Source: an uncultured Pelagibacteraceae bacterium (GTDB taxonomy: Bacteria > Pseudomonadota > Alphaproteobacteria > Pelagibacterales > Pelagibacteraceae). Taken from it: a stretch of 64,000 nucleotides of DNA. Below, piece after piece: positions 1 to 64,000 of this stretch (position 1 is its first letter; every line of letters begins with the position of its first letter). The stretch is from NCBI GenBank assembly GCA_902628495.1, contig CACONH010000003.1, positions 42,487-106,486 on the forward strand. Direction: 5' to 3'. Both the position numbers and the translations under genes were made by a program. The notes beneath the pieces were generated by a model, which was given only the letters and a program-made list of their open reading frames with translations, was not told where the DNA came from and did not search any database.

Positions 1-1004
1 AGAATCATAGAGCCCAACATTTCATTGGTGTTGAATAAGTGATTAATATAATTTTTAGAGTATTTATTTAAATCGAATAATTTTACTGATTCATCGAGTG
101 GTTTGTTGTCTTTTTTGTATTTTGCGTTTCTAATATTCACTCTTCCATTCCAAGTAAATGCTAGGCCCGTTCTTCCAGCTCTAGTTGGTAATACACAATC
201 AAACATATCAACGCCGCGCATTACAGATCCAAGTATATCTGAAGGTGTTCCAACACCCATTAAATACCTAGGTTTATTGATAGGCATGTAGTTCTTAAGA
301 TAATCTAAAACCTTAAACATCTCTTTTTGAGAGTCTCCTACGGCCAATCCACCTATAGCATATCCATCAAACCCGATTTTTGTTAGTTCTTTTAATGACT
401 TTAATCTAAGATCATTAAATAAACCTCCTTGAACAATACCAAAGAGGGCTTTGTGTTTATTTCTTCCAAATTCTTTTTTTGATCGTTTCGCCCATTCAGT
501 TGATAGATTTACAGCATTCAAAATCTTGTCATAGCTTAATGTTTTTCTTGGACATTCATCTAGTACCATAACAATATCTGAGTTTAGTTTTTTTTGTATT
601 TTAATACTTTGTTCTGGGCTTAATATGAATTTTTTTCCATCAATATGAGAATTAAATATTGCACCTTTAGATCTATCAATTTTGTTTAACTTAGATAATG
701 ACATAATTTGATAACCACCAGAATCAGTTAAGATTGGAACTTTACAGTTCATAAAATTATGTAGACCGCCAGCTTTTTTAACTCTATCTGCACCGGGTCT
801 AATCATTAAATGATAGGTATTAGATAATACAATTTGACTTCCAGCCTTAACAACATCTTTAATAAATGTACCTTTAACAGTTGCCTGGGTTCCAACTGGC
901 ATAAATACTGGAGTATTTATTGTACCACGGCTAGTATTTATTTTTCCAAGTCTTGCAAATTTTTCTTTTTTAAGAACATTAAAATTAAATTTTTTTAATG
1001 TCAT
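1..1004 (-). CDS. tgt: Queuine/preQ1 tRNA-guanine transglycosylase, C-terminus cut by window edge
   Basis: Exchanges guanine-34 in GUN anticodons for a queuosine precursor. The gene is not in the ORF track because it has no stop inside the window; translating back from the ATG at 1004 gives about 334 codons, starting MTLKKFNFNV. The catalytic core is intact: LTDSGGYQ, LDECPRK, GIVQGG, the bacterial-type GGLAVG, and MFDCVLPTR with the nucleophile Asp. After RNAKYKKDNKPLDE, where family members carry the CxCxxC zinc motif, this protein reads SVKLFDLNKYSKNY, so all three cysteines are replaced. The downstream histidine ligand lies outside the window. It starts 9 bases after the cyclophilin stop. 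Identity is firm; the state of the metal site is unusual (see findings). Confidence 0.95.
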   Translation of the reverse strand, partial: MTLKKFNFNVLKKEKFARLGKINTSRGTINTPVFMPVGTQATVKGTFIKDVVKAGSQIVLSNTYHLMIRPGADRVKKAGGLHNFMNCKVPILTDSGGYQIMSLSKLNKIDRSKGAIFNSHIDGKKFILSPEQSIKIQKKLNSDIVMVLDECPRKTLSYDKILNAVNLSTEWAKRSKKEFGRNKHKALFGIVQGGLFNDLRLKSLKELTKIGFDGYAIGGLAVGDSQKEMFKVLDYLKNYMPINKPRYLMGVGTPSDILGSVMRGVDMFDCVLPTRAGRTGLAFTWNGRVNIRNAKYKKDNKPLDESVKLFDLNKYSKNYINHLFNTNEMLGSMI

Positions 1005-1013
1005 TAATTAAAA

Positions 1014-1565
1014 TTATTCTGATTTAAAAGATATTATCTTATCTGGATCAGTCACAGCTCCGTTATTGTTCGAGTCGCCTCTTTTAATTTTATCAACAAA
1101 TTCCATTCCACTAATTACTTTACCGAATACAGTATATTGTCTGTCTAAAAATGGAGCTGGTTGAAAACAAATAAAGAACTGACTATTAGCGCTATCTGGG
1201 TTTTGAGATCTGGCCATAGACAATGTTCCTCTTTCATGTGGTAAATTATTAAATTCAGCTTTTAAATCTGGTAAATCAGAACCGCCCATACCTGCTCTGC
1301 TCAAATTAAATTCTTTGCTGTCGGAATTACCAAATTGTACATCACCTGTTTGAGCCATAAATCCATCTATTACTCTATGAAATACAACACCGTTATATTT
1401 TCCAGAATTTGCTAATTCTTTTATTCTCTTAACATGACCTGGGGCTACATCTGGGAATAATTCAATTTTCACCTCACCATCTTTTAATTTTAAAATCATA
1501 GTATTTTCCTCCGCTGATAAATTAGAACTAATAAATAAAAATATTAAAATTAATACTCTAATCAT
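1014..1565 (-). CDS. ppi: Periplasmic cyclophilin-type peptidyl-prolyl cis-trans isomerase
   Basis: Catalyses proline cis/trans isomerisation during folding. Residues 1-18 look like a signal peptide (hydrophobic VLILIFLFISS, then SA before EEN), so the enzyme should act in the periplasm. Cyclophilin landmarks are FHRVI and FMAQTGD (about 62-75), SQFFICF (128-134) and TVFGKV (145-150). The tryptophan of the cyclosporin site is Phe here, as is common in bacterial forms. At 183 residues it is a single-domain enzyme. The start overlaps the end of coaD by 8 bases, implying translational coupling in the gyrA-coaD-ppi-tgt run. Many alphaproteobacteria have two such genes here; only one is present. 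Confidence 0.92.
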   Translation of the reverse strand: MIRVLILIFLFISSNLSAEENTMILKLKDGEVKIELFPDVAPGHVKRIKELANSGKYNGVVFHRVIDGFMAQTGDVQFGNSDSKEFNLSRAGMGGSDLPDLKAEFNNLPHERGTLSMARSQNPDSANSQFFICFQPAPFLDRQYTVFGKVISGMEFVDKIKRGDSNNNGAVTDPDKIISFKSE

Positions 1566-2052
1566 TTAATTTTAGTTTTAAATGTTTTAATACACTTTTT
1601 GTAGTAAATTTTTTCACATTTCCTTTTAAATCAGCAATCTCTTTTACTAATTTAGATGAAATAATTTGATTCTGAGGGTCAGACATTAAAAATACAGTTT
1701 CAATTTTATCATTTAATTTTTTATTCATTCCAGAAAGTTGAAACTCATATTCAAAATCTGAAGTTGCTCTAAGTCCCCTTAGGATAACATTGGATTTCAT
1801 TTTTTTACAAAAATCAGTCGTTAAAGTATTAAATGTTACTACTTTTATTTGCTTCTTTTTAAATTTAAGATCACTAAAAAGAGATTTTTTCACTAAATAT
1901 TCTCTCTCTTCAGCTGAAAATAAATATTCCTTATTATTACCGTCTGAAATCGCAATTATAAGATTATCAAAAATATTCAACGCTTTTTTAATTAAATCTA
2001 TATGTCCAAAAGTAATTGGGTCAAATGTTCCTGGATAAATAACTTTTTTCAT
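1558..2052 (-). CDS. coaD: Phosphopantetheine adenylyltransferase
   Basis: Transfers AMP from ATP to 4'-phosphopantetheine, the penultimate step of coenzyme A synthesis in the cytoplasm. The 164-residue length is normal. It shows YPGTFDPITFGH with the nucleotidyltransferase T/HxGH motif (TFGH, 14-17), RGLR (92-95) and the C-terminal ISSKLVKE motif (131-138). Its ATG shares one base with the gyrA stop (TAATG arrangement), and its end overlaps the cyclophilin start by 8 bases. The gyrA-coaD-ppi order is the usual alphaproteobacterial one. Nothing unusual in the enzyme itself. Confidence 0.96.
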   Translation of the reverse strand: MKKVIYPGTFDPITFGHIDLIKKALNIFDNLIIAISDGNNKEYLFSAEEREYLVKKSLFSDLKFKKKQIKVVTFNTLTTDFCKKMKSNVILRGLRATSDFEYEFQLSGMNKKLNDKIETVFLMSDPQNQIISSKLVKEIADLKGNVKKFTTKSVLKHLKLKLND

Positions 2053-4595
2053 TATATTAAGTTATCATCAATTTTTATTGCTGAAACAACTTTTTCATCT
2101 CCTGATAATCTGATTATTCTAACTCCTTGTGTATTACGTCCAGCAATTCTTATTTCTTTAACCGCAACTCTAATCACTCTTCCCTTGTTTGTAGATATCA
2201 AAATTTCATCACCCTCAAAAACTGGGAACGAAGAAGACACATTTCCATTTCTAGAGGAATTAACTATACCTATTATTCCTTTTCCCCCTCTATTTGTTAC
2301 CCTAAAATCATTTGAAGCTGTTCTTTTTCCAAAGCCGTTTTCAGTGATTGATAAAATAAATTTATCACCTTTTTTTCCATTTTTTATATCTTTATCAATA
2401 GTAGACAACGATACGATCATATCTTTTTCTTTTAGGTTTATACCTCTTATTCCCTTAGAAGATCTGCCTTTAAACAATCTAATCTTTTCAACATTAAATC
2501 TTATAGATTTACCGTTTAGTGAACTAAGTATAATATCTTGATCCTCTCTACATATTTTTACGCCGATAATTTTGTCGTCAGGATCAAGTTTCATCGCAAT
2601 TTTTCCAGATGCGTTTATATTAATAAAATCTTCAAGAGAGTTTTTTCTTATTTTGCCTTTTGAGGTTGCAAAAACTATATTAAGATTTTTCCACTCTGAT
2701 TTTTCTTCAGGCAAAGGCATTATAGAGCTTATAGATTGATGGTTTTTTAAAGGTAAAATGTTGTACAAAGACTTACCTCTTGAAATAGAAGTGCCCTCAG
2801 GTATTTTCCACGCTTTTAATTTATATACTAATCCTTCTGTTGAAAAAAAGAGAACTGATGTATGTGTGTTTACAGATAAGGTTTGCACAACAGAGTCTTG
2901 TTCTCTTGTTTTAATTCCAGCCTTTCCCTTTCCACCTCTTTTCTGTGCCCTTACACTACTTAAAGCACCTCGTTTAATGTAACCTTGTAGAGTTACAGTT
3001 ATAATTACAGATTCTTTTTGAATAGTTTCCTCAATATCGTAATTTAATATAGCATCAATTATTTTTGTTCTTCTTGGATTAGAGTATTTTTCTTTTATTA
3101 AATTCAAATCATTATTGATTACTTTTAATAATTCTTTTCTAGAAGTTAAAATCTTTTTATATTGGATAATTAAGTCAGATAATTTTTTAATCTCAGCTTC
3201 TATTTCATTTATACCTAAAGCTGTAAGTTTTTGTAATCTTAATTCTAAAATAGAATTTACCTGATCAATTGAAAAAGAATATGCTGCGATAGTATTTTTT
3301 TTCTCTATAAGTTTTATAAATTTTTGAGTTGATTTAATTTTCCATTTTGTTTTAACTAATGTTTCTTTTGCGATTTCAGGATTTTTTGAATTTCTAATTA
3401 TTTTAATAATCTTATCAATATTTTCAACAGCTACAGAAAGACCAATTAAAATGTGAGCTCTATCCTCTGCTTTTTTTAAATCAAATTTTGTTTTTTTTGT
3501 TACTACGTCTTCCCTAAATTTTAGAAAAGATTCTAAAAAGTCTTTTAAATTACAATTCTTTGGTTTTTTGTCTACAATTGCTAAAGTGTTAAAACTGAAT
3601 GAAGACTCTAATGATGTGTATTTATAAAGTTGTCTTTTAACAGTTTCTGGTTCAGTGTTTCTTTTTAAATCTATTGCAACTCTAATCCCTTCCCTATTCG
3701 ACTCATCTCTAATATCGCTTATACCTTCAATTTTTTTGTCTCTTATTAATTCTACAATCTTTTCATTTAATACAGATTTGTTTATTTGATAGGGAATATT
3801 TGTAATTACTAATCTTTCTTTGCCATTTTTTAACTGCTCTATATTGATATCACCTCTAATTTTAAAAGAACCTCTGCCTGTTTTATAACCTGTTTTGATT
3901 ATATCTTTACCAATGATTGTTCCGCCAGTTGGAAAATCTGGGCCAGGTATATGTTTCATTAATTCATTAATTTTAATATCTTTATTATTAATTAAAGCTT
4001 GTGTGGCATTTATTACTTCACCAAGATTATGTGGCGGTATACTAGTCGCCATTCCCACCGCAATTCCTCCAGCACCATTAACTAATAAATTTGGATATTG
4101 AGCTGGTAAAACAACCGGTTCTTTTTCTGTTTCATCATAGTTGCTTTTAAAATCTACAGTATTTTTTTCTATATCCTCAATTAAATATTCAGCTATTTTA
4201 GAAAGTCTGGTCTCTGTATATCTCATCGCAGCAGGTGGATCTCCGTCGACAGAACCGAAGTTTCCTTGTCCATCAATAAGTGGAACACTCATTGAAAAAT
4301 CTTGTACCATTCTAACTAAAGCATCATAAACAGCTTGATCTCCATGAGGATGATATTTACCAATAACATCACCGACAATTCTGGCTGATTTCCTAAATTG
4401 TTTTGACCAATCAAAACCTCCTTTGTACATGGCATAAATTATTCTTCTGTGTACTGGTTTTAATCCATCTCTAATGTCAGGTAATGCTCTGCTAACAATA
4501 ACGCTCATTGCGTATGATAAGTATGACGAGCTCATCTCGTCGTACATAGCAATAGGTTTTATTTTAGATTTTTGATCTATTTCACTTTTGTCCAT
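2052..4595 (-). CDS. gyrA: DNA gyrase subunit A
   Basis: Breakage-reunion subunit of DNA gyrase, which introduces negative supercoils with GyrB. It has 847 residues. The catalytic tyrosine is Tyr126 in AAMRYTETR. The C-terminal wrapping domain carries a GyrA box QKRGGKG (551-557), identifying gyrase rather than topoisomerase IV. In the quinolone region the sequence is [10 protein letters not shown]: the position equal to E. coli Ser83 is Gln87, while the Asp87 equivalent (Asp91) is kept. The gene follows ssb by 5 bases and shares one base with coaD. gyrB is not in the window. Confidence 0.97.
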
Positions 4596-4600
4596 AAAAG

Positions 4601-5044
4601 TTAAAAAGGTATATCATCGTCAAGATTGCTATCTGTAATTTGCGATACTTCTTGATTGTTATTTGATGAAGTTAAATTAGAAGCGCCACCACCACCCCCT
4701 AACATTGTCAGTGATGAGTTGTAACCTTGTATAACAATTTCAGTAGAATACTTATCTTGGCCAGATTGTTCATCTTTCCATTTTCTAGTTGTCAATTGAC
4801 CTTCAACATAAATTTGAGCGCCTTTTTTCAAATATTGTTGAACCACGTTTACTAAGCCCTCATTAAATACAACCACACGGTGCCATTCAGTTTTTTCTTT
4901 TTTTTCTCCAGTGTTTTTATCTTTCCAGCTTTGGCTAGTAGCTAAACTAAGTCTAGCAACACTTTTGCCATTAACCATTTGTTTAATTTCAGGATCTGCG
5001 CCTAATCGTCCGATTAATAGTACTTTATTTAAACTTCCAGCCAT
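4601..5044 (-). CDS. ssb: Single-stranded DNA-binding protein
   Basis: Coats single-stranded DNA in replication, recombination and repair and recruits partners through its acidic tail. The 147 residues comprise an N-terminal OB fold ([14 protein letters not shown], then WHRVVVF and [11 protein letters not shown]), a short Gly/Asn/Ser-rich linker with GGGGGAS, and the canonical acidic tip DDDIPF. It is divergent from uvrA, a conserved bacterial arrangement, with 74 bases between the two starts. It lies 5 bases upstream of gyrA and is probably cotranscribed with it. Confidence 0.97.
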
Positions 5045-5058
5045 AATATTTTAATGAT

Positions 5059-5070
5059 TTTATTATATCA
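5059..5070 (-). promoter_or_regulatory. Candidate extended -10 promoter of ssb
   Basis: On the minus strand the ssb-uvrA gap contains TGATATAAT, an extended -10 (TGnTATAAT, TATAAT at 5067-5062). No good -35 sits 17 bases upstream (TAATAA). Transcription would begin about 11 bases before the ssb ATG, leaving almost no room for a ribosome binding site, and none is visible. No GTTC/GAAC LexA half-sites occur in this gap. Motif match only. Confidence 0.45.
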
Positions 5071-5118
5071 TAGAAAAGGTTTGATTATTAATAATATTGA
5101 AGTAAAGCAACAAAAAAG

Positions 5119-7995
5119 ATGATTAAAAAGATAGTTATTAAAGGGGCAAAAGAACATAATTTGAGGAATATTTCTTTGGATATTCCAAAAGATAAATTTG
5201 TAGTAATAACTGGTCTATCAGGATCAGGAAAATCATCTCTAGCTTTTGATACTATCTACGCCGAAGGACAAAGAAGATATGTTGAAAGTTTATCAGCTTA
5301 TGCAAGACAATTTTTAGATAAAATGAAAAAGCCTAAAGTTGATTTAATCGAAGGTCTTAGTCCAGCAATATCAATTGAGCAAAAAAATACATCAAAAAAT
5401 CCTAGATCAACAGTGGCAACTGTTACTGAAATATATGATTATATGAGAGTATTATTTGCAAGAGTTGGAATCCCCTACTCACCATTTACTGGTAAAGAAA
5501 TAAAATCACAAACAGTAACTCAAATTGTAGATAAAATTAAAACATTACCAAAAAAAAGTACTATTTATCTTTTTTCACCAATTGTAAGAGGTCGTAAAGG
5601 TGAATATAAAAAAGAAATTTTATCTTATAAAAAAAGAGGTTTTCGAAAAATTAAGATTGATGGGAAAATTTATGAGATAGATAACATCCCAGAATTAAAT
5701 AAAAAAATAAAACATGAAATAGAAATATTAGTTGATAGGATAATACTAAATTCTGATTTAGGCAATCGTTTAGCTGAAAGTATCGAAACCTCACTTAATT
5801 TGTCTAATGGATTATTATATGTAGAATACGAAAATGAAACGTTACCAGCTAAATTTAGAAAAAAAGAAAAAATAATATTTTCTTCTAAATTTGCATGTCC
5901 TGAAAGCGGTTTTACTATAGAAGAAATTGAACCAAGATTATTTTCATTTAATAGTCCATATGGAGCATGCGTCGAATGCGATGGTATTGGTATCAAATTA
6001 AATGTAGATCCTAATCTTGTTATTCCAAATGAAAAAAAGACAATTGCTGAAGGGGCGATTGAACCATGGTCTAAATCAAGCTCACTATATTATGCTCAAA
6101 CACTATCATCCTTGGCAAAACACTATAACTTTTCTTTAGATGAAAAATGGTCAAAATTACCAAAAAAGATAAAGGATATAATTTTATATGGTTCAGATGA
6201 AGAGGAAATTAAATTTTCTTACGATGATGGATATGAAAAATATTCGCATAAAAAAACTTTTGAGGGTGTAGTAAATAATCTTGAAAGAAGATATTTAGAA
6301 ACTGATAGTGATTGGAAAAGAGAGGAAATATCACAATATCAATCAGATACTAAATGTGAGGCTTGTAACGGGTATAGATTAAAAGAAGAAGCATTATGTG
6401 TGAAAATAGACAATCAACACATAAGTGAAATATCTGAAAAATCTATTATAGATGCTGAAAAATGGTTCAAGTCTTTAAACGAGAAATTAGATGCAAGACA
6501 AATAAAAATTGCAGAACACATTCTAAAAGAAATAAATGAAAGACTAAATTTTTTATTAAATGTTGGATTAGATTATTTAACTTTATCAAGAGAGTCAGGA
6601 ACTTTATCTGGTGGAGAATCACAAAGGATAAGGTTGGCATCGCAAATTGGTTCTGGTCTAACCGGTGTTCTTTATGTGTTGGATGAACCATCTATTGGTC
6701 TTCATCAGAAAGACAATGTAAAATTAATTAATGCTTTAAAAAGATTAAGAGATTTAGGTAACACTGTAATTGTAGTAGAGCATGATACTGAGACAATTGA
6801 AAATTCAGATTACATCATTGACTTAGGCCCAGAAGCTGGAAGTAAAGGTGGAGAAGTTATAGCTCATGGTGGATTAGATGAGATAAAGAAAAATGAAAAA
6901 AGTATAACTGGTAAATACTTATGTAATAAATTTTATATACCAATACCAAAGAAAAGAAGATTAAGTAAGAATGGAAGATTTTTACAAATTCTTGGTGCTT
7001 CAGGTAATAATCTAAAAAACGTTGATCTAAAAATTCCTTTTGGGACTTTTACTTGTATCACTGGTGTATCAGGTAGCGGTAAATCTACTTTAATTTTACA
7101 AACTTTATTTAATGCTTTGAATATGAGTTTGAATAATAACAAATCAAGAAAAATTCCTATGCCATTTAAAGGATTTAAAGGAATTGAACTTATAGATAAA
7201 GTAATTGATATTGATCAATCACCAATAGGTAGAACTCCAAGATCTAACCCTGCTACTTACACAGCTGCTTTCGGACCGATAAGAGATTGGTTTACTAATT
7301 TACCAGAGTCTAAAAGTAGAGGATATAAACCAGGTAGATTTTCATTTAATGTTAAGGGCGGTCGATGTGAAGCTTGTGAAGGAGATGGTGTTATAACTTA
7401 TGAAATGCATTTTCTTCCTGACGTATATGTAACATGTGATGAATGTAAAGGAAGTAGATACAATAGGGAAACTTTAGAAATTAAATTTAAAAATAAAAGT
7501 ATAGCCGATGTATTAAACATGACTGTTGACGAAGGTTGTGATTTTTTTGAAAATATATCAAATATTAGATCAAAATTACTGACACTTAAAAGGGTAGGAC
7601 TTGGTTATATAAAAATCGGTCAACAGGCAACCACTTTATCTGGTGGAGAAGCACAACGAATTAAACTAGCTAAAGAATTATCTAAAAGATCAACAGGTAG
7701 AACAATATATATTCTTGACGAACCTACTACAGGATTACATCAACATGACATTAAAAAACTTTTAGAAATTTTGCATACCTTTGTTGCAACAGGCAATACC
7801 GTAATAGTTATAGAGCATAATTTGGATGTGATAAAAACTGCAGATCATATTATAGATATGGGCCCTGACGGTGGAGTAAAGGGTGGAGAAATTATCGCAG
7901 AGGGAAATCCAGAGAGCATTTGCAATGTTTCTAAAAGCTATACAGGCAAATTTTTAAAAAATTTACTTAACGGTAAATTTAAAAAAATTGCATAA
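5119..7995 (+). CDS. uvrA: Excinuclease ABC subunit A
   Basis: Damage-sensing ATPase of nucleotide excision repair; a UvrA dimer loads UvrB on lesions. The 958 residues contain two ABC modules: Walker A GLSGSGKS (32-39) with signature [12 protein letters not shown], and a second Walker [10 protein letters not shown] with signature [12 protein letters not shown]. Zinc motifs CEACNGY and CEACEGDG...CDECKGS are present. In the first insertion zinc module the leading pair reads CPESGF, that is CxxS where E. coli has CxxC; I recall the same variant in other alphaproteobacteria, so I treat it as a lineage trait. Divergent from ssb. No SOS box is visible upstream. Confidence 0.97.
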
Positions 7996-8016
7996 ATAAT
8001 TAAATTTTGTTATAAT
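7988..8016 (+). promoter_or_regulatory. Consensus sigma-70 promoter, probably giving a leaderless mRNA
   Basis: TTGCAT (7988-7993) and a perfect TATAAT (8011-8016) are separated by exactly 17 bases, overlapping the end of uvrA. Transcription starting 6-7 bases after the -10 would begin at or next to the A of the ATG at 8022, so the mRNA would have essentially no 5' leader. No Shine-Dalgarno sequence is present, which fits. The spacing is read directly; the start point is inferred. Confidence 0.65.
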
Positions 8017-8021
8017 CAAGT

Positions 8022-8624
8022 ATGGGAAATATCTTAAGTTCATTATCAAGAACTGTACATCTATCACTTGCTTTATCTATTGTATTATTTCTCATTTTAT
8101 TTTTTCAAAATGGTGGATTTGACTTTGATACATTGTTCTGGAGTTGGTTATTCAGATACATCCATGTTTTAGTTGGAATAATGTGGATAGGATTATTGTG
8201 GTATTTTAACTTTGTTCAAATACCGAATATGTCTAAAATTCCAGATGAGCATAAACCTGCGATAAGTAAGGTAATTGCTCCAGCTGCACTATTTTGGTTT
8301 AGATGGGCGGCTTTTGCAACAATCATTTCAGGTTTAATATTAGGTTACATAAACGGATATATTCATGATGCCATGACACTAGGTATTATGTCAGGCGGTG
8401 GAAAAAGTACTGCGATAGGAATTGGAATGTGGCTGGGTATAATAATGGCATTCAATGTTTGGTTTGTTATATGGCCAAATCAAAAAAAAGCATTAGGCAT
8501 TGTTGAGGTAGATGCAGACACTAAAGCAAAATCAGCTAGAGTTGCAATGTTGTTTTCTAGAACAAATACTTTGCTTTCGTTACCTATGCTTTTAAGCATG
8601 GTTGTAGCGCAAAATCTTTATTAA
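8022..8624 (+). CDS. PuuD-like (urate hydroxylase membrane domain) integral membrane protein
   Basis: Resembles the N-terminal membrane domain of PuuD-type urate oxidases, which pass electrons from urate to a cytochrome c domain. The 200 residues have about five hydrophobic segments (near 14-28, 44-65, 88-110, 131-151 and 183-197). The family-like stretch RYIHVLVGIMWIGLLWYFNF (45-64) includes a candidate heme ligand His48, and VIAPAALFWFRW follows. The C-terminal cytochrome c domain of full PuuD is absent and no purine degradation gene is nearby, so urate as substrate is doubtful. Its stop codon overlaps the convergent secF stop (8621-8624). Confidence 0.7.
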   Translation: MGNILSSLSRTVHLSLALSIVLFLILFFQNGGFDFDTLFWSWLFRYIHVLVGIMWIGLLWYFNFVQIPNMSKIPDEHKPAISKVIAPAALFWFRWAAFATIISGLILGYINGYIHDAMTLGIMSGGGKSTAIGIGMWLGIIMAFNVWFVIWPNQKKALGIVEVDADTKAKSARVAMLFSRTNTLLSLPMLLSMVVAQNLY

Positions 8625-9514
8625 TCTTCCTCTTTAATCAAAGTTTTTTGAGATACCTTAAAGTAAACAAGAACTGGATTTGCAATGAATATAGATGAGT
8701 AAGTTCCAAGTATAACTCCAAGGATCATTGCAAAAGAAAAACCTTTAAGGATTTCTCCTCCAAAAAAGAAAATAGATAAGAGTGCTAAAAGTGTCGTGAC
8801 TGATGTTATTAAGGTTCTAGATAATGTTTCATTAATAGATAAATTCGTTAAATCAAAAATTTTTATATCTGCATATTTCTTTAAGTTTTCTCTTACTCTA
8901 TCGAAAATTACAACAGTATCGTTCATCGAATAACCAACGATTGTTAGTACAGCAGCCACAATTGACAAATTTATTTCTAAACTTAAAAGAGAAAATATAC
9001 CAAGTGTTATTATAACATCATGGAAAATAGCTACTATTGCGCCAATGCTGAATTGCCATTCAAATCTAAACCAAATATATATTAACATAGCAGCCAATGC
9101 TATTGCTATCGCAGTTACACCATCTTGCAATAGTTCTGCACTTACTTTTGGTCCAACATTTTCAACACGTCTAAAACTGTAATCCTCGAGGTAATTATCT
9201 AAATCATTTTTTAAATTTTTAATAAAGTCAGGATCATTAAGATCTGATCTTTTAAATTTAATTACATAATCTCCTTCAGCACCAAATTTTTTAACAGAAA
9301 GATCATCCAAATTAAGTTTATTAAACGCACCTCTAATATCTTCAGTTTTATAATTAGTATTATCAGATCTTAATTCAATTAAAGTTCCACCTTTAAAATC
9401 TACACCATAATTTAAACCTCTAAATGTTAGAAAGAAAATAGACATTATGAATAATATTAATGAAATTATATTTGATAGATTATAATATTTGTTAAACAAG
9501 TATTTTCCGGTCAT
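8621..9514 (-). CDS. secF: Protein translocase subunit SecF
   Basis: Partner of SecD in the RND-type complex that uses the proton gradient to pull preproteins through SecYEG. The 297 residues show an N-terminal membrane segment, the periplasmic P1 head starting NYGVDFKGGTLIEL, and the conserved membrane motif VGYSMNDTVVIFDRVREN. The ATG overlaps the end of secD by 4 bases. Last gene of yajC-secD-secF and convergent with the PuuD-like gene, whose stop codon it overlaps; no hairpin separates them. Confidence 0.96.
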   Translation of the reverse strand: MTGKYLFNKYYNLSNIISLILFIMSIFFLTFRGLNYGVDFKGGTLIELRSDNTNYKTEDIRGAFNKLNLDDLSVKKFGAEGDYVIKFKRSDLNDPDFIKNLKNDLDNYLEDYSFRRVENVGPKVSAELLQDGVTAIAIALAAMLIYIWFRFEWQFSIGAIVAIFHDVIITLGIFSLLSLEINLSIVAAVLTIVGYSMNDTVVIFDRVRENLKKYADIKIFDLTNLSINETLSRTLITSVTTLLALLSIFFFGGEILKGFSFAMILGVILGTYSSIFIANPVLVYFKVSQKTLIKEED

Positions 9515-11064
9515 TTGATAGTCACCTCATTATTTTTATTTTTAATCACATAAAGAGATGTAAGCAATCGCGCAATGTAATAAACGGAGAATAATGTTGT
9601 TAAAATTCCAATTGATAGTGTTACTGAAAAGCCCTTTACAGGACCAGAGCCAAAAACAAATAGAATTAATGCTGCAATTATTGTTGTTATATTTGCATCT
9701 AGGATAGCAGTTCTCGATAATGTGTATCCGTTATCAAATGCAATTACTTTATTTTTTTCTTTTTTTAATTCTTCCTTAATTCTCTCAAAAATCAAAACGT
9801 TAGCATCAACAGCCATACCAACTGTTAGAATAATGCCAGCGATACCGGGTAATGTTAATGTAGCTTCAAATATGGTTAGGAAACCAAGTAACATGAACAA
9901 ATTTATTATTAGAGCAAAATTTGAAATTAAGCCAAATAACCTATACTTATAAATCATATATAAAATCACTAAAATAAATCCAATTATTAGAGATAAAACT
10001 CCAGCTTTAATAGAGTCCTCTCCTAAATCTGGTCCAACAGTTCGCTCTTCAATTATATCTAAAGGCGCTGGCAAAGCACCTGATCTAAGTAATAATGCAA
10101 GGTCAGTTGCTGACTGGAATGTAAATCCGCCTGAAATTTGACCTGATCCGCTTGCAATTACATCTCTAATTACAGGTGCACTAATAATCTGATTATCTAA
10201 TACTATTGCTAATTGTTTACCAATTCCGTTTTTTGTAGCTCTTCCAAATTTTCTTGCACCTAACCTATCTAAAGTAAAACTTACAACCGTTTCATTATTA
10301 ATATTGTCCATCTGAGGTTTAGCATCTATTAAATTGTCACCGCTTATAATAATTCTTTTACTAACATTCAGTTCTTCCCCTGTATCAAGATCTTTTAATT
10401 TTTCAGAACCAAATGAGGCATCAGTATTTTGAGTTACAAATCTAAATGTTAAATTTGCAGTTCTTCCTAATAATGATTTTATTCTATCAGGATTATCTAA
10501 ACCGGGTAACTCTACAGCAATTCTATTTGAACCACTTTTTGTAATACTAGGTTCGTTAGTTCCAACCTCGTCCACTCTTTTTCTAACAATCTCTATTGCT
10601 TGATCTAACAAAGATTGCTCAATTTCAATAATACCGTATTTTGTAAGAGTTAATTCAAATATATTATCAATTAATTCAACATTGTATTGATAAGACTTAT
10701 AAACATCAAAATAGGGATTTAATTCGTTATCATTTTTAAATAATTCTAATATTTTTTCTTGATCATTTGTATCTGACTTAAATAAAACTTTTTGTTTTCC
10801 TAATTTATAATCAAAAGTTTTAATTTCTTTTTTTTTGAAATAATTACGTACTTGTGTAAGTTTTGATTGAAGAGTTTGATTAATTACTGGGTTTTTATCT
10901 ACTTCCAAAAGTAAATATGATCCACCTTGTAAATCAAGACCCAGGTTTACTTTTTTTTTCAAAAAGAAATCTTCGTTATTAATAAAGTTAGAAATACTAA
11001 AAAATATTAAAGAAAGACAAAAAACTATTATTGAAATTATTTTTAATCTCGAAAAATATAACAC
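9511..11064 (-). CDS. secD: Protein translocase subunit SecD
   Basis: Large subunit of the SecDF export motor. The 517 residues contain the N-terminal membrane helix, the P1 region beginning NLGLDLQGGSYLLLEVD, the VELPGLDNPDRIKSLLG motif, and the C-terminal five-helix domain with VGMAVDANVLIFERIKEEL. It is short compared with the E. coli protein (about 615), mainly in the periplasmic region. Nine bases separate it from yajC upstream, and it overlaps secF by 4 bases. Confidence 0.96.
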   Translation of the reverse strand: MLYFSRLKIISIIVFCLSLIFFSISNFINNEDFFLKKKVNLGLDLQGGSYLLLEVDKNPVINQTLQSKLTQVRNYFKKKEIKTFDYKLGKQKVLFKSDTNDQEKILELFKNDNELNPYFDVYKSYQYNVELIDNIFELTLTKYGIIEIEQSLLDQAIEIVRKRVDEVGTNEPSITKSGSNRIAVELPGLDNPDRIKSLLGRTANLTFRFVTQNTDASFGSEKLKDLDTGEELNVSKRIIISGDNLIDAKPQMDNINNETVVSFTLDRLGARKFGRATKNGIGKQLAIVLDNQIISAPVIRDVIASGSGQISGGFTFQSATDLALLLRSGALPAPLDIIEERTVGPDLGEDSIKAGVLSLIIGFILVILYMIYKYRLFGLISNFALIINLFMLLGFLTIFEATLTLPGIAGIILTVGMAVDANVLIFERIKEELKKEKNKVIAFDNGYTLSRTAILDANITTIIAALILFVFGSGPVKGFSVTLSIGILTTLFSVYYIARLLTSLYVIKNKNNEVTIK

Positions 11065-11073
11065 TTAAATTGA

Positions 11074-11361
11074 CTATTTTTTTGGTTCTGTTCCACTAAT
11101 CAAGGCTTGTACACCTGTAGATTTGATCACTTCAACTTTCACATTGTCTGATATAAGTATTTCTGCTCTATCGTTTTCTATAATTCTTTCTACTGTACCA
11201 ACTATACCACCTGAAGTAATTACTTTGTCGCCACGTTTTAAACCTTCGACCATGACTTTATGCTCTTTTACTTTTTTTTGCTGTGGCCTAATTAAAAAGA
11301 AATAAAAAATTATAAAAATTAGTATTAAAGGTATTAGTTGTGTTATTCCAGACTCTGACAT
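11074..11361 (-). CDS. yajC: Preprotein translocase accessory subunit YajC
   Basis: Small single-pass inner-membrane protein that associates with SecDF. The 95 residues have one membrane helix (LIPLILIFIIFYFFLI, about 9-25) followed by RPQQKKVKEHK and the domain motif LKRGDKVITSGGIVGTV. It heads the yajC-secD-secF set. A 53-base gap separates it from serS upstream on the same strand; I see no clear terminator in it. Confidence 0.95.
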   Translation of the reverse strand: MSESGITQLIPLILIFIIFYFFLIRPQQKKVKEHKVMVEGLKRGDKVITSGGIVGTVERIIENDRAEILISDNVKVEVIKSTGVQALISGTEPKK

Positions 11362-11414
11362 AAATTAAATTTTGTTAAAGTACCTATTATACCATTAATA
11401 TTATTTTAACAACT

Positions 11415-12674
11415 CTAAATCTTAGAAATAACTTCCAAATTGTTCATATATGGTCTTAGAATATCAGGAATTAGAATAGACCCATCCTCTTGCTGATAGT
11501 TTTCTAATATTGCAATCAAAGTTCTCCCTACTGCAAGACCGCTACCATTTAGAGTGCCTAAGAATTCTTTTTCATTATTAGATTTTTTAAATCTAGCTTT
11601 CATTCTTCTAGCCTGAAAAGTTCCACATGTAGAGCAGCTAGAAATTTCTCTATAAATATTTTCTGATGGCAACCATACTTCTATATCATAAGTTTTTTGG
11701 GCGCTAAAACCCATATCTCCTGTGCAAAGTGTTATTACTCTGTATGGTAATTTAAGTTTATCTAATATTTTATAAGCTGAACTAGTCATCCTCTCAAGTT
11801 CATCTTTGCAATTAACTGGGTCAACAATACTAACTAACTCAACTTTATAAAATTGATGCTGCCTTATCATGCCTTTGGTGTCTTTTCCGTAACTCCCAGC
11901 TTCTTTTCTAAAACATGGTGTTGATGCAACAAATCTTAAAGGTAAATCAGAATGATTTAGTATGGTATCATTAACCATATTCGTTAATATTACTTCAGCA
12001 GTTGGTATTAGAAATTTTCTCCCAGATTTATTATCAAGTTTTATTTCAAATTGATCATCCTCAAATTTTGGCATTTGTCCTGTTCCAAACATACTATTTT
12101 CACTTGCAAATAATGGAGGAGAAATTTCTTTATAACCATTATCATTTATATGTGTATCAATCATAAAATTTGATATTGCTCTTTCCAATTGAGCTAATTT
12201 ATCTTTAACAAATACAAATCTTGATCCAGTTGTCTTGGTTGCTAATTCAAAATCAAGCATATTCAAATTTTCACCTAATTCGTAATGTGATTTGGGTTTA
12301 AATTTAAAATTAGGAATATTGCCACTTTTCTTTATTTCTTTATTAGATTTTTCATCTTTGCCAACAGGCACATCTTCAAGAGCTATATTGGGAATTTGAG
12401 ATAAAATTTGATTTAGCTTTTTACTTTCATTTAATTGATCTTCACTAATTTTATCTATTTTTTTAGATAAATCTTTCGATTTTGCAAATAAACTTTTGTC
12501 ATTTTGTTTTGAAAGGGCTTTTTTTTCTGATTCAAGTTTTTCTTTTTCTTGTATCAAAGATCTGTTTTTGGTGTCTAATTCTAAAATTTTATCAAGATTA
12601 ACTTCTGTATTCCTATTATTTACTTGTTTTTTAAATTCAGAAAAATTATTTCTAATATATTTAATATCATGCAT
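11415..12674 (-). CDS. serS: Seryl-tRNA synthetase
   Basis: Class II synthetase that charges tRNA-Ser (and selenocysteine tRNA where present). The 419 residues comprise an N-terminal coiled-coil arm rich in Lys/Glu/Asp (about 25-105) that binds the long variable arm of tRNA-Ser, then the catalytic core with FRKEAGSYGKDTKGMIRQHQ (motif 2) and GSGLAVGRTLIAILENYQ (motif 3). Length is normal. The start overlaps the end of tatC by 8 bases. In many alphaproteobacteria surE and pcm lie between serS and yajC; neither is here. Confidence 0.96.
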   Translation of the reverse strand: MHDIKYIRNNFSEFKKQVNNRNTEVNLDKILELDTKNRSLIQEKEKLESEKKALSKQNDKSLFAKSKDLSKKIDKISEDQLNESKKLNQILSQIPNIALEDVPVGKDEKSNKEIKKSGNIPNFKFKPKSHYELGENLNMLDFELATKTTGSRFVFVKDKLAQLERAISNFMIDTHINDNGYKEISPPLFASENSMFGTGQMPKFEDDQFEIKLDNKSGRKFLIPTAEVILTNMVNDTILNHSDLPLRFVASTPCFRKEAGSYGKDTKGMIRQHQFYKVELVSIVDPVNCKDELERMTSSAYKILDKLKLPYRVITLCTGDMGFSAQKTYDIEVWLPSENIYREISSCSTCGTFQARRMKARFKKSNNEKEFLGTLNGSGLAVGRTLIAILENYQQEDGSILIPDILRPYMNNLEVISKI

Positions 12675-13431
12675 CTTTTTTTTCTGCCTTTTTTTCTATA
12701 ACTTTTACAGATATTATTGATAATTCATACAATAATAACAATGGAACCGCTAATCCAATTTGAGTGACAGGATCTGGCGGAGTCAGTACAGCTGCAACGG
12801 CAAAAATAATAATCACAACATATTTACGTCTCTCTCTTAAAAAAATCGAATCAATAAATCCAATTCTTGCTAATAAAGATAGAATAACTGGAAGCTGAAA
12901 GCTTATACCAAAAGCAAATATTAACTTCATAACTAATGATAAGTATTCATTAACTTTAGCTTCAAGCTGTATAGGTAGGGCTGTTGTTAAACCAGTGCTT
13001 TCAAAAGAAAGAAAAAATTTAATAGCAAGAGGCATTATTAAATAATAAACAAGCATTCCACCTAATAAAAAAAGAATTGGTGTAAGAACCAGATAAGGCA
13101 TTAAAGCAGATTTTTCATGCTCATACAGACCCGGTGCAATGAATTTCCATATTTGAATTAAAATATATGGACAAGTTAAAAAGAATGCTGCGAAAAAAGC
13201 AACCTTGATATAAGTTAAAAAAGTTTCTTGTAACGCAGTAAATATTAATCTTCTTTCTATTTGACTATCTTTAACAGCTTCTGCATAAGGCGAAACTAGA
13301 AAACCATAAATCTCTTCAGAAAAAATGTAACATACAACAAATAAAATAGTTAAAAATATAAATGAGTGAATTAATCTTTTTCTTAATTCAGTTAAATGAC
13401 TTATGAATCCCTCTTCTTTATTTTCCTTCAT
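12667..13431 (-). CDS. tatC: Twin-arginine translocase subunit TatC
   Basis: Polytopic receptor of the Tat pathway, which exports folded, often cofactor-bearing proteins. The 254 residues contain the conserved cytoplasmic start SHLTELRKRLIHS, about six membrane segments, and the signature region PYILIQIWKFIAPGLYEHEK with the conserved Glu. The C-terminus is Lys/Glu-rich. The start overlaps tatB by 14 bases and the end overlaps serS by 8 bases. Confidence 0.96.
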   Translation of the reverse strand: MKENKEEGFISHLTELRKRLIHSFIFLTILFVVCYIFSEEIYGFLVSPYAEAVKDSQIERRLIFTALQETFLTYIKVAFFAAFFLTCPYILIQIWKFIAPGLYEHEKSALMPYLVLTPILFLLGGMLVYYLIMPLAIKFFLSFESTGLTTALPIQLEAKVNEYLSLVMKLIFAFGISFQLPVILSLLARIGFIDSIFLRERRKYVVIIIFAVAAVLTPPDPVTQIGLAVPLLLLYELSIISVKVIEKKAEKKDA

Positions 13432-13672
13432 TTTTATCTACTTTTTTTTCTTCATTTTCACTCGGATTATTTATGTCAAAGGTTTGATTATTAATCTCAA
13501 TACTGTTTTCCTCCAAACTTGTCATTTCGTTTTGCAAGTTACTTACGTATCTTTTTACAGAACCAAACCAAGATCCAATTTTTTTCAACACGACAGGAAA
13601 ATCTTTAGGCCCAATTATTACAATTGAAAGACCGATTATTATAATAAGTTCTAGCCAGCCAATTTGTGGCAT
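13418..13672 (-). CDS. tatB: Sec-independent translocase subunit TatB
   Basis: Forms the signal-peptide receptor with TatC. The 84 residues begin MPQIGWLELIIIIGLSIVII, a short membrane helix with the Glu characteristic of TatB, then the hinge GPKDFPVVLKKIG and an amphipathic helix, ending in a charged, disordered tail. It is shorter than E. coli TatB (171). Its ATG is 2 bases past the tatA stop, and the gene overlaps tatC by 14 bases. Confidence 0.93.
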   Translation of the reverse strand: MPQIGWLELIIIIGLSIVIIGPKDFPVVLKKIGSWFGSVKRYVSNLQNEMTSLEENSIEINNQTFDINNPSENEEKKVDKNEGK

Positions 13673-13674
13673 TT

Positions 13675-13887
13675 TTATTCTTTATTTGGAGAGTCTTGAT
13701 TGTTGTTGTCTTCAGTATTTTCTGAAATATTTTTTGGTTTTTCCTCACCAGGATCAGTAGCCATCCCTTTTTTAAAACTCTTAATGCCTTTTGCAACATC
13801 TCCCATTAAGCTTGAAATTTTTCCTCTACCGAATAGAAGAACTACTAAGATAACTACGATTGCAATTTGCCAAAAACCTATACTCAT
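13675..13887 (-). CDS. tatA: Sec-independent translocase subunit TatA
   Basis: Pore-forming Tat component that polymerises at the TatBC-substrate complex. The 70 residues start [20 protein letters not shown], followed by the [20 protein letters not shown] amphipathic helix with the conserved FG and GxGIKSF-like residues, and an acidic tail. The 43-base gap to scpB upstream is the widest inside the dgt-to-serS run apart from the serS-yajC gap, and could hold an internal promoter. Confidence 0.94.
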
Positions 13888-13930
13888 AAATTATATATAA
13901 CCTCTTTGTAGCTGATTTTAAAGTAGAATT

Positions 13931-14626
13931 TTACTCTTTAGCGTCATCATTTAAGGTGCTATTGAGCATTTCGTCAATATTAGAATAAATATTTTCTTTT
14001 TTCTCATCTTGTTTTTCTTTGTAAAATTTTCCAGTTCCAAATATAGATGAGTCAATAGTTGAGCTGTCAATCAATCCTGCTGATCCTAGTTCATCAACGG
14101 TTGGTAAATCAGACAATTTTTGCAAATTAAAATGGCTCAAAAAATCCTCTGTAGTTCCATACTGTATTGGTTTGCCAGGAATTTCTTTTCTGCCCATTGG
14201 TTTTACCCAATTCAGCTCCATTAGAATATCAAGAGTATTTGTACCAAAAGCAACACCTCTAATTTCTTCTATTTCAGCTCTAGTTACCGGCTGGTGATAT
14301 ACAATAATTGATAGTGTTTCAATGGCAGCCTTTGAAAGTTTTTTCTCAACTGTTTTTTGTTTGGACATTAAAGACGACAAATTTGATGCTGTTCTAAATG
14401 ACCATTTATTTGAGATGCAAACTAAATTAATTCCCCTATTTTTATAAACATCTTCTAATTTTTTTAAAATTTTCTTAACATCAATTTTTTTTGAAATTCT
14501 ATCTTCTATGGTTTCTATTTCTAAAGGTTCTGCTGCTGCAAATAAAATAGCCTCAACTTCCCTCTCTCCAGTAGATAATTGGTCTGGAAATGAAATTACG
14601 TTATTTTTTTTCTTTTCGTTCTTCAT
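13931..14626 (-). CDS. scpB: Segregation and condensation protein B
   Basis: Winged-helix subunit of the SMC-ScpAB condensin, needed for chromosome organisation and segregation. The 231 residues include the ScpB motifs REVEAILFAAAEPL, KLSKAAIETLSIIVYHQPVTRAEIE (partial quotation of a longer conserved helix) and IRGVAFGTNTLDILMELNWV, with RKEIPGKPIQYGTTEDFL near the end. It overlaps scpA by 4 bases (ATGA), so the two subunits are translationally coupled. smc is not in the window. Confidence 0.95.
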   Translation of the reverse strand: MKNEKKKNNVISFPDQLSTGEREVEAILFAAAEPLEIETIEDRISKKIDVKKILKKLEDVYKNRGINLVCISNKWSFRTASNLSSLMSKQKTVEKKLSKAAIETLSIIVYHQPVTRAEIEEIRGVAFGTNTLDILMELNWVKPMGRKEIPGKPIQYGTTEDFLSHFNLQKLSDLPTVDELGSAGLIDSSTIDSSIFGTGKFYKEKQDEKKENIYSNIDEMLNSTLNDDAKE

Positions 14627-15360
14627 TTTTGTTTAATATAAATCTTATCAAATAATTTGTCTTGTTTTAAAATAACAGTCCCCTCTTTTACTAATTCTAA
14701 TGATCCAGCAAAAATACTAGCGCGTCCAGTTTTTTTTAAATTTGATTTTTTAAAGGCTTTCGGAATAATGTCCTCAAGGTTTTTCCAATCTTCTAGTTTT
14801 TTTATAATGCTTTTAATTAATTTTATACCTTCTTCTGTTGTGCAAACTGGTAATTTGGGAATATTCATTCTTTGAAAGTCCTTTTGCATGACAATTGCAG
14901 AATAAGTTTTTAGAAGTTCGTATAAAGATAATTTATATGTAGAACTATAAATAGAACGGATTCTACCTTTAATACCTCTTACAAAGATATCTTTTCCAAG
15001 TCTTTTTCTCTTAAGCATTTGATCAGACAGTAATCTTATTAATTCTAATTTTTTTAATTGTAATTTTAATCTTTCAGCAACTTCATGAACTTTAAACTCT
15101 TCTTCATCAGTTATTGGAAGTAGTAATTTTGATTTTAAATACGCAAGCCAAGTTGCCATAACTAAATATTCTGATGCAATATCTAAATTAATATCTTTAA
15201 CCTTATTAATATATTCTAAAAATTGATCAGCCAATAAAGTAATTGATATGTTTTCTAAATTAACTTTTTGAGATTTTGCTAAATCTAAAAGTAAATCTAA
15301 AGGACCATTAAATTGATCTAGATTTACCTGAAAACTGTTAGTTGAATCTTGATTCTCCAT
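14623..15360 (-). CDS. scpA: Segregation and condensation protein A
   Basis: Kleisin subunit that bridges the SMC heads. The 245 residues contain the N-terminal ScpA motif FNGPLDLLLDLAKSQKVNLE, the ITLLADQFLEYI helix and the AEYLVMA-like ASEYLVMATWLAYLKSKLLL segment. The start overlaps nagZ by 23 bases and the end overlaps scpB by 4 bases. The nagZ-scpA-scpB-tat order is a standard alphaproteobacterial block. Confidence 0.95.
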   Translation of the reverse strand: MENQDSTNSFQVNLDQFNGPLDLLLDLAKSQKVNLENISITLLADQFLEYINKVKDINLDIASEYLVMATWLAYLKSKLLLPITDEEEFKVHEVAERLKLQLKKLELIRLLSDQMLKRKRLGKDIFVRGIKGRIRSIYSSTYKLSLYELLKTYSAIVMQKDFQRMNIPKLPVCTTEEGIKLIKSIIKKLEDWKNLEDIIPKAFKKSNLKKTGRASIFAGSLELVKEGTVILKQDKLFDKIYIKQK

Positions 15361-16312
15361 TGGACACTAGCTTATAATATTTATTTGTAATTTTTATTAT
15401 AAATTTACTCAATTTTGGTGAATTTTCTGCAACTATATGCATTTCTTTTAAATTAGCATTACAATGTAAAACTAAATCACAACCTGCGGTAAATGCTTTA
15501 ATAACATTATTTTTAATACCATATGGTAGAGCTTTCATTGATATATCATCTGACATTATTAAATTTTTGAAATTTATTTTATTTCTTATTAATTTAATTA
15601 TTTTTTTTGAATGAGTTACAGAATTTAGATTATCAATCTTTTTAAAAAGTAAATGGCCAGTCATAGCAAAAAGAGAGTTTTTATTTTTAAACGTCAAAAA
15701 ATCATTTTTTAGTAAATATTGATTGCTATTGTTTACAATTGGTAGTTTAAAGTGTGAGTCAACTTTGCCTAGGCCATGACCTGGTATATGTTTAATTACA
15801 GTAGCTATATTATTCTTATGAAATTGATTAATCGTAAAATTACCAAAAATATTAACTATTTTTTTATTTTTCGAAAATGATCTGTCGCCTATTACTTTAG
15901 AAGTTTTTTCTCGTGCTATATCTAGAACAGGCACAGTATTGATATTTATACCTAAGTTGTTCAATAAATAGCTTATTTGATCAATATAAATTTTATAATA
16001 AAGAAGTGATTTTTTTTTATTTTTTTTATACATATCACCAAAAAATTTTGAAGAATGTAATTTGGTATCTATTATTTTTTTAAGTCTATTAACTCTTCCA
16101 CCTTCTTCATCAATAAGAATGGGGTAGTTTTGATCTTTAAATATCTTTTTAATTGATTGGACCAGCTTTTTGGTCTGATCTAAACTTTTAATATTTCTCT
16201 CAAATAATATTATTCCCCATGGTTTATATTTTTTAAGAAATAAAATTTCTTTATTTGACAAATTTGTGGATTTCAAACCAGATATAAATGCCCTCTTTTG
16301 ACTAATCTTCAT
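15338..16312 (-). CDS. nagZ: Beta-N-acetylhexosaminidase (glycoside hydrolase family 3)
   Basis: Removes N-acetylglucosamine from anhydro-muropeptides in peptidoglycan recycling. The 324 residues show the family 3 motifs LIDEEGGRVNRLK, VLDIAREKTSKVIGDRSFS, KHIPGHGLGKVDSHFKLP with the general-acid Asp-His pair, and the nucleophile region LIMSDDISMKAL. The enzyme is normally cytoplasmic and no signal peptide is visible. It overlaps scpA by 23 bases and the small membrane protein upstream by 11 bases. Confidence 0.94.
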   Translation of the reverse strand: MKISQKRAFISGLKSTNLSNKEILFLKKYKPWGIILFERNIKSLDQTKKLVQSIKKIFKDQNYPILIDEEGGRVNRLKKIIDTKLHSSKFFGDMYKKNKKKSLLYYKIYIDQISYLLNNLGININTVPVLDIAREKTSKVIGDRSFSKNKKIVNIFGNFTINQFHKNNIATVIKHIPGHGLGKVDSHFKLPIVNNSNQYLLKNDFLTFKNKNSLFAMTGHLLFKKIDNLNSVTHSKKIIKLIRNKINFKNLIMSDDISMKALPYGIKNNVIKAFTAGCDLVLHCNANLKEMHIVAENSPKLSKFIIKITNKYYKLVSNGESRFN

Positions 16313-16562
16313 TTTTGATCAGGTCCCAAAATGATAATTTTTTTTCCTTATTTTCTTTTTCGTCAATATATTCAATAATATTATCGGTATCACTATCTAA
16401 CTTTATTAAGCTATTTTTCTTTAAATCTAATTTTGAGTCTAGATTGTTAATTGATTTATAATATTTTTTTTCAAACTCATCAGATATGTAGTATTTAACA
16501 GTAAAAAAAATAAATAAAGAAATTATAAATACGAAAAAAATATATTTAATTTCTTTAATCAT
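16302..16562 (-). CDS. Small single-pass membrane protein of unknown function between argS and nagZ
   Basis: I do not recognise a family. The 86 residues have one strong membrane helix near the N-terminus (YIFFVFIISLFIFFTVKYYI, about 7-26), a long charged Asp/Glu/Lys tail with no cysteine, and a C-terminal SFWDLIKNED. In many alphaproteobacteria this slot holds a SPOR-domain (peptidoglycan-binding) protein; no SPOR domain is visible, so this may be a shrunken relic of it or an unrelated replacement. It shares one base with the argS stop and overlaps nagZ by 11 bases, so it is probably expressed. Confidence 0.7.
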   Translation of the reverse strand: MIKEIKYIFFVFIISLFIFFTVKYYISDEFEKKYYKSINNLDSKLDLKKNSLIKLDSDTDNIIEYIDEKENKEKKLSFWDLIKNED

Positions 16563-18283
16563 TACATGGTTTCCGGCGTCTCTACATCTAATATTTTCAT
16601 TCCAGTGCCAATAGTTTTTAAAACACTATTTAATAGAACCGCTTTATTTTTATTTAATTTTTTACTCTTATCTAAAAACCTCATAGACTCATTATCTTTT
16701 CCCATATTCCAATATGAATGAAATAAAGCTGACAGTTGATATAAATAGATAGGTATTCTGTGTGGTTCTAGTTTTTGTGAGGATACCTCTACACATTTAG
16801 GCCATTCAGAAATTTTATTTATTATTTTTATTTCTTCATCATTAAATTCATAATCTTTCTCTACTTCAATTATGTCATTTTCTATTTTTTCATCAGCATT
16901 TTTAAAAACAGAACAGATCCTTGCATAACAATATTGAACATAATACAGGGGGTTATCTTTTGATTTCTCTTTAACTTTTTCAAAATCAAACTCTAATTGA
17001 ACATCATTACTTCTGCTCAACATTATAAATCGAGTTGCATCCTTACCTACCTCGTTAACTAAATCATCAACAATTATATAATCACCTTTTCTTTTTGACA
17101 TTTTGAAGGGTTTGCCGTCTTTAATCAATTTTACAAGTTGAGTAACTTTACAAATTAGATTTTTCTTTTTATTAGAGAGAGCATCTACAACAGAATTAAT
17201 TCTTTTAATATAACCAGCATGGTCTGCACCAAGAATATTTATGTATTCATCAAAATTTCTTTTTAATTTGTTGTTGTGATAAGCAATGTCGCCAGCAAAA
17301 TATGTCCAAGAATTATCACTTTTTGTTAAAGCTCTATCTTTATCGTCACCATAATTTGTAGATTTAAATAGTAGCTGCTCTCTTTCAACCCATTTAAACT
17401 TATCTTCACCTTCAGGCGCCTCTATCTTGCCTTTAAATACTAAATTATTCTTTTTTAAATTATCTATAGCTTCATCAACTTCTTTTGAATTAATAATATT
17501 ATTTTCACTTACAAAATTATCGTGAACAACACCTAAAGAATTTAGATTTTTTTTTATTATTTCTAAAGAAGCAACAACACTCAATTTAGAGAGTTCATCT
17601 GAAATTTTTTCATAATTTTCATAATTCTTAATAGAATTTTTACTAATAATTTGTTCTGCTATTTCAATTATGTAATCTCCTGGATATAAATTTTCATCCT
17701 TAGGGTATTCTTCATTAAATAATTTTTCCTTAATTCTAAAGTATACAGATAGAGAAAAGTTTTTGATCTGATTACCGTGATCGTTAACATAATATTCTTT
17801 TGTAACTTTATGATCACAAAATTTTAAAAGATTGCACAAAGCATCTCCATATATAGCACCACGACAATGACCTACATGTAAGGGACCTGTTGGATTAGCA
17901 GAAACAAATTCAAGTAAATAATTTTTTTTATCATTTTTAAGACTTGATCCATATTTTTGATCATTGAGCATTTTTGTTAAAAAAGTATTCCAAAATTTCT
18001 TAACAAATTTTATATTAACAAAACCTGGTTTAACAAACTCAATATTTTCTATATCTTTATCATTTTTTAGATCATCTAAATTAAGTTGTTTGTAAATCTC
18101 AGTTGGTGGTATTTTATTTAATGAGGAAAGAACCATACAGACATTTGTTGATATATCGGCTTTAAATTTAGCAGGAGCTGTATCTACGTTAATACCTGAT
18201 AAATTTTGAGGAATTTTTAAATTAGCAGAATTATTAGTAACTATATTTTTAATTTTGTTAAGATATATGTCGAAAATGTTCAT
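16562..18283 (-). CDS. argS: Arginyl-tRNA synthetase
   Basis: Class I synthetase that charges tRNA-Arg. The 573 residues contain the HIGH-type motif NPTGPLHVGHCRGAIYGDAL and a KMSKRKGDYI signature (a recognisable KMSKS-like loop), with a C-terminal anticodon-binding DALR-like domain ending PETM. It overlaps dgt by 4 bases and shares one base with the following small membrane protein. A cognate tRNA-Arg(UCU) lies elsewhere in the window. Confidence 0.96.
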   Translation of the reverse strand: MNIFDIYLNKIKNIVTNNSANLKIPQNLSGINVDTAPAKFKADISTNVCMVLSSLNKIPPTEIYKQLNLDDLKNDKDIENIEFVKPGFVNIKFVKKFWNTFLTKMLNDQKYGSSLKNDKKNYLLEFVSANPTGPLHVGHCRGAIYGDALCNLLKFCDHKVTKEYYVNDHGNQIKNFSLSVYFRIKEKLFNEEYPKDENLYPGDYIIEIAEQIISKNSIKNYENYEKISDELSKLSVVASLEIIKKNLNSLGVVHDNFVSENNIINSKEVDEAIDNLKKNNLVFKGKIEAPEGEDKFKWVEREQLLFKSTNYGDDKDRALTKSDNSWTYFAGDIAYHNNKLKRNFDEYINILGADHAGYIKRINSVVDALSNKKKNLICKVTQLVKLIKDGKPFKMSKRKGDYIIVDDLVNEVGKDATRFIMLSRSNDVQLEFDFEKVKEKSKDNPLYYVQYCYARICSVFKNADEKIENDIIEVEKDYEFNDEEIKIINKISEWPKCVEVSSQKLEPHRIPIYLYQLSALFHSYWNMGKDNESMRFLDKSKKLNKNKAVLLNSVLKTIGTGMKILDVETPETM

Positions 18284-19389
18284 TTTAAATTATTGTAAAG
18301 GTTTATAGCATATCTGTCTGTCATTCCTGAAATAAAATCAGAAACAGATCTAAACTTATCCTTATTTATTTTTTGGTTTTTAATAAATTTTTTTGGATTT
18401 TTACAAATATAAGCAAATAAATATTTTATAATTTTTTGGCCTTTAGTATTTTTAGATAATACTTTTTTATTATTATACATTTTAACTCTTAAAAATTTTT
18501 TAATTTCACTATCGATTTGTTGAAAATTTTCAGAAAAATTTATTATTTTAGAATTATTTTTTTTAATATCTCTCAAATTTTTAATTTTATGCTTCTTGAG
18601 ATTTTTTTTACTGTTAGAAATAATATCTTTTACCATTAAATCTATTGAATCTCTTATTATTTGATAAATTAAAATTTTATTTTTTTTAACATTTTTATAT
18701 CTTTTAAAAATTTCTTTAAAAAAATTTATCTCTAAAATTTCCTCGAGTTTAAATAAATTTGCGTTTAATCCATCTTGAATATCATGATTATTATAAGCTA
18801 TATCGTCAGAGATATTTGAAATTTGTGACTCTAAAGATGAATATTGATTAAAATTAAATTTATTTTTTAAATTTTTAATACCTATTATACTATTTACTCT
18901 ACTGACATTGAATATAGGTCCATTATGTTTTAATAACCCATCTAAAGTTTCAAATGTTAAATTAAGACCTTTAAATTTTAAATATTTATTCTCAAGAAAC
19001 ATTACTATTCTTAAAGTTTGTAAGTTATGATCAAAACCTCCGTGATTAATCATGCACTCTTTTAGGCTATTTTCTCCAGCGTGACCAAATGGTGTATGAC
19101 CAAGATCATGAGCAAGACTTAGTGTTTCCGCAAGATCATCATTTAATTTCAAATACTTTGCAATTGATCTTGCTATCTGTGAAACCTCAATTGAATGAGT
19201 GATTCTGGTTCTAAAGTGATCACCTTCTGTATTAACAAAAACCTGTGTCTTATGCTTAAGTCTTCTAAAAGAGGCAGAGTGAATTATCCTATCTCTATCT
19301 CTTTGAAATGGCGTTCTGTATGAGCTATTTTTCTCATTAAAAAATCTTCCAGTTGACTTAAATTGTCCAAGTTTTTTGAAATTATTCAT
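18280..19389 (-). CDS. dgt: Deoxyguanosinetriphosphate triphosphohydrolase-like HD protein
   Basis: HD-domain hydrolase that releases tripolyphosphate from dNTPs, thought to balance nucleotide pools. The 369 residues include RTPFQRDRDRIIHSASFRRL, HFRTRITHSIEVSQIARSI (metal His65), AHDLGHTPFGHAGE (His94/Asp95, His98, His103) and NISDDIAYNNHD (late metal Asp). It is a little shorter than the roughly 400-residue alphaproteobacterial type 2 proteins. It heads the long minus-strand run and is divergent from the iron-sulfur carrier gene across only 50 bases. The dgt-argS order with the erpA-like gene divergent is conserved in alphaproteobacteria. Confidence 0.94.
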   Translation of the reverse strand: MNNFKKLGQFKSTGRFFNEKNSSYRTPFQRDRDRIIHSASFRRLKHKTQVFVNTEGDHFRTRITHSIEVSQIARSIAKYLKLNDDLAETLSLAHDLGHTPFGHAGENSLKECMINHGGFDHNLQTLRIVMFLENKYLKFKGLNLTFETLDGLLKHNGPIFNVSRVNSIIGIKNLKNKFNFNQYSSLESQISNISDDIAYNNHDIQDGLNANLFKLEEILEINFFKEIFKRYKNVKKNKILIYQIIRDSIDLMVKDIISNSKKNLKKHKIKNLRDIKKNNSKIINFSENFQQIDSEIKKFLRVKMYNNKKVLSKNTKGQKIIKYLFAYICKNPKKFIKNQKINKDKFRSVSDFISGMTDRYAINLYNNLK

Positions 19390-19439
19390 ACTTTAAAAAA
19401 GGTAAATTATAATTATATTACTATTAACAGCCTTACGAG

Positions 19440-19757
19440 ATGATTAAAGAAATTAAATTTACTGATAATGCGATAAAACAAATAAACCATTTGTTATCAA
19501 AAAAGGAAAAAGGATCTTTTTTTAGAATCGCTATCAAGGGTGGTGGGTGTTCTGGTTTCCAATACAATTTTTCCGTTGATACTGAAAAAGAGGATGATGA
19601 TATTCAATATAACAATATTCTAATTGATAAAACATCAGCTGATTTATTAAAAGGATCAGAAGTTGACTTTGTTAAAGAATTAATTGGTGAACAATTTAAA
19701 ATTAGCAATCCACAAAGTAAATCATCTTGTGGTTGTGGTGTCTCTTTCTCTCTATAA
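19440..19757 (+). CDS. erpA: A-type iron-sulfur cluster carrier (ErpA/IscA family)
   Basis: Carries assembled Fe-S clusters to target apoproteins. The 105 residues show the three invariant cysteines in GGGCSGFQYNFSVD and SSCGCGVSFSL at the C-terminus. Placement opposite dgt and upstream of xthA matches the erpA gene of other alphaproteobacteria, although family members are hard to tell apart by sequence alone. Its stop overlaps the xthA start by one base (TAATG). Confidence 0.88.
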   Translation: MIKEIKFTDNAIKQINHLLSKKEKGSFFRIAIKGGGCSGFQYNFSVDTEKEDDDIQYNNILIDKTSADLLKGSEVDFVKELIGEQFKISNPQSKSSCGCGVSFSL

Positions 19758-20533
19758 TGATAATAAGCTCTTGGAATGTTAATTCTGTAAGAGCTAGAAT
19801 AAATAATATTAAAGAATATCTTAAAAAATCTTCTCCTGACATTGTAATGATGCAGGAAATAAAAACTGAAGAAAAAAATTATCCTTTTGATGAATTTAAA
19901 AGCCTTAAGTATGAAAGTTATGTTTTTGGACAAAAAAGTTACAATGGTGTTGCCTTCATATCAAAGGATAAATTAAACAATATAAAACAAAATATCTTTA
20001 AAGATAAAATGAAACAATCGAGAATAATTTCAGGCGAATTAACTCATAAAAAGAAAAAAATTAATTTAATAAATATTTATACTCCAAATGGAAATCCAGT
20101 AGATACAGAAAAGTATGATTATAAATTATATTGGTTAGATAATTTTATAAAAACAATAAAAAAAAATTTGAAAGAAAATAATAATATTATTATAGGAGGA
20201 GATTTTAATATTATTCCTGCTGCTGAAGATGTTCATAATCCAAAATCATATGAAAACGATGCTCTGTTTAGATTAGAAATAAGGAAAAGATTTAGAGAAA
20301 TAATCAATTTAGGTTTCTTTGACACGTATAGATACATTTATCCTGACAAAGAAGGCTATACTTTTTGGGATTATATGAGTGGAGCATGGCAAAAAAATAA
20401 TGGTATGAGAATTGATCATTTTTTAGTCTCAAGCTCTTTAATAGATAGTATTAAAGATGTTAAGATAAATAAATATCCAAGAGGAAGAGAGAAACCCTCA
20501 GATCATACACCTATAGAAATAACAATCGATTAA
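19757..20533 (+). CDS. xthA: Exodeoxyribonuclease III (AP endonuclease)
   Basis: Cuts at abasic sites and trims 3' ends in base excision repair. I start it at the ATG at 19757 (MIISSWNVNSVRARI, 258 residues), because the ORF-track start lies inside the upstream gene and the family begins at this motif. Catalytic motifs are QEIKTEEKNYP, GVAFISK, GGDFNIIPAAEDV, and SDHTPI at the C-terminus. It overlaps the carrier gene by one base and converges on znuA with 6 bases between stops. Confidence 0.95.
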   Translation: MIISSWNVNSVRARINNIKEYLKKSSPDIVMMQEIKTEEKNYPFDEFKSLKYESYVFGQKSYNGVAFISKDKLNNIKQNIFKDKMKQSRIISGELTHKKKKINLINIYTPNGNPVDTEKYDYKLYWLDNFIKTIKKNLKENNNIIIGGDFNIIPAAEDVHNPKSYENDALFRLEIRKRFREIINLGFFDTYRYIYPDKEGYTFWDYMSGAWQKNNGMRIDHFLVSSSLIDSIKDVKINKYPRGREKPSDHTPIEITID

Positions 20534-20539
20534 ATTTAA

Positions 20540-21535
20540 TTAAGAACAATCCTTTAATGCGTTAGACATATCTTCAATTAAATTAAAATACATATTTTTA
20601 CTTTTATTTATAGTTGCACCTAATGGATCAAGAACGCCAGTTTTAACACCTGTATCACTTGCAATAGATTTAATTATCGCTGGGTTAAATTGAGGCTCTG
20701 AAAATATACATTTTACTTTTTTCTCTTCGATAACTTCTCTAATTTCTGATAATTGTTCAGCACCTGGCATGACGTCTGGGTTAACTGTTAAAGCGCCTAT
20801 AACAGATAGACCAAATCTTTTTTCAAAATATTGGTAAGCATCATGAAAGACAACAAAGCTTGCATTTTTATTTAGATCTTTTTTTATAGTGCTAGTTAAA
20901 TTATCTAAATCTTTTAAAAGCTTTTTAGAATTTGCTTTATAAGCCGAGCTATTATCAGCATCTATTTTAACTAACTGATTTGTAATTTTTTTAACAATAA
21001 CTTTTGCATTTAAAGGATCTAGCCAAATATGTGGATCATATTCCCCATGCGCGTGGCCATGCTCATCATGACCGTGATCGTCGTGACCTTCTTCTTTTTC
21101 TGCATGTTCATCATGATCATCTTCTTTTTTACCATGTTCATCGTGTCCATGATCATCATGACCTTCAAAAATGTTTTTTTCTCTAAATTTTAATTTCTTT
21201 AATCCACTTTGTTCTAATAAAGGAAAAATTACTGAATTTTTTGGTATTGATTTTAAAGCTGTCGGTAAAAAACTCTCTAAATCCTCACCTACCCAAATAA
21301 CTAAATCAGCTTTTTGAAGCATCTTTGCATGTGAAGGTTTTATCTGAAAATTATGTGGTGATGCAACTCCATCGATAATTAAACCGGGTTCACCCACCCC
21401 TTCCATAATATAGCTTGTTAGTGAATGTAGAGGTTTAATAGATGTAACTACATTAATATCTGCTTTAACAGGCGCAAAGACTAAAAGAATGCTAATAAAT
21501 GGTGTTAATAATAAATTTTTGCTAATATTTTTCAT
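20540..21535 (-). CDS. znuA: High-affinity zinc-binding periplasmic protein ZnuA
   Basis: Captures zinc in the periplasm for the ZnuBC importer. The 331 residues begin with a signal peptide (about 1-25, ending VKA-DIN). Predicted metal ligands are His61 (ASPHNF), His169 (DPHIWLDP), His231 (VFHDAY) and an Asp near the C-terminus (GVLDPLG). Residues 126-164 form a His/Asp/Glu-rich loop with two copies of HDDHGHDEHG, the zinc-collecting loop typical of ZnuA rather than of manganese-binding relatives. It is divergent from znuCB-zur, with a twin Zur operator between. Confidence 0.96.
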   Translation of the reverse strand: MKNISKNLLLTPFISILLVFAPVKADINVVTSIKPLHSLTSYIMEGVGEPGLIIDGVASPHNFQIKPSHAKMLQKADLVIWVGEDLESFLPTALKSIPKNSVIFPLLEQSGLKKLKFREKNIFEGHDDHGHDEHGKKEDDHDEHAEKEEGHDDHGHDEHGHAHGEYDPHIWLDPLNAKVIVKKITNQLVKIDADNSSAYKANSKKLLKDLDNLTSTIKKDLNKNASFVVFHDAYQYFEKRFGLSVIGALTVNPDVMPGAEQLSEIREVIEEKKVKCIFSEPQFNPAIIKSIASDTGVKTGVLDPLGATINKSKNMYFNLIEDMSNALKDCS

Positions 21536-21557
21536 GATAAATACCTTTTTCTATTAT

Positions 21558-21588
21558 TGTTATATTATAACAATGTTATAATATAACA
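21558..21588. promoter_or_regulatory. Twin Zur operator between znuA and znuC
   Basis: Two perfect Zur-type palindromic boxes lie in tandem: TGTTATATTATAACA (21558-21572) and TGTTATAATATAACA (21574-21588), matching the TGTTATAnTATAACA core known for E. coli Zur. Each is the reverse complement of the other, so the 31-base element is symmetrical about 21573. Each box contains a TATAAT usable as a -10: 21577-21582 toward znuC and 21569-21564 toward znuA. Zinc-loaded Zur would therefore cover both promoters at once. Confidence 0.9.
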
Positions 21589-21616
21589 AATAATAAATTA
21601 CAAGTATTTTTTTAAT

Positions 21617-22366
21617 ATGACACAAATAAATAATTCTCTCGTAAAATTAGAAAATGTAGGAGTGTTTGATAATGATAAATGGTTAGTAAAAGGAGTTTCT
21701 TTTGAAATAAATAAAGGACAGATTGTTACACTCATAGGTCCAAATGGTTCAGGAAAAACTACTACAGCTAAAATAACTCTAGGATTATACAAAGATATTG
21801 AGGGAAAAGTTCAAAAATTCACTGAAAAGGTAGCTTATGTTCCCCAAAAAATTAGCATTGATTGGACATTACCTATTAGGGTTAATGATTTTATGAACTT
21901 AACAAATACATTAACTAATGATGAGATAAAAGATGCTTTAGAAATAACAGGCACACCTCATTTAATAAATAAAAATCTAAAAAGTTTATCTGGTGGTGAG
22001 TTTCAAAGAATACTTATGGCAAGAGCTATCGCAAAAAAACCAGAACTTTTAGTGCTTGATGAACCTGTGCAAGGTGTCGATTTTAATGGTGAAATAGCAT
22101 TATATGAATTGATAAAAAAAATATCTGATACATTAAATTGTGGAATTTTATTAATCTCGCATAACCTTCATGTCGTTATGTCTAAGACAGACCACGTTGT
22201 ATGTTTGAATGGACATGTTTGCTGCTCTGGTACACCGATAGATGTTGCTAACAATGAAAAATATCAAGAAATATTTGGTAAAGATATTTCTAAAATATTA
22301 TCTGTATATGAACACTCCCATGACCATATTCACAAAATTGATGGGTCAATAGAAAAGAAAAAGTAA
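21617..22366 (+). CDS. znuC: Zinc ABC transporter ATP-binding protein ZnuC
   Basis: Powers zinc import through ZnuB. The 249 residues contain Walker A GPNGSGKTT, the Q-loop YVPQK, signature LSGGEFQRILMARAI, Walker B LLVLDEP and the switch His in LISHNLHVV. The C-terminus has a small His cluster (EHSHDHIHK), frequent in zinc ATPases. It is the first gene of znuC-znuB-zur and shares one base with znuB (TAATG). Confidence 0.95.
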   Translation: MTQINNSLVKLENVGVFDNDKWLVKGVSFEINKGQIVTLIGPNGSGKTTTAKITLGLYKDIEGKVQKFTEKVAYVPQKISIDWTLPIRVNDFMNLTNTLTNDEIKDALEITGTPHLINKNLKSLSGGEFQRILMARAIAKKPELLVLDEPVQGVDFNGEIALYELIKKISDTLNCGILLISHNLHVVMSKTDHVVCLNGHVCCSGTPIDVANNEKYQEIFGKDISKILSVYEHSHDHIHKIDGSIEKKK

Positions 22367-23169
22367 TGTTGGACGATTTTTTTATTAGAGCATTGTTAGT
22401 TGGAATTGGAATGGCATTAGTGACTGGTCCGCTTGGATGTTTTGTTGTTTGGAGAAGATTATCTTTTTTTGGAGATACATTAGCTCACTCTGCTTTGTTA
22501 GGAGTAACCTTATCATATACGACTGAGATCAATATGGCTTTATCAGTTTTTGTGATCTCATCTATTGTTGCATTAATCTTATTAAAATTACAAAAAACTA
22601 CAAATTTACCCTCAGATGCTTTACTAGGATTACTTGCGCATTCATCTTTAGCTATAGGTTTAGTAGTTATTGGTCTCTTGGCAACTATTAGATTTGATTT
22701 AATGGGGCTTTTATTTGGGGATATACTTGCAGTTAATGTTAACGACATAATTCTTGTATGGATTGGTGGAGCTATAATTCTTATTGTTTTAAAAATCATC
22801 TGGAAACCTTTGTTTGCATCTACTGTTAATTTTGAATTAGCTGAAGCGGAGGGAATGAAACCTGAAAAATATAATGCAATATTTACAATATTGTTAGCGG
22901 CTATAATTGCGATATCCATTAAAATTGTAGGTTTATTATTAATAACTGGAATGCTTATCCTGCCTGCGGCAATGGCAAGAAATATTTCGGATAATCCAAT
23001 GCAAATGGTGATATTTTCTGTAATTGGGGGGTTGTTATCTGTTTTGATTGGCCTGTTTGCATCTTTAGAAATTAATACACCATCGGGACCATCTATAATT
23101 ACAGCTGGATTGTTATTATTTATACTTTCATTAAGTAGAATAAAAAAGAAAACTCAATTGAACAATTAA
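22366..23169 (+). CDS. znuB: Zinc ABC transporter permease ZnuB
   Basis: Membrane channel of the zinc importer (ABC-3 family). The 267 residues are strongly hydrophobic with about eight to nine membrane segments, begin FIRALLVGIGMALVTGPLGC with the conserved GCFVVWRRLSFFGDTLAHSALLG region (quoted in part), and contain the EAEGMKP loop typical of the family. Translation is coupled to znuC by a one-base overlap; zur follows 22 bases later. Confidence 0.95.
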   Translation: MLDDFFIRALLVGIGMALVTGPLGCFVVWRRLSFFGDTLAHSALLGVTLSYTTEINMALSVFVISSIVALILLKLQKTTNLPSDALLGLLAHSSLAIGLVVIGLLATIRFDLMGLLFGDILAVNVNDIILVWIGGAIILIVLKIIWKPLFASTVNFELAEAEGMKPEKYNAIFTILLAAIIAISIKIVGLLLITGMLILPAAMARNISDNPMQMVIFSVIGGLLSVLIGLFASLEINTPSGPSIITAGLLLFILSLSRIKKKTQLNN

Positions 23170-23191
23170 ATGGAAATTAGTAAAATATAAT

Positions 23192-23587
23192 ATGACTCAA
23201 AAGAAAGAATATTTATCAAAAAATCAAAAAATAGTTTTAGATATTATTGAAAAATCTGCACAACCTATGAAAGCGTATTCAATATTGTTTAATGTTCAAA
23301 AAAAAGGTTTAAAAGCACCTCCTCAGGTTTATAGAGCGTTAGATAAATTGGTAGAGATAGGAAAAATTCATAAAATTGAAAGTAGAAATGCATTTATTGC
23401 ATGTAGAAATTCGGCTTGTACAATTACAAATGCTACAGCATTTTCTATTTGTGAGTCATGTGAAGATGTAAAAGAAATAAGTAGCTCAAAACTATCGAAA
23501 TACCTATCAAATTTTCAAGATAAAGAAGGTATGAAATTCAACAAATACAATCTTGAATTTTTCGGTCTGTGCAAAAAGTGTAAGTAA
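23192..23587 (+). CDS. zur: Zinc uptake regulator, Fur family
   Basis: Zinc-responsive repressor likely to bind the twin box before znuC. The 131 residues have an N-terminal winged helix (APPQVYRALDKLVEIGKIH) and the structural zinc site CESC (87, 90) and CKKC (127, 130). At the sensor site His60, Cys71 and Glu95 match my recollection of E. coli Zur ligands, but the second histidine aligns with Asn80, and an extra Cys76 lies nearby. It is encoded after znuCB, so it is probably autoregulated through the same operator. Confidence 0.88.
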   Translation: MTQKKEYLSKNQKIVLDIIEKSAQPMKAYSILFNVQKKGLKAPPQVYRALDKLVEIGKIHKIESRNAFIACRNSACTITNATAFSICESCEDVKEISSSKLSKYLSNFQDKEGMKFNKYNLEFFGLCKKCK

Positions 23588-23626
23588 ATATTAAGAAATA
23601 ATCAAAAAATCTATATATTGCAAATT

Positions 23627-23633
23627 AAGGAGG
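23627..23633 (+). promoter_or_regulatory. Strong Shine-Dalgarno that fixes the start of the 73-residue protein
   Basis: AAGGAGG is followed by 5 bases and then ATG at 23639. This near-perfect site supports starting at MFVKKY rather than at the ORF-track start 21 bases upstream. Such complete sites are rare among the genes of this window. Confidence 0.8.
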
Positions 23634-23638
23634 AAAAT

Positions 23639-23860
23639 ATGTTTGTAAAAAAATACCTTAAATGGATAAGCACATTTCTAGTTTTAGTTGGCATTCTATT
23701 AACTAATCTAAATATATATCCACTTAATATATATTTTCATGGATTGGGAGTTGTTGGATGGACTATAGCTGGATTTTTAGCGAAAGACAAAGCTATAATG
23801 ACAAATTTCGGTTTACAGATACCACTATTTTTAGTTGGCATTTATTCAGTTGTATTTTAA
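23639..23860 (+). CDS. Small conserved-looking membrane protein of unknown function
   Basis: I do not recognise a family. The 73 residues run MFVKKYLKWISTFLVLVG and contain about three hydrophobic segments (11-27, 32-46 with GLGVVGWTIAGF, 60-73), ending in ...GIYSVVF. There is no signal peptide, cysteine or obvious catalytic motif. It has one of the best Shine-Dalgarno sites in the window, implying efficient translation. It lies 51 bases after zur and 163 bases before the PiT-like transporter, all on the same strand, so a shared function is possible but unproven. Confidence 0.75.
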   Translation: MFVKKYLKWISTFLVLVGILLTNLNIYPLNIYFHGLGVVGWTIAGFLAKDKAIMTNFGLQIPLFLVGIYSVVF

Positions 23861-24023
23861 AGATTTTCTAGACATCTATTATAGATAGTTTAATTAAGAC
23901 CAATCCCCGTATTGATTCTCAAATAAATAAATTTTCCATGTAGCAAAAAAAATTTCATAGTTTAAACAATGCTTAAGTCATGAATCGATGGAACCGAAAA
24001 CAATAATATAAAGGGAGAAAAAA
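23861..24023 (+). other. 163-base leader before the PiT-like gene, no assigned element
   Basis: One of the longest gene-free stretches in the window. It ends in a good ribosome binding site, AAGGGAG (24011-24017), 6 bases before the ATG. Near its start a weak hairpin ATCTA-tta-TAGAT could end the upstream transcript. I looked for a riboswitch or small ORF and could support neither. A promoter is likely but I cannot place it. Confidence 0.4.
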
Positions 24024-24992
24024 ATGGAAATGGCTTTGATTTATACAGTAATTGGCTTTGGCCTTGCTGGATATAGTGTAATAGGAAACGACTCAATTCA
24101 AACATTAGGAACTTTCATAGCATCCAAACAGAAATGGTTTAAATGGTATGTTTTAGCATCTGCAGCATCTTTTGTAATGATACTTGCTTTAGCATGGGGT
24201 TGGTATAGCTACAATGGAGACATATCTTATGGAAGACTAACTCAAATTCCTTATCAGGAAATTCAATGGTATCATGCTGTTGCACCAGCAATACTTTTAG
24301 TTCTTACAAGAGTAGGTATTCCGGTATCAACAACTTTTTTAGTGCTTTCAGCTTTTGCTTCAACAGTAGTTTTGGAGAAAATGCTCATGAAAAGTGTTGT
24401 GGGTTATGGATTAGCTGCAATGGTTGCATATGTTTGTTGGATAGGAGTTTCCAGATTTATTAACGAAAAATTTGACGAAGTAAAAGGTGATTTTTGGATT
24501 TCTTTTTGGAGAAATTCTGTATGGGTAACATCAGGCTGGTTATGGTGGGTCTGGTTATCACATGATGTAGCTAATATAGCTGTGTATTTGCCAAGACAAT
24601 TAAGTATTGAGTTATTAATTGTTGTGATGGCTTATTTCACAATATTATTATTTTACATCTTTTATATTCAAGGAGGACGTATTCAAACAGTGGTTTTAGA
24701 AAAAACTGGTACTAGATACGCCCGGTCAGCAACAATAATTAACGTTATATATGCTGCAGTCTTATTTTATTTTAAAGAACTTAATGACCTTCCAATGTCG
24801 ACAACATGGGTATTCGTTGGTTTATTATGTGGTCGAGAGCTTGCAATCGCTACAATGAATAAAGACTATAAATTAGGATATGTCTTTCCATTAATTGGAA
24901 AAGATTTTCTTAAAATGGTATTTGGCCTAACCGTTTCAGTAGGTATAGTTCTTGCAATTCATTACGTGATAATTCCAAATAATTGGTTTTAA
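24024..24992 (+). CDS. Divergent PiT-family-like membrane transporter
   Basis: The 322 residues form about ten membrane segments and show a two-fold repeat like the inorganic phosphate transporter (PiT) family. The first half has IGND (20-23) and GIPVSTT (98-104); the second has SHDVAN (179-184) and DLPMSTT (255-261). The spacing from the Asp motif to the STT motif is nearly the same in both halves (78 and 77). The canonical GANDVANA and PVSTTH are only partly kept, so substrate (phosphate, sulfate, other anion) is uncertain. It has a strong Shine-Dalgarno site, follows zur and the 73-residue protein, and ends at a bidirectional terminator. Confidence 0.7.
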   Translation: MEMALIYTVIGFGLAGYSVIGNDSIQTLGTFIASKQKWFKWYVLASAASFVMILALAWGWYSYNGDISYGRLTQIPYQEIQWYHAVAPAILLVLTRVGIPVSTTFLVLSAFASTVVLEKMLMKSVVGYGLAAMVAYVCWIGVSRFINEKFDEVKGDFWISFWRNSVWVTSGWLWWVWLSHDVANIAVYLPRQLSIELLIVVMAYFTILLFYIFYIQGGRIQTVVLEKTGTRYARSATIINVIYAAVLFYFKELNDLPMSTTWVFVGLLCGRELAIATMNKDYKLGYVFPLIGKDFLKMVFGLTVSVGIVLAIHYVIIPNNWF

Positions 24993-25003
24993 ATATATTT
25001 TTG

Positions 25004-25031
25004 TGGTCGTGTTAATTATTTAACACGGCCA
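25004..25031. terminator. Bidirectional terminator overlapping the 3' end of manC
   Basis: TGGTCGTGTTAA (25004-25015) pairs with TTAACACGGCCA (25020-25031), giving a 12-base-pair stem (one G-U) and a 4-base loop. A T-run does not follow closely, but flanking DNA is A/T-rich. It serves both the PiT-like gene and the convergent valS-ilvD-manC transcript; the right arm encodes the last residues (GRVK) of ManC. Confidence 0.75.
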
Positions 25032-26218
25032 TAAATGTCTTGATATCTAACAATATCTGTCTCTTTAAGGATTGAACCTATTTGTGCTTCTATAATTTTT
25101 ACTGGTTTTTTAAATGGATTTTCAATTCTATGAATAGCTCCTAATGGAATATAAATAGTTTCACCAGGTTTCTTTAGGAATTTAATCTTATTTAAGGTAA
25201 TCTTTGGAATTCCATGAGTAACTACCCAATGTTCTGATCTATGGAAATGTTTTTGAAGACTTAAAATGCCTTTAGGTTTAACAAATAATTCTTTAATTAA
25301 AAATTCTTTGCCTTTAAATAAGTTTGTGTAGCTGCCCCATGGTCTATGAAATACGTTTTTCTTTTTAAAATATCTACTTTTAATCTTTCCGTACATTTTG
25401 CAGATTTCTTTCCAGCTACCTAGATCTGACCATGGAATATCAAGCTTGATCGCATTGATATTTTTAGTTTTCTCAAGTATTGCGTAATCAAACGATTTAG
25501 CTGTGGCTTTAGAAAATGATTGTTTATTTAAATAATAAACATTGCTTTTATATTTAGCTTTTATTACAGCTTTGTTACAGTTTCGAAAAATATTAGGCTG
25601 ATATTTCTTAAAATTATTAATAATTGAGTCTTTTCTCAAAAAGAACATTCCAGAATTCCAATATCCTTTTTGTCTAATTACTTGTTTTGCTCTCGATACT
25701 TTAGGTTTTTCAATAAATTTGGTGACCTTATTAATACTCTTTTTTTTCTTGGTGATAAAATATCCATACTCACTAGATGGACTTGTTGGCTTTATGCCGA
25801 AAATAAATACGTTTTTTTCATCTAAATTTGACTTATTTTTATTAATAGCTGTTATTAATTTGTTCGGCTTTTCAATTAAATGATCTGCAGCAAAATACAT
25901 TAAAGGCTGGTTATATGGAACATCTTTAATCAAAGCTGATGCTAAAATTGCAGGAGCAGTATTCTTTTTTGCTGGTTCTAAAATAATCTTATACTTTTTA
26001 ATTTTACTTTTCTTTAAAGCTTTTTTTACATCTTTAATATACTTTGAATTAGTACTTATAATTGGGTAATCAAAAACTTTACTTTTAATTCTTTCAAAAG
26101 TTTTATTAATTAAAGTCCAGCCGCCGAAATCTATGAATTGTTTTGCTTGATGATTAGATTTTTTGGGCCAAAGTCTAGTACCTGCCCCACCGCATAAAAT
26201 AACCGGTCTAATTTTCAT
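25016..26218 (-). CDS. manC: Mannose-1-phosphate guanylyltransferase / mannose-6-phosphate isomerase type II
   Basis: Makes GDP-mannose for surface polysaccharide. The 400 residues have an N-terminal nucleotidyltransferase with VILCGGAGTRLWPKK and the FIEKPKVSRA site, and a C-terminal cupin with RPWGSY, LQKHFHRSEHWVV and GETIYIPLGAIHRIENP. It is shorter than the E. coli enzyme (478) but has both domains, so it is probably bifunctional. It shares one base with the ilvD stop. Its final codons lie in the terminator stem. A sugar-nucleotide gene downstream of valS and ilvD is an unusual mixture. Confidence 0.88.
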   Translation of the reverse strand: MKIRPVILCGGAGTRLWPKKSNHQAKQFIDFGGWTLINKTFERIKSKVFDYPIISTNSKYIKDVKKALKKSKIKKYKIILEPAKKNTAPAILASALIKDVPYNQPLMYFAADHLIEKPNKLITAINKNKSNLDEKNVFIFGIKPTSPSSEYGYFITKKKKSINKVTKFIEKPKVSRAKQVIRQKGYWNSGMFFLRKDSIINNFKKYQPNIFRNCNKAVIKAKYKSNVYYLNKQSFSKATAKSFDYAILEKTKNINAIKLDIPWSDLGSWKEICKMYGKIKSRYFKKKNVFHRPWGSYTNLFKGKEFLIKELFVKPKGILSLQKHFHRSEHWVVTHGIPKITLNKIKFLKKPGETIYIPLGAIHRIENPFKKPVKIIEAQIGSILKETDIVRYQDIYGRVK

Positions 26219-27933
26219 TAAATATCAGCGTAAACTTTAACCTCGTTTTTACCACCAGGATGTGTCGGTGCTCCTAAATATGCTGGTCCAACGGTTTGTG
26301 CATACTTCCAAAGAGTTCCATTACCAAAGTTAATCTTTTTAGGTCTCCATTTTTTACGTCTTTTTTGCAATTCTTTTTTGGACAATCTAACATTGATAGT
26401 TCCTTTTTTAGCATCAATGTCTATTACATCACCGTTTCTAAGTAATGCAATTGGTCCTCCAACAGATGCTTCTGGACCAACGTGACCAATACAAAAACCT
26501 CTTGTTGCACCTGAAAATCTACCATCAGTAATAAGCGCTACCTTCTCTCCTTTTCCTTGACCGTAAATTGCACCAGTTGTCTGTAACATTTCTCTCATAC
26601 CAGGACCACCTTTTGGACCTTCGTATCTAATAATAATTATGTCTCCATCTTTATATTTTTTATTCTTAACAGCTTTATAAGCAGACTCTTCTGTATCAAA
26701 ACATCTTGCTGTTCCTGTAAATTGTAATTTTTTTAATCCTGCAACTTTCACAATTGCTCCTTCTGGTGCAAGATTCCCTTTTAAACCTACAACACCTCCA
26801 TCATTGGAAAGTGGATTGTTATATTTTCTCATAACTTTTTGTTTTGGATTAAACTTGATATTTTTAAGATTTTGTCTCATAGTTTTTCCTGTAACAGTCA
26901 TACAGTCACCATGGATATATCCACCATCTAACAAAGTTCTTAATAACATTGGTACACCACCTGCTAGCCACATATCTTTTGCAACATATCTTCCACCTGG
27001 TTTTAAATCTGCAAGATAAGGAGTTCTTTTAAAAATTTTAGCAACATCCATTAAATCAAATTTAATTCCTATTTCATTTGCTATAGCTGGTAAATGTAAT
27101 GCAGCATTAGTTGATCCTCCAGTTGCTGCAACAATCGTTGCTGCATTTTCTAATGCTTTTCTTGTAACAATATCTCTTGGTCTAATATTTTTTGCTAATA
27201 AATTCATTACAGCTTTTCCACTTTGTAATGCAAATTTATCTCTTTGTTCATAGGGTGCTGGAGTTCCAGCTGAATAAGGTAATGCTAATCCCATCGCCTC
27301 TGAGACACATGCCATAGTGTTTGCTGTAAACTGACCTCCACAAGCACCAGCACTTGGACAAGCTTTTAATTCTAATTTTCTTAAAGCATGTGCATTCATT
27401 TGTCCTGAAGAATACTTTCCTACTCCTTCAAAAACATCTACTACTGTAACATCTTTACCGTTAAATCTTCCAGGAAGTATTGAGCCTCCATAAATAAATA
27501 CACTTGGCACATTTAATCTAACCATTGCCATCATCAAACCAGGTAAAGATTTATCACATCCTGCAACACCAACTAAGGCATCATAACAATGACCTCTTAC
27601 AGTAAGCTCAGTTGAATCAGCAATTACATCTCTTGAAACTAAAGAGGATTTCATTCCTTCATGTCCCATTGCGATACCATCAGTAACCGTAATTGTACAA
27701 AATTCTCTTGGTGTTCCTCCAGATGATTTAACACCCTTTTTAACTGACTGTGCTTGTCTCATTAAAGCAATATTACAAGGCGCAGCCTCATTCCATGTTG
27801 AAACTACTCCAACAAAAGGTTTTGCAACATCTTTTTCTGTTAATTTCATTGCATAATAAAAAGATCTTTGAGGTGCCTTATCTGGTCCTAGAGAAGTGTG
27901 CCTGCTTGGTAGTTTTTTCTTATTAAATTTCAT
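26218..27933 (-). CDS. ilvD: Dihydroxy-acid dehydratase
   Basis: Dehydrates dihydroxy-acids to the 2-oxo acids of valine and isoleucine, using an Fe-S cluster. The 571 residues contain [13 protein letters not shown] and [17 protein letters not shown] with the cluster cysteines, the Mg-binding [11 protein letters not shown], and the C-terminal [19 protein letters not shown] (quoted in part). It shares one base with both neighbours (valS upstream, manC downstream), suggesting translational coupling of a branched-chain amino acid enzyme to valyl-tRNA synthetase. Confidence 0.96.
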
Positions 27934-30554
27934 TACAAACCTTTAACTGTGATTGATATTTTATCAATATTTTTCTGTAATTCATTATAGTTATTTTTCT
28001 CTTGATCAACAATATTTTTTGGTGCCCTATCGACAAAACTTTTGTTGGATAATCTTTTTGATATTACATCTAATTCTGCCTCGTATTTACTCTGCCTTTT
28101 AAGTAAATTCTCTTTAATTAGTGACAGATCAACAGACTGATCAAAATAAATTTTAAATATATCACCCGCAATCACAAGATTTGCAGATGGTTTGTTTTTT
28201 TCACTATCAAAGAAGTTATTAATTCTACCTAATCTTTTTAGTACAATTTCGTTTTTAACAATAAAATCCTGATCTTTTTTTGGTAAATTAGCTAATGACA
28301 TATCAACAAAAGAGCCAGGACTTACATTTAGCTCATTTTTAAAAGATCTAAGTTGGCTTATAAGATCAATTATTTTTTGGACCTCTTTAATATTTTTGTC
28401 ACTTTTTATTTTATTTAAAGTCCAATTTGTGTGCATTAAGTAACTACTATTCAATTTATCGAGTTTATTCTTTAGCCAGAGTTCCTCTGTTATAAACGGG
28501 ATAAACGGGTGTAATAAAACTAAGATTTCTTTAAAAACGTAAGAGGTTGTTAATTTTACCTCATTTATAGATTTTTTGTCTTTAGAATTTAAAATGGTTT
28601 TTGAAAGCTCTAAATACCAATCACAATAAGAATGCCAAACAAACTGATAGATATTTCTAGCAGCTTCATCAAACCTGTAATCTTTTATGTTTTTTTCTAT
28701 TTCCTTTGTCGTTTGATTTAACTCTGAAATTATCCATTTATTTATATTAAGTTTAATTTTTGGTGATTTTTTTGACTTTTTAAAATCACATTTATTCATG
28801 GATAAAAAGTTATTAGCATTCCACAATTTATTTAAAAAATTTCTATACCCTTTAACTCTATCTTCTGAGAGTTTCACATCACGTCCGGGTGAAGCCATTG
28901 ATAATAAAGTAAATCTTAATGCATCAGCGCTATACTTTTCTATTAATACTAAAGGATCAATTACGTTGCCTTTAGATTTTGACATTTTTTGACCTTTTTC
29001 ATCTCTAACTAAAGCATGAACATAAATATCTTTAAAAGGTTCTTTATTTAAAAATTCCATTCCAAACATCATCATTCTTGCAACCCAAAAGAAGATAATA
29101 TCAAAGCCAGTAACTAACACAGATGTTGGATAAAACTTTTTTAAATATTCATTTTTTTTTGGCCATCCTAAAGTTGCAAAAGCCCATAAACCTGATGAAA
29201 ACCATGTATCTAGTACATCTTCATCTCTAACTAATTCAACATCTTTTTTATATTTTTTCTTAGCAAGTTTTTTTGCTTCGTTTAAATTATTTGCAACAAA
29301 TATTTTTTTATCTGGACCATACCAAGCAGGTATTTGATGACCCCACCATAACTGTCTTGAAATACACCACGGTTCTATATTGTTCATCCATTGAAAGTAT
29401 GTTTTAGACCAATTTTTTGGAAAGAAACTTGTTTTTTTATTCTTAACTATTTTCTTTGCTTTTATAGATAACTTCTTTGCATCTGCAAACCATTGTTCAG
29501 TTAAGTATGGTTCGATAACAGAATTTGATCTGTCACCATATGGAACTTTATTTTTTATTTTTTCCTCTTTAATTAATTTGTCACCTAATTCATTAAGTAT
29601 TTTTTTTCGAGCCTCAAATCTATCTAATCCAACATACTCAGTTGGTGCATTATTATTAATTTTACCATCTTCAGTGAATATATTTATAATTTCTAATTTA
29701 TTTCTTTTACCAACATCATAGTCATTAAAGTCATGTGCAGGTGTAATTTTAACAGCTCCAGATCCTTGTTCTGGATCTGCGTAATCATCAGCTATTATTT
29801 TAATCTTTCTGTTAGTTATTGGTAAAATTACATTTTTACCAACCAAACTTTGATATCTTTCATCTTTAGGATTTACAGCTACCGCTGTATCACCAAGCAT
29901 AGTTTCAGGCCTAGTTGTTGCTATTGTTATAAAATTTGACGAATTCTCTATTTGGTAATTTATATAGTATAGCTTTGAATTGACCTCTCTTTGATCAACC
30001 TCTAAATCTGATATAGCTGTTTTTAGAACTGTATCCCAATTTACTAATTTTTTTGACTTATAGATTAAGCCTCTATTATATAAATCTATAAAAACTTTAA
30101 TTACAGATGAGGATAAATTTTTATCCATAGTAAATGCATTCCTCGACCAATCACAAGAACATCCAAGTTTTTTAAGTTGATTAATAATTATTCCACCGTA
30201 TTCATTTTTCCACTCCCAAACTTTTTTTACAAATTTGTCTCTTCCGATGGATTTTTTATTTATATTTTGGCTTTCTAACTTTTTCTCTACTAGGGCCTGA
30301 GTTGCAATACCCGCATGATCAGTTCCAGGTTGCCACAAGGTCTCGTAATTATTCATTCTATGATATCTAATTAATAAATCTTGGATCGTATTGTTTAAAG
30401 CGTGCCCCATATGTAAGCTTCCGGTTACATTAGGTGGTGGTATTACAATTGAATATTTTTTCTTATTTTTTTTTGGTTTAAAAAGATGTTTTTTTTCCCA
30501 ATAGGAATAAATCTTATTTTCTACCTTTGTATGTATATATTTTTCTGAACTCAT
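27933..30554 (-). CDS. valS: Valyl-tRNA synthetase
   Basis: Class I synthetase that charges tRNA-Val and edits misactivated threonine. The 873 residues include the HIGH-type [16 protein letters not shown], the editing domain with [34 protein letters not shown], the [12 protein letters not shown] loop, and a C-terminal coiled coil (about 800-873) typical of ValRS. It is the first gene of valS-ilvD-manC and its stop shares one base with ilvD. It is divergent from the tRNA-Cys gene. Confidence 0.97.
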
Positions 30555-30609
30555 TAGTGATTTATAGTTTATAATTCAATAAACACATTAAACAACAATC
30601 AAAATTAGA

Positions 30610-30637
30610 TTGAATTTGATAGAATATTTCATATATA
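30610..30637 (+). promoter_or_regulatory. Candidate promoter for the tRNA-Cys/tRNA-Asn pair
   Basis: TTGAAT (30610-30615) is followed after 16 bases by TATATA (30632-30637), about 36 bases before the mature tRNA-Cys. The spacing is compatible with sigma-70, but the region is so A/T-rich that the match is weak evidence. Confidence 0.35.
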
Positions 30638-30672
30638 AACATCAAATAGATTGTTTTGTTAATCATTTTAAC

Positions 30673-30746
30673 GGTAACGTGGCGGAATGGTTACGCAGAG
30701 GATTGCAAATCCTTGTATCCCGGTTCGATTCCGGGCGTTACCTCCA
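30673..30746 (+). tRNA. trnC: tRNA-Cys (anticodon GCA)
   Basis: A 74-base cloverleaf: acceptor GGTAACG pairs with CGTTACC, the anticodon loop is in AGGATTGCAAATCCT (GCA), and the T arm GGTTCGATTCC closes with flanking CCC/GGG. The 3' CCA is encoded. The anticodon assigns cysteine. It is the first of two tandem tRNAs on the plus strand, with 51 bases between them. Confidence 0.96.
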
Positions 30747-30797
30747 AAAAAAAGAGTTGTTTTAACCTCAAAAAAAAGTAAATTTTGATTTTTATAT

Positions 30798-30873
30798 TCC
30801 TCGGTAGCTCAGTTGGTAGAGCAGTTGACTGTTAATCAATTGGTCGCAGGTTCGAGTCCTGCCCGAGGAGCCA
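30798..30873 (+). tRNA. trnN: tRNA-Asn (anticodon GTT)
   Basis: A 76-base cloverleaf: acceptor TCCTCGG pairs with CCGAGGA, the D arm is GCTCAGTTGGTAGAGC, the anticodon arm TTGACTGTTAATCAA carries GTT, and the T arm GCAGGTTCGAGTCCTGC is regular. The 3' CCA is encoded and ends 2 bases before the convergent XRE gene's stop. GTT is a GUN anticodon, hence a substrate for Tgt. Confidence 0.97.
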
Positions 30874-30875
30874 GA

Positions 30876-31247
30876 CTATCCTGTCTTAGCTACTTTGTTG
30901 ACTACAGTATCCAAACTTTTAGTAAATTTAATCTTTTGATCACTAGAAAGTTCTGAATAAACTTTTAATAAAAAATTATAATTTATACTTAAATGACCTT
31001 CTTTAATTTTTTCAGCATTTATCAAATATTCTGAAAAATCTTCGAAAAAATAACTTATTGGAACCTTTAAATAGTTAGAAAGTTGCAACAATCTCATTGA
31101 ACTAACACCATTTGTTCCTTTTTCGTATTTTTGAATTTGTTGAAATGTAACGTTGATTGCTTTAGCTACTTTAGTTTGAGTTAAACCTAATGCTAAGCGT
31201 CTTAACTTAAGCTTGCTACCTAAGTGTTTATTAAAATTATCTTCCAT
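30876..31247 (-). CDS. XRE-family helix-turn-helix transcriptional regulator
   Basis: The 123 residues have an N-terminal HTH_XRE domain, LGSKLKLRRLALGLTQTKVA then VTFQQIQKYEKGTNGVSSMRL, followed by LSNYLKVPISYFFEDF, the hallmark of the SinR/phage-repressor-like group common in alphaproteobacteria. The C-terminal part (about 75-123) is a short helical region without a recognised sensor domain. Target unknown. It follows aapP by 149 bases on the same strand, and the amino acid transporter is an obvious but untested candidate target. Its end lies 2 bases from tRNA-Asn. Confidence 0.85.
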   Translation of the reverse strand: MEDNFNKHLGSKLKLRRLALGLTQTKVAKAINVTFQQIQKYEKGTNGVSSMRLLQLSNYLKVPISYFFEDFSEYLINAEKIKEGHLSINYNFLLKVYSELSSDQKIKFTKSLDTVVNKVAKTG

Positions 31248-31396
31248 TAAGACCCCTCGTAAAAAGGATAATTGAACTCTATCCTGAAGGTTTATGCAAG
31301 CACAAAAAAAATTATTTTTAGGTGAATTATGGGGCTTGACAATCGAAAAAATCTCAAAAATTGCTCTGAAAAAAAGGGTATTTTTAGTCCTTATAA

Positions 31397-32131
31397 TTAC
31401 AAAATTTGACTTAAAAAAAGCTTTGTACGATCGCTTTTTGGGTTTGCAAAAAATTCTTTGGTCGTATTTTTTTCAACAATCATACCTTCGTCCATAAAAA
31501 TTACTTCATCTGCTACTTCTTTAGCAAATCCCATTTCATGTGTTACTACAATCATTGTCATTCCACCTTTTGCAAGGTTTACCATTGCATCTAGAACTTC
31601 TTTAATCATTTCTGGATCTAATGCAGATGTAGGTTCATCAAATAACATTATTTTTGGTTCCATACATAATGCTCTTGCAATTGCAGATCTTTGTTGTTGA
31701 CCACCAGATAGTTGACCTGGAAATTTATAAGCTTGATCAGCTATTTGAACTTGTTCTAATTGTTTTAAAGCCAATTCTTCTGCTTTCTTTTTTGGCATTT
31801 TCTTTACCCAAATGGGTGCCAACGTACAATTATCTAATATTGATAAATGAGGGAACAAGTTAAATTGTTGAAAAACCATACCAACTTCAGCTCTTATTTC
31901 CTCAATATTTTTTGTATTTTCACTCAATTCGTTACCATCTACAATTATTGTACCCTCTTGATGTTCCTCAAGTCTATTAATACATCTTATTAAAGTTGAT
32001 TTTCCTGATCCTGATGGACCACATACTACAATTTTCTGTTTTGGTTTAACATCTAAATTAATATTTTTTAAAACTTGAAAGTCGCCAAACCACTTATTTA
32101 CATCATTTATTTTAATTATTGGTTCAGACAT
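31397..32131 (-). CDS. aapP: General L-amino acid ABC transporter ATP-binding protein
   Basis: Energises amino acid uptake. The 244 residues contain Walker [15 protein letters not shown]-loop [10 protein letters not shown], signature [15 protein letters not shown], Walker [15 protein letters not shown] and switch VTHEMGFA, the pattern of polar amino acid importers (GlnQ/AapP). It follows the permease aapM with no gap. A weak hairpin (AAAAAGC/GCTTTTT) lies inside its last codons and may help end the aap transcript. Confidence 0.93.
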
Positions 32132-33400
32132 TTATCTTTCAGTTTTATATTTTTGTTCAAGATTATAACTATATTTACTCATTGCATAGCAAATTATCCA
32201 AAAAATTATGGCTGCAAAAATATAGCCTTCCATTGCAAATCCAAGCCATTTAGGATTAGTTTTCGCAAGAGCAAGCATACCTGCAATTTCAGCTAAGCCA
32301 ACGACAAAAATTAATGGCGTATCTTTAACTAAAGCTAAAAATGTATTTGCTATACCTGGTATCACTAATTTTAGAGCCTGAGGAAGAATAACAAAAATAT
32401 GCATTTTCCAGTAACCCATACCCAATGATTTTGCTGCATCGTATTGGCCTCTTGGTAATGCTTGCAGTCCACCTCTTATTACTTCTGCGCAATAAGCCGC
32501 TTCAAATAAAGTAATCGCAATAATTACTCTTACAAGTTTGTCCATAAAAAAGTCTTCTGGTAAAAACATAGGAAACATAACTGAAGACATAAATAATACT
32601 GTTATTAAAGGAACACCTCTCCAAAATTCGATATAACAAATAGAAACATATTTAACTGCTGGTAAATTTGACCTTCTTCCTAAAGCAAGGATCATGCCCA
32701 GCGGAAAACAAAAGATTAAACAAAAAAATGAGACAATAAAAGTCAACGATAGTCCGCCCCAAGCACCTGTTTCAACCCAAACTAAACCAAAAGAACCCCC
32801 AGAAATTAAATAATAAATTATTAAAAAAGCGATTATTGGATAAATCACGACATAATAAAGTGCCAAATATTTTTTTAAATTTTCTTTAAAAAAATAACCA
32901 ACAAAGCCTAAAGCAATAACTAAAATAAATGCTGAATTTATTCTCCAATGAAGCTCATTTGGATACATGCCGTACATAAATCTTTTAAACCAAACTTTTA
33001 TGTATGTCCAACAAGCGCCGGTTCCGGTACATGCTGCTTTAGTATCACCAGAAATATTTGCATCAAGTACCATCCAACTTAATGCAGGAGGAATTGCTTT
33101 TAGGACAGTAAAAATGATTAATAATGTTAGTAAAGCATTAAAATTAGATGGGTTAATATGTTTATTAATGTTATCTACTAATTTAATACCGCTATATTCC
33201 ATTCTTATAAAAGAAAGACCTATAAATCCAATAATTAATGGAAAGAATAAATTTAAATTACCTGGTAAAAAGGAGGTAATATTTAAATTAAAAAAAGAAT
33301 AGACAAAAACATCAAATATAGCTAATGACAGTAAAAATGAGCCTATATAAATATTTGTTATAGGGTTGCTGGTTTTAATTTTTGATAAACTTATATTCAT
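32132..33400 (-). CDS. aapM: General L-amino acid ABC transporter permease
   Basis: One of two membrane subunits of the AapJQMP importer, which takes up a broad range of L-amino acids in alphaproteobacteria. The 422 residues have an extended N-terminal half with several membrane helices, then the ABC permease core with the EAA loop YCAEVIRGGLQALPRGQYDA and SLGMGYWKMHIFVILPQAL. The long insertion with two Cys (CTGTGACWTY) before the core is typical of AapM. One base separates it from aapQ. Confidence 0.92.
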   Translation of the reverse strand: MNISLSKIKTSNPITNIYIGSFLLSLAIFDVFVYSFFNLNITSFLPGNLNLFFPLIIGFIGLSFIRMEYSGIKLVDNINKHINPSNFNALLTLLIIFTVLKAIPPALSWMVLDANISGDTKAACTGTGACWTYIKVWFKRFMYGMYPNELHWRINSAFILVIALGFVGYFFKENLKKYLALYYVVIYPIIAFLIIYYLISGGSFGLVWVETGAWGGLSLTFIVSFFCLIFCFPLGMILALGRRSNLPAVKYVSICYIEFWRGVPLITVLFMSSVMFPMFLPEDFFMDKLVRVIIAITLFEAAYCAEVIRGGLQALPRGQYDAAKSLGMGYWKMHIFVILPQALKLVIPGIANTFLALVKDTPLIFVVGLAEIAGMLALAKTNPKWLGFAMEGYIFAAIIFWIICYAMSKYSYNLEQKYKTER

Positions 33401-33401
33401 T

Positions 33402-34553
33402 TTATTTTTCTTTAATTTCTATTCTTTTGTTGTACCAGTTCATTAATGCAGCAATTGACAAACTTATTGTTAAATAAGTTAACATCGTAATTCCTACAAT
33501 CTCTATAGCTTTTCCAGTTTGCATTAATGCTGTTCCAGCAAAAACTAATACTAAATCTGGATATGCGATTGCAGCTGCTAAAGACGAGTTTTTTGTTAAA
33601 TTTAAATATTGGTTAGTAGTTGGTGGTATTATTATTCTTAAAGCTTGAGGCATGATTACTAATTTTAAAATTTGATTTGGGTTTAATCCTACTGAGGCAG
33701 CAGCCTCTTTTTGTCCTTTACTTATACCTTGTATTCCTGCTCTTACACATTCAGCAACAAATGTTGATGTATATAAAGACAAGGCTACTACTAATGCAAT
33801 TAATTCAGGTGGTAACGCAATCCCACCTTCAAATATAAAAGAAGTTTGGGCTAGTTGTTTTAAAACAGGTAATTCAAAATCAAGTTTAACACCGCCTATT
33901 AAAAACGATAGCATAGGCAAAATAATCAATAATCCTATTGAAATATAGAAAACAGGTAATTGTTTGCCTTCTCTTTCTTGAAGTTTTCTCGCGTAAATTC
34001 TTATAAAAATTATTGAAACTATTGCAGCTATCAAACATGATAAAAATACGTTTAAATTTTCCCATATCATTGATGGAATGTAATAACCCTTTATAGTCAT
34101 ATATGTTACGCCAAACCATGGCTCTGCAGTTTCTGGTAAAGGTAATGCTCTTAAAGCAGCATAATACCAAAAGAATATTTGTAATAATAATGGTATGTTT
34201 CTAAAAAACTCTACGTACCAAGCGGCAGAATTTTTAATAAGAAAATTTTGAGATAACCTTGCAACACCAATTATAACGCCTAAAATTGTACAAAATATTA
34301 TTCCTAAAAAAGATACTAGAAGTGTGTTTAATAAAGCTACTACATAAGCCCATGCATAAGAGTCCTGACCATCATAGTCGAGCAATGTAAATTGCATATC
34401 AAACGATGCTTCTTGTTTTAGAAAACCAAAACCAAAATCTATACCTCTATTGTCCATGTTAACTTGAGCGTTCATGGTAAAAAAGCCAAATATTAGGACT
34501 ACAAAAAGAATAGTTAAAATTTGCGGTATGAGTTTTTTAATTTTGTTGTTCAT
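33402..34553 (-). CDS. aapQ: General L-amino acid ABC transporter permease
   Basis: Second membrane subunit of the AapJQMP importer. The 383 residues include the NMDNRGIDFGFGFL region characteristic of AapQ, an EAA loop FVAECVRAGIQGISKGQKEA with ASVGLNPNQILKLVIMPQAL, and about eight membrane segments. It lies downstream of the binding-protein gene across a 62-base gap that contains a strong hairpin, an arrangement that usually lowers permease expression relative to the binding protein. Confidence 0.93.
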   Translation of the reverse strand: MNNKIKKLIPQILTILFVVLIFGFFTMNAQVNMDNRGIDFGFGFLKQEASFDMQFTLLDYDGQDSYAWAYVVALLNTLLVSFLGIIFCTILGVIIGVARLSQNFLIKNSAAWYVEFFRNIPLLLQIFFWYYAALRALPLPETAEPWFGVTYMTIKGYYIPSMIWENLNVFLSCLIAAIVSIIFIRIYARKLQEREGKQLPVFYISIGLLIILPMLSFLIGGVKLDFELPVLKQLAQTSFIFEGGIALPPELIALVVALSLYTSTFVAECVRAGIQGISKGQKEAAASVGLNPNQILKLVIMPQALRIIIPPTTNQYLNLTKNSSLAAAIAYPDLVLVFAGTALMQTGKAIEIVGITMLTYLTISLSIAALMNWYNKRIEIKEK

Positions 34554-34568
34554 TAACTCTATATATAA

Positions 34569-34598
34569 AAAAAGGGCTAGAAAAATCTAGCCCTTTTT
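34569..34598 (-). terminator. Hairpin between aapJ and aapQ (attenuator or mRNA stabiliser)
   Basis: GGGCTAGA (34574-34581) pairs with TCTAGCCC (34586-34593) around an AAAA loop, and flanking A and T runs extend the stem to 13 base pairs. On the minus strand it follows the aapJ stop by 17 bases and ends in a T-run, like an intrinsic terminator. Within an operon such hairpins usually act as partial terminators or protect the upstream message. Confidence 0.85.
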
Positions 34599-34615
34599 GA
34601 AGATTTTAAAAGAAA

Positions 34616-35653
34616 TTATCTTGCTGGTGGAACGTATAAAATTCCGCCTTTTGTCCAAAGTTGATTTGGACCTCTATCTGGTAAAATACCAGTGTCAGCT
34701 ATATTTCTTTTATAACTTTCACCATAGTTACCAACTTGCTTGATAATTCTTAGGTTCCACTCGTTATCTAAACCGAATGCTGCACCCATTTCACCTTCAG
34801 CTCCAACTAATCTTTTGATTGCTGGGTTATCTGAAGTTTTCATAGAATCAGCGTTTGCAGAAGTAATTCCATACTCTTCTGCTTCGATCATAGTATTCAA
34901 AGACCATCGTACAATGTCTTCCCATACAGCATCACCTTGTCTTACAACTGGTCCTAAAGGCTCTTTAGAAATAGTTTCTGGTAATACAATGTGCTCATTT
35001 GGGTTTTTCATTTTAGTTCTTTGAGCTGCTAAACCTGATTTGTCAGTTGTGTAAGTATCACATCTTCCAGCATCATATGCAGCAACAACCTCGTCAGCCT
35101 TTTCAAAAGCTACTGGCTCATATTTAATTCCTTTTGAATTAAAGAAATCTCTCATATTAAGCTCAGTTGTTGTACCAATGTTAGTACAAGCTGAAATACC
35201 ATCTTTAAATTGGCTTGTTGAAGTTATTCCAGAGCTTTTTCTGACCATGAAACCTTGACCATCATAGAAGTTTACTCCTACGAAAGTAAGTCCAATGTCA
35301 GCATCTCTAGATAGTGTCCAAGTAGTGTTTCTTGATAAAATATCAATTTCACCTGATGTTAAAGCTGTAAATCTTTCTTTAGCACTTAATGGAGTGAATT
35401 TTACTTTATTCGCATCACCAAGAACTGCAGCAGCAACAGCTCTGCAAACATCAACGTCTATTCCAGTCCAATTTCCAGATGCATCTGCATTTGAAAAACC
35501 TGGTAGACCTTGTGAAACACCACATCTAACAAAACCCTTTTTTTGAGTGTTTTTTAGAGTTTTTGACTTTTTAGCCATTGCCTCTGTTGTAAAAGCAAAC
35601 ATAACAGCGATCATTGCTACTAAAGAAGTCAATTGTTTTAAGTGTTTAAACAT
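34616..35653 (-). CDS. aapJ: General L-amino acid ABC transporter substrate-binding protein
   Basis: Periplasmic receptor of the broad-specificity amino acid importer. I start at MFKHLKQL (35653), preceded by AGAGGAAATAT, instead of the ORF-track start 42 bases upstream; this gives 345 residues and a clean signal peptide (LVAMIAVMFAFTTEAMA). Family features are GFVRCGVSQGLPGFS, WTGIDVDVCRAVAAAVLG and NTTWTLSRDADIGL, and a conserved C-terminal DRGPNQLWTKGGILYVPP. Uptake of dissolved amino acids is central in SAR11, so high expression is likely. Confidence 0.95.
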   Translation of the reverse strand: MFKHLKQLTSLVAMIAVMFAFTTEAMAKKSKTLKNTQKKGFVRCGVSQGLPGFSNADASGNWTGIDVDVCRAVAAAVLGDANKVKFTPLSAKERFTALTSGEIDILSRNTTWTLSRDADIGLTFVGVNFYDGQGFMVRKSSGITSTSQFKDGISACTNIGTTTELNMRDFFNSKGIKYEPVAFEKADEVVAAYDAGRCDTYTTDKSGLAAQRTKMKNPNEHIVLPETISKEPLGPVVRQGDAVWEDIVRWSLNTMIEAEEYGITSANADSMKTSDNPAIKRLVGAEGEMGAAFGLDNEWNLRIIKQVGNYGESYKRNIADTGILPDRGPNQLWTKGGILYVPPAR

Positions 35654-35672
35654 ATATTTCCTCTTATGTTGT

Positions 35673-35690
35673 TTATTTGTTAACAAATAA
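35673..35690. promoter_or_regulatory. 18-base perfect palindrome upstream of aapJ
   Basis: TTATTTGTTAACAAATAA is an exact inverted repeat centred 28 bases before the aapJ ATG, just upstream of the ribosome binding site. Next to it, AATTCAAAA...TTTTGAATT forms another inverted repeat, and further up are two TTGATCAA-like sites (35738-35745 and 35765-35772). This looks like an operator region. The regulator is unknown; the XRE protein downstream of aapP and NtrX are both candidates. Confidence 0.5.
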
Positions 35691-35824
35691 TTCAAAATAA
35701 ATTTTTGAATTAACTAAGTTAATCATTTAAATAAAACTTGATCAACGTAAATCAAATAATTTTCGTGATCAAAATGTCACTAATTATTAATCAAAAATTA
35801 GTCAAAACAACCTAAGGTAGAAAT

Positions 35825-35901
35825 TGGCGCGCCCTGAAGGATTCGAACCTCCGACCCACGGTTTAGAAAACCGTTGCTCTATCCAGCTGAGCTAAGGGCG
35901 C
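35825..35901 (-). tRNA. trnR: tRNA-Arg (anticodon TCT)
   Basis: On the minus strand a 77-base cloverleaf reads GCGCCCT... with acceptor partner AGGGCGC, D arm GCTCAGCTGGATAGAGC, anticodon arm CGGTTTTCTAAACCG carrying TCT, and T arm GGAGGTTCGAATCCTTC. The 3' CCA is encoded. It stands alone between aapJ and trkH, transcribed in the same direction as the genes on either side. Confidence 0.96.
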
Positions 35902-35928
35902 AATTGAATAAGTATATATAATACTTAA

Positions 35929-37332
35929 TTAAGTTTTAAAAAAGAACTTTTTACAAATTATTAATATAGATATTAGTTCAACTCTACCGATTATCATAAA
36001 AAACATTAATGATAGTTTTGAAAATAATGATAAATCGTAAAAAGTAAAATTATTAATACCTGAAGTGAATGAGTTAACTGTATTCATTAAAGTTAATATA
36101 GATAGTCTAAATGCATCTTCACTATTAATGCCAGAAATAGTCAACATTAAAGACAATATCGATAATGATAAAATAAAAATTATGACTGATACAAAGTATT
36201 TATAAAAATCATCATTTGAGAAACTTAAGTTAAAAAAAGATAATTTATTTGTGAATAAACTTTTAGGTTTTGAATGAGAAACTAGTTCATTAATTGAAAA
36301 TTTAAATAATAAAAGTAATTTAAAAAATCTTATACCTGAGCTTGTTGAAAAGAAAGAACCCCCTATAATTATTAGGATTAGAAAAATAAAAGACAAATCT
36401 TTAGGAACACTAAGAGAAAAACCAATGTTTGAAATAGAGCTACAAATAGCAAGTAAAATTGATGAGAAATTATCATCAATATTTAAAAAAAGGAAAAAGA
36501 AACTTACTAAGAAAATTAAATACAAACCTAAATATAAGTCTTCCAAAAAAAAATTAATATTTCTTCTATGAAAAAAAACTAAATTATAAGTAAAAAAAAG
36601 ACTAAAAAAAGATACTAACATCATTACGGATAATACAATTTCTTTAAATTTAGTATTGATAATTATATCTAAATTATTTACAGGCATAAAACCCCCCGAT
36701 GAAATTAGAGTTAATGACAAATTAAATGAGTTAAAAGCCCTTAAATCAGATAAGTATAAAACTATAAAAATCGTAATTGTTAATATTAAGTAAACAATAC
36801 TAATTTTAAAACATTGTTTAATGGTTTCGTTAGAGTTAAAATTTATGAAATTTGTTAAGGATTTTTTTAAGTTTTTGTCAAATATATCAATTAAAAGTAT
36901 TATCGATATCAAAAAATACAAACCCCCTAACCATTGTGTAGAGGATCTCCATAATAGTAAACTTTCATCTAAATGTTTAAGATTGTTAAATATTGTAAAA
37001 CCTGTTGATGTAAAACCAGATATGGCTTCAAAGTATGAGTCTATAAAACTAATTTTATTTATAATGAGATAATATGGTATTGAAAGCAATATTGGCAATA
37101 TAAAATAACCTAATACAACAGTTAATATTTTCTGGTATATTGATATTTTTTTTATATTTTTTTTATTAAAAAAAGCAACTGACCCTAATAATAATGAAAC
37201 TATAAAAGTAAAAATAAAGTTATCAATATTAAGATATAATTTAAAATAATAACAATATAAAATATTCAAAAAAGACAATACAGAAATAAATAAAGAAAAT
37301 ATACCTAAGTATAAATGAGTAAAATTAATCAT
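35929..37332 (-). CDS. trkH: TrkH-family potassium uptake channel subunit
   Basis: Ion-conducting subunit of a Trk/Ktr potassium transporter. The 467 residues are very hydrophobic, and four pore-loop-like stretches are visible (SGFTSTGFTIF, SSGGFMPVNN, FFSTSSGIRFFK, SFTSGINNF). The C-terminus is VELISILIICKKFFFK, as in other TrkH proteins. It directly abuts trkA (no gap), so channel and regulator are made together. The ntrYX-trkAH grouping is also seen in other alphaproteobacteria. Confidence 0.92.
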   Translation of the reverse strand: MINFTHLYLGIFSLFISVLSFLNILYCYYFKLYLNIDNFIFTFIVSLLLGSVAFFNKKNIKKISIYQKILTVVLGYFILPILLSIPYYLIINKISFIDSYFEAISGFTSTGFTIFNNLKHLDESLLLWRSSTQWLGGLYFLISIILLIDIFDKNLKKSLTNFINFNSNETIKQCFKISIVYLILTITIFIVLYLSDLRAFNSFNLSLTLISSGGFMPVNNLDIIINTKFKEIVLSVMMLVSFFSLFFTYNLVFFHRRNINFFLEDLYLGLYLIFLVSFFFLFLNIDDNFSSILLAICSSISNIGFSLSVPKDLSFIFLILIIIGGSFFSTSSGIRFFKLLLLFKFSINELVSHSKPKSLFTNKLSFFNLSFSNDDFYKYFVSVIIFILSLSILSLMLTISGINSEDAFRLSILTLMNTVNSFTSGINNFTFYDLSLFSKLSLMFFMIIGRVELISILIICKKFFFKT

Positions 37333-38706
37333 TTATATTGAGCTTATTTGAAAAAGTCTTTCTACTAAAGGAAGTTGATCTCGCTTAGCTAGAAAAACTA
37401 CTATATCTTTTTTTTCAAAAATAAATTTTGATGTTGGAATTATAACATCATCTTTTCTTAAAATAGCCCCTATTCTTATATCATCAGGTAGATTTGAATT
37501 TTTTAACTCTTTGTTTATCAGTTCTGAAGAATCAATTATTTCTGCCTCTATTACCTCAAATTCACCATTTAAAATTGTATATGCTGTTTCAATTGTTCCT
37601 TTATGGACATGTTTTAAAATACTGGAAACTGTATTCATTCTAGGATCAATTAAGTCGTCTATCTTTAAAGAATTTTGTAAAAGTGAGTAATTTGGTTTAT
37701 TAATCAAAGCCATTGTTCTTTTATCTTTTGAAAATTTTTCTACAAGAACACTTACCATCAAATTATCTTCATCATCATTAGTTAATGCTAGAACAGTCTC
37801 GGCATCTTCTATATTTGCTTCTTTCAAAACGTCCTCATCAAGACCATTTCCATTTATTACAAGTGAGTTATTGAGGTTATTAGCTATATGTTCAGCTCTT
37901 TCTTTGTTTTTTTCTACTATTTTAATTCTAACAGCATCCATTGAATTTTCTAAATTTTTTGCAAGATTAAATCCAATATTACCTCCACCAATAATAAGGA
38001 ACTTGTTTGATATTTTTTCATCATGACCAAATGCATCTAAAGTTAATTGCATTTGAGAAGAATTAATTATCACGTATGCCTTATCTAGTTTTTTCATGAC
38101 ATCCTTTTTTTTTAGAAATATGAATTTTTCATTTCTAATTACACCAAGTATATTTGCTTCGAGTTTAGAAAATTTTTTAGTTATGTCCTCCAATTTAATA
38201 TCTATAAGAGGGCAATTATCATCGACATCTATTTCTAATAATCTTATTTTATTATCTGCAAAAGTAACATTATCAAGTGCTCCTGGAGCCTCTAATTTTC
38301 TTTGAATAGATTTAGCAATCTCAACCTCGGGTGATATTATTACATCGATTGGTAAATTGTCTATGCTATAAACTTTAGAAAATTTTGTATCTAAATATTC
38401 TTGAGATCTAATTCTTGCAATCTTTTTTGAAATTTTAAACACAGAAAATGCAATCTGGCAAATCAACATATTTATTTCATCACTTCTAGTGACTGCAATA
38501 ATCATGTCAGCCTCCTCAGCATTTGCTTTCTCAAGAACGGTTGGAAAAGTTGCCTTTCCGACTATAGATTTTACATCTAATTCCTCGTTTATTTTTTGGA
38601 TATCCTCACTAGACTGATCTATTACAGTTATCGAATGATCTTGCTCAGAGAGAAGTTTAGCTATTGTATAGCCAACTCTACCAGCTCCACAAATTATAAT
38701 ATTCAT
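37333..38706 (-). CDS. trkA: Trk potassium transporter NAD-binding regulatory protein
   Basis: Cytoplasmic gating subunit of the Trk system. The 457 residues show two RCK units, each with a Rossmann nucleotide site (IICGAGRVGYTIAKLL at the N-terminus and LIIGGGNIGFNLAKNL mid-protein) followed by a TrkA-C domain. Conserved VTRSDEINMLICQIA and LTNDDEDNLMVS match the family. It shares one base with ntrX and abuts trkH. Confidence 0.95.
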   Translation of the reverse strand: MNIIICGAGRVGYTIAKLLSEQDHSITVIDQSSEDIQKINEELDVKSIVGKATFPTVLEKANAEEADMIIAVTRSDEINMLICQIAFSVFKISKKIARIRSQEYLDTKFSKVYSIDNLPIDVIISPEVEIAKSIQRKLEAPGALDNVTFADNKIRLLEIDVDDNCPLIDIKLEDITKKFSKLEANILGVIRNEKFIFLKKKDVMKKLDKAYVIINSSQMQLTLDAFGHDEKISNKFLIIGGGNIGFNLAKNLENSMDAVRIKIVEKNKERAEHIANNLNNSLVINGNGLDEDVLKEANIEDAETVLALTNDDEDNLMVSVLVEKFSKDKRTMALINKPNYSLLQNSLKIDDLIDPRMNTVSSILKHVHKGTIETAYTILNGEFEVIEAEIIDSSELINKELKNSNLPDDIRIGAILRKDDVIIPTSKFIFEKKDIVVFLAKRDQLPLVERLFQISSI

Positions 38707-40058
38707 TAATTTAAATCCTTCACACCAAGATCTTTTAACTTTCTATGTAAAGCAGAACGCTCCATTCCCACAAATTTAGCTGTTTTTGAGACATTACCTC
38801 CAAATTTTTTAAGTTGAGTAGTTAAATAATCTTTTTCAAAATTTTCTCTTGCTTCTTTAAGAGGTACAGAAAAATTACTTTCACTATAAACTTCATCTTC
38901 CTCCTGCTTAATTGATTCCTTTATTATTGCAGATATTTTATCATTATTATTATTTGCTAAAATAGCAACACGCTCAATTAAATTTCTTAATTCCCTAACA
39001 TTTCCTGGCCAAGTGTGATTAATAAGATATGAATTATCTCCTCTAATATTCAATTTTTTTAAGTTATAAGAACTGGATATTTTATTTGAAAAATAATCTA
39101 CTAATAAAGGAATATCCTCCACTCTTTTAGATAAAGGTTCAATTATTATTTGAAATACATTTAGTCTATAGAATAAATCTTCATGAAAATTTCCAAGTTT
39201 TATTTCGTTAATTATATTTTTACTTGATGTGCAAATTATTCGCACGTCAACTTTTACATCATGGTTACCATTTATTCTTTTAAATTTTTGATCAGTCAAA
39301 ACTCTAAGAATTTTCGACTGAGTTTCTAATGGAATTTCAGAAATTTCATCAATTAATAACGTTCCACCAGTTGCTTTTTCTAATGAACCATAAGAAATCG
39401 ATCCATTGTTTTTTTCTTCACCAAATAATTCAGATTCGTATTTTTTTACATCAAGTAACGCGCCATTTAAGATTACAAAGGGATATTTATTTCTCTTAGA
39501 TAATTTATGAATTTTTCTTGCTACTAATTCCTTTCCTGATCCCGTTGGACCAAGGATAAAGACTCTACTGTCTGAGTTTGATAGCTTTTCAATTTGTTCC
39601 TTTATTTTTAAAATATTTGAACTATTTCCGACTAATTCAAATGAATGAAATAACTTGGTTTCAAGCTCTTTATTCTGGTTTTTTAAATTAAAGTTTTCTA
39701 CTGCTCTGTTAACAAAATTCATTAGTCTATCCTGGTCAAAAGGTTTTTCTATAAATTCAAAAGCACCATTTTTTAAAGATTTAATAGCCATTTCAATATT
39801 AGCGTGTCCGGAAATTATTATTACAGGAATATCTTTATTTTTTTTTTTAATATGAGAAAGCAGTTCGATTCCATCATTGTCACCCTTATCAAGCTTTACA
39901 TCAATTATTGCTACATCTGGTAATTTTTTATCTATTTCTTTAAGAGCTTGATTGTAATTTGCTGCAACTCTAGTTTTATATCCAGTCTCATTTATTAAAT
40001 CTCTGATAATATTTCTAATATCAGGATTGTCATCGATAATTAATATTTCAGCTGACAT
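38706..40058 (-). CDS. ntrX: Response regulator NtrX, sigma-54 AAA+ type without the GAFTGA loop
   Basis: Partner of the NtrY kinase. The 450 residues have a receiver domain with phospho-acceptor Asp53 (IIDVKL), an AAA+ domain with Walker A GPTGSGKE (170-177) and a Walker B-like TLLIDEIS, and a C-terminal Fis-type helix-turn-helix (GGNVSKTAKFVGMERSALHRK). Where sigma-54 activators have GAFTGA, this reads ELFGEEKNNGSISYGSLEKA, so it should not remodel sigma-54 holoenzyme. NtrX proteins without GAFTGA are known in some alphaproteobacteria. It overlaps ntrY by 11 bases. Confidence 0.92.
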   Translation of the reverse strand: MSAEILIIDDNPDIRNIIRDLINETGYKTRVAANYNQALKEIDKKLPDVAIIDVKLDKGDNDGIELLSHIKKKNKDIPVIIISGHANIEMAIKSLKNGAFEFIEKPFDQDRLMNFVNRAVENFNLKNQNKELETKLFHSFELVGNSSNILKIKEQIEKLSNSDSRVFILGPTGSGKELVARKIHKLSKRNKYPFVILNGALLDVKKYESELFGEEKNNGSISYGSLEKATGGTLLIDEISEIPLETQSKILRVLTDQKFKRINGNHDVKVDVRIICTSSKNIINEIKLGNFHEDLFYRLNVFQIIIEPLSKRVEDIPLLVDYFSNKISSSYNLKKLNIRGDNSYLINHTWPGNVRELRNLIERVAILANNNNDKISAIIKESIKQEEDEVYSESNFSVPLKEARENFEKDYLTTQLKKFGGNVSKTAKFVGMERSALHRKLKDLGVKDLN

Positions 40059-41832
40059 TTATTTTTGGAAAAATTATTTTAATTTTTGCACCTTTATTGT
40101 AATTTAAAAATTCAATAGTACCATTATGATCATTTATTATTTTTACAACTATTGATAAACCTAGACCACTACCATTTTTTTTTGTAGTAAAATATGGTTT
40201 AGATATTTCCGGTAAATTTGTAATATTAAATCCAGTACCATTATCAATAATTAAGATTTCTATATAATCATTAATTTGACCAATTTCTATAATGATTTTT
40301 TTAATAAATTCATTGTTTTTTTGATGTTTTTCATTCAAACTTTCTATGGAATTTTTAATTAGATTAACAAAGACACGACTGATTTGCTCTCTATCTGCCT
40401 TAATTAAAATATTATCATCACAATTGAATTCTATTTGAATAGTATCGTCATTTATTTTCATTAGTTTTAAACAATCCTCAACAATCTTTTTTAAATTAGT
40501 TTTTTTAAAAATTGGTTTGGGCATTCTTGCAAAATCTGAAAATTCATTTACTAATTTTTCAATCAATTTTACTTGTTTGTTAATAGTTTTGACTTTATCA
40601 TTAAAAGATATTTTATTATTTTCATCTAAAAAATCTGAATATTTATTCTTCAAACTATCAATTATTAATTGAATTGGTGTTAAAGGATTTTTTATTTCAT
40701 GTGCAATTTTTCTTGCAACATTTTCCCAAGCATCGTGTCTTTCATTTGCTAATAATTTATTTTGCTGAGTTTTTAGTCTATCAATCATTAAATTAAAGTT
40801 TTTGTTTAGTTTTTCTAATTCTTTGTCAGTTTTAATTTCTGGAACTTTTGAATTTAAATTGCCTTTACCAATACTGTTTGATGCAGAAATAAGATTATTA
40901 ATCGATACAAAAAATCTTGATGAAAAACGTATTGCTATTGAAATAGATAAAAACAACAACAGTGTAACCACTATCATATAAATTATTGCAAATGAAATTT
41001 TGATTCCTGTTCTTTTTTCCTGAACTGTATAATAAAAACTAATAGCATCTTTTGACTCAGTCAGGTACCTTGATATTTTTGGATCTAAAAATTTTACAAC
41101 ATATACAAATGTGTTGTCATAATTTGTCAATCTCATTAGTGCAGCAGAAGTATTTTCATAAGCATTGAGTATTTTTAATGGCCTGTCGTCATTCTGAACC
41201 ATTTTAAGTGCTTCTTTAGATGGAGGTTGGTATAAATTTTTTCTTATATAATTTGATAAAATTAATTTACCTTCACTATTAACAAGAAATATCCCGTCTA
41301 GATCTCTAATGATTTTTTGCGTGTTCAAAAAATTAGCAAATTGTTTTTTATTGTTTTCAAAAATGTTAATATTTTTATTTAAATCAAAAGCCACCAACAC
41401 TATATCTGATTCAATTTTATTTCTTACATCGATAACGTAGTTTTGAGCAATACGATAAGAGTTGTCTACTGCTGTTGTGATCTTTTTATCAAAATATTTT
41501 TCTACTGCAAAAGAAAATAAGAAAAGAGAGAAGGCTGATATGAGTATAGACGGTATAAGTGTGAATAATGAAAAAAAGGTAATATACTTTCTATTAGCTC
41601 TAGATCCTTCTACGACTATTTCACTTTTTATTGAATTTTTGACTTCCAGAAAAATAAATAAAAAAAATATTATTAATAAAACAATATTAGACAATAAAAG
41701 ATATTGTAAATTCTCATCATTAAGTTTAATGAAACTTTTATCTAAAAAAGTTAAAAAGGTTATAAAACCTAATAATAATGTGATAAAAAAAATTACAACT
41801 ATAAATAAGTTTTTTTTAATGAAATTTAGCAT
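40048..41832 (-). CDS. ntrY: Membrane sensor histidine kinase NtrY
   Basis: Senses an unknown signal and phosphorylates NtrX. The 594 residues have N-terminal membrane helices (about 8-28, 46-62, 84-110), an extracytoplasmic region, another helix (280-302), a HAMP-like stretch, the phospho-acceptor His378 in ARKIAHEIKNPLTP, and the ATPase domain with NLIKNSIESL, DNGTGFN and GSGLGLS. Typical NtrY is longer (around 750) with a PAS domain before the kinase core; I see no PAS here. It is divergent from ispDF across 30 bases. Confidence 0.93.
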   Translation of the reverse strand: MLNFIKKNLFIVVIFFITLLLGFITFLTFLDKSFIKLNDENLQYLLLSNIVLLIIFFLFIFLEVKNSIKSEIVVEGSRANRKYITFFSLFTLIPSILISAFSLFLFSFAVEKYFDKKITTAVDNSYRIAQNYVIDVRNKIESDIVLVAFDLNKNINIFENNKKQFANFLNTQKIIRDLDGIFLVNSEGKLILSNYIRKNLYQPPSKEALKMVQNDDRPLKILNAYENTSAALMRLTNYDNTFVYVVKFLDPKISRYLTESKDAISFYYTVQEKRTGIKISFAIIYMIVVTLLLFLSISIAIRFSSRFFVSINNLISASNSIGKGNLNSKVPEIKTDKELEKLNKNFNLMIDRLKTQQNKLLANERHDAWENVARKIAHEIKNPLTPIQLIIDSLKNKYSDFLDENNKISFNDKVKTINKQVKLIEKLVNEFSDFARMPKPIFKKTNLKKIVEDCLKLMKINDDTIQIEFNCDDNILIKADREQISRVFVNLIKNSIESLNEKHQKNNEFIKKIIIEIGQINDYIEILIIDNGTGFNITNLPEISKPYFTTKKNGSGLGLSIVVKIINDHNGTIEFLNYNKGAKIKIIFPKINVS

Positions 41833-41862
41833 TATGTTTAAAATAAAAATTCATAAAATTAA

Positions 41863-42978
41863 ATGAATAACTGTTTTATAATATTAGCTGCTGGTAAAAG
41901 TAATAGATTTAAATCTAAAACCCCAAAACCGTTTATTCAATATAATGGTGATATACTAATTAAACATTCTATAAATAAGGCAATTTTATCGAAAAAATTC
42001 TCAAAAATAGTGGTTGCCGTCAATAAAAATCACAAAAAATACCTCAAAAAAATAAAATTAAATAAAGTACAATTTGTTAATGGAGGCAAAACTAGAGCTG
42101 ATTCTGCAAGAAATTGTCTAAGTTATGTTAAAAAATATAAACCAAAACATGTATTTATCCATGATGCTGCAAGACCAAATTTTTCAGTAAATTTAATAAT
42201 TAAATTAATAAAAGCTTTAAAATTTAATGATGGAGCTATTCCTGTCATTCAAAGTATTGACACTCCAAAACTAAAAAATAATACAAAGATACATAACCTA
42301 GACAGAAAAAAAATTTTTTTTTCTCAAACGCCCCAGGCATTTAGATACAAAGTTCTTATGGAATTACAAAATAAAATAGATGAAGAAACTACGGATGATT
42401 CGAGTCTTTTAATCACCGCAAATAAAAAAATTAAATTAATTAAAGGTGAAGAGACAAATAATAAAATAACTACTTTAAAAGACACAACAGAAAACAAAGT
42501 ATTTTATGGGATTGGTTTTGATGTGCATAGATTAGTTCCCGGAAAAAAAATGTATCTCGGTGGAATTAAAGTTAAATCAAAATTAGGTACATTGGGTCAC
42601 TCAGATGGCGATCCTATTCTTCATGCTATAACAGATGCAATTCTAGGTGCATGCAGGATGGGAGACATAGGAGAAAGATTCTCAGATAAAAGTAAGAAAT
42701 ATAAAGATATAAGATCCACTATATTATTAAATAAAGTCATAAAAGATATTAAATCAAAAAATTTTGATATTAATAATATTGATATAAATGTTATTACTCA
42801 AACACCTAAACTGAAAAAACTTAAAAAAAAAATAATTTTATCAATCTCAAAATTATGTAGGATTAATAAGAACAAGATAAATTTAAAAGGGAAAACTGCT
42901 GAAAAACTCGGTGTTATAGGCAGAGAAAAAGCCATTGCCTGTGAAGTAATCGCATCAATAAAAAAAAATTATGATTAA
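41863..42978 (+). CDS. ispDF: Bifunctional IspD/IspF enzyme of the MEP isoprenoid pathway
   Basis: Fusion of CTP:MEP cytidylyltransferase (IspD, about 1-210) and 2-C-methylerythritol cyclodiphosphate synthase (IspF, about 215-371). IspD shows ILAAGKSNRFKSKTPKPF, HDAARPNFS and QTPQAFRY. IspF shows GIGFDVHRL (metal Asp/His), LGHSDGDPILHAITDA and GERFSD. The fusion is common in alphaproteobacteria and joins two non-consecutive steps. It is divergent from ntrY and overlaps pgpA by 8 bases. Confidence 0.95.
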   Translation: MNNCFIILAAGKSNRFKSKTPKPFIQYNGDILIKHSINKAILSKKFSKIVVAVNKNHKKYLKKIKLNKVQFVNGGKTRADSARNCLSYVKKYKPKHVFIHDAARPNFSVNLIIKLIKALKFNDGAIPVIQSIDTPKLKNNTKIHNLDRKKIFFSQTPQAFRYKVLMELQNKIDEETTDDSSLLITANKKIKLIKGEETNNKITTLKDTTENKVFYGIGFDVHRLVPGKKMYLGGIKVKSKLGTLGHSDGDPILHAITDAILGACRMGDIGERFSDKSKKYKDIRSTILLNKVIKDIKSKNFDINNIDINVITQTPKLKKLKKKIILSISKLCRINKNKINLKGKTAEKLGVIGREKAIACEVIASIKKNYD

Positions 42979-43471
42979 AAAATTAGGTAAATTAATTTTG
43001 ACCATGTTTAATATAGGTAAGTTAGGAAAGTTCCCAGGAACCATTGCCTCAGCTATTACCTCATTTCTTTATATACTTTTTTTTTATCTTAAAGTTAACT
43101 ATTTGACTTTATTTTTAATTTTTTTACTTCTTTTGTTAGTATCTATTTATCTTATAAATCTTTTAAAGGATGAATTTGAAGAAATAGACTCGAAAGAAAT
43201 TGTAATTGATGAATATTTAGGTCAATCTATACCAATATTATTTTTTTATGTAATTCTATTTGAAGCATCAGTATCAATAAATTTTTTTATGATAATAGTA
43301 TTAATTTCATTCATTGGTTTTAGGTTTTTTGATATTCTTAAACCTTATCCTATAAGTTATATAGACAATAATTATAAAAATGGTTTTGGTGTTGTATTTG
43401 ATGATATTGTAGCAGGAATTTTTACGACCATTGTATTATATATATTTATTATTATTTATGACAAATTCTAA
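42971..43471 (+). CDS. pgpA: Phosphatidylglycerophosphatase A
   Basis: Dephosphorylates phosphatidylglycerophosphate to phosphatidylglycerol in the inner membrane. The 166 residues have the PgpA N-terminal motif GKLGKFPGTIASAIT, acidic EEIDSKEIVIDEYLGQ (metal-binding region), RFFDILKPYPISYIDN and a final GFGVVFDDIVAGIFT. Several hydrophobic segments fit a membrane enzyme. It overlaps ispDF by 8 and pncC by 14 bases; the ispDF-pgpA-cinA order is typical of alphaproteobacteria. Confidence 0.93.
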   Translation: MIKKLGKLILTMFNIGKLGKFPGTIASAITSFLYILFFYLKVNYLTLFLIFLLLLLVSIYLINLLKDEFEEIDSKEIVIDEYLGQSIPILFFYVILFEASVSINFFMIIVLISFIGFRFFDILKPYPISYIDNNYKNGFGVVFDDIVAGIFTTIVLYIFIIIYDKF

Positions 43472-43928
43472 AAAGTTAATAAATTTATTGAAAAAAAAGA
43501 AACTTAAAATTAGTTTTGCTGAGTCTTGTACAGGTGGGCTCATGTCAAGTATTATTACATCTAACAGTGGTTCATCAAAAGTTTTTGATTTGAGTCTTGT
43601 TACTTACTCAAATCAAGCTAAGCAAAATATACTTAAAGTCCCAAATAAAGTTATAAAAAAATATGGCGCAGTTAGCGTTCAATGTTGTTTATCTATGGTT
43701 AATAATTTAAGCAAAATTAGTAATAGTCATATAAACATTTCTATTACAGGAATTGCAGGACCAAAAGGTGGTACAAAAAAAAAGCCTGTTGGCTTGGTTT
43801 TTATTGGATTAAAATTTAAAAAAAAAACATTTGTAAATAAGTATTTATTTAAGAATAAATCGAGAATTAATTTTCAAAAAATAACTGTTAATAAAGTTAT
43901 AAAAACAGTTTTATCTGTTGTTAAATAA
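43458..43928 (+). CDS. pncC: Nicotinamide-nucleotide amidase (CinA C-terminal family)
   Basis: Deamidates nicotinamide mononucleotide in NAD recycling; also called CinA-like. I start at MTNSKKLINLL (43458), giving 156 residues, because the ORF-track start adds hydrophobic residues encoded by pgpA. Core motifs are ISFAESCTGGLMSS with the catalytic Ser, VTYSNQAK and SITGIAGPKGGTKKKPVGLVF (partly quoted). It is the stand-alone C-terminal domain, not full-length CinA. It overlaps pgpA by 14 bases and converges on the coq10-like gene with an 18-base overlap. Confidence 0.92.
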   Translation: MTNSKKLINLLKKKKLKISFAESCTGGLMSSIITSNSGSSKVFDLSLVTYSNQAKQNILKVPNKVIKKYGAVSVQCCLSMVNNLSKISNSHINISITGIAGPKGGTKKKPVGLVFIGLKFKKKTFVNKYLFKNKSRINFQKITVNKVIKTVLSVVK

Positions 43929-44360
43929 CTCTTCTGCTCTTTTTTGAAAAGCATCGGCTATTTTATCGAGGCCATACTTAAAAGATTTGGACATCAAAAT
44001 ATTAAGAAATTTATTTTTTAATTCAAAATCAACATCAAATGAAACTTCTGTTAATTTACCTGTTTTTTTAAATTGCCATTTATTATCAAGATATTTTAGA
44101 GGACCATCTATATTTTTAACAAGTATAATATCATCTTTTTTAATATACTTTACATCACTTTTATAAGTATCCTTAAATGGTCCTTTACCAATTGTTAAGT
44201 CTGCTATAATAAATTGATTGTCATTATCTAGATTTTTTTCATAAATTTTTGCATTTAAACAATAAGGGATAAATTTTGGATAATCTTCAATATTTAAGAC
44301 AAGATTAATTAAATCTTCTTTTGAACAATTAATGGTTCTCTTTACTGATGCTTTTGGCAT
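43911..44360 (-). CDS. START-like ubiquinone-binding protein (Coq10/RatA family)
   Basis: The 149 residues form a single polyketide cyclase/START-type domain: [20 protein letters not shown] (quoted in part), [34 protein letters not shown] and the final helix [15 protein letters not shown]. Family members bind ubiquinone and support respiration (Coq10); the RatA name refers to a toxin role claimed in E. coli. It overlaps lipA by 32 bases, unusually long, but the start MPKASVKR fits the family. It is convergent with pncC, overlapping 18 bases. Confidence 0.88.
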
Positions 44361-45279
44361 TAATTAGTTTTCTATTTTTCTTTAAAAGAGCAAAATCTTC
44401 ATCAGCATGATATGAAGATCTGGTTAATGGTGATGATGAAACTAATAAAAATCCTTTAGCTTTGGCAATGGTTTCCAATTCTTTAAATTCAATTGGATCA
44501 TAATATCTTTGCAAAGGAAAATGTTTTACTGATGGTTGTAAATATTGACCAACAGTTAAAAAATCAACTTTAGCAGATCTCAAGTCATCCATGACTTGAA
44601 TAATTTCGTCTTTGGTTTCACCCATACCAACCATGATTCCAGATTTTGTAAATATATTTTCATCAACTATTTTTGTATTTTTAAGCAACTCAAGTGATGC
44701 AAAATATCTAGAACCAGGTCTAACTTTTAAATATAAACTTGGGACAGTTTCGATATTATGGTTGAACACATCTGGTTTTGCGTCTAAAACTTTTTTATAA
44801 GCTTCACCTTTTCTAAGAAAATCAGGGGTTAAAACTTCAATAGTTGTATTAGGATTTTCTTTTCTTGTTTCTATAATTGTTTCATAAAAATGATTTGATC
44901 CTCCATCATCTAAGTCATCTCTATCAACTGAAGTTATAACAACATGTCTCAAATTAAGTTTTTTAACAGCCAAAGATATTTTTTTTGGTTCCAAAGGATC
45001 TAGTTTATTCGGCCTACCTGTTTTTACATCACAAAACGCACAAGCCCTTGTGCAAGTGTCTCCCATAATCATAAATGTTGCGTGTCTTTTGCTCCAGCAT
45101 TCAGTAATATTTGGGCAATTAGCTTCTTGGCAGACTGTGACTAAGTTATTTTGATTTACAACGCTTTTTGTTAAGAAAAATTCTCGACTATTGGTAAGTT
45201 TAGATCTAATCCATTCAGGTTTTTTTTTAATTGGATTAATGGGGTTTTTTTGTTTTTCAGGATGTCTAAATTTACTCAT
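44329..45279 (-). CDS. lipA: Lipoyl synthase
   Basis: Radical SAM enzyme that inserts two sulfurs into octanoyl-protein to make lipoate. The 316 residues contain the auxiliary cluster motif [12 protein letters not shown], the radical SAM motif [10 protein letters not shown] and the substrate region RYFASLE, plus the late Arg-Ser-Ser-Tyr ([12 protein letters not shown]) with the third-cluster serine ligand. It overlaps ftsB by 8 bases. The pyruvate dehydrogenase genes often found just upstream in alphaproteobacteria are not here. Confidence 0.96.
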
Positions 45280-45568
45280 TTTTAATTATATAAACTGTTT
45301 CGCCTTTATTACCTAATAAAAATTTGTCACGTAACAAAATCTCAATATAATCAGTATCTAAATTATCACTTAAGAGAATATTTGATTTTTCTAATTCTTC
45401 AATTTCTTGCTTAATTAATTTTTCTTTATTTTTAAGTTTAGTTAAATAATTTCTTTTCTCAAAATATGAAAATAAACCTCTATTTCCACCAAGCAGATTT
45501 AAAATAAAGTATAAAATTAATAAAATAGGAATAATAAATAGAAGTTTGTTTTTAATCTTTTTTAACAT
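45272..45568 (-). CDS. ftsB: FtsB/DivIC-type septum formation initiator
   Basis: Small bitopic cell-division protein. The 98 residues have one membrane helix ([18 protein letters not shown], about 9-26), then [16 protein letters not shown], a coiled coil ([20 protein letters not shown]) and [20 protein letters not shown], the standard septum initiator layout. It follows eno with a 7-base overlap, the usual alphaproteobacterial position. The assignment rests on layout and context since the family is poorly conserved. Confidence 0.85.
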
Positions 45569-46821
45569 TTTAATCTTACCATATTATTTTTACTAGTTAT
45601 CTCTTGTTCTATTCTTAATAATTGATTGTATTTTGCAACTCTTTCTGATCTGCATAAAGAGCCTGTTTTTATTTGTGACGAATTTGTTCCTACTGCTAAA
45701 TCAGATATAAATGTGTCTTCAGAATCACCTGATCTATGTGAAATAATTGTTTGGTATCCAATTTTTTGTGCAAATTTAATTACTTCTAGTGTTTCTGTTA
45801 CAGTGCCTATTTGATTAAGTTTTATTAAAATTGAATTAGAAGATTGACTTATAAAACCTTTTTTTAATCTTTGTAAGTTTGTAACATACAGATCATCACC
45901 AACAATCTGAATACCTTTTTCTTTTTTTGTTAATTCAGACCATGCTTTCCAATCATTTTCAGCAAAAGGATCCTCAATTGATTTTATTTTAAATTTCCTA
46001 ATAATTTTTACATAGCCTTCTATAGATTTTCTTACAGAGGTATATTTATTTGAGTGTATTGAGTAATTACCGTTTTTATATAGTTCATTAGCAGCAACGT
46101 CTAAACATATAGAAACATCCTTTCCATTCACATAACCTGACCTTTTAATTGACTTTATTATTAAATTTAAAGCGTCTTCATTTTTATTAATCATTGGCGC
46201 AAATCCGCCTTCATCACCAACTGCTGTGGAAAAATTTTTATCTTTAATCAATTTTTTGAGATTTTGAATTACTAAAAAACAGATATTCATTGCCTCTGAA
46301 AAAGTTTTAGCTTTGTCTGGTCTAATCATGAACTCTTGAATTCTAAGACCGTTATTAGCATGAGCGCCACCATTAATTATATTCATTAGTGGAAATGGAA
46401 GCTTAAAATTTTTTTTTATAAAAAAATTTTTATATAAAGGAATATTTTTGATTTTTGCTGATAATTTTTTAACAGCCATAGACACTGAAAGTATGGAGTT
46501 TGCACCGAGTTTGGTTTTTTGTTTTGTACCATCTAATCTAATCAAAATAGAGTCTATTAATTCTTGATTATGAACATTTTTATTCAAAATTTTTTTTGAG
46601 ATTATTTTATTAACAAAAAAAACAGCTTTAAAAACACTTTTTCCTAAATATTTTTTATTTTTTTTATCTCTTTTTTCATATGCTTCGTAAGTTCCAGTTG
46701 ATGCACCAGATGGGCATATTGCTTTGGAAGAAATATTTCTACAAAAAACTTCAGTCTCAATTGTTGGAAATCCACGGCTATCGAAAACTTGTCTTGCTAC
46801 AACTTTCGTGATTTTAGCCAT
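45562..46821 (-). CDS. eno: Enolase
   Basis: Interconverts 2-phosphoglycerate and phosphoenolpyruvate. The 419 residues contain NGGAHANNGLRIQEFMI, VGDEGGFAP (catalytic Glu), the Mg ligands in CLDVAANELY, SIEDPFAENDW and VGDDLYVTN, the catalytic Lys in LIKLNQIGT, and ISHRSGDSED. Length is slightly under the usual 425-430. It sits between kdsA and ftsB; the PEP it makes is also the KdsA substrate. Confidence 0.97.
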   Translation of the reverse strand: MAKITKVVARQVFDSRGFPTIETEVFCRNISSKAICPSGASTGTYEAYEKRDKKNKKYLGKSVFKAVFFVNKIISKKILNKNVHNQELIDSILIRLDGTKQKTKLGANSILSVSMAVKKLSAKIKNIPLYKNFFIKKNFKLPFPLMNIINGGAHANNGLRIQEFMIRPDKAKTFSEAMNICFLVIQNLKKLIKDKNFSTAVGDEGGFAPMINKNEDALNLIIKSIKRSGYVNGKDVSICLDVAANELYKNGNYSIHSNKYTSVRKSIEGYVKIIRKFKIKSIEDPFAENDWKAWSELTKKEKGIQIVGDDLYVTNLQRLKKGFISQSSNSILIKLNQIGTVTETLEVIKFAQKIGYQTIISHRSGDSEDTFISDLAVGTNSSQIKTGSLCRSERVAKYNQLLRIEQEITSKNNMVRLKC

Positions 46822-46831
46822 AATTTATTTT

Positions 46832-47656
46832 TTAATTTTTAATTAGTTTATCTATTTGAACTAATTTATTTAATAAAGTATCTAACTCATTTAGAGGAAT
46901 CATATTTGGTCCATCTGAGGGAGCGTTATCTGGATCTTGATGTGTCTCTATAAACACAGCAGCAACTCCTACTGCAACCGCAGCTCTTGATAAATGCGAA
47001 ACAAACTCTCGTTCACCACCGCTTTTATTTCCTAATCCACCAGGTTGTTGAACTGAATGAGTTGCATCAAAAACTATAGGATAACCTAGTTTTGACATTA
47101 TAGGCAAAGATCTCATATCTGATACTAAAGTGTTATAGCCAAAGCTTGCACCTCTTTCAGTTATTAAAATATTGTTATTACCAGAGTCAGAAATTTTTTT
47201 CGTAACATTATTCATATCCCATGGAGCTAAAAATTGTCCTTTTTTAACATTAATGATTTTATTTGTTTTGGCTGCAGCAACTAGTAAATCAGTTTGTCTG
47301 CATAAAAAGGCTGGAATTTGAATAATATCAACATGGTTAGCCACAGCTGAACATTGTTCTACACTATGAACATCTGTTAAAATTGGTATTCCTAATTTTT
47401 TTTTTATTTTATCAAAAACTGGCAATGAGTTTTCTAAACCTGCGCCTCTTTTTCCTTTTAAACTTGTCCTATTAGCCTTGTCAAAAGATGTTTTATAAAC
47501 AAATCCAACATTGTGTTTTTTCGCGATCTCCCCTATTTTGCCTGCCATATCCATCGCGTGTTGCTCAGTTTCTAACTGGCATGGACCTGCAATAAGACAA
47601 ATTTGTTTATCGTTTGATATTTGAATATCGTTACAATTAATTGTTAGATTTTTCAT
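46832..47656 (-). CDS. kdsA: 3-deoxy-D-manno-octulosonate 8-phosphate synthase
   Basis: Condenses arabinose 5-phosphate and phosphoenolpyruvate to KDO-8-phosphate for the lipopolysaccharide core. I start at the ATG at 47656 (MKNLTINCNDIQ, 274 residues); the ORF-track start uses a GTG 18 bases upstream. Motifs are IAGPCQLETEQHAM, YKTSFDKANRTSLKGKRGAG (KANRSS-type), LTDVHSVEQ, IPAFLCRQTDLL and FDATHSVQQPGG. It overlaps pyrG by 20 bases. Confidence 0.95.
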   Translation of the reverse strand: MKNLTINCNDIQISNDKQICLIAGPCQLETEQHAMDMAGKIGEIAKKHNVGFVYKTSFDKANRTSLKGKRGAGLENSLPVFDKIKKKLGIPILTDVHSVEQCSAVANHVDIIQIPAFLCRQTDLLVAAAKTNKIINVKKGQFLAPWDMNNVTKKISDSGNNNILITERGASFGYNTLVSDMRSLPIMSKLGYPIVFDATHSVQQPGGLGNKSGGEREFVSHLSRAAVAVGVAAVFIETHQDPDNAPSDGPNMIPLNELDTLLNKLVQIDKLIKN

Positions 47657-49271
47657 TATTTTTTTTTGCTGCACTGATAAAAGTTGAGAATAAAGGATGT
47701 GGATCTAAAGGTCTAGATTTAAATTCAGGATGAAATTGAACTCCGATAAACCAAGGGTGATTTTTTAATTCAATTATTTCAGGTAAATTATTATCTGGTG
47801 ACAAACCTGAAAATAACATACCTTTTTTTTCAAATTTCTTTTTCATCCTAATATTAACCTCATATCGGTGTCTGTGTCTCTCATGAATAATTTTAGATTT
47901 ATAAATATCTTTTATTTGTGAATTGTGTTGTAATTTTGCTGTATACAAACCTAAACGCATAGTTCCACCTAATTTAGTAGAAGTTCCTTTAACAATTTTG
48001 CCATTTTTGCTCCACTCTTCGATTAAGCCAACAACTGGAAAACATTTTCTATCTAATTCACTAGATCCTGCTTTTTTTATTTTCAAAACATTTCTTGCAA
48101 ACTCTATTACGGCCATTTGCATTCCAAAACATATACCAAGAAAAGGTATATTATTTTTTCTTGCATAATTTATACATGCAATTTTACCTTCAGAGCCTCT
48201 TTTGCCAAAGCCACCTGGTATCAAAATTCCAGATGCATCACTTAATTTTTTTCTAATTTCTGATACTTTAAGTTTATCTGCCTCAATTCTTATTATGTTT
48301 ATTTTTACCTTATTTTTTATTCCACCATGAACTAAAGCTTCATCTAAGGATTTATATGCATCTTTTAAGTCCACGTATTTACCAACAATTGCAATATTTA
48401 TTACTTTTAAATTTTTATCAGTTACAATTTTTGTTACGTTTTTCCATGGAAATAGATTAATTTTTTTTTTTGGTTTTATTTTAAAATATTTTAAAACTTG
48501 TTTATCCAAACCCTCGTTATAAAAACTTATTGGTGCTTCATAAATAGTTTTTACATCAACTGTTTCTATAACTCTCTCTATTGGAATATTGCAAAATAGA
48601 GATATTTTTTTTCTTTGATCTAATGGTATTGATTGTTGAGATCTACAAATGATAATATCTGGTTGTATACCTATGCTTCTTAATTCTTTTACTGAATGTT
48701 GAGTTGGTTTTGTTTTAATTTCATCTGATGATTTTAAAAATGGCACTAGCGTTAAATGAACAAATAAACTTTTCTCTTTTCCAATATCGTTAGAAAATTG
48801 TCTAATAGCCTCTAAAAAAGGTAAACTCTCAATATCACCTACGGTTCCACCTATTTCACAAATAACAAAATCTTCATTTTTAATATCTTTTTTAATAAAC
48901 TGTTTAATTCTTTCTGTAACATGCGGTATAACCTGAACAGTTTTTCCTAAATAGTCTCCCTTACGCTCTTTAGAAATTATATCACTATAAATTTTTCCAG
49001 TTGTAATATTATCACTTTTTTTTGCAGATATATTTGTAAACCTTTCATAATGCCCAAGATCTAAGTCGGTTTCAGCTCCATCGTCAGTAACAAAAACTTC
49101 GCCATGCTGAAATGGACTCATTGTGCCAGGATCAACATTTAAATAAGGATCCATTTTTCTAATTCTTACTTTGTAACCTTGAGATTTGAGCAAATATCCT
49201 AGTGAAGCAGATGATAAACCTTTTCCAAGAGAAGAAACCACGCCGCCAGTGACAAAAATGAATCGCGCCAT
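47637..49271 (-). CDS. pyrG: CTP synthase
   Basis: Aminates UTP to CTP using glutamine. The 544 residues comprise the synthetase domain (FVTGGVVSSLGKGLSSASLG, the Mg/ATP site, and CEIGGTVGDIES) and a C-terminal glutamine amidotransferase with the nucleophile Cys in LGICFGMQMAV and the His-Glu pair in VQFHPEFKS. Length is normal. It follows secG by 44 bases and overlaps kdsA. The secG-pyrG-kdsA-eno order is conserved in alphaproteobacteria. Confidence 0.97.
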   Translation of the reverse strand: MARFIFVTGGVVSSLGKGLSSASLGYLLKSQGYKVRIRKMDPYLNVDPGTMSPFQHGEVFVTDDGAETDLDLGHYERFTNISAKKSDNITTGKIYSDIISKERKGDYLGKTVQVIPHVTERIKQFIKKDIKNEDFVICEIGGTVGDIESLPFLEAIRQFSNDIGKEKSLFVHLTLVPFLKSSDEIKTKPTQHSVKELRSIGIQPDIIICRSQQSIPLDQRKKISLFCNIPIERVIETVDVKTIYEAPISFYNEGLDKQVLKYFKIKPKKKINLFPWKNVTKIVTDKNLKVINIAIVGKYVDLKDAYKSLDEALVHGGIKNKVKINIIRIEADKLKVSEIRKKLSDASGILIPGGFGKRGSEGKIACINYARKNNIPFLGICFGMQMAVIEFARNVLKIKKAGSSELDRKCFPVVGLIEEWSKNGKIVKGTSTKLGGTMRLGLYTAKLQHNSQIKDIYKSKIIHERHRHRYEVNIRMKKKFEKKGMLFSGLSPDNNLPEIIELKNHPWFIGVQFHPEFKSRPLDPHPLFSTFISAAKKNNEKSNN

Positions 49272-49315
49272 GGAATTATGATATAGCTCTTATTAGTAAA
49301 AATTAAAAGTATTAA

Positions 49316-49618
49316 TTAATTATTTTGAGGGATCTTAGGAGCGTCACTATCAGTATTTTGCTCAATTTTATCCAATATAGATTTCTCAGGTTCTAATTCT
49401 TTATTTGAGAGAATAGTTAGACACAAACTACAGATTATAAATAAAGTTGCTACTATAGCGGTGGCTTTAGTAAAAAAATTACTGCTTGATCTTGAAAACA
49501 TATAATTTTCTTGACTAACTCCAATACCTAATGCTCCACCCTCTGATTGTTGGAATAGGACAAGTATAACCAATATTATAGCAAGTATTATATTTATTGT
49601 GAGTAATATATTTTCCAT
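49316..49618 (-). CDS. secG: Preprotein translocase subunit SecG
   Basis: Small accessory subunit of the SecYEG channel. The 100 residues have two membrane helices (about 3-20 and 52-70) flanking the conserved LLFQQSEGGALGIGVS-like segment (VLFQQSEGGALGIGVS) and FFTKATAIVATLF. The tail is polar and acidic. It is 5 bases from tpiA upstream and 44 bases from pyrG downstream. With secD, secF and yajC elsewhere in the window, much of the Sec machinery is represented. Confidence 0.94.
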   Translation of the reverse strand: MENILLTINIILAIILVILVLFQQSEGGALGIGVSQENYMFSRSSSNFFTKATAIVATLFIICSLCLTILSNKELEPEKSILDKIEQNTDSDAPKIPQNN

Positions 49619-49623
49619 GATGT

Positions 49624-50373
49624 TTAATTAATAGTTTTTTTAATTATATCAATAAATTTTTTAGAATTTTGAGACGCTCCTCCTATCAAAAAACCATTTA
49701 TTTCCTTAATTTGTTTTAAATTATTTATGTTTTGGTTGTTTACTGATCCTCCATAAATAATTTTTGATTTTTGGTTTTTAAATTTATTCTTAATAATTTT
49801 TTTAATAATAATTACCTGTTTTGTTAATTCTTTATTTGTTAAAACTTTTCCAGTGCCAATAGACCAAACAGGTTCATATGCAAAAATAATTTTATCGATT
49901 TTTTTAATTTTTTTTAATCCCAAATCGATTTGCTGTTTTAAAATTTTATTAGTTTTCTTATTTTTTTTTTCAAATAAATTTTCCCCAATGCAAAAAATTA
50001 CATTTAAGTTATTCAAAATTGCACTATGAATTTTTTTATTGATTTGAGTATTAGTTTCTCCATTAGATCTGTTTTCAGAGTGACCAATTATGACATACTT
50101 AGCACCTAATTTTTTTATCATAGTAGAGCTAATTGATCCTGTGTAAGGTCCGGTATTTATTTCGTAATGACAATTCTGAGCGCCAACATCTAAACTGGTT
50201 TTCCTAGTTTTAATTACAAAGTAGTTTAAAAGCGTATATGGAGGACAATAAATAATTTTTGCATTTTTATAATTCTTTTTTTTGCTTAAATTTATGACAC
50301 TTTCTATAGATTTCACTGAATTTAAATTTCCAAACATTTTCCAGTTTGCAATGAATAATATTTTGTTTGTCAT
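49624..50373 (-). CDS. tpiA: Triosephosphate isomerase
   Basis: Interconverts dihydroxyacetone phosphate and glyceraldehyde 3-phosphate. The 249 residues include the N-terminal ANWKMFGN (catalytic Lys), IGHSENR (catalytic His), AYEPVWSIGTGKV with the catalytic Glu and flexible loop, and the phosphate-binding IIYGGSVN and FLIGGASQ. It heads the tpiA-secG-pyrG-kdsA-eno run and is divergent from the PpiD-like gene across 56 bases. Confidence 0.96.
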   Translation of the reverse strand: MTNKILFIANWKMFGNLNSVKSIESVINLSKKKNYKNAKIIYCPPYTLLNYFVIKTRKTSLDVGAQNCHYEINTGPYTGSISSTMIKKLGAKYVIIGHSENRSNGETNTQINKKIHSAILNNLNVIFCIGENLFEKKNKKTNKILKQQIDLGLKKIKKIDKIIFAYEPVWSIGTGKVLTNKELTKQVIIIKKIIKNKFKNQKSKIIYGGSVNNQNINNLKQIKEINGFLIGGASQNSKKFIDIIKKTIN

Positions 50374-50429
50374 AGTATTAAATATAATTTATAGATTTGT
50401 TTTTATAGTTCAATATTTTATCATATGTT

Positions 50430-51845
50430 ATGTTAAATAAACTCAGAAATTTCACTAAAACTAAACTGGCCACAGTATTAATAGGTATAATAATAATTCC
50501 TTTTGTCTTTTGGGGTATGGGAGGAGTTTTTCAAGGCGGCAATACGAATAACATAGCGAAGATTAAAAACGTAAATATTTCAACTGAAGATTTTTTTGAT
50601 CACATAAGATCTCTTGGAATTAATGAAGAAATCATTAGTAAAAACATTGAAAATAATATTCTTACAGAAATTTTAAATGATCTTTTGGCAAAAAAATTTA
50701 TTGAATTAGAAATTAAAAAACTTGGTATTAATATAGATGATAAAAGTTTACTTTTAATTATTAAAAATAATAAAAACTTTTTAGATGATAATAAAAAATT
50801 TAGTAGACTTAAGTATGAAAAATTTCTTTTAGAGAATAATATCACCTCTTCAGAATTTGAAAAAAGATTAAAAAAAAGAGAGTTAGAAAAAATTCTTTTC
50901 AATTATTATAGCTCAGGCTTATATATTCCAGAATATCTGATAAAATATTTTAATTACAGTAAAAATAGAGGCATTGATGTCAAATATGTTTCTTTGGAAA
51001 GTAATTATAAAAAAAAGGAAGAATTCAATGAAACAGATATTAAGAATTATATTGAAACGAATAAGGACGATTTAAAAGTTGATTTTGTTGATGTTAAATA
51101 CGTAAAATTAACACCCGAAATTTTAACTGGATCATCAGATTATAATGAAGGTTACTATGAAATAATAGACAAAATAGAAAACGAAATATTTAATAAAAAC
51201 AGTTTGGAAGAACTGCTGAGTGAATATGAAGGAATTAAAATAAATGAAATAAAGGAGCTAAGTCAAAAAAATGTAGACACCGATTTACAAGATATTTTTA
51301 ATTATAAAGAAAGTGACCAAATACAAATTTTGGATAAAGAGGATTATTTCTTAATCTTTAAAAATAAAAATTATAAGCAAAAAATACCTAAAGTAGACAA
51401 ACACTTTTCAGCTGAAATAAAAGAAATTTTATATAAGGAAAATAGATACAATTATAATCAGAAATTATTTTCGAAAATTAGTACTAAAAAATTTAACGAT
51501 GATGATTTTAACAATTTAGTTAAGAATAAAAATGAATATAAAAAAGCTCAAATTAAATCTATTAAAGATAACAATACTTTTGAGATAAATTCAGTAGAAT
51601 TAATTTATTCAATGCCAATTGATAGTTTTATGCTAGTGGCTGATGATAAAGAAACAGTATATCTTTTGAAAATTTTAGGAATAAAAAAAAATGAATTTAA
51701 GAGTGATGATAAAGAAATATTTTTAAAAACTAAGGAAAAAATTAAGGATGAGATATATTCATCTTATGATCAATTTTTAAATCAAAATTATAAAGTTGAA
51801 ATAAATTATAATACTCTAGAGAGAACAGAAAATTATTTTAAATAA
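50430..51845 (+). CDS. PpiD/SurA-like membrane-anchored periplasmic chaperone
   Basis: The 471 residues begin MLNKLRNFTKTKLATVLIG, a membrane anchor and the PpiD-type segment FVFWGMGGVFQGG, followed by the SurA_N-like helical domain with a repeated ITSSEFEKRLKKRELEKILF pattern. It is shorter than PpiD relatives (about 620), and I cannot find a clear parvulin rotamase motif, so it may be a chaperone without isomerase activity. It is divergent from tpiA and shares one base with trpE, matching the alphaproteobacterial tpiA-ppiD-trpE order. Confidence 0.8.
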   Translation: MLNKLRNFTKTKLATVLIGIIIIPFVFWGMGGVFQGGNTNNIAKIKNVNISTEDFFDHIRSLGINEEIISKNIENNILTEILNDLLAKKFIELEIKKLGINIDDKSLLLIIKNNKNFLDDNKKFSRLKYEKFLLENNITSSEFEKRLKKRELEKILFNYYSSGLYIPEYLIKYFNYSKNRGIDVKYVSLESNYKKKEEFNETDIKNYIETNKDDLKVDFVDVKYVKLTPEILTGSSDYNEGYYEIIDKIENEIFNKNSLEELLSEYEGIKINEIKELSQKNVDTDLQDIFNYKESDQIQILDKEDYFLIFKNKNYKQKIPKVDKHFSAEIKEILYKENRYNYNQKLFSKISTKKFNDDDFNNLVKNKNEYKKAQIKSIKDNNTFEINSVELIYSMPIDSFMLVADDKETVYLLKILGIKKNEFKSDDKEIFLKTKEKIKDEIYSSYDQFLNQNYKVEINYNTLERTENYFK

Positions 51846-53296
51846 TGCTTAATATTAAATTTGAAAAGTTTAAAAAGACGCATAAAAAAAAAATTAATCA
51901 GGTTTTATATTATGAGTTAAAGTCAAACAATTCTAGAGAGGTTGAAAACTTAATAAATAATTTTTTACAAGATAAAAATAGCTTTATTTTTGAGTCTGTT
52001 GAAAAAGGAATAATAAAAGGTAGATACACAATATTTGGAAAAAATCCAGATAAAATATGGGAATTTAACAATAAAAATATTTATTACTTAAACAAAAATA
52101 AGAAAAAAAAAATCAAAGGTGATCCTGTTAAAATCATAAATAATATTATTAAAAATTTTAACTTTAAAACTCCAAAAAAATTACCCCCATTATGTAGTTT
52201 GTTAGCCGGCTATTTTTCTTATGATACAATAAGATATTTTGAAAAAATCAAAGATACTTGTATCGATGATCTTAAAATACCAGATATTAGAATAATGCGA
52301 CCAACTACTCTAGTAATACACGATAACTTAAAAAAAAAAATTTTTTTTATTAAAAATTGTTTTTCAGATAAAAAAATTTCTAATTACGAAAAGAAGTATA
52401 CAGATATTCAGGATGAGCTTAATAATTTAATTATTCAATCAAAAATATCTGCAAGTTACAAAGGTAGAAATTTGGTAAAAAAAACCATTAAGTCAAATAT
52501 TTCAAAAAAACAGTTTTTGGAAAATGTTAAAAAGGCAAAAAAATACATTCAAATTGGCGACATATTTCAAGTTGTTTTAAGTCAACGTTTTGAAACAAAG
52601 TTGACGAAAAAACCCCTTAGCATTTATAAAAGATTAAGATTGACAAATCCGTCCCCTTTTATGTTTTATTTTAACTTTAACGATTTTCAAATTATTGGTG
52701 CAAGTCCTGAAATCTTAGTTAGACTAAGAAATAATAAAGTTACAATTAGGCCAATAGCGGGGACAAGGCCTCGTGGGAAAAATCTTAGTGAAGATAATTT
52801 TTATAAAAAGGATCTTTTATCAGATAAAAAAGAAATTTCCGAACATCTTATGCTGTTAGATTTAGGGAGAAATGATATTGGAAAAATTTCTAAAATAAAT
52901 ACAGTAAAAGTTACAGAACAATTTAAAATCGAGAAATATTCACATGTAATGCATATTGTTTCAAATGTGACAGGCAAATTTGATAAAAAAAGGTCAAAAT
53001 ATGATACACTGATGGCTGGCTTCCCAGCAGGCACTGTATCAGGCGCACCAAAAATAAGAGCTATGGAAATTATTGATGAATTAGAAAAAAATAAAAGAAA
53101 AATTTATGCTGGGGGAATTGGTTATTTTTCTGCTAATGGTGACTTTGATACTTGTATCGCCTTAAGAACAGCTTTAGCTAAAAATGGAAAATATTATGTA
53201 CAAGCTGGAGCAGGTATTGTTGCTGATAGTATTCCAGAAAAAGAATTTCAGGAGACAGTAAATAAATCTAAAGCTTTAATTAAGGCTCTCGATTAA
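51845..53296 (+). CDS. trpE: Anthranilate synthase component I
   Basis: Makes anthranilate from chorismate with ammonia from TrpG. The 483 residues include the feedback region FIFESVEKGIIKGRYTIFG (Ser near the tryptophan site), NPSPFMFYF, SPEILVRL, the PIAGTRPRG motif, DLGRNDIGKI, FPAGTVSGAPKIRAMEII and a C-terminal YVQAGAGIVADS. It is a separate subunit, unlike the TrpE-TrpG fusions of some alphaproteobacteria. It shares one base with the upstream chaperone and is followed immediately by trpG; I see no leader peptide attenuator. Confidence 0.96.
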   Translation: MLNIKFEKFKKTHKKKINQVLYYELKSNNSREVENLINNFLQDKNSFIFESVEKGIIKGRYTIFGKNPDKIWEFNNKNIYYLNKNKKKKIKGDPVKIINNIIKNFNFKTPKKLPPLCSLLAGYFSYDTIRYFEKIKDTCIDDLKIPDIRIMRPTTLVIHDNLKKKIFFIKNCFSDKKISNYEKKYTDIQDELNNLIIQSKISASYKGRNLVKKTIKSNISKKQFLENVKKAKKYIQIGDIFQVVLSQRFETKLTKKPLSIYKRLRLTNPSPFMFYFNFNDFQIIGASPEILVRLRNNKVTIRPIAGTRPRGKNLSEDNFYKKDLLSDKKEISEHLMLLDLGRNDIGKISKINTVKVTEQFKIEKYSHVMHIVSNVTGKFDKKRSKYDTLMAGFPAGTVSGAPKIRAMEIIDELEKNKRKIYAGGIGYFSANGDFDTCIALRTALAKNGKYYVQAGAGIVADSIPEKEFQETVNKSKALIKALD

Positions 53297-53872
53297 ATGA
53301 AGATTGTATTAATAGATAATTACGATAGTTTTACTTATAACCTTTACCATTATATTTCTCAATTAAAGTGTAAAGTTGAAGTTTACAGAAACGATAAAAT
53401 TGATACAAAAACAATTTTAAGAAAAAAATTTGAAAAAATTGTTATATCACCTGGACCTGGCAATCCAAGTCAATCAGGTAACTGTCTAAAGATAGTGAGA
53501 TCAATTTATAAAAAAATACCTATATTAGGTGTTTGCTTAGGACACCAGATTATTGGTCAAGTTTTTGGTTCGAAAATAGTTCAGGCAAGAAGACTTATGC
53601 ATGGTAAGACAAGTCTTATAGTTTCAAAACAAAAAGGAATTTTGAGGAATTTACCTAAGAATTTTGAAGCCACAAGATATCATAGTTTAATTGTAGATAA
53701 AAAAACCTTATCAAAAGAGCTTGAAATCACAGCGGAAACAAAGGATGGATTAATAATGGGTATTCAACATAAAAAATTTAATATACATGGTGTACAGTTT
53801 CATCCTGAAAGTATTAAAACAAAATTAGGTATTAAAATATTAAAAAATTTTATTGATTTAAAAAATTCATGA
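53297..53872 (+). CDS. trpG: Anthranilate/aminodeoxychorismate synthase glutamine amidotransferase
   Basis: Supplies ammonia from glutamine to TrpE, and possibly to a PabB. The 191 residues have IDNYDSFTYNLYHY, ISPGPGNPSQSG, the nucleophile Cys in GVCLGHQIIGQ, MHGKTS, and the catalytic His-Glu in VQFHPESIKT. The ATG directly follows the trpE stop, and the gene overlaps trpD by 4 bases. Confidence 0.95.
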   Translation: MKIVLIDNYDSFTYNLYHYISQLKCKVEVYRNDKIDTKTILRKKFEKIVISPGPGNPSQSGNCLKIVRSIYKKIPILGVCLGHQIIGQVFGSKIVQARRLMHGKTSLIVSKQKGILRNLPKNFEATRYHSLIVDKKTLSKELEITAETKDGLIMGIQHKKFNIHGVQFHPESIKTKLGIKILKNFIDLKNS

Positions 53873-54861
53873 AACATTTTATAAAAAAAATAAAGAATAA
53901 AGAAGATTTATCTTTTGAGGAAAGTAAAGCGGCTTTTAAATTATTAATGGAAGGTAAAGTAAATGAGCAAGATATTTTTGACTTTCTAACATTTTTATCA
54001 GCAAAAGGAGAGGCCTCAGATGAAATTGCAGGTGGTGTTTACATTCTGCGAGAAAAATCCAAAAGAGTTAATGTTGATAATTGTATTGATACTTGCGGAA
54101 CTGGTGGTGATGGCATGAACACACTAAATATATCAACAGCATCTGCATTATTGCTAGCAAGTATGGGAATTAAAGTTGCAAAACATGGTAATAAAGCTGT
54201 GTCCTCTAAATGTGGATCAGGAGATGTTTTAGAGGCATTAAATATAAACATAAATTTTGAAGTAGAAGATATTGAAACTCAAATAAATGAAAATAATTTT
54301 GGGTTCATGTTCGCACCTAATTATCACAGTGCAATGAGGTTTGTAGGGCCAACTAGAAAAAAAATAGGTAAAAGAACTATATTTAATATGATTGGTCCTT
54401 TAAGTAGCCCTGCTTTAGTAAAAAGACAAGTAGTTGGAGTTTTTGAAAACAAACTTCTAAAAATTTTTGCAAATGCTTTAAATAATTTGGATATTAAATT
54501 TGCATGGATTGTAAATAGCGAAGACGGTTTAGATGAGATTTCACCATATGCAAAAACAAATGTTATCCAATTAAAAGATAATAAAATTTCTGAAATTACT
54601 ATTGACCCAAAAGAATTAAACATTAATGCAGATAACTTTGAAAATATTGTCGGAAATGATGCAAAATTTAATGCAGATAAGTTAATTAATATATTTAAAG
54701 GTGAAGACAATGACTTTTCTAAGGCTGTATGTCTAAATGCAGCCGCGGGTTTAATTGTATCGGAAAAATACGATGATTTTAAATTAGCTTATAACTACTC
54801 AAGAGATTTTATAACGTCAGGAAAGTCTTATAAACATTTAATGAAAATCCAAAATGGCTGA
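53869..54861 (+). CDS. trpD: Anthranilate phosphoribosyltransferase
   Basis: Attaches the phosphoribosyl group to anthranilate, the second step of tryptophan synthesis. The 330 residues contain DTCGTGGDGMNTLNISTA (PRPP-binding glycine loop), KHGNKAVSSKCGSGDVLEAL, FMFAPNYHSAMRFVGPTRK and FNMIGPLSSPA. Length is normal. It overlaps trpG by 4 bases and trpC by 8 bases. Confidence 0.96.
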   Translation: MKHFIKKIKNKEDLSFEESKAAFKLLMEGKVNEQDIFDFLTFLSAKGEASDEIAGGVYILREKSKRVNVDNCIDTCGTGGDGMNTLNISTASALLLASMGIKVAKHGNKAVSSKCGSGDVLEALNININFEVEDIETQINENNFGFMFAPNYHSAMRFVGPTRKKIGKRTIFNMIGPLSSPALVKRQVVGVFENKLLKIFANALNNLDIKFAWIVNSEDGLDEISPYAKTNVIQLKDNKISEITIDPKELNINADNFENIVGNDAKFNADKLINIFKGEDNDFSKAVCLNAAAGLIVSEKYDDFKLAYNYSRDFITSGKSYKHLMKIQNG

Positions 54862-55660
54862 AAATATTCTTGAAAAAATAATTAAAAAGAAAATCGAGAA
54901 AATTGAAAATTTAAAAAAAACTACAAAATTAGAGACTTTAATTGAATTAATAAATAAAAATAACTCTTTTATAAACTTTAAAGATAAAATTCAAAAAAAT
55001 ATAAATAATAGAAAATTATCTATTATTGCTGAAATAAAGAAAGCAAGCCCATCTGCTGGTATAATTATTAAAGATTATAATCCAGTAGAAATAGCTAATA
55101 CTTACAATCAAAATAAAGTAACCTGTTTGTCTGTTTTAACTGAAGAAGACTTTTTTTTAGGAAACCTAATACATATTAGTAAAATTAAAGAAAAAATTAA
55201 ATTACCAATTCTCTGTAAAGATTTCTTCGTTGATAAATTTCAAGTTCCTTTAGCTAAAAGTTATGGAGCCGATGCAATACTAATTATAATGGCTGGTGTC
55301 AGTGAAACTTTAGCTAATGAGTTATATGAAGAAGCAATAAAATTAAATATGACTGTAATTGTTGAGGTTCATACAGTTGAGGAGGCTAAACAAGCACTAA
55401 AGTTTAAAAGTGCTCTTATAGGGATTAATAATAGAAACCTTAAAACTTTGAAAACTGACATAAATACAACTTTTGATATTCATGATGTTTTGAAAAACCA
55501 CACTGGGCCACTAATATCTGAGAGTGGCATTAAAACAAAAGAAGAGTTATTAGAACTATCTAACAAAACAACGATTAAAACTTTTTTAATTGGTGAATCA
55601 CTTTTAAAAAATTTAGATAATAATTCTATTTTTTCAGTTCTGGAGATAAATAATCCCTAA
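54854..55660 (+). CDS. trpC: Indole-3-glycerol phosphate synthase
   Basis: Closes the indole ring in tryptophan synthesis. The 268-residue barrel shows IAEIKKASPSAGII (phosphate and catalytic Lys), LSVLTEEDFFLG, LCKDFFVDKFQV, VEVHTVEEA, IGINNRNLKT and SESGIKTKEE. It is not fused to trpF. It is the last trp gene here; trpF, trpB and trpA are outside the window. In many alphaproteobacteria moaC and moeA lie between trpC and lexA; here lexA follows after 73 bases. Confidence 0.96.
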   Translation: MAENILEKIIKKKIEKIENLKKTTKLETLIELINKNNSFINFKDKIQKNINNRKLSIIAEIKKASPSAGIIIKDYNPVEIANTYNQNKVTCLSVLTEEDFFLGNLIHISKIKEKIKLPILCKDFFVDKFQVPLAKSYGADAILIIMAGVSETLANELYEEAIKLNMTVIVEVHTVEEAKQALKFKSALIGINNRNLKTLKTDINTTFDIHDVLKNHTGPLISESGIKTKEELLELSNKTTIKTFLIGESLLKNLDNNSIFSVLEINNP

Positions 55661-55694
55661 TTTGCTCATCTTTTTAACTATTGTTAATTGTAGA

Positions 55695-55709
55695 GAACTT
55701 TTGTAGAAC
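55695..55709. promoter_or_regulatory. Perfect alphaproteobacterial LexA box upstream of lexA
   Basis: GAAC-TTTTGTA-GAAC is an exact GAACN7GAAC, the complement of the GTTCN7GTTC SOS box established in alphaproteobacteria. It lies 24 bases before the lexA ATG, consistent with autoregulation. Confidence 0.9.
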
Positions 55710-55716
55710 ATTATTT

Positions 55717-55731
55717 GTACGATATTTGTTC
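55717..55731. promoter_or_regulatory. Second, imperfect LexA-like box abutting the lexA start
   Basis: GTAC-GATATTT-GTTC matches GTTCN7GTTC with one mismatch, and ends 2 bases before the lexA ATG. It is opposite in orientation to the perfect box 7 bases upstream. A bound repressor here would also block translation initiation sequences. Confidence 0.55.
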
Positions 55732-55733
55732 TT

Positions 55734-56405
55734 ATGCTAACAAAAAAACAAAAAAATTTATTAATGTTTATCAACAAGAAGTTGAGAAGTTCCGGTGTGT
55801 CTCCTTCTTATGAGGAGATGAAAGAATCGTTAAATTTGAAGTCAAAGTCTGGAATTCATCGTTTAATAAGTGCCTTAGAAGAAAGAGGTTTTATAAAAAG
55901 ATTAGCACATAAAGCTAGAGCATTAGAGGTTGTTAAGCTACCTGAAACCGCTTCGGCAAATGATATTTATAACTCTTTTTCACCTAGTGTAATAAAAGGT
56001 GGTTTAGATGAAGAAGGTATAGAAAAAAATGAAGTTCCGGTACTCGGCAAAATAGCTGCCGGAACGCCAGTTGAAGCTATACAAAATGAAGTATCGAGAG
56101 TTCCATTACCTAATAATATTGAAAAAAATGGAGAGTACTTTGGTTTGAAAGTTCAGGGCGACTCAATGATTGAAGCGGGTATTAGTGAGGGTGACACGGT
56201 AATTGTTAAAAAAACTGATACAGCAGAAAATGGAAAAATTGTTGTTGCTTTAATTGATGACCATGAAGCTATGCTTAAAAGAATAAGAAGAAAAGGCAAA
56301 ACAATAGCACTTGAGAGTGCAAACAAAAATTATGAGACTAAAATCTTTGGTCCAGATAGAGTAAAAGTCCAGGGTGTTCTAGTATCTTTGTATAGAAACT
56401 TCTAA
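55734..56405 (+). CDS. lexA: LexA repressor, SOS regulator
   Basis: Represses DNA damage genes and self-cleaves when RecA is activated. The 223 residues have a winged-helix DNA-binding domain ([20 protein letters not shown] then [11 protein letters not shown]), a linker, the cleavage site Ala109-Gly110 (KIAAGTP), and the Ser144/Lys182 catalytic pair (QGDSMIEAG and MLKRIRR). The recognition helix belongs with the GTTCN7GTTC type, and a perfect box precedes the gene. gltX follows after 22 bases. Confidence 0.96.
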
Positions 56406-56427
56406 AAAAATAGTTTACTAATATTAA

Positions 56428-57825
56428 ATGTCAAAAGTAGCAACTAGATTTGCTCCGTCGCCAACAGGCCCGTTACATATAGGTGGAGTACGAACAGCCT
56501 TATTTAACTGGCTATATTCGAAAAATCAGAATGGTAATTTTTTTTTAAGAATTGAAGATACCGATAAAGAAAGATCCAAAGAGGAATATAGAAAACAAAT
56601 TATTAATTCACTAAAATGGATAGGTATAAACTTTGATGGGGAGGAATACGTACAATCAAAAAAAATAGATGATCATATTAAAGTTGTCCATGAATTATTA
56701 AATAAAGGTAGTGCTTATAAATGTTATTGTTCATCTGAAGAAATTGAGGAACAAAAAAAGAGAGCTAAACAAAAAAAAATTCCATATATTTACGATAGGA
56801 AATGGAGAGATAAAAAAGAAACTGATGCTCCTAAAGATATAAAACCGGTAATAAGATTTAAAAGTAAAATAGATGGAACATCAATATTAAAAGATTTGGT
56901 CCAAGGAGATGTTGAAATTGAAAATAATACGATCGAAGATTTCGTAATCTTAAGAAATGATGGCACTCCGACATATAATTTATCAGCAGCGGTTGACGAC
57001 CATCAAATGAATATGTCACACATAATTAGAGGGGACGATCATAAAATAAATACTTTTAAACAAATTCAAATCTACCAAGCTATGAAATGGGAAATACCTT
57101 CTTTTGCTCATATACCATTAATACATACAATTGACGGAAAAAAACTATCTAAACGAGACAAGGCTTCAACTTTAGATGATTATTCTAAGATTGGCATTAT
57201 TCCTGATGCTCTTAGAAATTATCTCTTAAGATTAGGATGGTCTTACAAAGATAAAGAAATATTTACAATAGAAGAAAGTATTAAATATTTTAACCTTGAA
57301 GGTATAGGTAAATCTCCGTCTAAGCTGGATATGAGCAGAATTTTATCTATGAACGAACACTACATTAAGAACATGAATGAAAATGACTTATTCCATCAGC
57401 TGATTGAATACTGTAATAAATTTAAGAAAGAAATAAAAACCGATAAAGAAGATAAAATAAGAAAATCACTGTCGTTTTTAAAAAATAAAGCCAAAACTTT
57501 GGAAGATATATTTATCAATGGTCAGTATATAATTGCTGATGAAGTAATCTTTAATCAAAATGATATTAAATTAATTGATGAAAAGGCAAAAAAGGTAATT
57601 ACTGACTTTAAAGCTCAATTTGAAAAGATAGATCAACCTAGCAGAGAAATTTTAGAACCAGTTATTAATGGTCTTATAAAATCTAATAACACAAATTTTA
57701 AGGGTGTTGGCCAACCTTTAAGAATATTATTAACTGGTTCAAAATTTGGACCCGGAATATATGATATTATATTGTCTTTAGGAAAAAAAGAGGTTCAAAA
57801 AAGATTAGACACCAAGATAGCTTGA
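56428..57825 (+). CDS. gltX: Glutamyl-tRNA synthetase
   Basis: Class I synthetase that charges tRNA-Glu (and often tRNA-Gln in alphaproteobacteria). The 465 residues have the HIGH-type FAPSPTGPLHIGGVRTALFN, RIEDTDKERS, CYCSSEEIEE, RGDDHKINTFKQIQIYQA and the KLSKRDKASTL loop, and a C-terminal helical anticodon-binding domain ending LGKKEVQKRL. It is downstream of lexA on the same strand. Its last 21 bases overlap the convergent lpxB. Confidence 0.95.
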   Translation: MSKVATRFAPSPTGPLHIGGVRTALFNWLYSKNQNGNFFLRIEDTDKERSKEEYRKQIINSLKWIGINFDGEEYVQSKKIDDHIKVVHELLNKGSAYKCYCSSEEIEEQKKRAKQKKIPYIYDRKWRDKKETDAPKDIKPVIRFKSKIDGTSILKDLVQGDVEIENNTIEDFVILRNDGTPTYNLSAAVDDHQMNMSHIIRGDDHKINTFKQIQIYQAMKWEIPSFAHIPLIHTIDGKKLSKRDKASTLDDYSKIGIIPDALRNYLLRLGWSYKDKEIFTIEESIKYFNLEGIGKSPSKLDMSRILSMNEHYIKNMNENDLFHQLIEYCNKFKKEIKTDKEDKIRKSLSFLKNKAKTLEDIFINGQYIIADEVIFNQNDIKLIDEKAKKVITDFKAQFEKIDQPSREILEPVINGLIKSNNTNFKGVGQPLRILLTGSKFGPGIYDIILSLGKKEVQKRLDTKIA

Positions 57826-58941
57826 AACTACGGCAGCGGCTTCGGCGGACGAAGAGGTTTTAGATTTGATTTCATTTAATGTATTACTAACATCATAAAT
57901 TTGTTTTTTAATAAGTTCTGGATTTTTTAAAAAAAAGACGACAGATCTAAAGATTTCTTTTGAATTACATTCATTTTGAATTAATTCAGGTATTATTTCT
58001 TTTTGGTTAATAATATTAATTATATTAGCGAATTTTACTTTAACTAAAAATTTTACAATAAAAAAATTTATCAAATTCATTTTATAGATAATAATTGATG
58101 GTACTTTTAAATTACAAATCTCTAAAGAAACAGTTCCAGATTTAGCGACTGCAAATACAGATTTTGATAATATTTGAGATTTAATATTTTCATCTGATAT
58201 AACGTCAACATTAATTAATTTTTTTTTTTTTAATTCATCTTTTATTAAATTTTTATTTTGATCAGTTGCATGAAAAACAAAATAATATTGATTAAATTTT
58301 TCATTCATTAATTTGATAAAATTTAATAGTATTGGTAATAATATATTTGTTTCTGATGTTCGGCTTCCAGCAAATAAGGATATTATTTTTTTATCGTTTT
58401 TTATTATATTAGATAAATCAGTCTTAATATTTTCTTTATTTTCGAGTAATGGATGCCCCACAAAAGTGTTTTTGATATTTTCTTTATCAAAGTATTTTTT
58501 TTCAAAATTGAATAGTAAAAGAATATGGTCTAAAAATTTTTTAAATTTTTTAACCCTTCCCTCTCTCCAGACCCATACTTGAGGAGCAACATAGTGAATA
58601 GTTTTTATCTTGGGATTTTTTTTTTTAACTTTTTCGGCAACTCTTAAAGTAAAATCCGGACTATCCACACTTAGTAATATGTCAGGATTGAATTCAATTA
58701 TCTTTTTAACAGTTGTGTTAATTTTGTTTCTAATTTTTAATATATTTAAAATAACGCTAGTAAAACCAATATAAGTTATTTCTTTAAGATCATATATAGA
58801 TTTGACACCTTGTGAATTTAAATGATAACCACCGACACTTAAATATTCTATATTGGAATGATTTTTTTTAAGTTTAGCAACTACCGTTGATGCCAATTTA
58901 TCTCCCGAAGGTTCCCCAGTTAAGATAAAAATTTTTTTCAT
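57805..58941 (-). CDS. lpxB: Lipid-A-disaccharide synthase
   Basis: Joins two acylated glucosamines to form the lipid A disaccharide at the inner membrane. The 378 residues show the N-terminal ILTGEPSGDKLASTVV, SVGGYHLNSQG, SVDSPDFTLRVA, HYVAPQVWVWREGRVKK and FVGHPLLE, then LFAGSRTSET and SGTVSLEI. The C-terminus is Ala/Ser-rich (TSSSAEAAAVVSSYLGV) and gives an unusually G+C-rich stretch. The ATG overlaps lpxI by 4 bases. Confidence 0.95.
   Translation of the reverse strand: MKKIFILTGEPSGDKLASTVVAKLKKNHSNIEYLSVGGYHLNSQGVKSIYDLKEITYIGFTSVILNILKIRNKINTTVKKIIEFNPDILLSVDSPDFTLRVAEKVKKKNPKIKTIHYVAPQVWVWREGRVKKFKKFLDHILLLFNFEKKYFDKENIKNTFVGHPLLENKENIKTDLSNIIKNDKKIISLFAGSRTSETNILLPILLNFIKLMNEKFNQYYFVFHATDQNKNLIKDELKKKKLINVDVISDENIKSQILSKSVFAVAKSGTVSLEICNLKVPSIIIYKMNLINFFIVKFLVKVKFANIINIINQKEIIPELIQNECNSKEIFRSVVFFLKNPELIKKQIYDVSNTLNEIKSKTSSSAEAAAVVSSYLGV
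57840..57854 (+). terminator. Possible weak terminator for gltX inside the lpxB 3' end
   Basis: CTTCG-GCGGA-CGAAG can form a 5-base-pair hairpin 15 bases after the gltX stop, followed by AGGTTTTAG. The stem is short and the T-run poor, so this is tentative. It lies in a locally G+C-rich patch coding for the LpxB tail. Confidence 0.3.
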
Positions 58942-59732
58942 TTTACAGAGATAAACATCCTATTTTTATTGGCAAAGCTAATACATTTATTTTTATCTAA
59001 AAAAATGTGTCGCTTGTTTTTTACAACAACTCCTTTTAACCCAGCGGCTTTACTTTGTTTCATTGTTTTTAAACCAACTGTAGGTAGATCAATTCTAAGG
59101 TCTTGTTTTTTCTTTGGAAATTTAACCAAAACTCCATGATTTTTGAATTTTTTGTTTCTGCTTTTTTTTAACATTTTTTTAGTGCCACCTTTGCTTTCTA
59201 CTGAAACAACTTTATTGTTTCTAACTACAATACCTTGACTAAAATTATATTGATCTAAGCTATATAATGTTTTAATTGCTTTTTTGATATCCAATTTATC
59301 TTGTTTATTTGGTTTAATTTTTGAATAATTGCCTCTTTTAAGTGTTAACTCCGGATTAAATTTAAGTGAATTTTCAGTTTTAATTTTATTTTGTGCTAAT
59401 ATTTTTATAATTTCTTTAAGAATTGCAGCATCCCCAAGTTTGGATGCTTTTATTATTCTTGGAATATAATAAACACCTTTAAGATCTAGCCTTAATTTAG
59501 AAAGATTTGGTTTATTGACTTTTCCAGCAAATAATACATTTTTGCAATTATTTTTCTTCAGAATATTAATAATTTTACCAAATTGGCCTGGAGAAACCGG
59601 ATAAGTTTTTTTATTTTGTCTAAATTTTTTAGTTTTTGATAAATCTATTATTAAATATTTTATTTTTTTTTTCTTTATAGTTTTAAGAATTTGATTTGGA
59701 AAATCGGTGTCGCCAAAAATTAATCCTATCAT
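58938..59732 (-). CDS. lpxI: UDP-2,3-diacylglucosamine pyrophosphatase LpxI
   Basis: Hydrolyses UDP-2,3-diacylglucosamine to lipid X, the alternative to LpxH. I start at the ATG at 59732 (MIGLIFGDTDFPNQI, 264 residues); the longer ORF-track start would run into lpxA by 53 bases, whereas this start lies one base past its stop. Family features are VSPGQFGKIINILKKNNC, FAGKVNKPNL, LGDAAILKEI, SQGIVVRNNKVVSVE (E-containing loop) and DLPTVGLKTMKQSKAAGLKG with the catalytic Asp. Its place between lpxA and lpxB is standard for alphaproteobacteria. Confidence 0.92.
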   Translation of the reverse strand: MIGLIFGDTDFPNQILKTIKKKKIKYLIIDLSKTKKFRQNKKTYPVSPGQFGKIINILKKNNCKNVLFAGKVNKPNLSKLRLDLKGVYYIPRIIKASKLGDAAILKEIIKILAQNKIKTENSLKFNPELTLKRGNYSKIKPNKQDKLDIKKAIKTLYSLDQYNFSQGIVVRNNKVVSVESKGGTKKMLKKSRNKKFKNHGVLVKFPKKKQDLRIDLPTVGLKTMKQSKAAGLKGVVVKNKRHIFLDKNKCISFANKNRMFISVK

Positions 59733-59733
59733 T

Positions 59734-60513
59734 TTATGAAAAGGGTGTACAAATAGATCTTTTTTTGTCTTTAGTAATAAAGTCAATCACATCTTTTACC
59801 AAAGAATTTTCTTTAAAAACGTCATTTAAATTATCGATATTTTCATTAATATTTTTTGATGCAAATATTTTCTTATAAGCCTCCGACAGTTCCATGATTA
59901 TTTTATTTTCAAATTTTGCTCTTCTTAAACCAATTAAGTTTAACCCTTGTAAAACATTTCTATTTCCCGTTGAAAGGCCATAAGGAATAACATCATTTAA
60001 AACTCCTGTCATACCTCCTATCATTGCCATTTTACCTATTCTTGTGAATTGTTGAACTGCGGAATTTCCTCCTATGACGACATTATCATCAATAATAACG
60101 TGTCCTCCTAATGGAACATTGTTTGCTATTATAACATTATTACCTACCATACAATCGTGTGCAACATGAGAAGAGATCATAAAAAGACAATTATCTCCAA
60201 TTTTTGTTGATCCACCTCCACCAACTGTCCCTGGATTTACGGTTACATATTCTCTAAATTTATTATTATTTCCAATAATTAACTTGGTATCTTCACCATT
60301 ATATTTTAAATCTTGTGGATCATTGCCTATAGATGCAAAAGGATAGAATTTATTTCCACCTCCAATTTTAGTATTTCCAACAATGTTTACATGGGAATGA
60401 ATAACGACATTTTCACCTATTTCAACATTTGGACCAATCACACTAAAGGGACCAACGCTAACACTTGAATCAACTTTAGCATTTTTATCTACCATTGCAG
60501 TTTTATGTATCAT
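59734..60513 (-). CDS. lpxA: UDP-N-acetylglucosamine acyltransferase
   Basis: First acyl transfer of lipid A synthesis. The 259 residues form a left-handed parallel beta helix with hexapeptide repeats (VSVGPFSVIGPNVEIGENVV), the conserved FASIGNDPQDLKY, and the catalytic His in SSHVAHDCMVGNNVIIANN, followed by a C-terminal helical domain with RRAKFENKIIMELSEAYK. It overlaps lpxD by 4 bases and precedes lpxI with a one-base gap. Confidence 0.95.
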   Translation of the reverse strand: MIHKTAMVDKNAKVDSSVSVGPFSVIGPNVEIGENVVIHSHVNIVGNTKIGGGNKFYPFASIGNDPQDLKYNGEDTKLIIGNNNKFREYVTVNPGTVGGGGSTKIGDNCLFMISSHVAHDCMVGNNVIIANNVPLGGHVIIDDNVVIGGNSAVQQFTRIGKMAMIGGMTGVLNDVIPYGLSTGNRNVLQGLNLIGLRRAKFENKIIMELSEAYKKIFASKNINENIDNLNDVFKENSLVKDVIDFITKDKKRSICTPFS

Positions 60514-61487
60514 TTATTTTCTCTTAAAAAATTTTTTAAGTTTTTTGCTGGATACCCCATTACTTTGGTATTGTCAGGAATATCTTTTATTACTCCACTA
60601 CCTCCGCCGATTTGGACATTATTACCTATTTTAAGATGACCTGAAATTCCAGCTTGACCACCTATCATAACATTATTCCCAATAACCGAACTTCCAGCAA
60701 ATCCTACTTGACCAGCTATTATACAATTTTCACCTATCTTTACATTGTGAGCTATATGAATTTGGTTGTCTAAAAAGGTATTTTTTCCGATCACTGTATT
60801 AGAGAGTGATCCACGGTCAATTGTTGAACTACAACCTATTTCAACATTATCCTCGATAATAACTACACCAATTTGTGGGTATCTAAAATTAGCTTTTTTG
60901 TCAGGAAAAAAACCAAAACCTTTTTTACCTATTATGCACCCATCTAAGATATGAACATTATTTTTAATTAACGAGTTTCTAATTATAACATTTGAACCAA
61001 TTGTACAGTTATCACCAATTGATACATTGGTTTCAATAATAGAATTATGTCCAATCAAACAATTAGATCCAATTTTAACATTCTTGCCAATTAAAACATT
61101 TCTTCCAAATTTTACTTTGTTTTTAAATTGTATATTTTCAATTTTTTCAACATTAACGTCAAAATCATCTGTAACAGAATTTGGGTAAAATTTTTTAGTT
61201 ATTTTGGCAACATCTAATAAAATTTTATCTGAAATTATTGTTTTGCAAGTAGTCGGTAATAGTGATTTTAAATTTTCACTGGTCACACAAAATGATGCAT
61301 TTGTATATTTAGCAAGTTCACCATACTTTTTTGAATGTAAAAAAGTCATGTCACCTTTTTTTGACGAACTTAAATCTTTAATATCATTTATTTTTTCGTC
61401 TGAAAAAGATTGGTCTTTTATAGATATCAATTTGAGTAAATCATTAATTTTGTAAGGTCCTGTGTTTTTAAAAAAAGGATTTATCAT
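60510..61487 (-). CDS. lpxD: UDP-3-O-(3-hydroxyacyl)glucosamine N-acyltransferase
   Basis: Adds the second, N-linked acyl chain in lipid A synthesis. I start at the ATG at 61487 (MINPFFKNTGPYKINDLL, 325 residues); the ORF track begins at an upstream TTG. It has an N-terminal uridine-binding domain (KGDMTFLHSKKYGELAKYT in part), long hexapeptide repeats, GCSSTIDRGSLSNTVIG and the catalytic region IHIAHNVKIGENCIIAGQVG. It lies between fabZ and lpxA; the usual order puts lpxD before fabZ. Confidence 0.94.
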   Translation of the reverse strand: MINPFFKNTGPYKINDLLKLISIKDQSFSDEKINDIKDLSSSKKGDMTFLHSKKYGELAKYTNASFCVTSENLKSLLPTTCKTIISDKILLDVAKITKKFYPNSVTDDFDVNVEKIENIQFKNKVKFGRNVLIGKNVKIGSNCLIGHNSIIETNVSIGDNCTIGSNVIIRNSLIKNNVHILDGCIIGKKGFGFFPDKKANFRYPQIGVVIIEDNVEIGCSSTIDRGSLSNTVIGKNTFLDNQIHIAHNVKIGENCIIAGQVGFAGSSVIGNNVMIGGQAGISGHLKIGNNVQIGGGSGVIKDIPDNTKVMGYPAKNLKNFLRENK

Positions 61488-61541
61488 TAGTAGGTTTAAT
61501 ATCAAAACTTACTTTAAATGCTTATCAAGATTTATTGCTAA

Positions 61542-61988
61542 TTATTTCCTATCGACAATTGTTGCAGACCACACGGCATCAGCCATTTTTATATTTTGAA
61601 CAAATGCTTCTCCTTTGTATTTCCATACTCGTCCATGTGATCTAATTGCTTCAATTTTTAGCTCCAGTTTACAATCAGGTAGAACTGGGTTTCTAAATCT
61701 AGCTTTTTCAACATTCATCAAATATACTAATTTGTTTTCATAAGTCTCTTTATCTAATCCATGAGCAGTTAATGCAGCGGCAGCTTGTCCGAAAGCCTCG
61801 ACTATTAAAACACCAGGCATCACAGGTTGACCTGGAAAATGTCCTTGAACAAAAAAACTATCTTTTTTTACATTAACTATTGCGGTCGCTGAAAATAACT
61901 TTTTAATATCAACCAGTTCATCAATTAATAACATAGGTTCTCTATGTGGTAACAAATTTTCTATATCTTTTTTCGATAAAGTAGTCAT
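61542..61988 (-). CDS. fabZ: 3-hydroxyacyl-ACP dehydratase
   Basis: Dehydrates 3-hydroxyacyl-ACP in fatty acid elongation; it draws on the same hydroxyacyl-ACP pool used by LpxA and LpxD. The 148-residue hot-dog fold shows LLPHREPMLLIDEL, the catalytic His in QGHFPGQPVMPGVLIVEAFG with the catalytic Glu, and MNVEKARFRNPVLPDCKLEL. It lies 3 bases after ompH and 54 bases before the lpxD ATG. Confidence 0.95.
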   Translation of the reverse strand: MTTLSKKDIENLLPHREPMLLIDELVDIKKLFSATAIVNVKKDSFFVQGHFPGQPVMPGVLIVEAFGQAAAALTAHGLDKETYENKLVYLMNVEKARFRNPVLPDCKLELKIEAIRSHGRVWKYKGEAFVQNIKMADAVWSATIVDRK

Positions 61989-61991
61989 ATT

Positions 61992-62513
61992 TCAATTAAC
62001 TTTAATATCTTTAATTTCTTTATTTGTTAATGATAATATTTCATCAGTTATTTCAATTTCTTTTTTTCCCATAATAATATTTTTTTTTTGTAGTATTAAA
62101 CTTATTGAGTTTTCTTTTGCATATTCTTTTAGAATTGGGGATAATTTAGAAATTAATTTATTAGTAGCGACTATCCTCAGTTTATTTATATTATCTCTTG
62201 ATTTAACTTGTTCTCTTTGAAAATTAATAATTTCTGATCTAAGACTAGTGAGCTCTTTTTGAAAATCCTCCTGACTCATAATGTTTTTTTGAGCTATTAT
62301 TTTTTTTTCCTTTTTTTTTAAAATTTCATCGTTTTTTTTAAATTTTTCTAAATCTTTATTATAAATTTTTTCAAGTTGGTTTTTTATAGATTTACCTGCG
62401 ATAGATTCTTGCATTATCTTATCTACATTTAAATAAACAATTTTTTGTTCATCAGCTAAAGAGGAAAAAATTGTTAAAAAAAAAAAAATAATTATTAAAA
62501 ATCTTTTTAGCAT
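61992..62513 (-). CDS. skp: OmpH/Skp-family periplasmic chaperone
   Basis: Holds unfolded outer-membrane proteins on the way to BamA. The 173 residues start with a signal peptide (MLKRFLIIIFFFLTIFSSLA), then KIVYLNVDKIMQES, a long Lys/Glu-rich coiled coil (about 45-125) forming the Skp tentacles, and a C-terminal beta segment. Sequence conservation is low, but the layout and the position right after bamA support the call. It shares one base with bamA (TAATG). Confidence 0.88.
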   Translation of the reverse strand: MLKRFLIIIFFFLTIFSSLADEQKIVYLNVDKIMQESIAGKSIKNQLEKIYNKDLEKFKKNDEILKKKEKKIIAQKNIMSQEDFQKELTSLRSEIINFQREQVKSRDNINKLRIVATNKLISKLSPILKEYAKENSISLILQKKNIIMGKKEIEITDEILSLTNKEIKDIKVN

Positions 62514-64000
62514 TAAAAAGTTGTTCCAATATTGAATTGAAAACCTTCAAACTCATCTGTACTTTTTTTTTGGAGTGCGTGTGAAAAAGTTAAATTTAAA
62601 GGTCCTACCGGCGTCCACCACTCAACACCTGCTCCTGTTGAAACTCTTAAATAATTAGAATCATCAAAATCTGATGATCTATAATCTGTACCCCAAACAT
62701 TTCCAAAATCTAAAAAATAATTGAATTCAAAATTTTGCAGATTTGGTGCTACCATAGGAAGATTACTTGTAAAACTTAAAGCTGCTGCGTAATTTCCTCC
62801 AACATGATCATCTCCTTGATCAACTGGTCCTATTCTTCCTGGTTTAAAACCTCTTAATCTTTTTCTTGGTAGTCCAATTCTTTCAGATATTCTAACATCA
62901 TCAGTTAAGCCGGTAGTATTTTTTAAGAATAAACCAACACTTGCTGTTGTTTCAGATATAGTTAAGTAATGATCATAAATGTATCCTGATGTAATAGTAC
63001 TGCTTTCTGAAATTAATGGTAAAGTTTGAAAAAATTTACTTCTAAATCCATCTGATGTTTGAAATCTTTGATTTCTTACATCATAATCAAAGGCATATCC
63101 TATATTAGATGTAAAATAATTACCCTCTTGTTTTTTTATAGAATTGCTAGCTAAAGAATTTGTCTCTAATTTTTCTGCAACAGTTTTAAATGAGGGACTG
63201 AAAAATAAATTATCGTATTGCTCAAATTTAGTCCCAAAGCTAAATCCAGCTTCACTAGAATCGTATCCACTGACATCCATTTTATCATTATTAATAGCAA
63301 AAAAACTTGTCGACAATGATTTTTCAGTATAATTAAAATTAGGATTGTTAACTGTGAACTCTCCTTTTACTCTTTCTTCACTCAAAGACAAAGATGACAC
63401 AAGACCAATTCCTCTACCCATAAAGTTTTTTTCAGAGACAGAAAATCCTATTGTTCCACCATCATTTCCAATACCCGCAGAAGCTAAAATTTCACCTGTT
63501 GGTTTTTCCTCAACTGTAATTTTAATATTTTTTTGTTGAGAGTTATCAATAGAGATAATTTCGTCTTTTACATCACCAAATATTCTTAAAGCTTTTAAAT
63601 TATTTATAGATTTAGCATGTAATAATTTATTAAAAGGGTCGCCCTCGTCAACCTCAAGCTGGTTTCTAATTACTTTTTCTTCAGTGATATTATTACCAAA
63701 TATGTCTATTCTATTTACAAAAAACTTGTCACTTTCTATAACTGCAAATTTTAAATCTAACTTATCATTATTCACTTCATCAATTTCTATTGTTGCATCA
63801 ATAAAATCATAAAGTCTTGAAACTGAAATTTTATCAATTTCCTTAATAACTTTATTTATTTCATTTAGTGAATATTTTTTATCTTTAAGATCTTCTATGG
63901 AGTTTGTAACTTCTTTAAAATCTTTAGGATCGTAATCAATTGGTATATCAAGTGTAGCATTATTTATAGTATATCTATTTCCAGAATTAATATTATATAT
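62513..64000 (-). CDS. bamA: Outer membrane protein assembly factor BamA, N-terminus cut by window edge
   Basis: Core of the machine that inserts beta-barrel proteins in the outer membrane. The ORF track begins at an internal GTG (63775), but the frame is open to the window edge (…FIDATIEIDEVNNDKL…), giving about 495 residues. Visible are POTRA repeats (VNRIDIFGNNITEEKVIRNQ, DEGDPFNKL) and the 16-strand barrel with the family's RGFKPGRIGP motif (VRGF-like, loop 6) and GVEWWTPVGPLNLTFSHAL near the C-terminus, ending with the aromatic FNIGTTF. The signal peptide and first POTRA domains are outside the window. Confidence 0.95.
   Translation of the reverse strand: MYNINSGNRYTINNATLDIPIDYDPKDFKEVTNSIEDLKDKKYSLNEINKVIKEIDKISVSRLYDFIDATIEIDEVNNDKLDLKFAVIESDKFFVNRIDIFGNNITEEKVIRNQLEVDEGDPFNKLLHAKSINNLKALRIFGDVKDEIISIDNSQQKNIKITVEEKPTGEILASAGIGNDGGTIGFSVSEKNFMGRGIGLVSSLSLSEERVKGEFTVNNPNFNYTEKSLSTSFFAINNDKMDVSGYDSSEAGFSFGTKFEQYDNLFFSPSFKTVAEKLETNSLASNSIKKQEGNYFTSNIGYAFDYDVRNQRFQTSDGFRSKFFQTLPLISESSTITSGYIYDHYLTISETTASVGLFLKNTTGLTDDVRISERIGLPRKRLRGFKPGRIGPVDQGDDHVGGNYAAALSFTSNLPMVAPNLQNFEFNYFLDFGNVWGTDYRSSDFDDSNYLRVSTGAGVEWWTPVGPLNLTFSHALQKKSTDEFEGFQFNIGTTF

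Follow-up and report, generated by a model that had tools for sequence, protein, structure and literature searches.

The 322-residue protein encoded shortly downstream of zur in the window (the whole 64,000-nucleotide stretch of uncultured Pelagibacteraceae DNA analyzed here) is very likely the inorganic phosphate (Pi) importer of those SAR11 cells that lack the PstSCAB transporter. Its sequence and predicted structure place it in a divergent branch of the PiT superfamily, outside PHO4. Four kinds of observation bear on this proposal: the predicted fold, a near mutual exclusivity with Pst and PhoU, the exact exchange of one gene cassette for another, and an association with arsC, MIP, and pstS genes. 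The substrate, like the coupling ion and the affinity, is one that we infer.

SAR11 is the most abundant group of heterotrophs in the surface ocean, and how it acquires phosphorus influences models of ocean nutrients, in which pst genes are used as markers of phosphate stress. A diverged transporter that falls under the Pfam PHO4 cut-off, and for which NCBIfam has no model, can leave the true route of phosphate into Pst-less cells unnoticed.

The Locus

The SAR11 genome that contains the window measures 1.0 Mb at about 92% completeness; the nearest named records, at 98% protein identity, are uncultured Pelagibacteraceae and Candidatus Pelagibacter single-cell genomes. The genes znuCB and a FUR/Zur-type gene directly precede the two reading frames of interest, and the features discussed below are:

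23192-23587, + strand: zur/FUR-family regulator, left flank of the slot (identical flank in pst-bearing genomes)
23639-23860, + strand: 73-residue membrane protein, DUF6552 (PF20189; Pfam E = 2.5e-11, 44.2 bits against a gathering cut-off of 27)
23975-24016, + strand: conserved non-coding element, AAGTCATGAATCGATGGAACCGAAAACAATAATATAAAGGGAG, whose 3′ end is the ribosome-binding site of the transporter gene
24024-24992, + strand: divergent PiT-like transporter, 322 residues, putative Pi (arsenate) importer from its fold, motifs, and exclusivity with PstA and PhoU
25016-26218, - strand: mannose-1-phosphate guanylyltransferase-like gene (named from sequence), right flank of the slot and basis of the flank tree
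26218-27933, - strand: ilvD-like gene (named from sequence), right flank of the slot

An earlier note on this DNA had placed both reading frames directly after zur and had counted their Shine-Dalgarno sites among the best of the window. The coordinates are confirmed, and by duplex energy the 73-residue gene ranks first and the 322-residue gene third of 60 window ORFs, a list that includes spurious ones.

A Divergent Branch of the PiT Superfamily

The first half of the 322-residue protein contains G21-N22-D23 followed by a PVSTTF hairpin (100-105), and the second half SHDVAN (179-184) followed by a PMSTTW hairpin (257-262), with Asp-to-Ser spacings of 79 and 78 residues respectively. These motif pairs are not chance, since their residues are invariant in 37 relatives: N22, D23, Q26-G29, P100-T103, F105, H180, D181, A183, N184, P257-T260, and W262. 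By sequence the match between the halves is weak but in register (profile-profile p about 0.008-0.013). The two-fold repeat that the earlier note had read from these near-equal spacings is clearer in the AlphaFold model, where each unit consists of long helices and a hairpin broken at the STT motif: predicted helices 3-34 and 41-62, hairpin 82-108, and helix 114-145 in the first, and helices 156-186 and 195-225, hairpin 230-278, and helix 284-316 in the second. A PiT protein is expected to have this arrangement, a pair of inverted repeats with one re-entrant hairpin apiece.

The AlphaFold (AF2) model had a pTM of 0.78, then of 0.84 with a pLDDT of 85 when 37 sequences were used. In a Foldseek search of the PDB, its sole matches with E < 0.001 were the two chains of 6L85, the sodium-dependent phosphate transporter TmPiT (E 2.4e-5, probability 1.00, TMq 0.63-0.68, 15-16% identity). 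TmPiT was reached by fold comparison only; the sequence profile of the family had no match in the PDB.

Similarity to PHO4 (PF01384) is distant. The window protein scores 10.5 bits against a gathering cut-off of 33.7, and no Pfam or NCBIfam model reaches its cut-off on it. PHO4 is matched by 31 of 37 family members at E values up to 1 (best 5e-11), a phage member (L310) scores 21.5 bits, also under the cut-off of 33.7, and in the scans that report an annotation cut-off no family member reached it. Profile alignment with ordinary PiT proteins is co-linear, with p = 2.4e-4 for the N-terminal halves. A circular permutation was considered, because in local Pfam matches each half of the protein aligned with the opposite half of PHO4, and was rejected: profile-profile tests of the separate halves favor the ordinary order (C-C p = 0.018, C-N 0.09, against the N-N value just given).

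The family thus shares with PiT/PHO4 proteins (PF01384, SLC20, TC 2.A.20; TmPiT 6L85) the predicted fold, repeat plan, and order of motifs, the ND in the first helix, the Asp of both signature motifs (D23 and D181, both invariant), and the P-x-S-T-T hairpins. It differs in length (322 residues for the window protein, 402 for TmPiT) and in its signatures, as the earlier note had seen: where PiT proteins have GANDVAN twice, this family has [AG]ND[SA][IV]QTLGT in the first half and SHD[VMI]AN, without GAN, in the second, and F105 and W262 are invariant at the positions of the STTH histidines found in the ordinary PiTs compared. The suggestion of a PiT-like transporter therefore stands, on the predicted fold, the distant homology to PHO4, and the replacement of the pst operon described next.

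Replacement of the pst Operon

In pst-bearing SAR11 genomes the gene order is znuA-znuCB-zur, DUF6552, phoB-phoU-pstBACS-phoR in the opposite orientation, a sugar-phosphate guanylyltransferase-like gene, and ilvD. In carriers of the PiT-like gene, identical flanks enclose this one gene in place of the seven-gene phoR-pstSCAB-phoU-phoB operon. Between one carrier locus (L114) and one pst locus (L204), the left flank, including DUF6552, is 98.2% identical over 4734 bp and the right flank 97.4% identical over 4107 bp; what lies between them is 2.3 kb (arsC, MIP, and the transporter gene) in L114 and 7.1 kb (the seven pst/pho genes) in L204. Genus g5 has an equivalent swap in another context (L266 vs. 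L256). On a tree of the flank gene, which may be affected by recombination, the transporter/pst state changes 16 times, at least six of them on well supported branches. The two systems share the chromosomal slot and presumably the substrate, but PstSCAB-PhoU-PhoBR combines an ABC transporter and its binding protein with two-component control, and is not homologous to the PiT-like protein. A near-identical pair of loci with swapped cassettes, together with many transitions, amounts to a natural experiment on high-affinity versus low-cost uptake.

Two genomes possibly represent intermediate states of the swap. G011 has both systems side by side, with the transporter gene adjoining phoR (L208 8012-16147), while G229 has pst and, 2.1 kb from pstA, a 28-residue C-terminal remnant of a PiT-like gene (C4:78304-78387). 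The neighbor of the transporter gene, or of pst/phoR, in the second SAR11 family is a gene of the TMEM164 family, in some cases accompanied by DUF1826 (L131 6493-7212, L140 4996-6482, L212 10933).

HIMB59 has a phosphate-related flexible genomic island at a fixed genome position, sometimes with an inserted Pit (PMC10734472). The exchange of phosphate genes at a fixed position is common to both cases; all of the HIMB59 islands, however, kept pst, which in the loci described here is replaced.

Distribution

Of 247 Pelagibacterales genomes, 42 have a full-length transporter gene: 25 in the window's genus, four in a second genus of the same family, and 13 in another family. PstA was called at E below 1e-30, with weak matches of 1e-11 to 1e-13 taken as other ABC permeases. 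It is present in 180 of the 247 genomes: in one of the 42 carriers, with 41 lacking it, and in 179 of the 205 non-carriers, with 26 lacking it (Fisher p = 9e-28, uncorrected for phylogeny; some of this exclusivity reflects common descent within clades). None of the 41 Pst-less carriers has PhoU, which G011, G229, and seven of seven pst-bearing controls all have. Both transport systems are present in G011 and G562. Since 26 SAR11 genomes lack PstA and the PiT-like gene alike, loss of Pst alone does not require the latter.

Two of the genomes lacking both systems show what else can stand in this position. In G056, which also lacks PhoU, the slot holds genes for UgpC, UgpE, a glycerophosphodiesterase, and a 2H-phosphodiesterase-like protein (L221 11108-15263). 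In G046, an apparent Ppx/GppA-type exopolyphosphatase gene, read from its sequence, follows DUF6552-arsC-MIP (L222 1190-2701).

An ordinary PHO4 protein above the cut-off was found in none of 41 Pelagibacterales genomes, and the NaPi cotransporter PF02690 in none of 36 SAR11 genomes tested. Of five carriers outside SAR11 that are 90% complete or more, four have no PstA, and a PHO4 protein above the cut-off was found in none; three of the four without PstA encode PF02690, so the PiT-like gene is not the sole candidate for a Pi importer there. A wider set of 399 proteobacterial genomes yielded only the window's genome and two doubtful fragments, and plasmids yielded no homolog.

The genes pstSCAB-phoU, phoB, and phoR are reported from only 55% of offshore Pelagibacteraceae genomes, with the remaining genomes apparently dependent on pitA alone, the product of which is presumed to be a permease for phosphate or sulfur with lower affinity (ISME J 2025, PMC12636525, accessible text). 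Because of the absence of ordinary PHO4 proteins from the 41 genomes above, this pitA is very probably the PiT-like gene described here. The transport module that the earlier note had called possibly new is thus not wholly so: the reliance of Pst-less SAR11 on pitA is already outlined in that paper. The accessible text of PMC12636525 gives presence and absence only and does not mention the exchange of cassettes, the divergence of the sequence, the arsC/MIP neighborhood, or the phage copies, and a literature search that covered few subscription papers found no earlier report of any of these four.

Proposed Function and Alternative Substrates

By analogy to TmPiT, each of the two inverted repeats would contribute a re-entrant P-x-S-T-T hairpin, with Pi bound between the hairpins, and cation coupling would involve D23 and D181, the conserved Asp residues of the two repeats; in seawater the cation is likely to be Na+. 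Acquiring one gene for seven, the cell would exchange ATP-driven high-affinity uptake and Pho control for a cheap secondary transporter, probably of lower affinity and outside Pho control. Arsenate would enter with phosphate as a side substrate, which would explain the arsC and aquaglyceroporin genes often found beside either alternative.

The order DUF6552-arsC-MIP-transporter is found in 26 of 81 carrier loci, with MIP but no detected arsC in 18 more, and the DUF6552-arsC-MIP trio is also beside pst in most of the pst loci fetched. The arsC product matches the thioredoxin-type arsenate reductase at E = 6.5e-19, below the curated cut-off. The presence of arsC and an aquaglyceroporin gene beside either importer fits arsenate entry through that importer. 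Individual loci with arsC-like and aquaglyceroporin genes between DUF6552 and a phosphate transporter, of one type or the other, include L139 (6446-7520), L221 (9896-10997), and L229-L260.

Transport of another oxyanion is one alternative: the protein might, for example, carry sulfate, like the PiT-family CysP, with only an indirect link to phosphate. Its signature residues differ from the GANDVAN and STTH of phosphate PiTs, so substrate specificity could have shifted, and sulfur is the other substrate named for pitA in PMC12636525. However, the reciprocal loss concerns Pst and PhoU, the position is a phosphate slot with arsenate detoxification genes, and phage pstS adjoins the transporter gene; in addition, assimilatory sulfate reduction is absent in SAR11 (PMC5069961, accessible text). 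We consider this alternative quite unlikely.

As a second alternative, the protein might transport metal (zinc)-phosphate, or zinc itself as part of the neighboring Zur/Znu system. Metal-phosphate is a known substrate of PiT proteins such as PitA, the transporter gene directly follows zur in the window, and znu/zur adjoin it in most of the SAR11 loci that reach that far. However, znu-zur are found beside the locus in its pst form as well, so the adjacency follows the slot and not the transporter; no znu is found beside the transporter gene in genus g5 carriers, in G011, or in carriers of other families, and the examined phage copies have pstS, not znu, as a neighbor. The adjacency therefore looks incidental, and the metal-phosphate idea of the earlier note, which gained nothing beyond it, is improbable.

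A Pi importer thus remains the preferred reading of the 322-residue protein. The third alternative concerns its small neighbor, which the earlier note took for an accessory subunit. DUF6552 has no known function, and the literature search found no paper on it. A two-gene module, with the 73-residue protein as a dedicated subunit, would be in line with the adjacency of the two genes in most SAR11 loci, with the first-ranked Shine-Dalgarno site of the smaller one, and with one phage contig (L326, 3222-3446) in which a 74-residue DUF6552-like gene lies directly upstream of the transporter gene (hmmsearch E = 3e-8; Pfam 27.9 bits, cut-off 27). It is nevertheless most improbable: DUF6552 occurs in 211 of 247 Pelagibacterales genomes against 42 for the full-length transporter, adjoins pst where the transporter is absent, lies outside the swapped cassette and inside the conserved flank, is about 21 kb from the transporter gene in G004, and is found in just one of 80 viral loci. 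The small gene is therefore not specific to the transporter, nor its product a dedicated subunit; a more general role at the phosphate slot is possible.

Phage Copies

At least 544 confirmed viral stretches in IMG/VR encode relatives of the transporter. The 80 kept here (L269-L348) are 58-65% identical; some of these contigs are short and could be misassigned. Examples, all on IMG/VR contigs, are:

L310, 5001-5921: phage copy of the transporter gene
L322, 1168-2127: phage copy of the transporter gene
L328, 3204-4163: phage copy of the transporter gene

In L310, genes for a T4-type major head protein and a scaffold protein directly adjoin the transporter gene, and transporter-bearing viral contigs also carry genes for UvsX, ribonucleotide reductase, DNA polymerase, terminase, a tail protein, DnaB, and a clamp loader. 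A pstS gene ends 60-62 bp upstream of the transporter gene in L322 and L328, and lies just upstream of it in L289 too. Among the 50,697 phage records of INPHARED the family is absent, with no homolog in cultivated phages, and the BFVD viral protein structures gave no match below 0.001.

In a tree built from 88 copies, four changes separate the phage from the bacterial sequences, at least two of them forced; this suggests exchange of the gene between phages and bacteria, in a direction that the tree does not give. Its replacement of pst in the SAR11 slot and its wide spread among phages make the transporter probably an exchangeable way to import phosphate. A more far-reaching reading, which we offer only tentatively and would not yet favor, is that this separate PiT branch is a mobile single-gene phosphate importer common to SAR11 and to T4-type marine phages not yet cultivated, which would carry it as an auxiliary metabolic gene, in some cases paired with pstS, and would have moved it into SAR11, where it has repeatedly replaced the Pst/Pho operon in one slot. 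Should the phage family be confirmed, marine phages would carry a phosphate importer of their own, a phosphorus gene found in none of the INPHARED records.

A Conserved Element Upstream of the Transporter Gene

The 42-bp element at 23975-24016 is nearly invariant, with the consensus AAGTCATGAATCRAT(A)GGAACCGAAAACAATAATATAAAGGAG. Two explanations for it were rejected. A riboswitch is not supported by RNAalifold, which found no consensus structure (0.0), or by Rfam, where the element had no match and the single match in a scan of the region was sub-threshold and elsewhere. As a leader peptide, the window's copy would read MNRWNRKQ*, but a stop would come earlier in loci with ATCAATAG or ATCGATAG, so the element is not coding. 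The element is absent from the viral contigs. It is possibly the site of a dedicated regulator; the fetched loci contain 101 copies, all of them directly upstream of the transporter gene.
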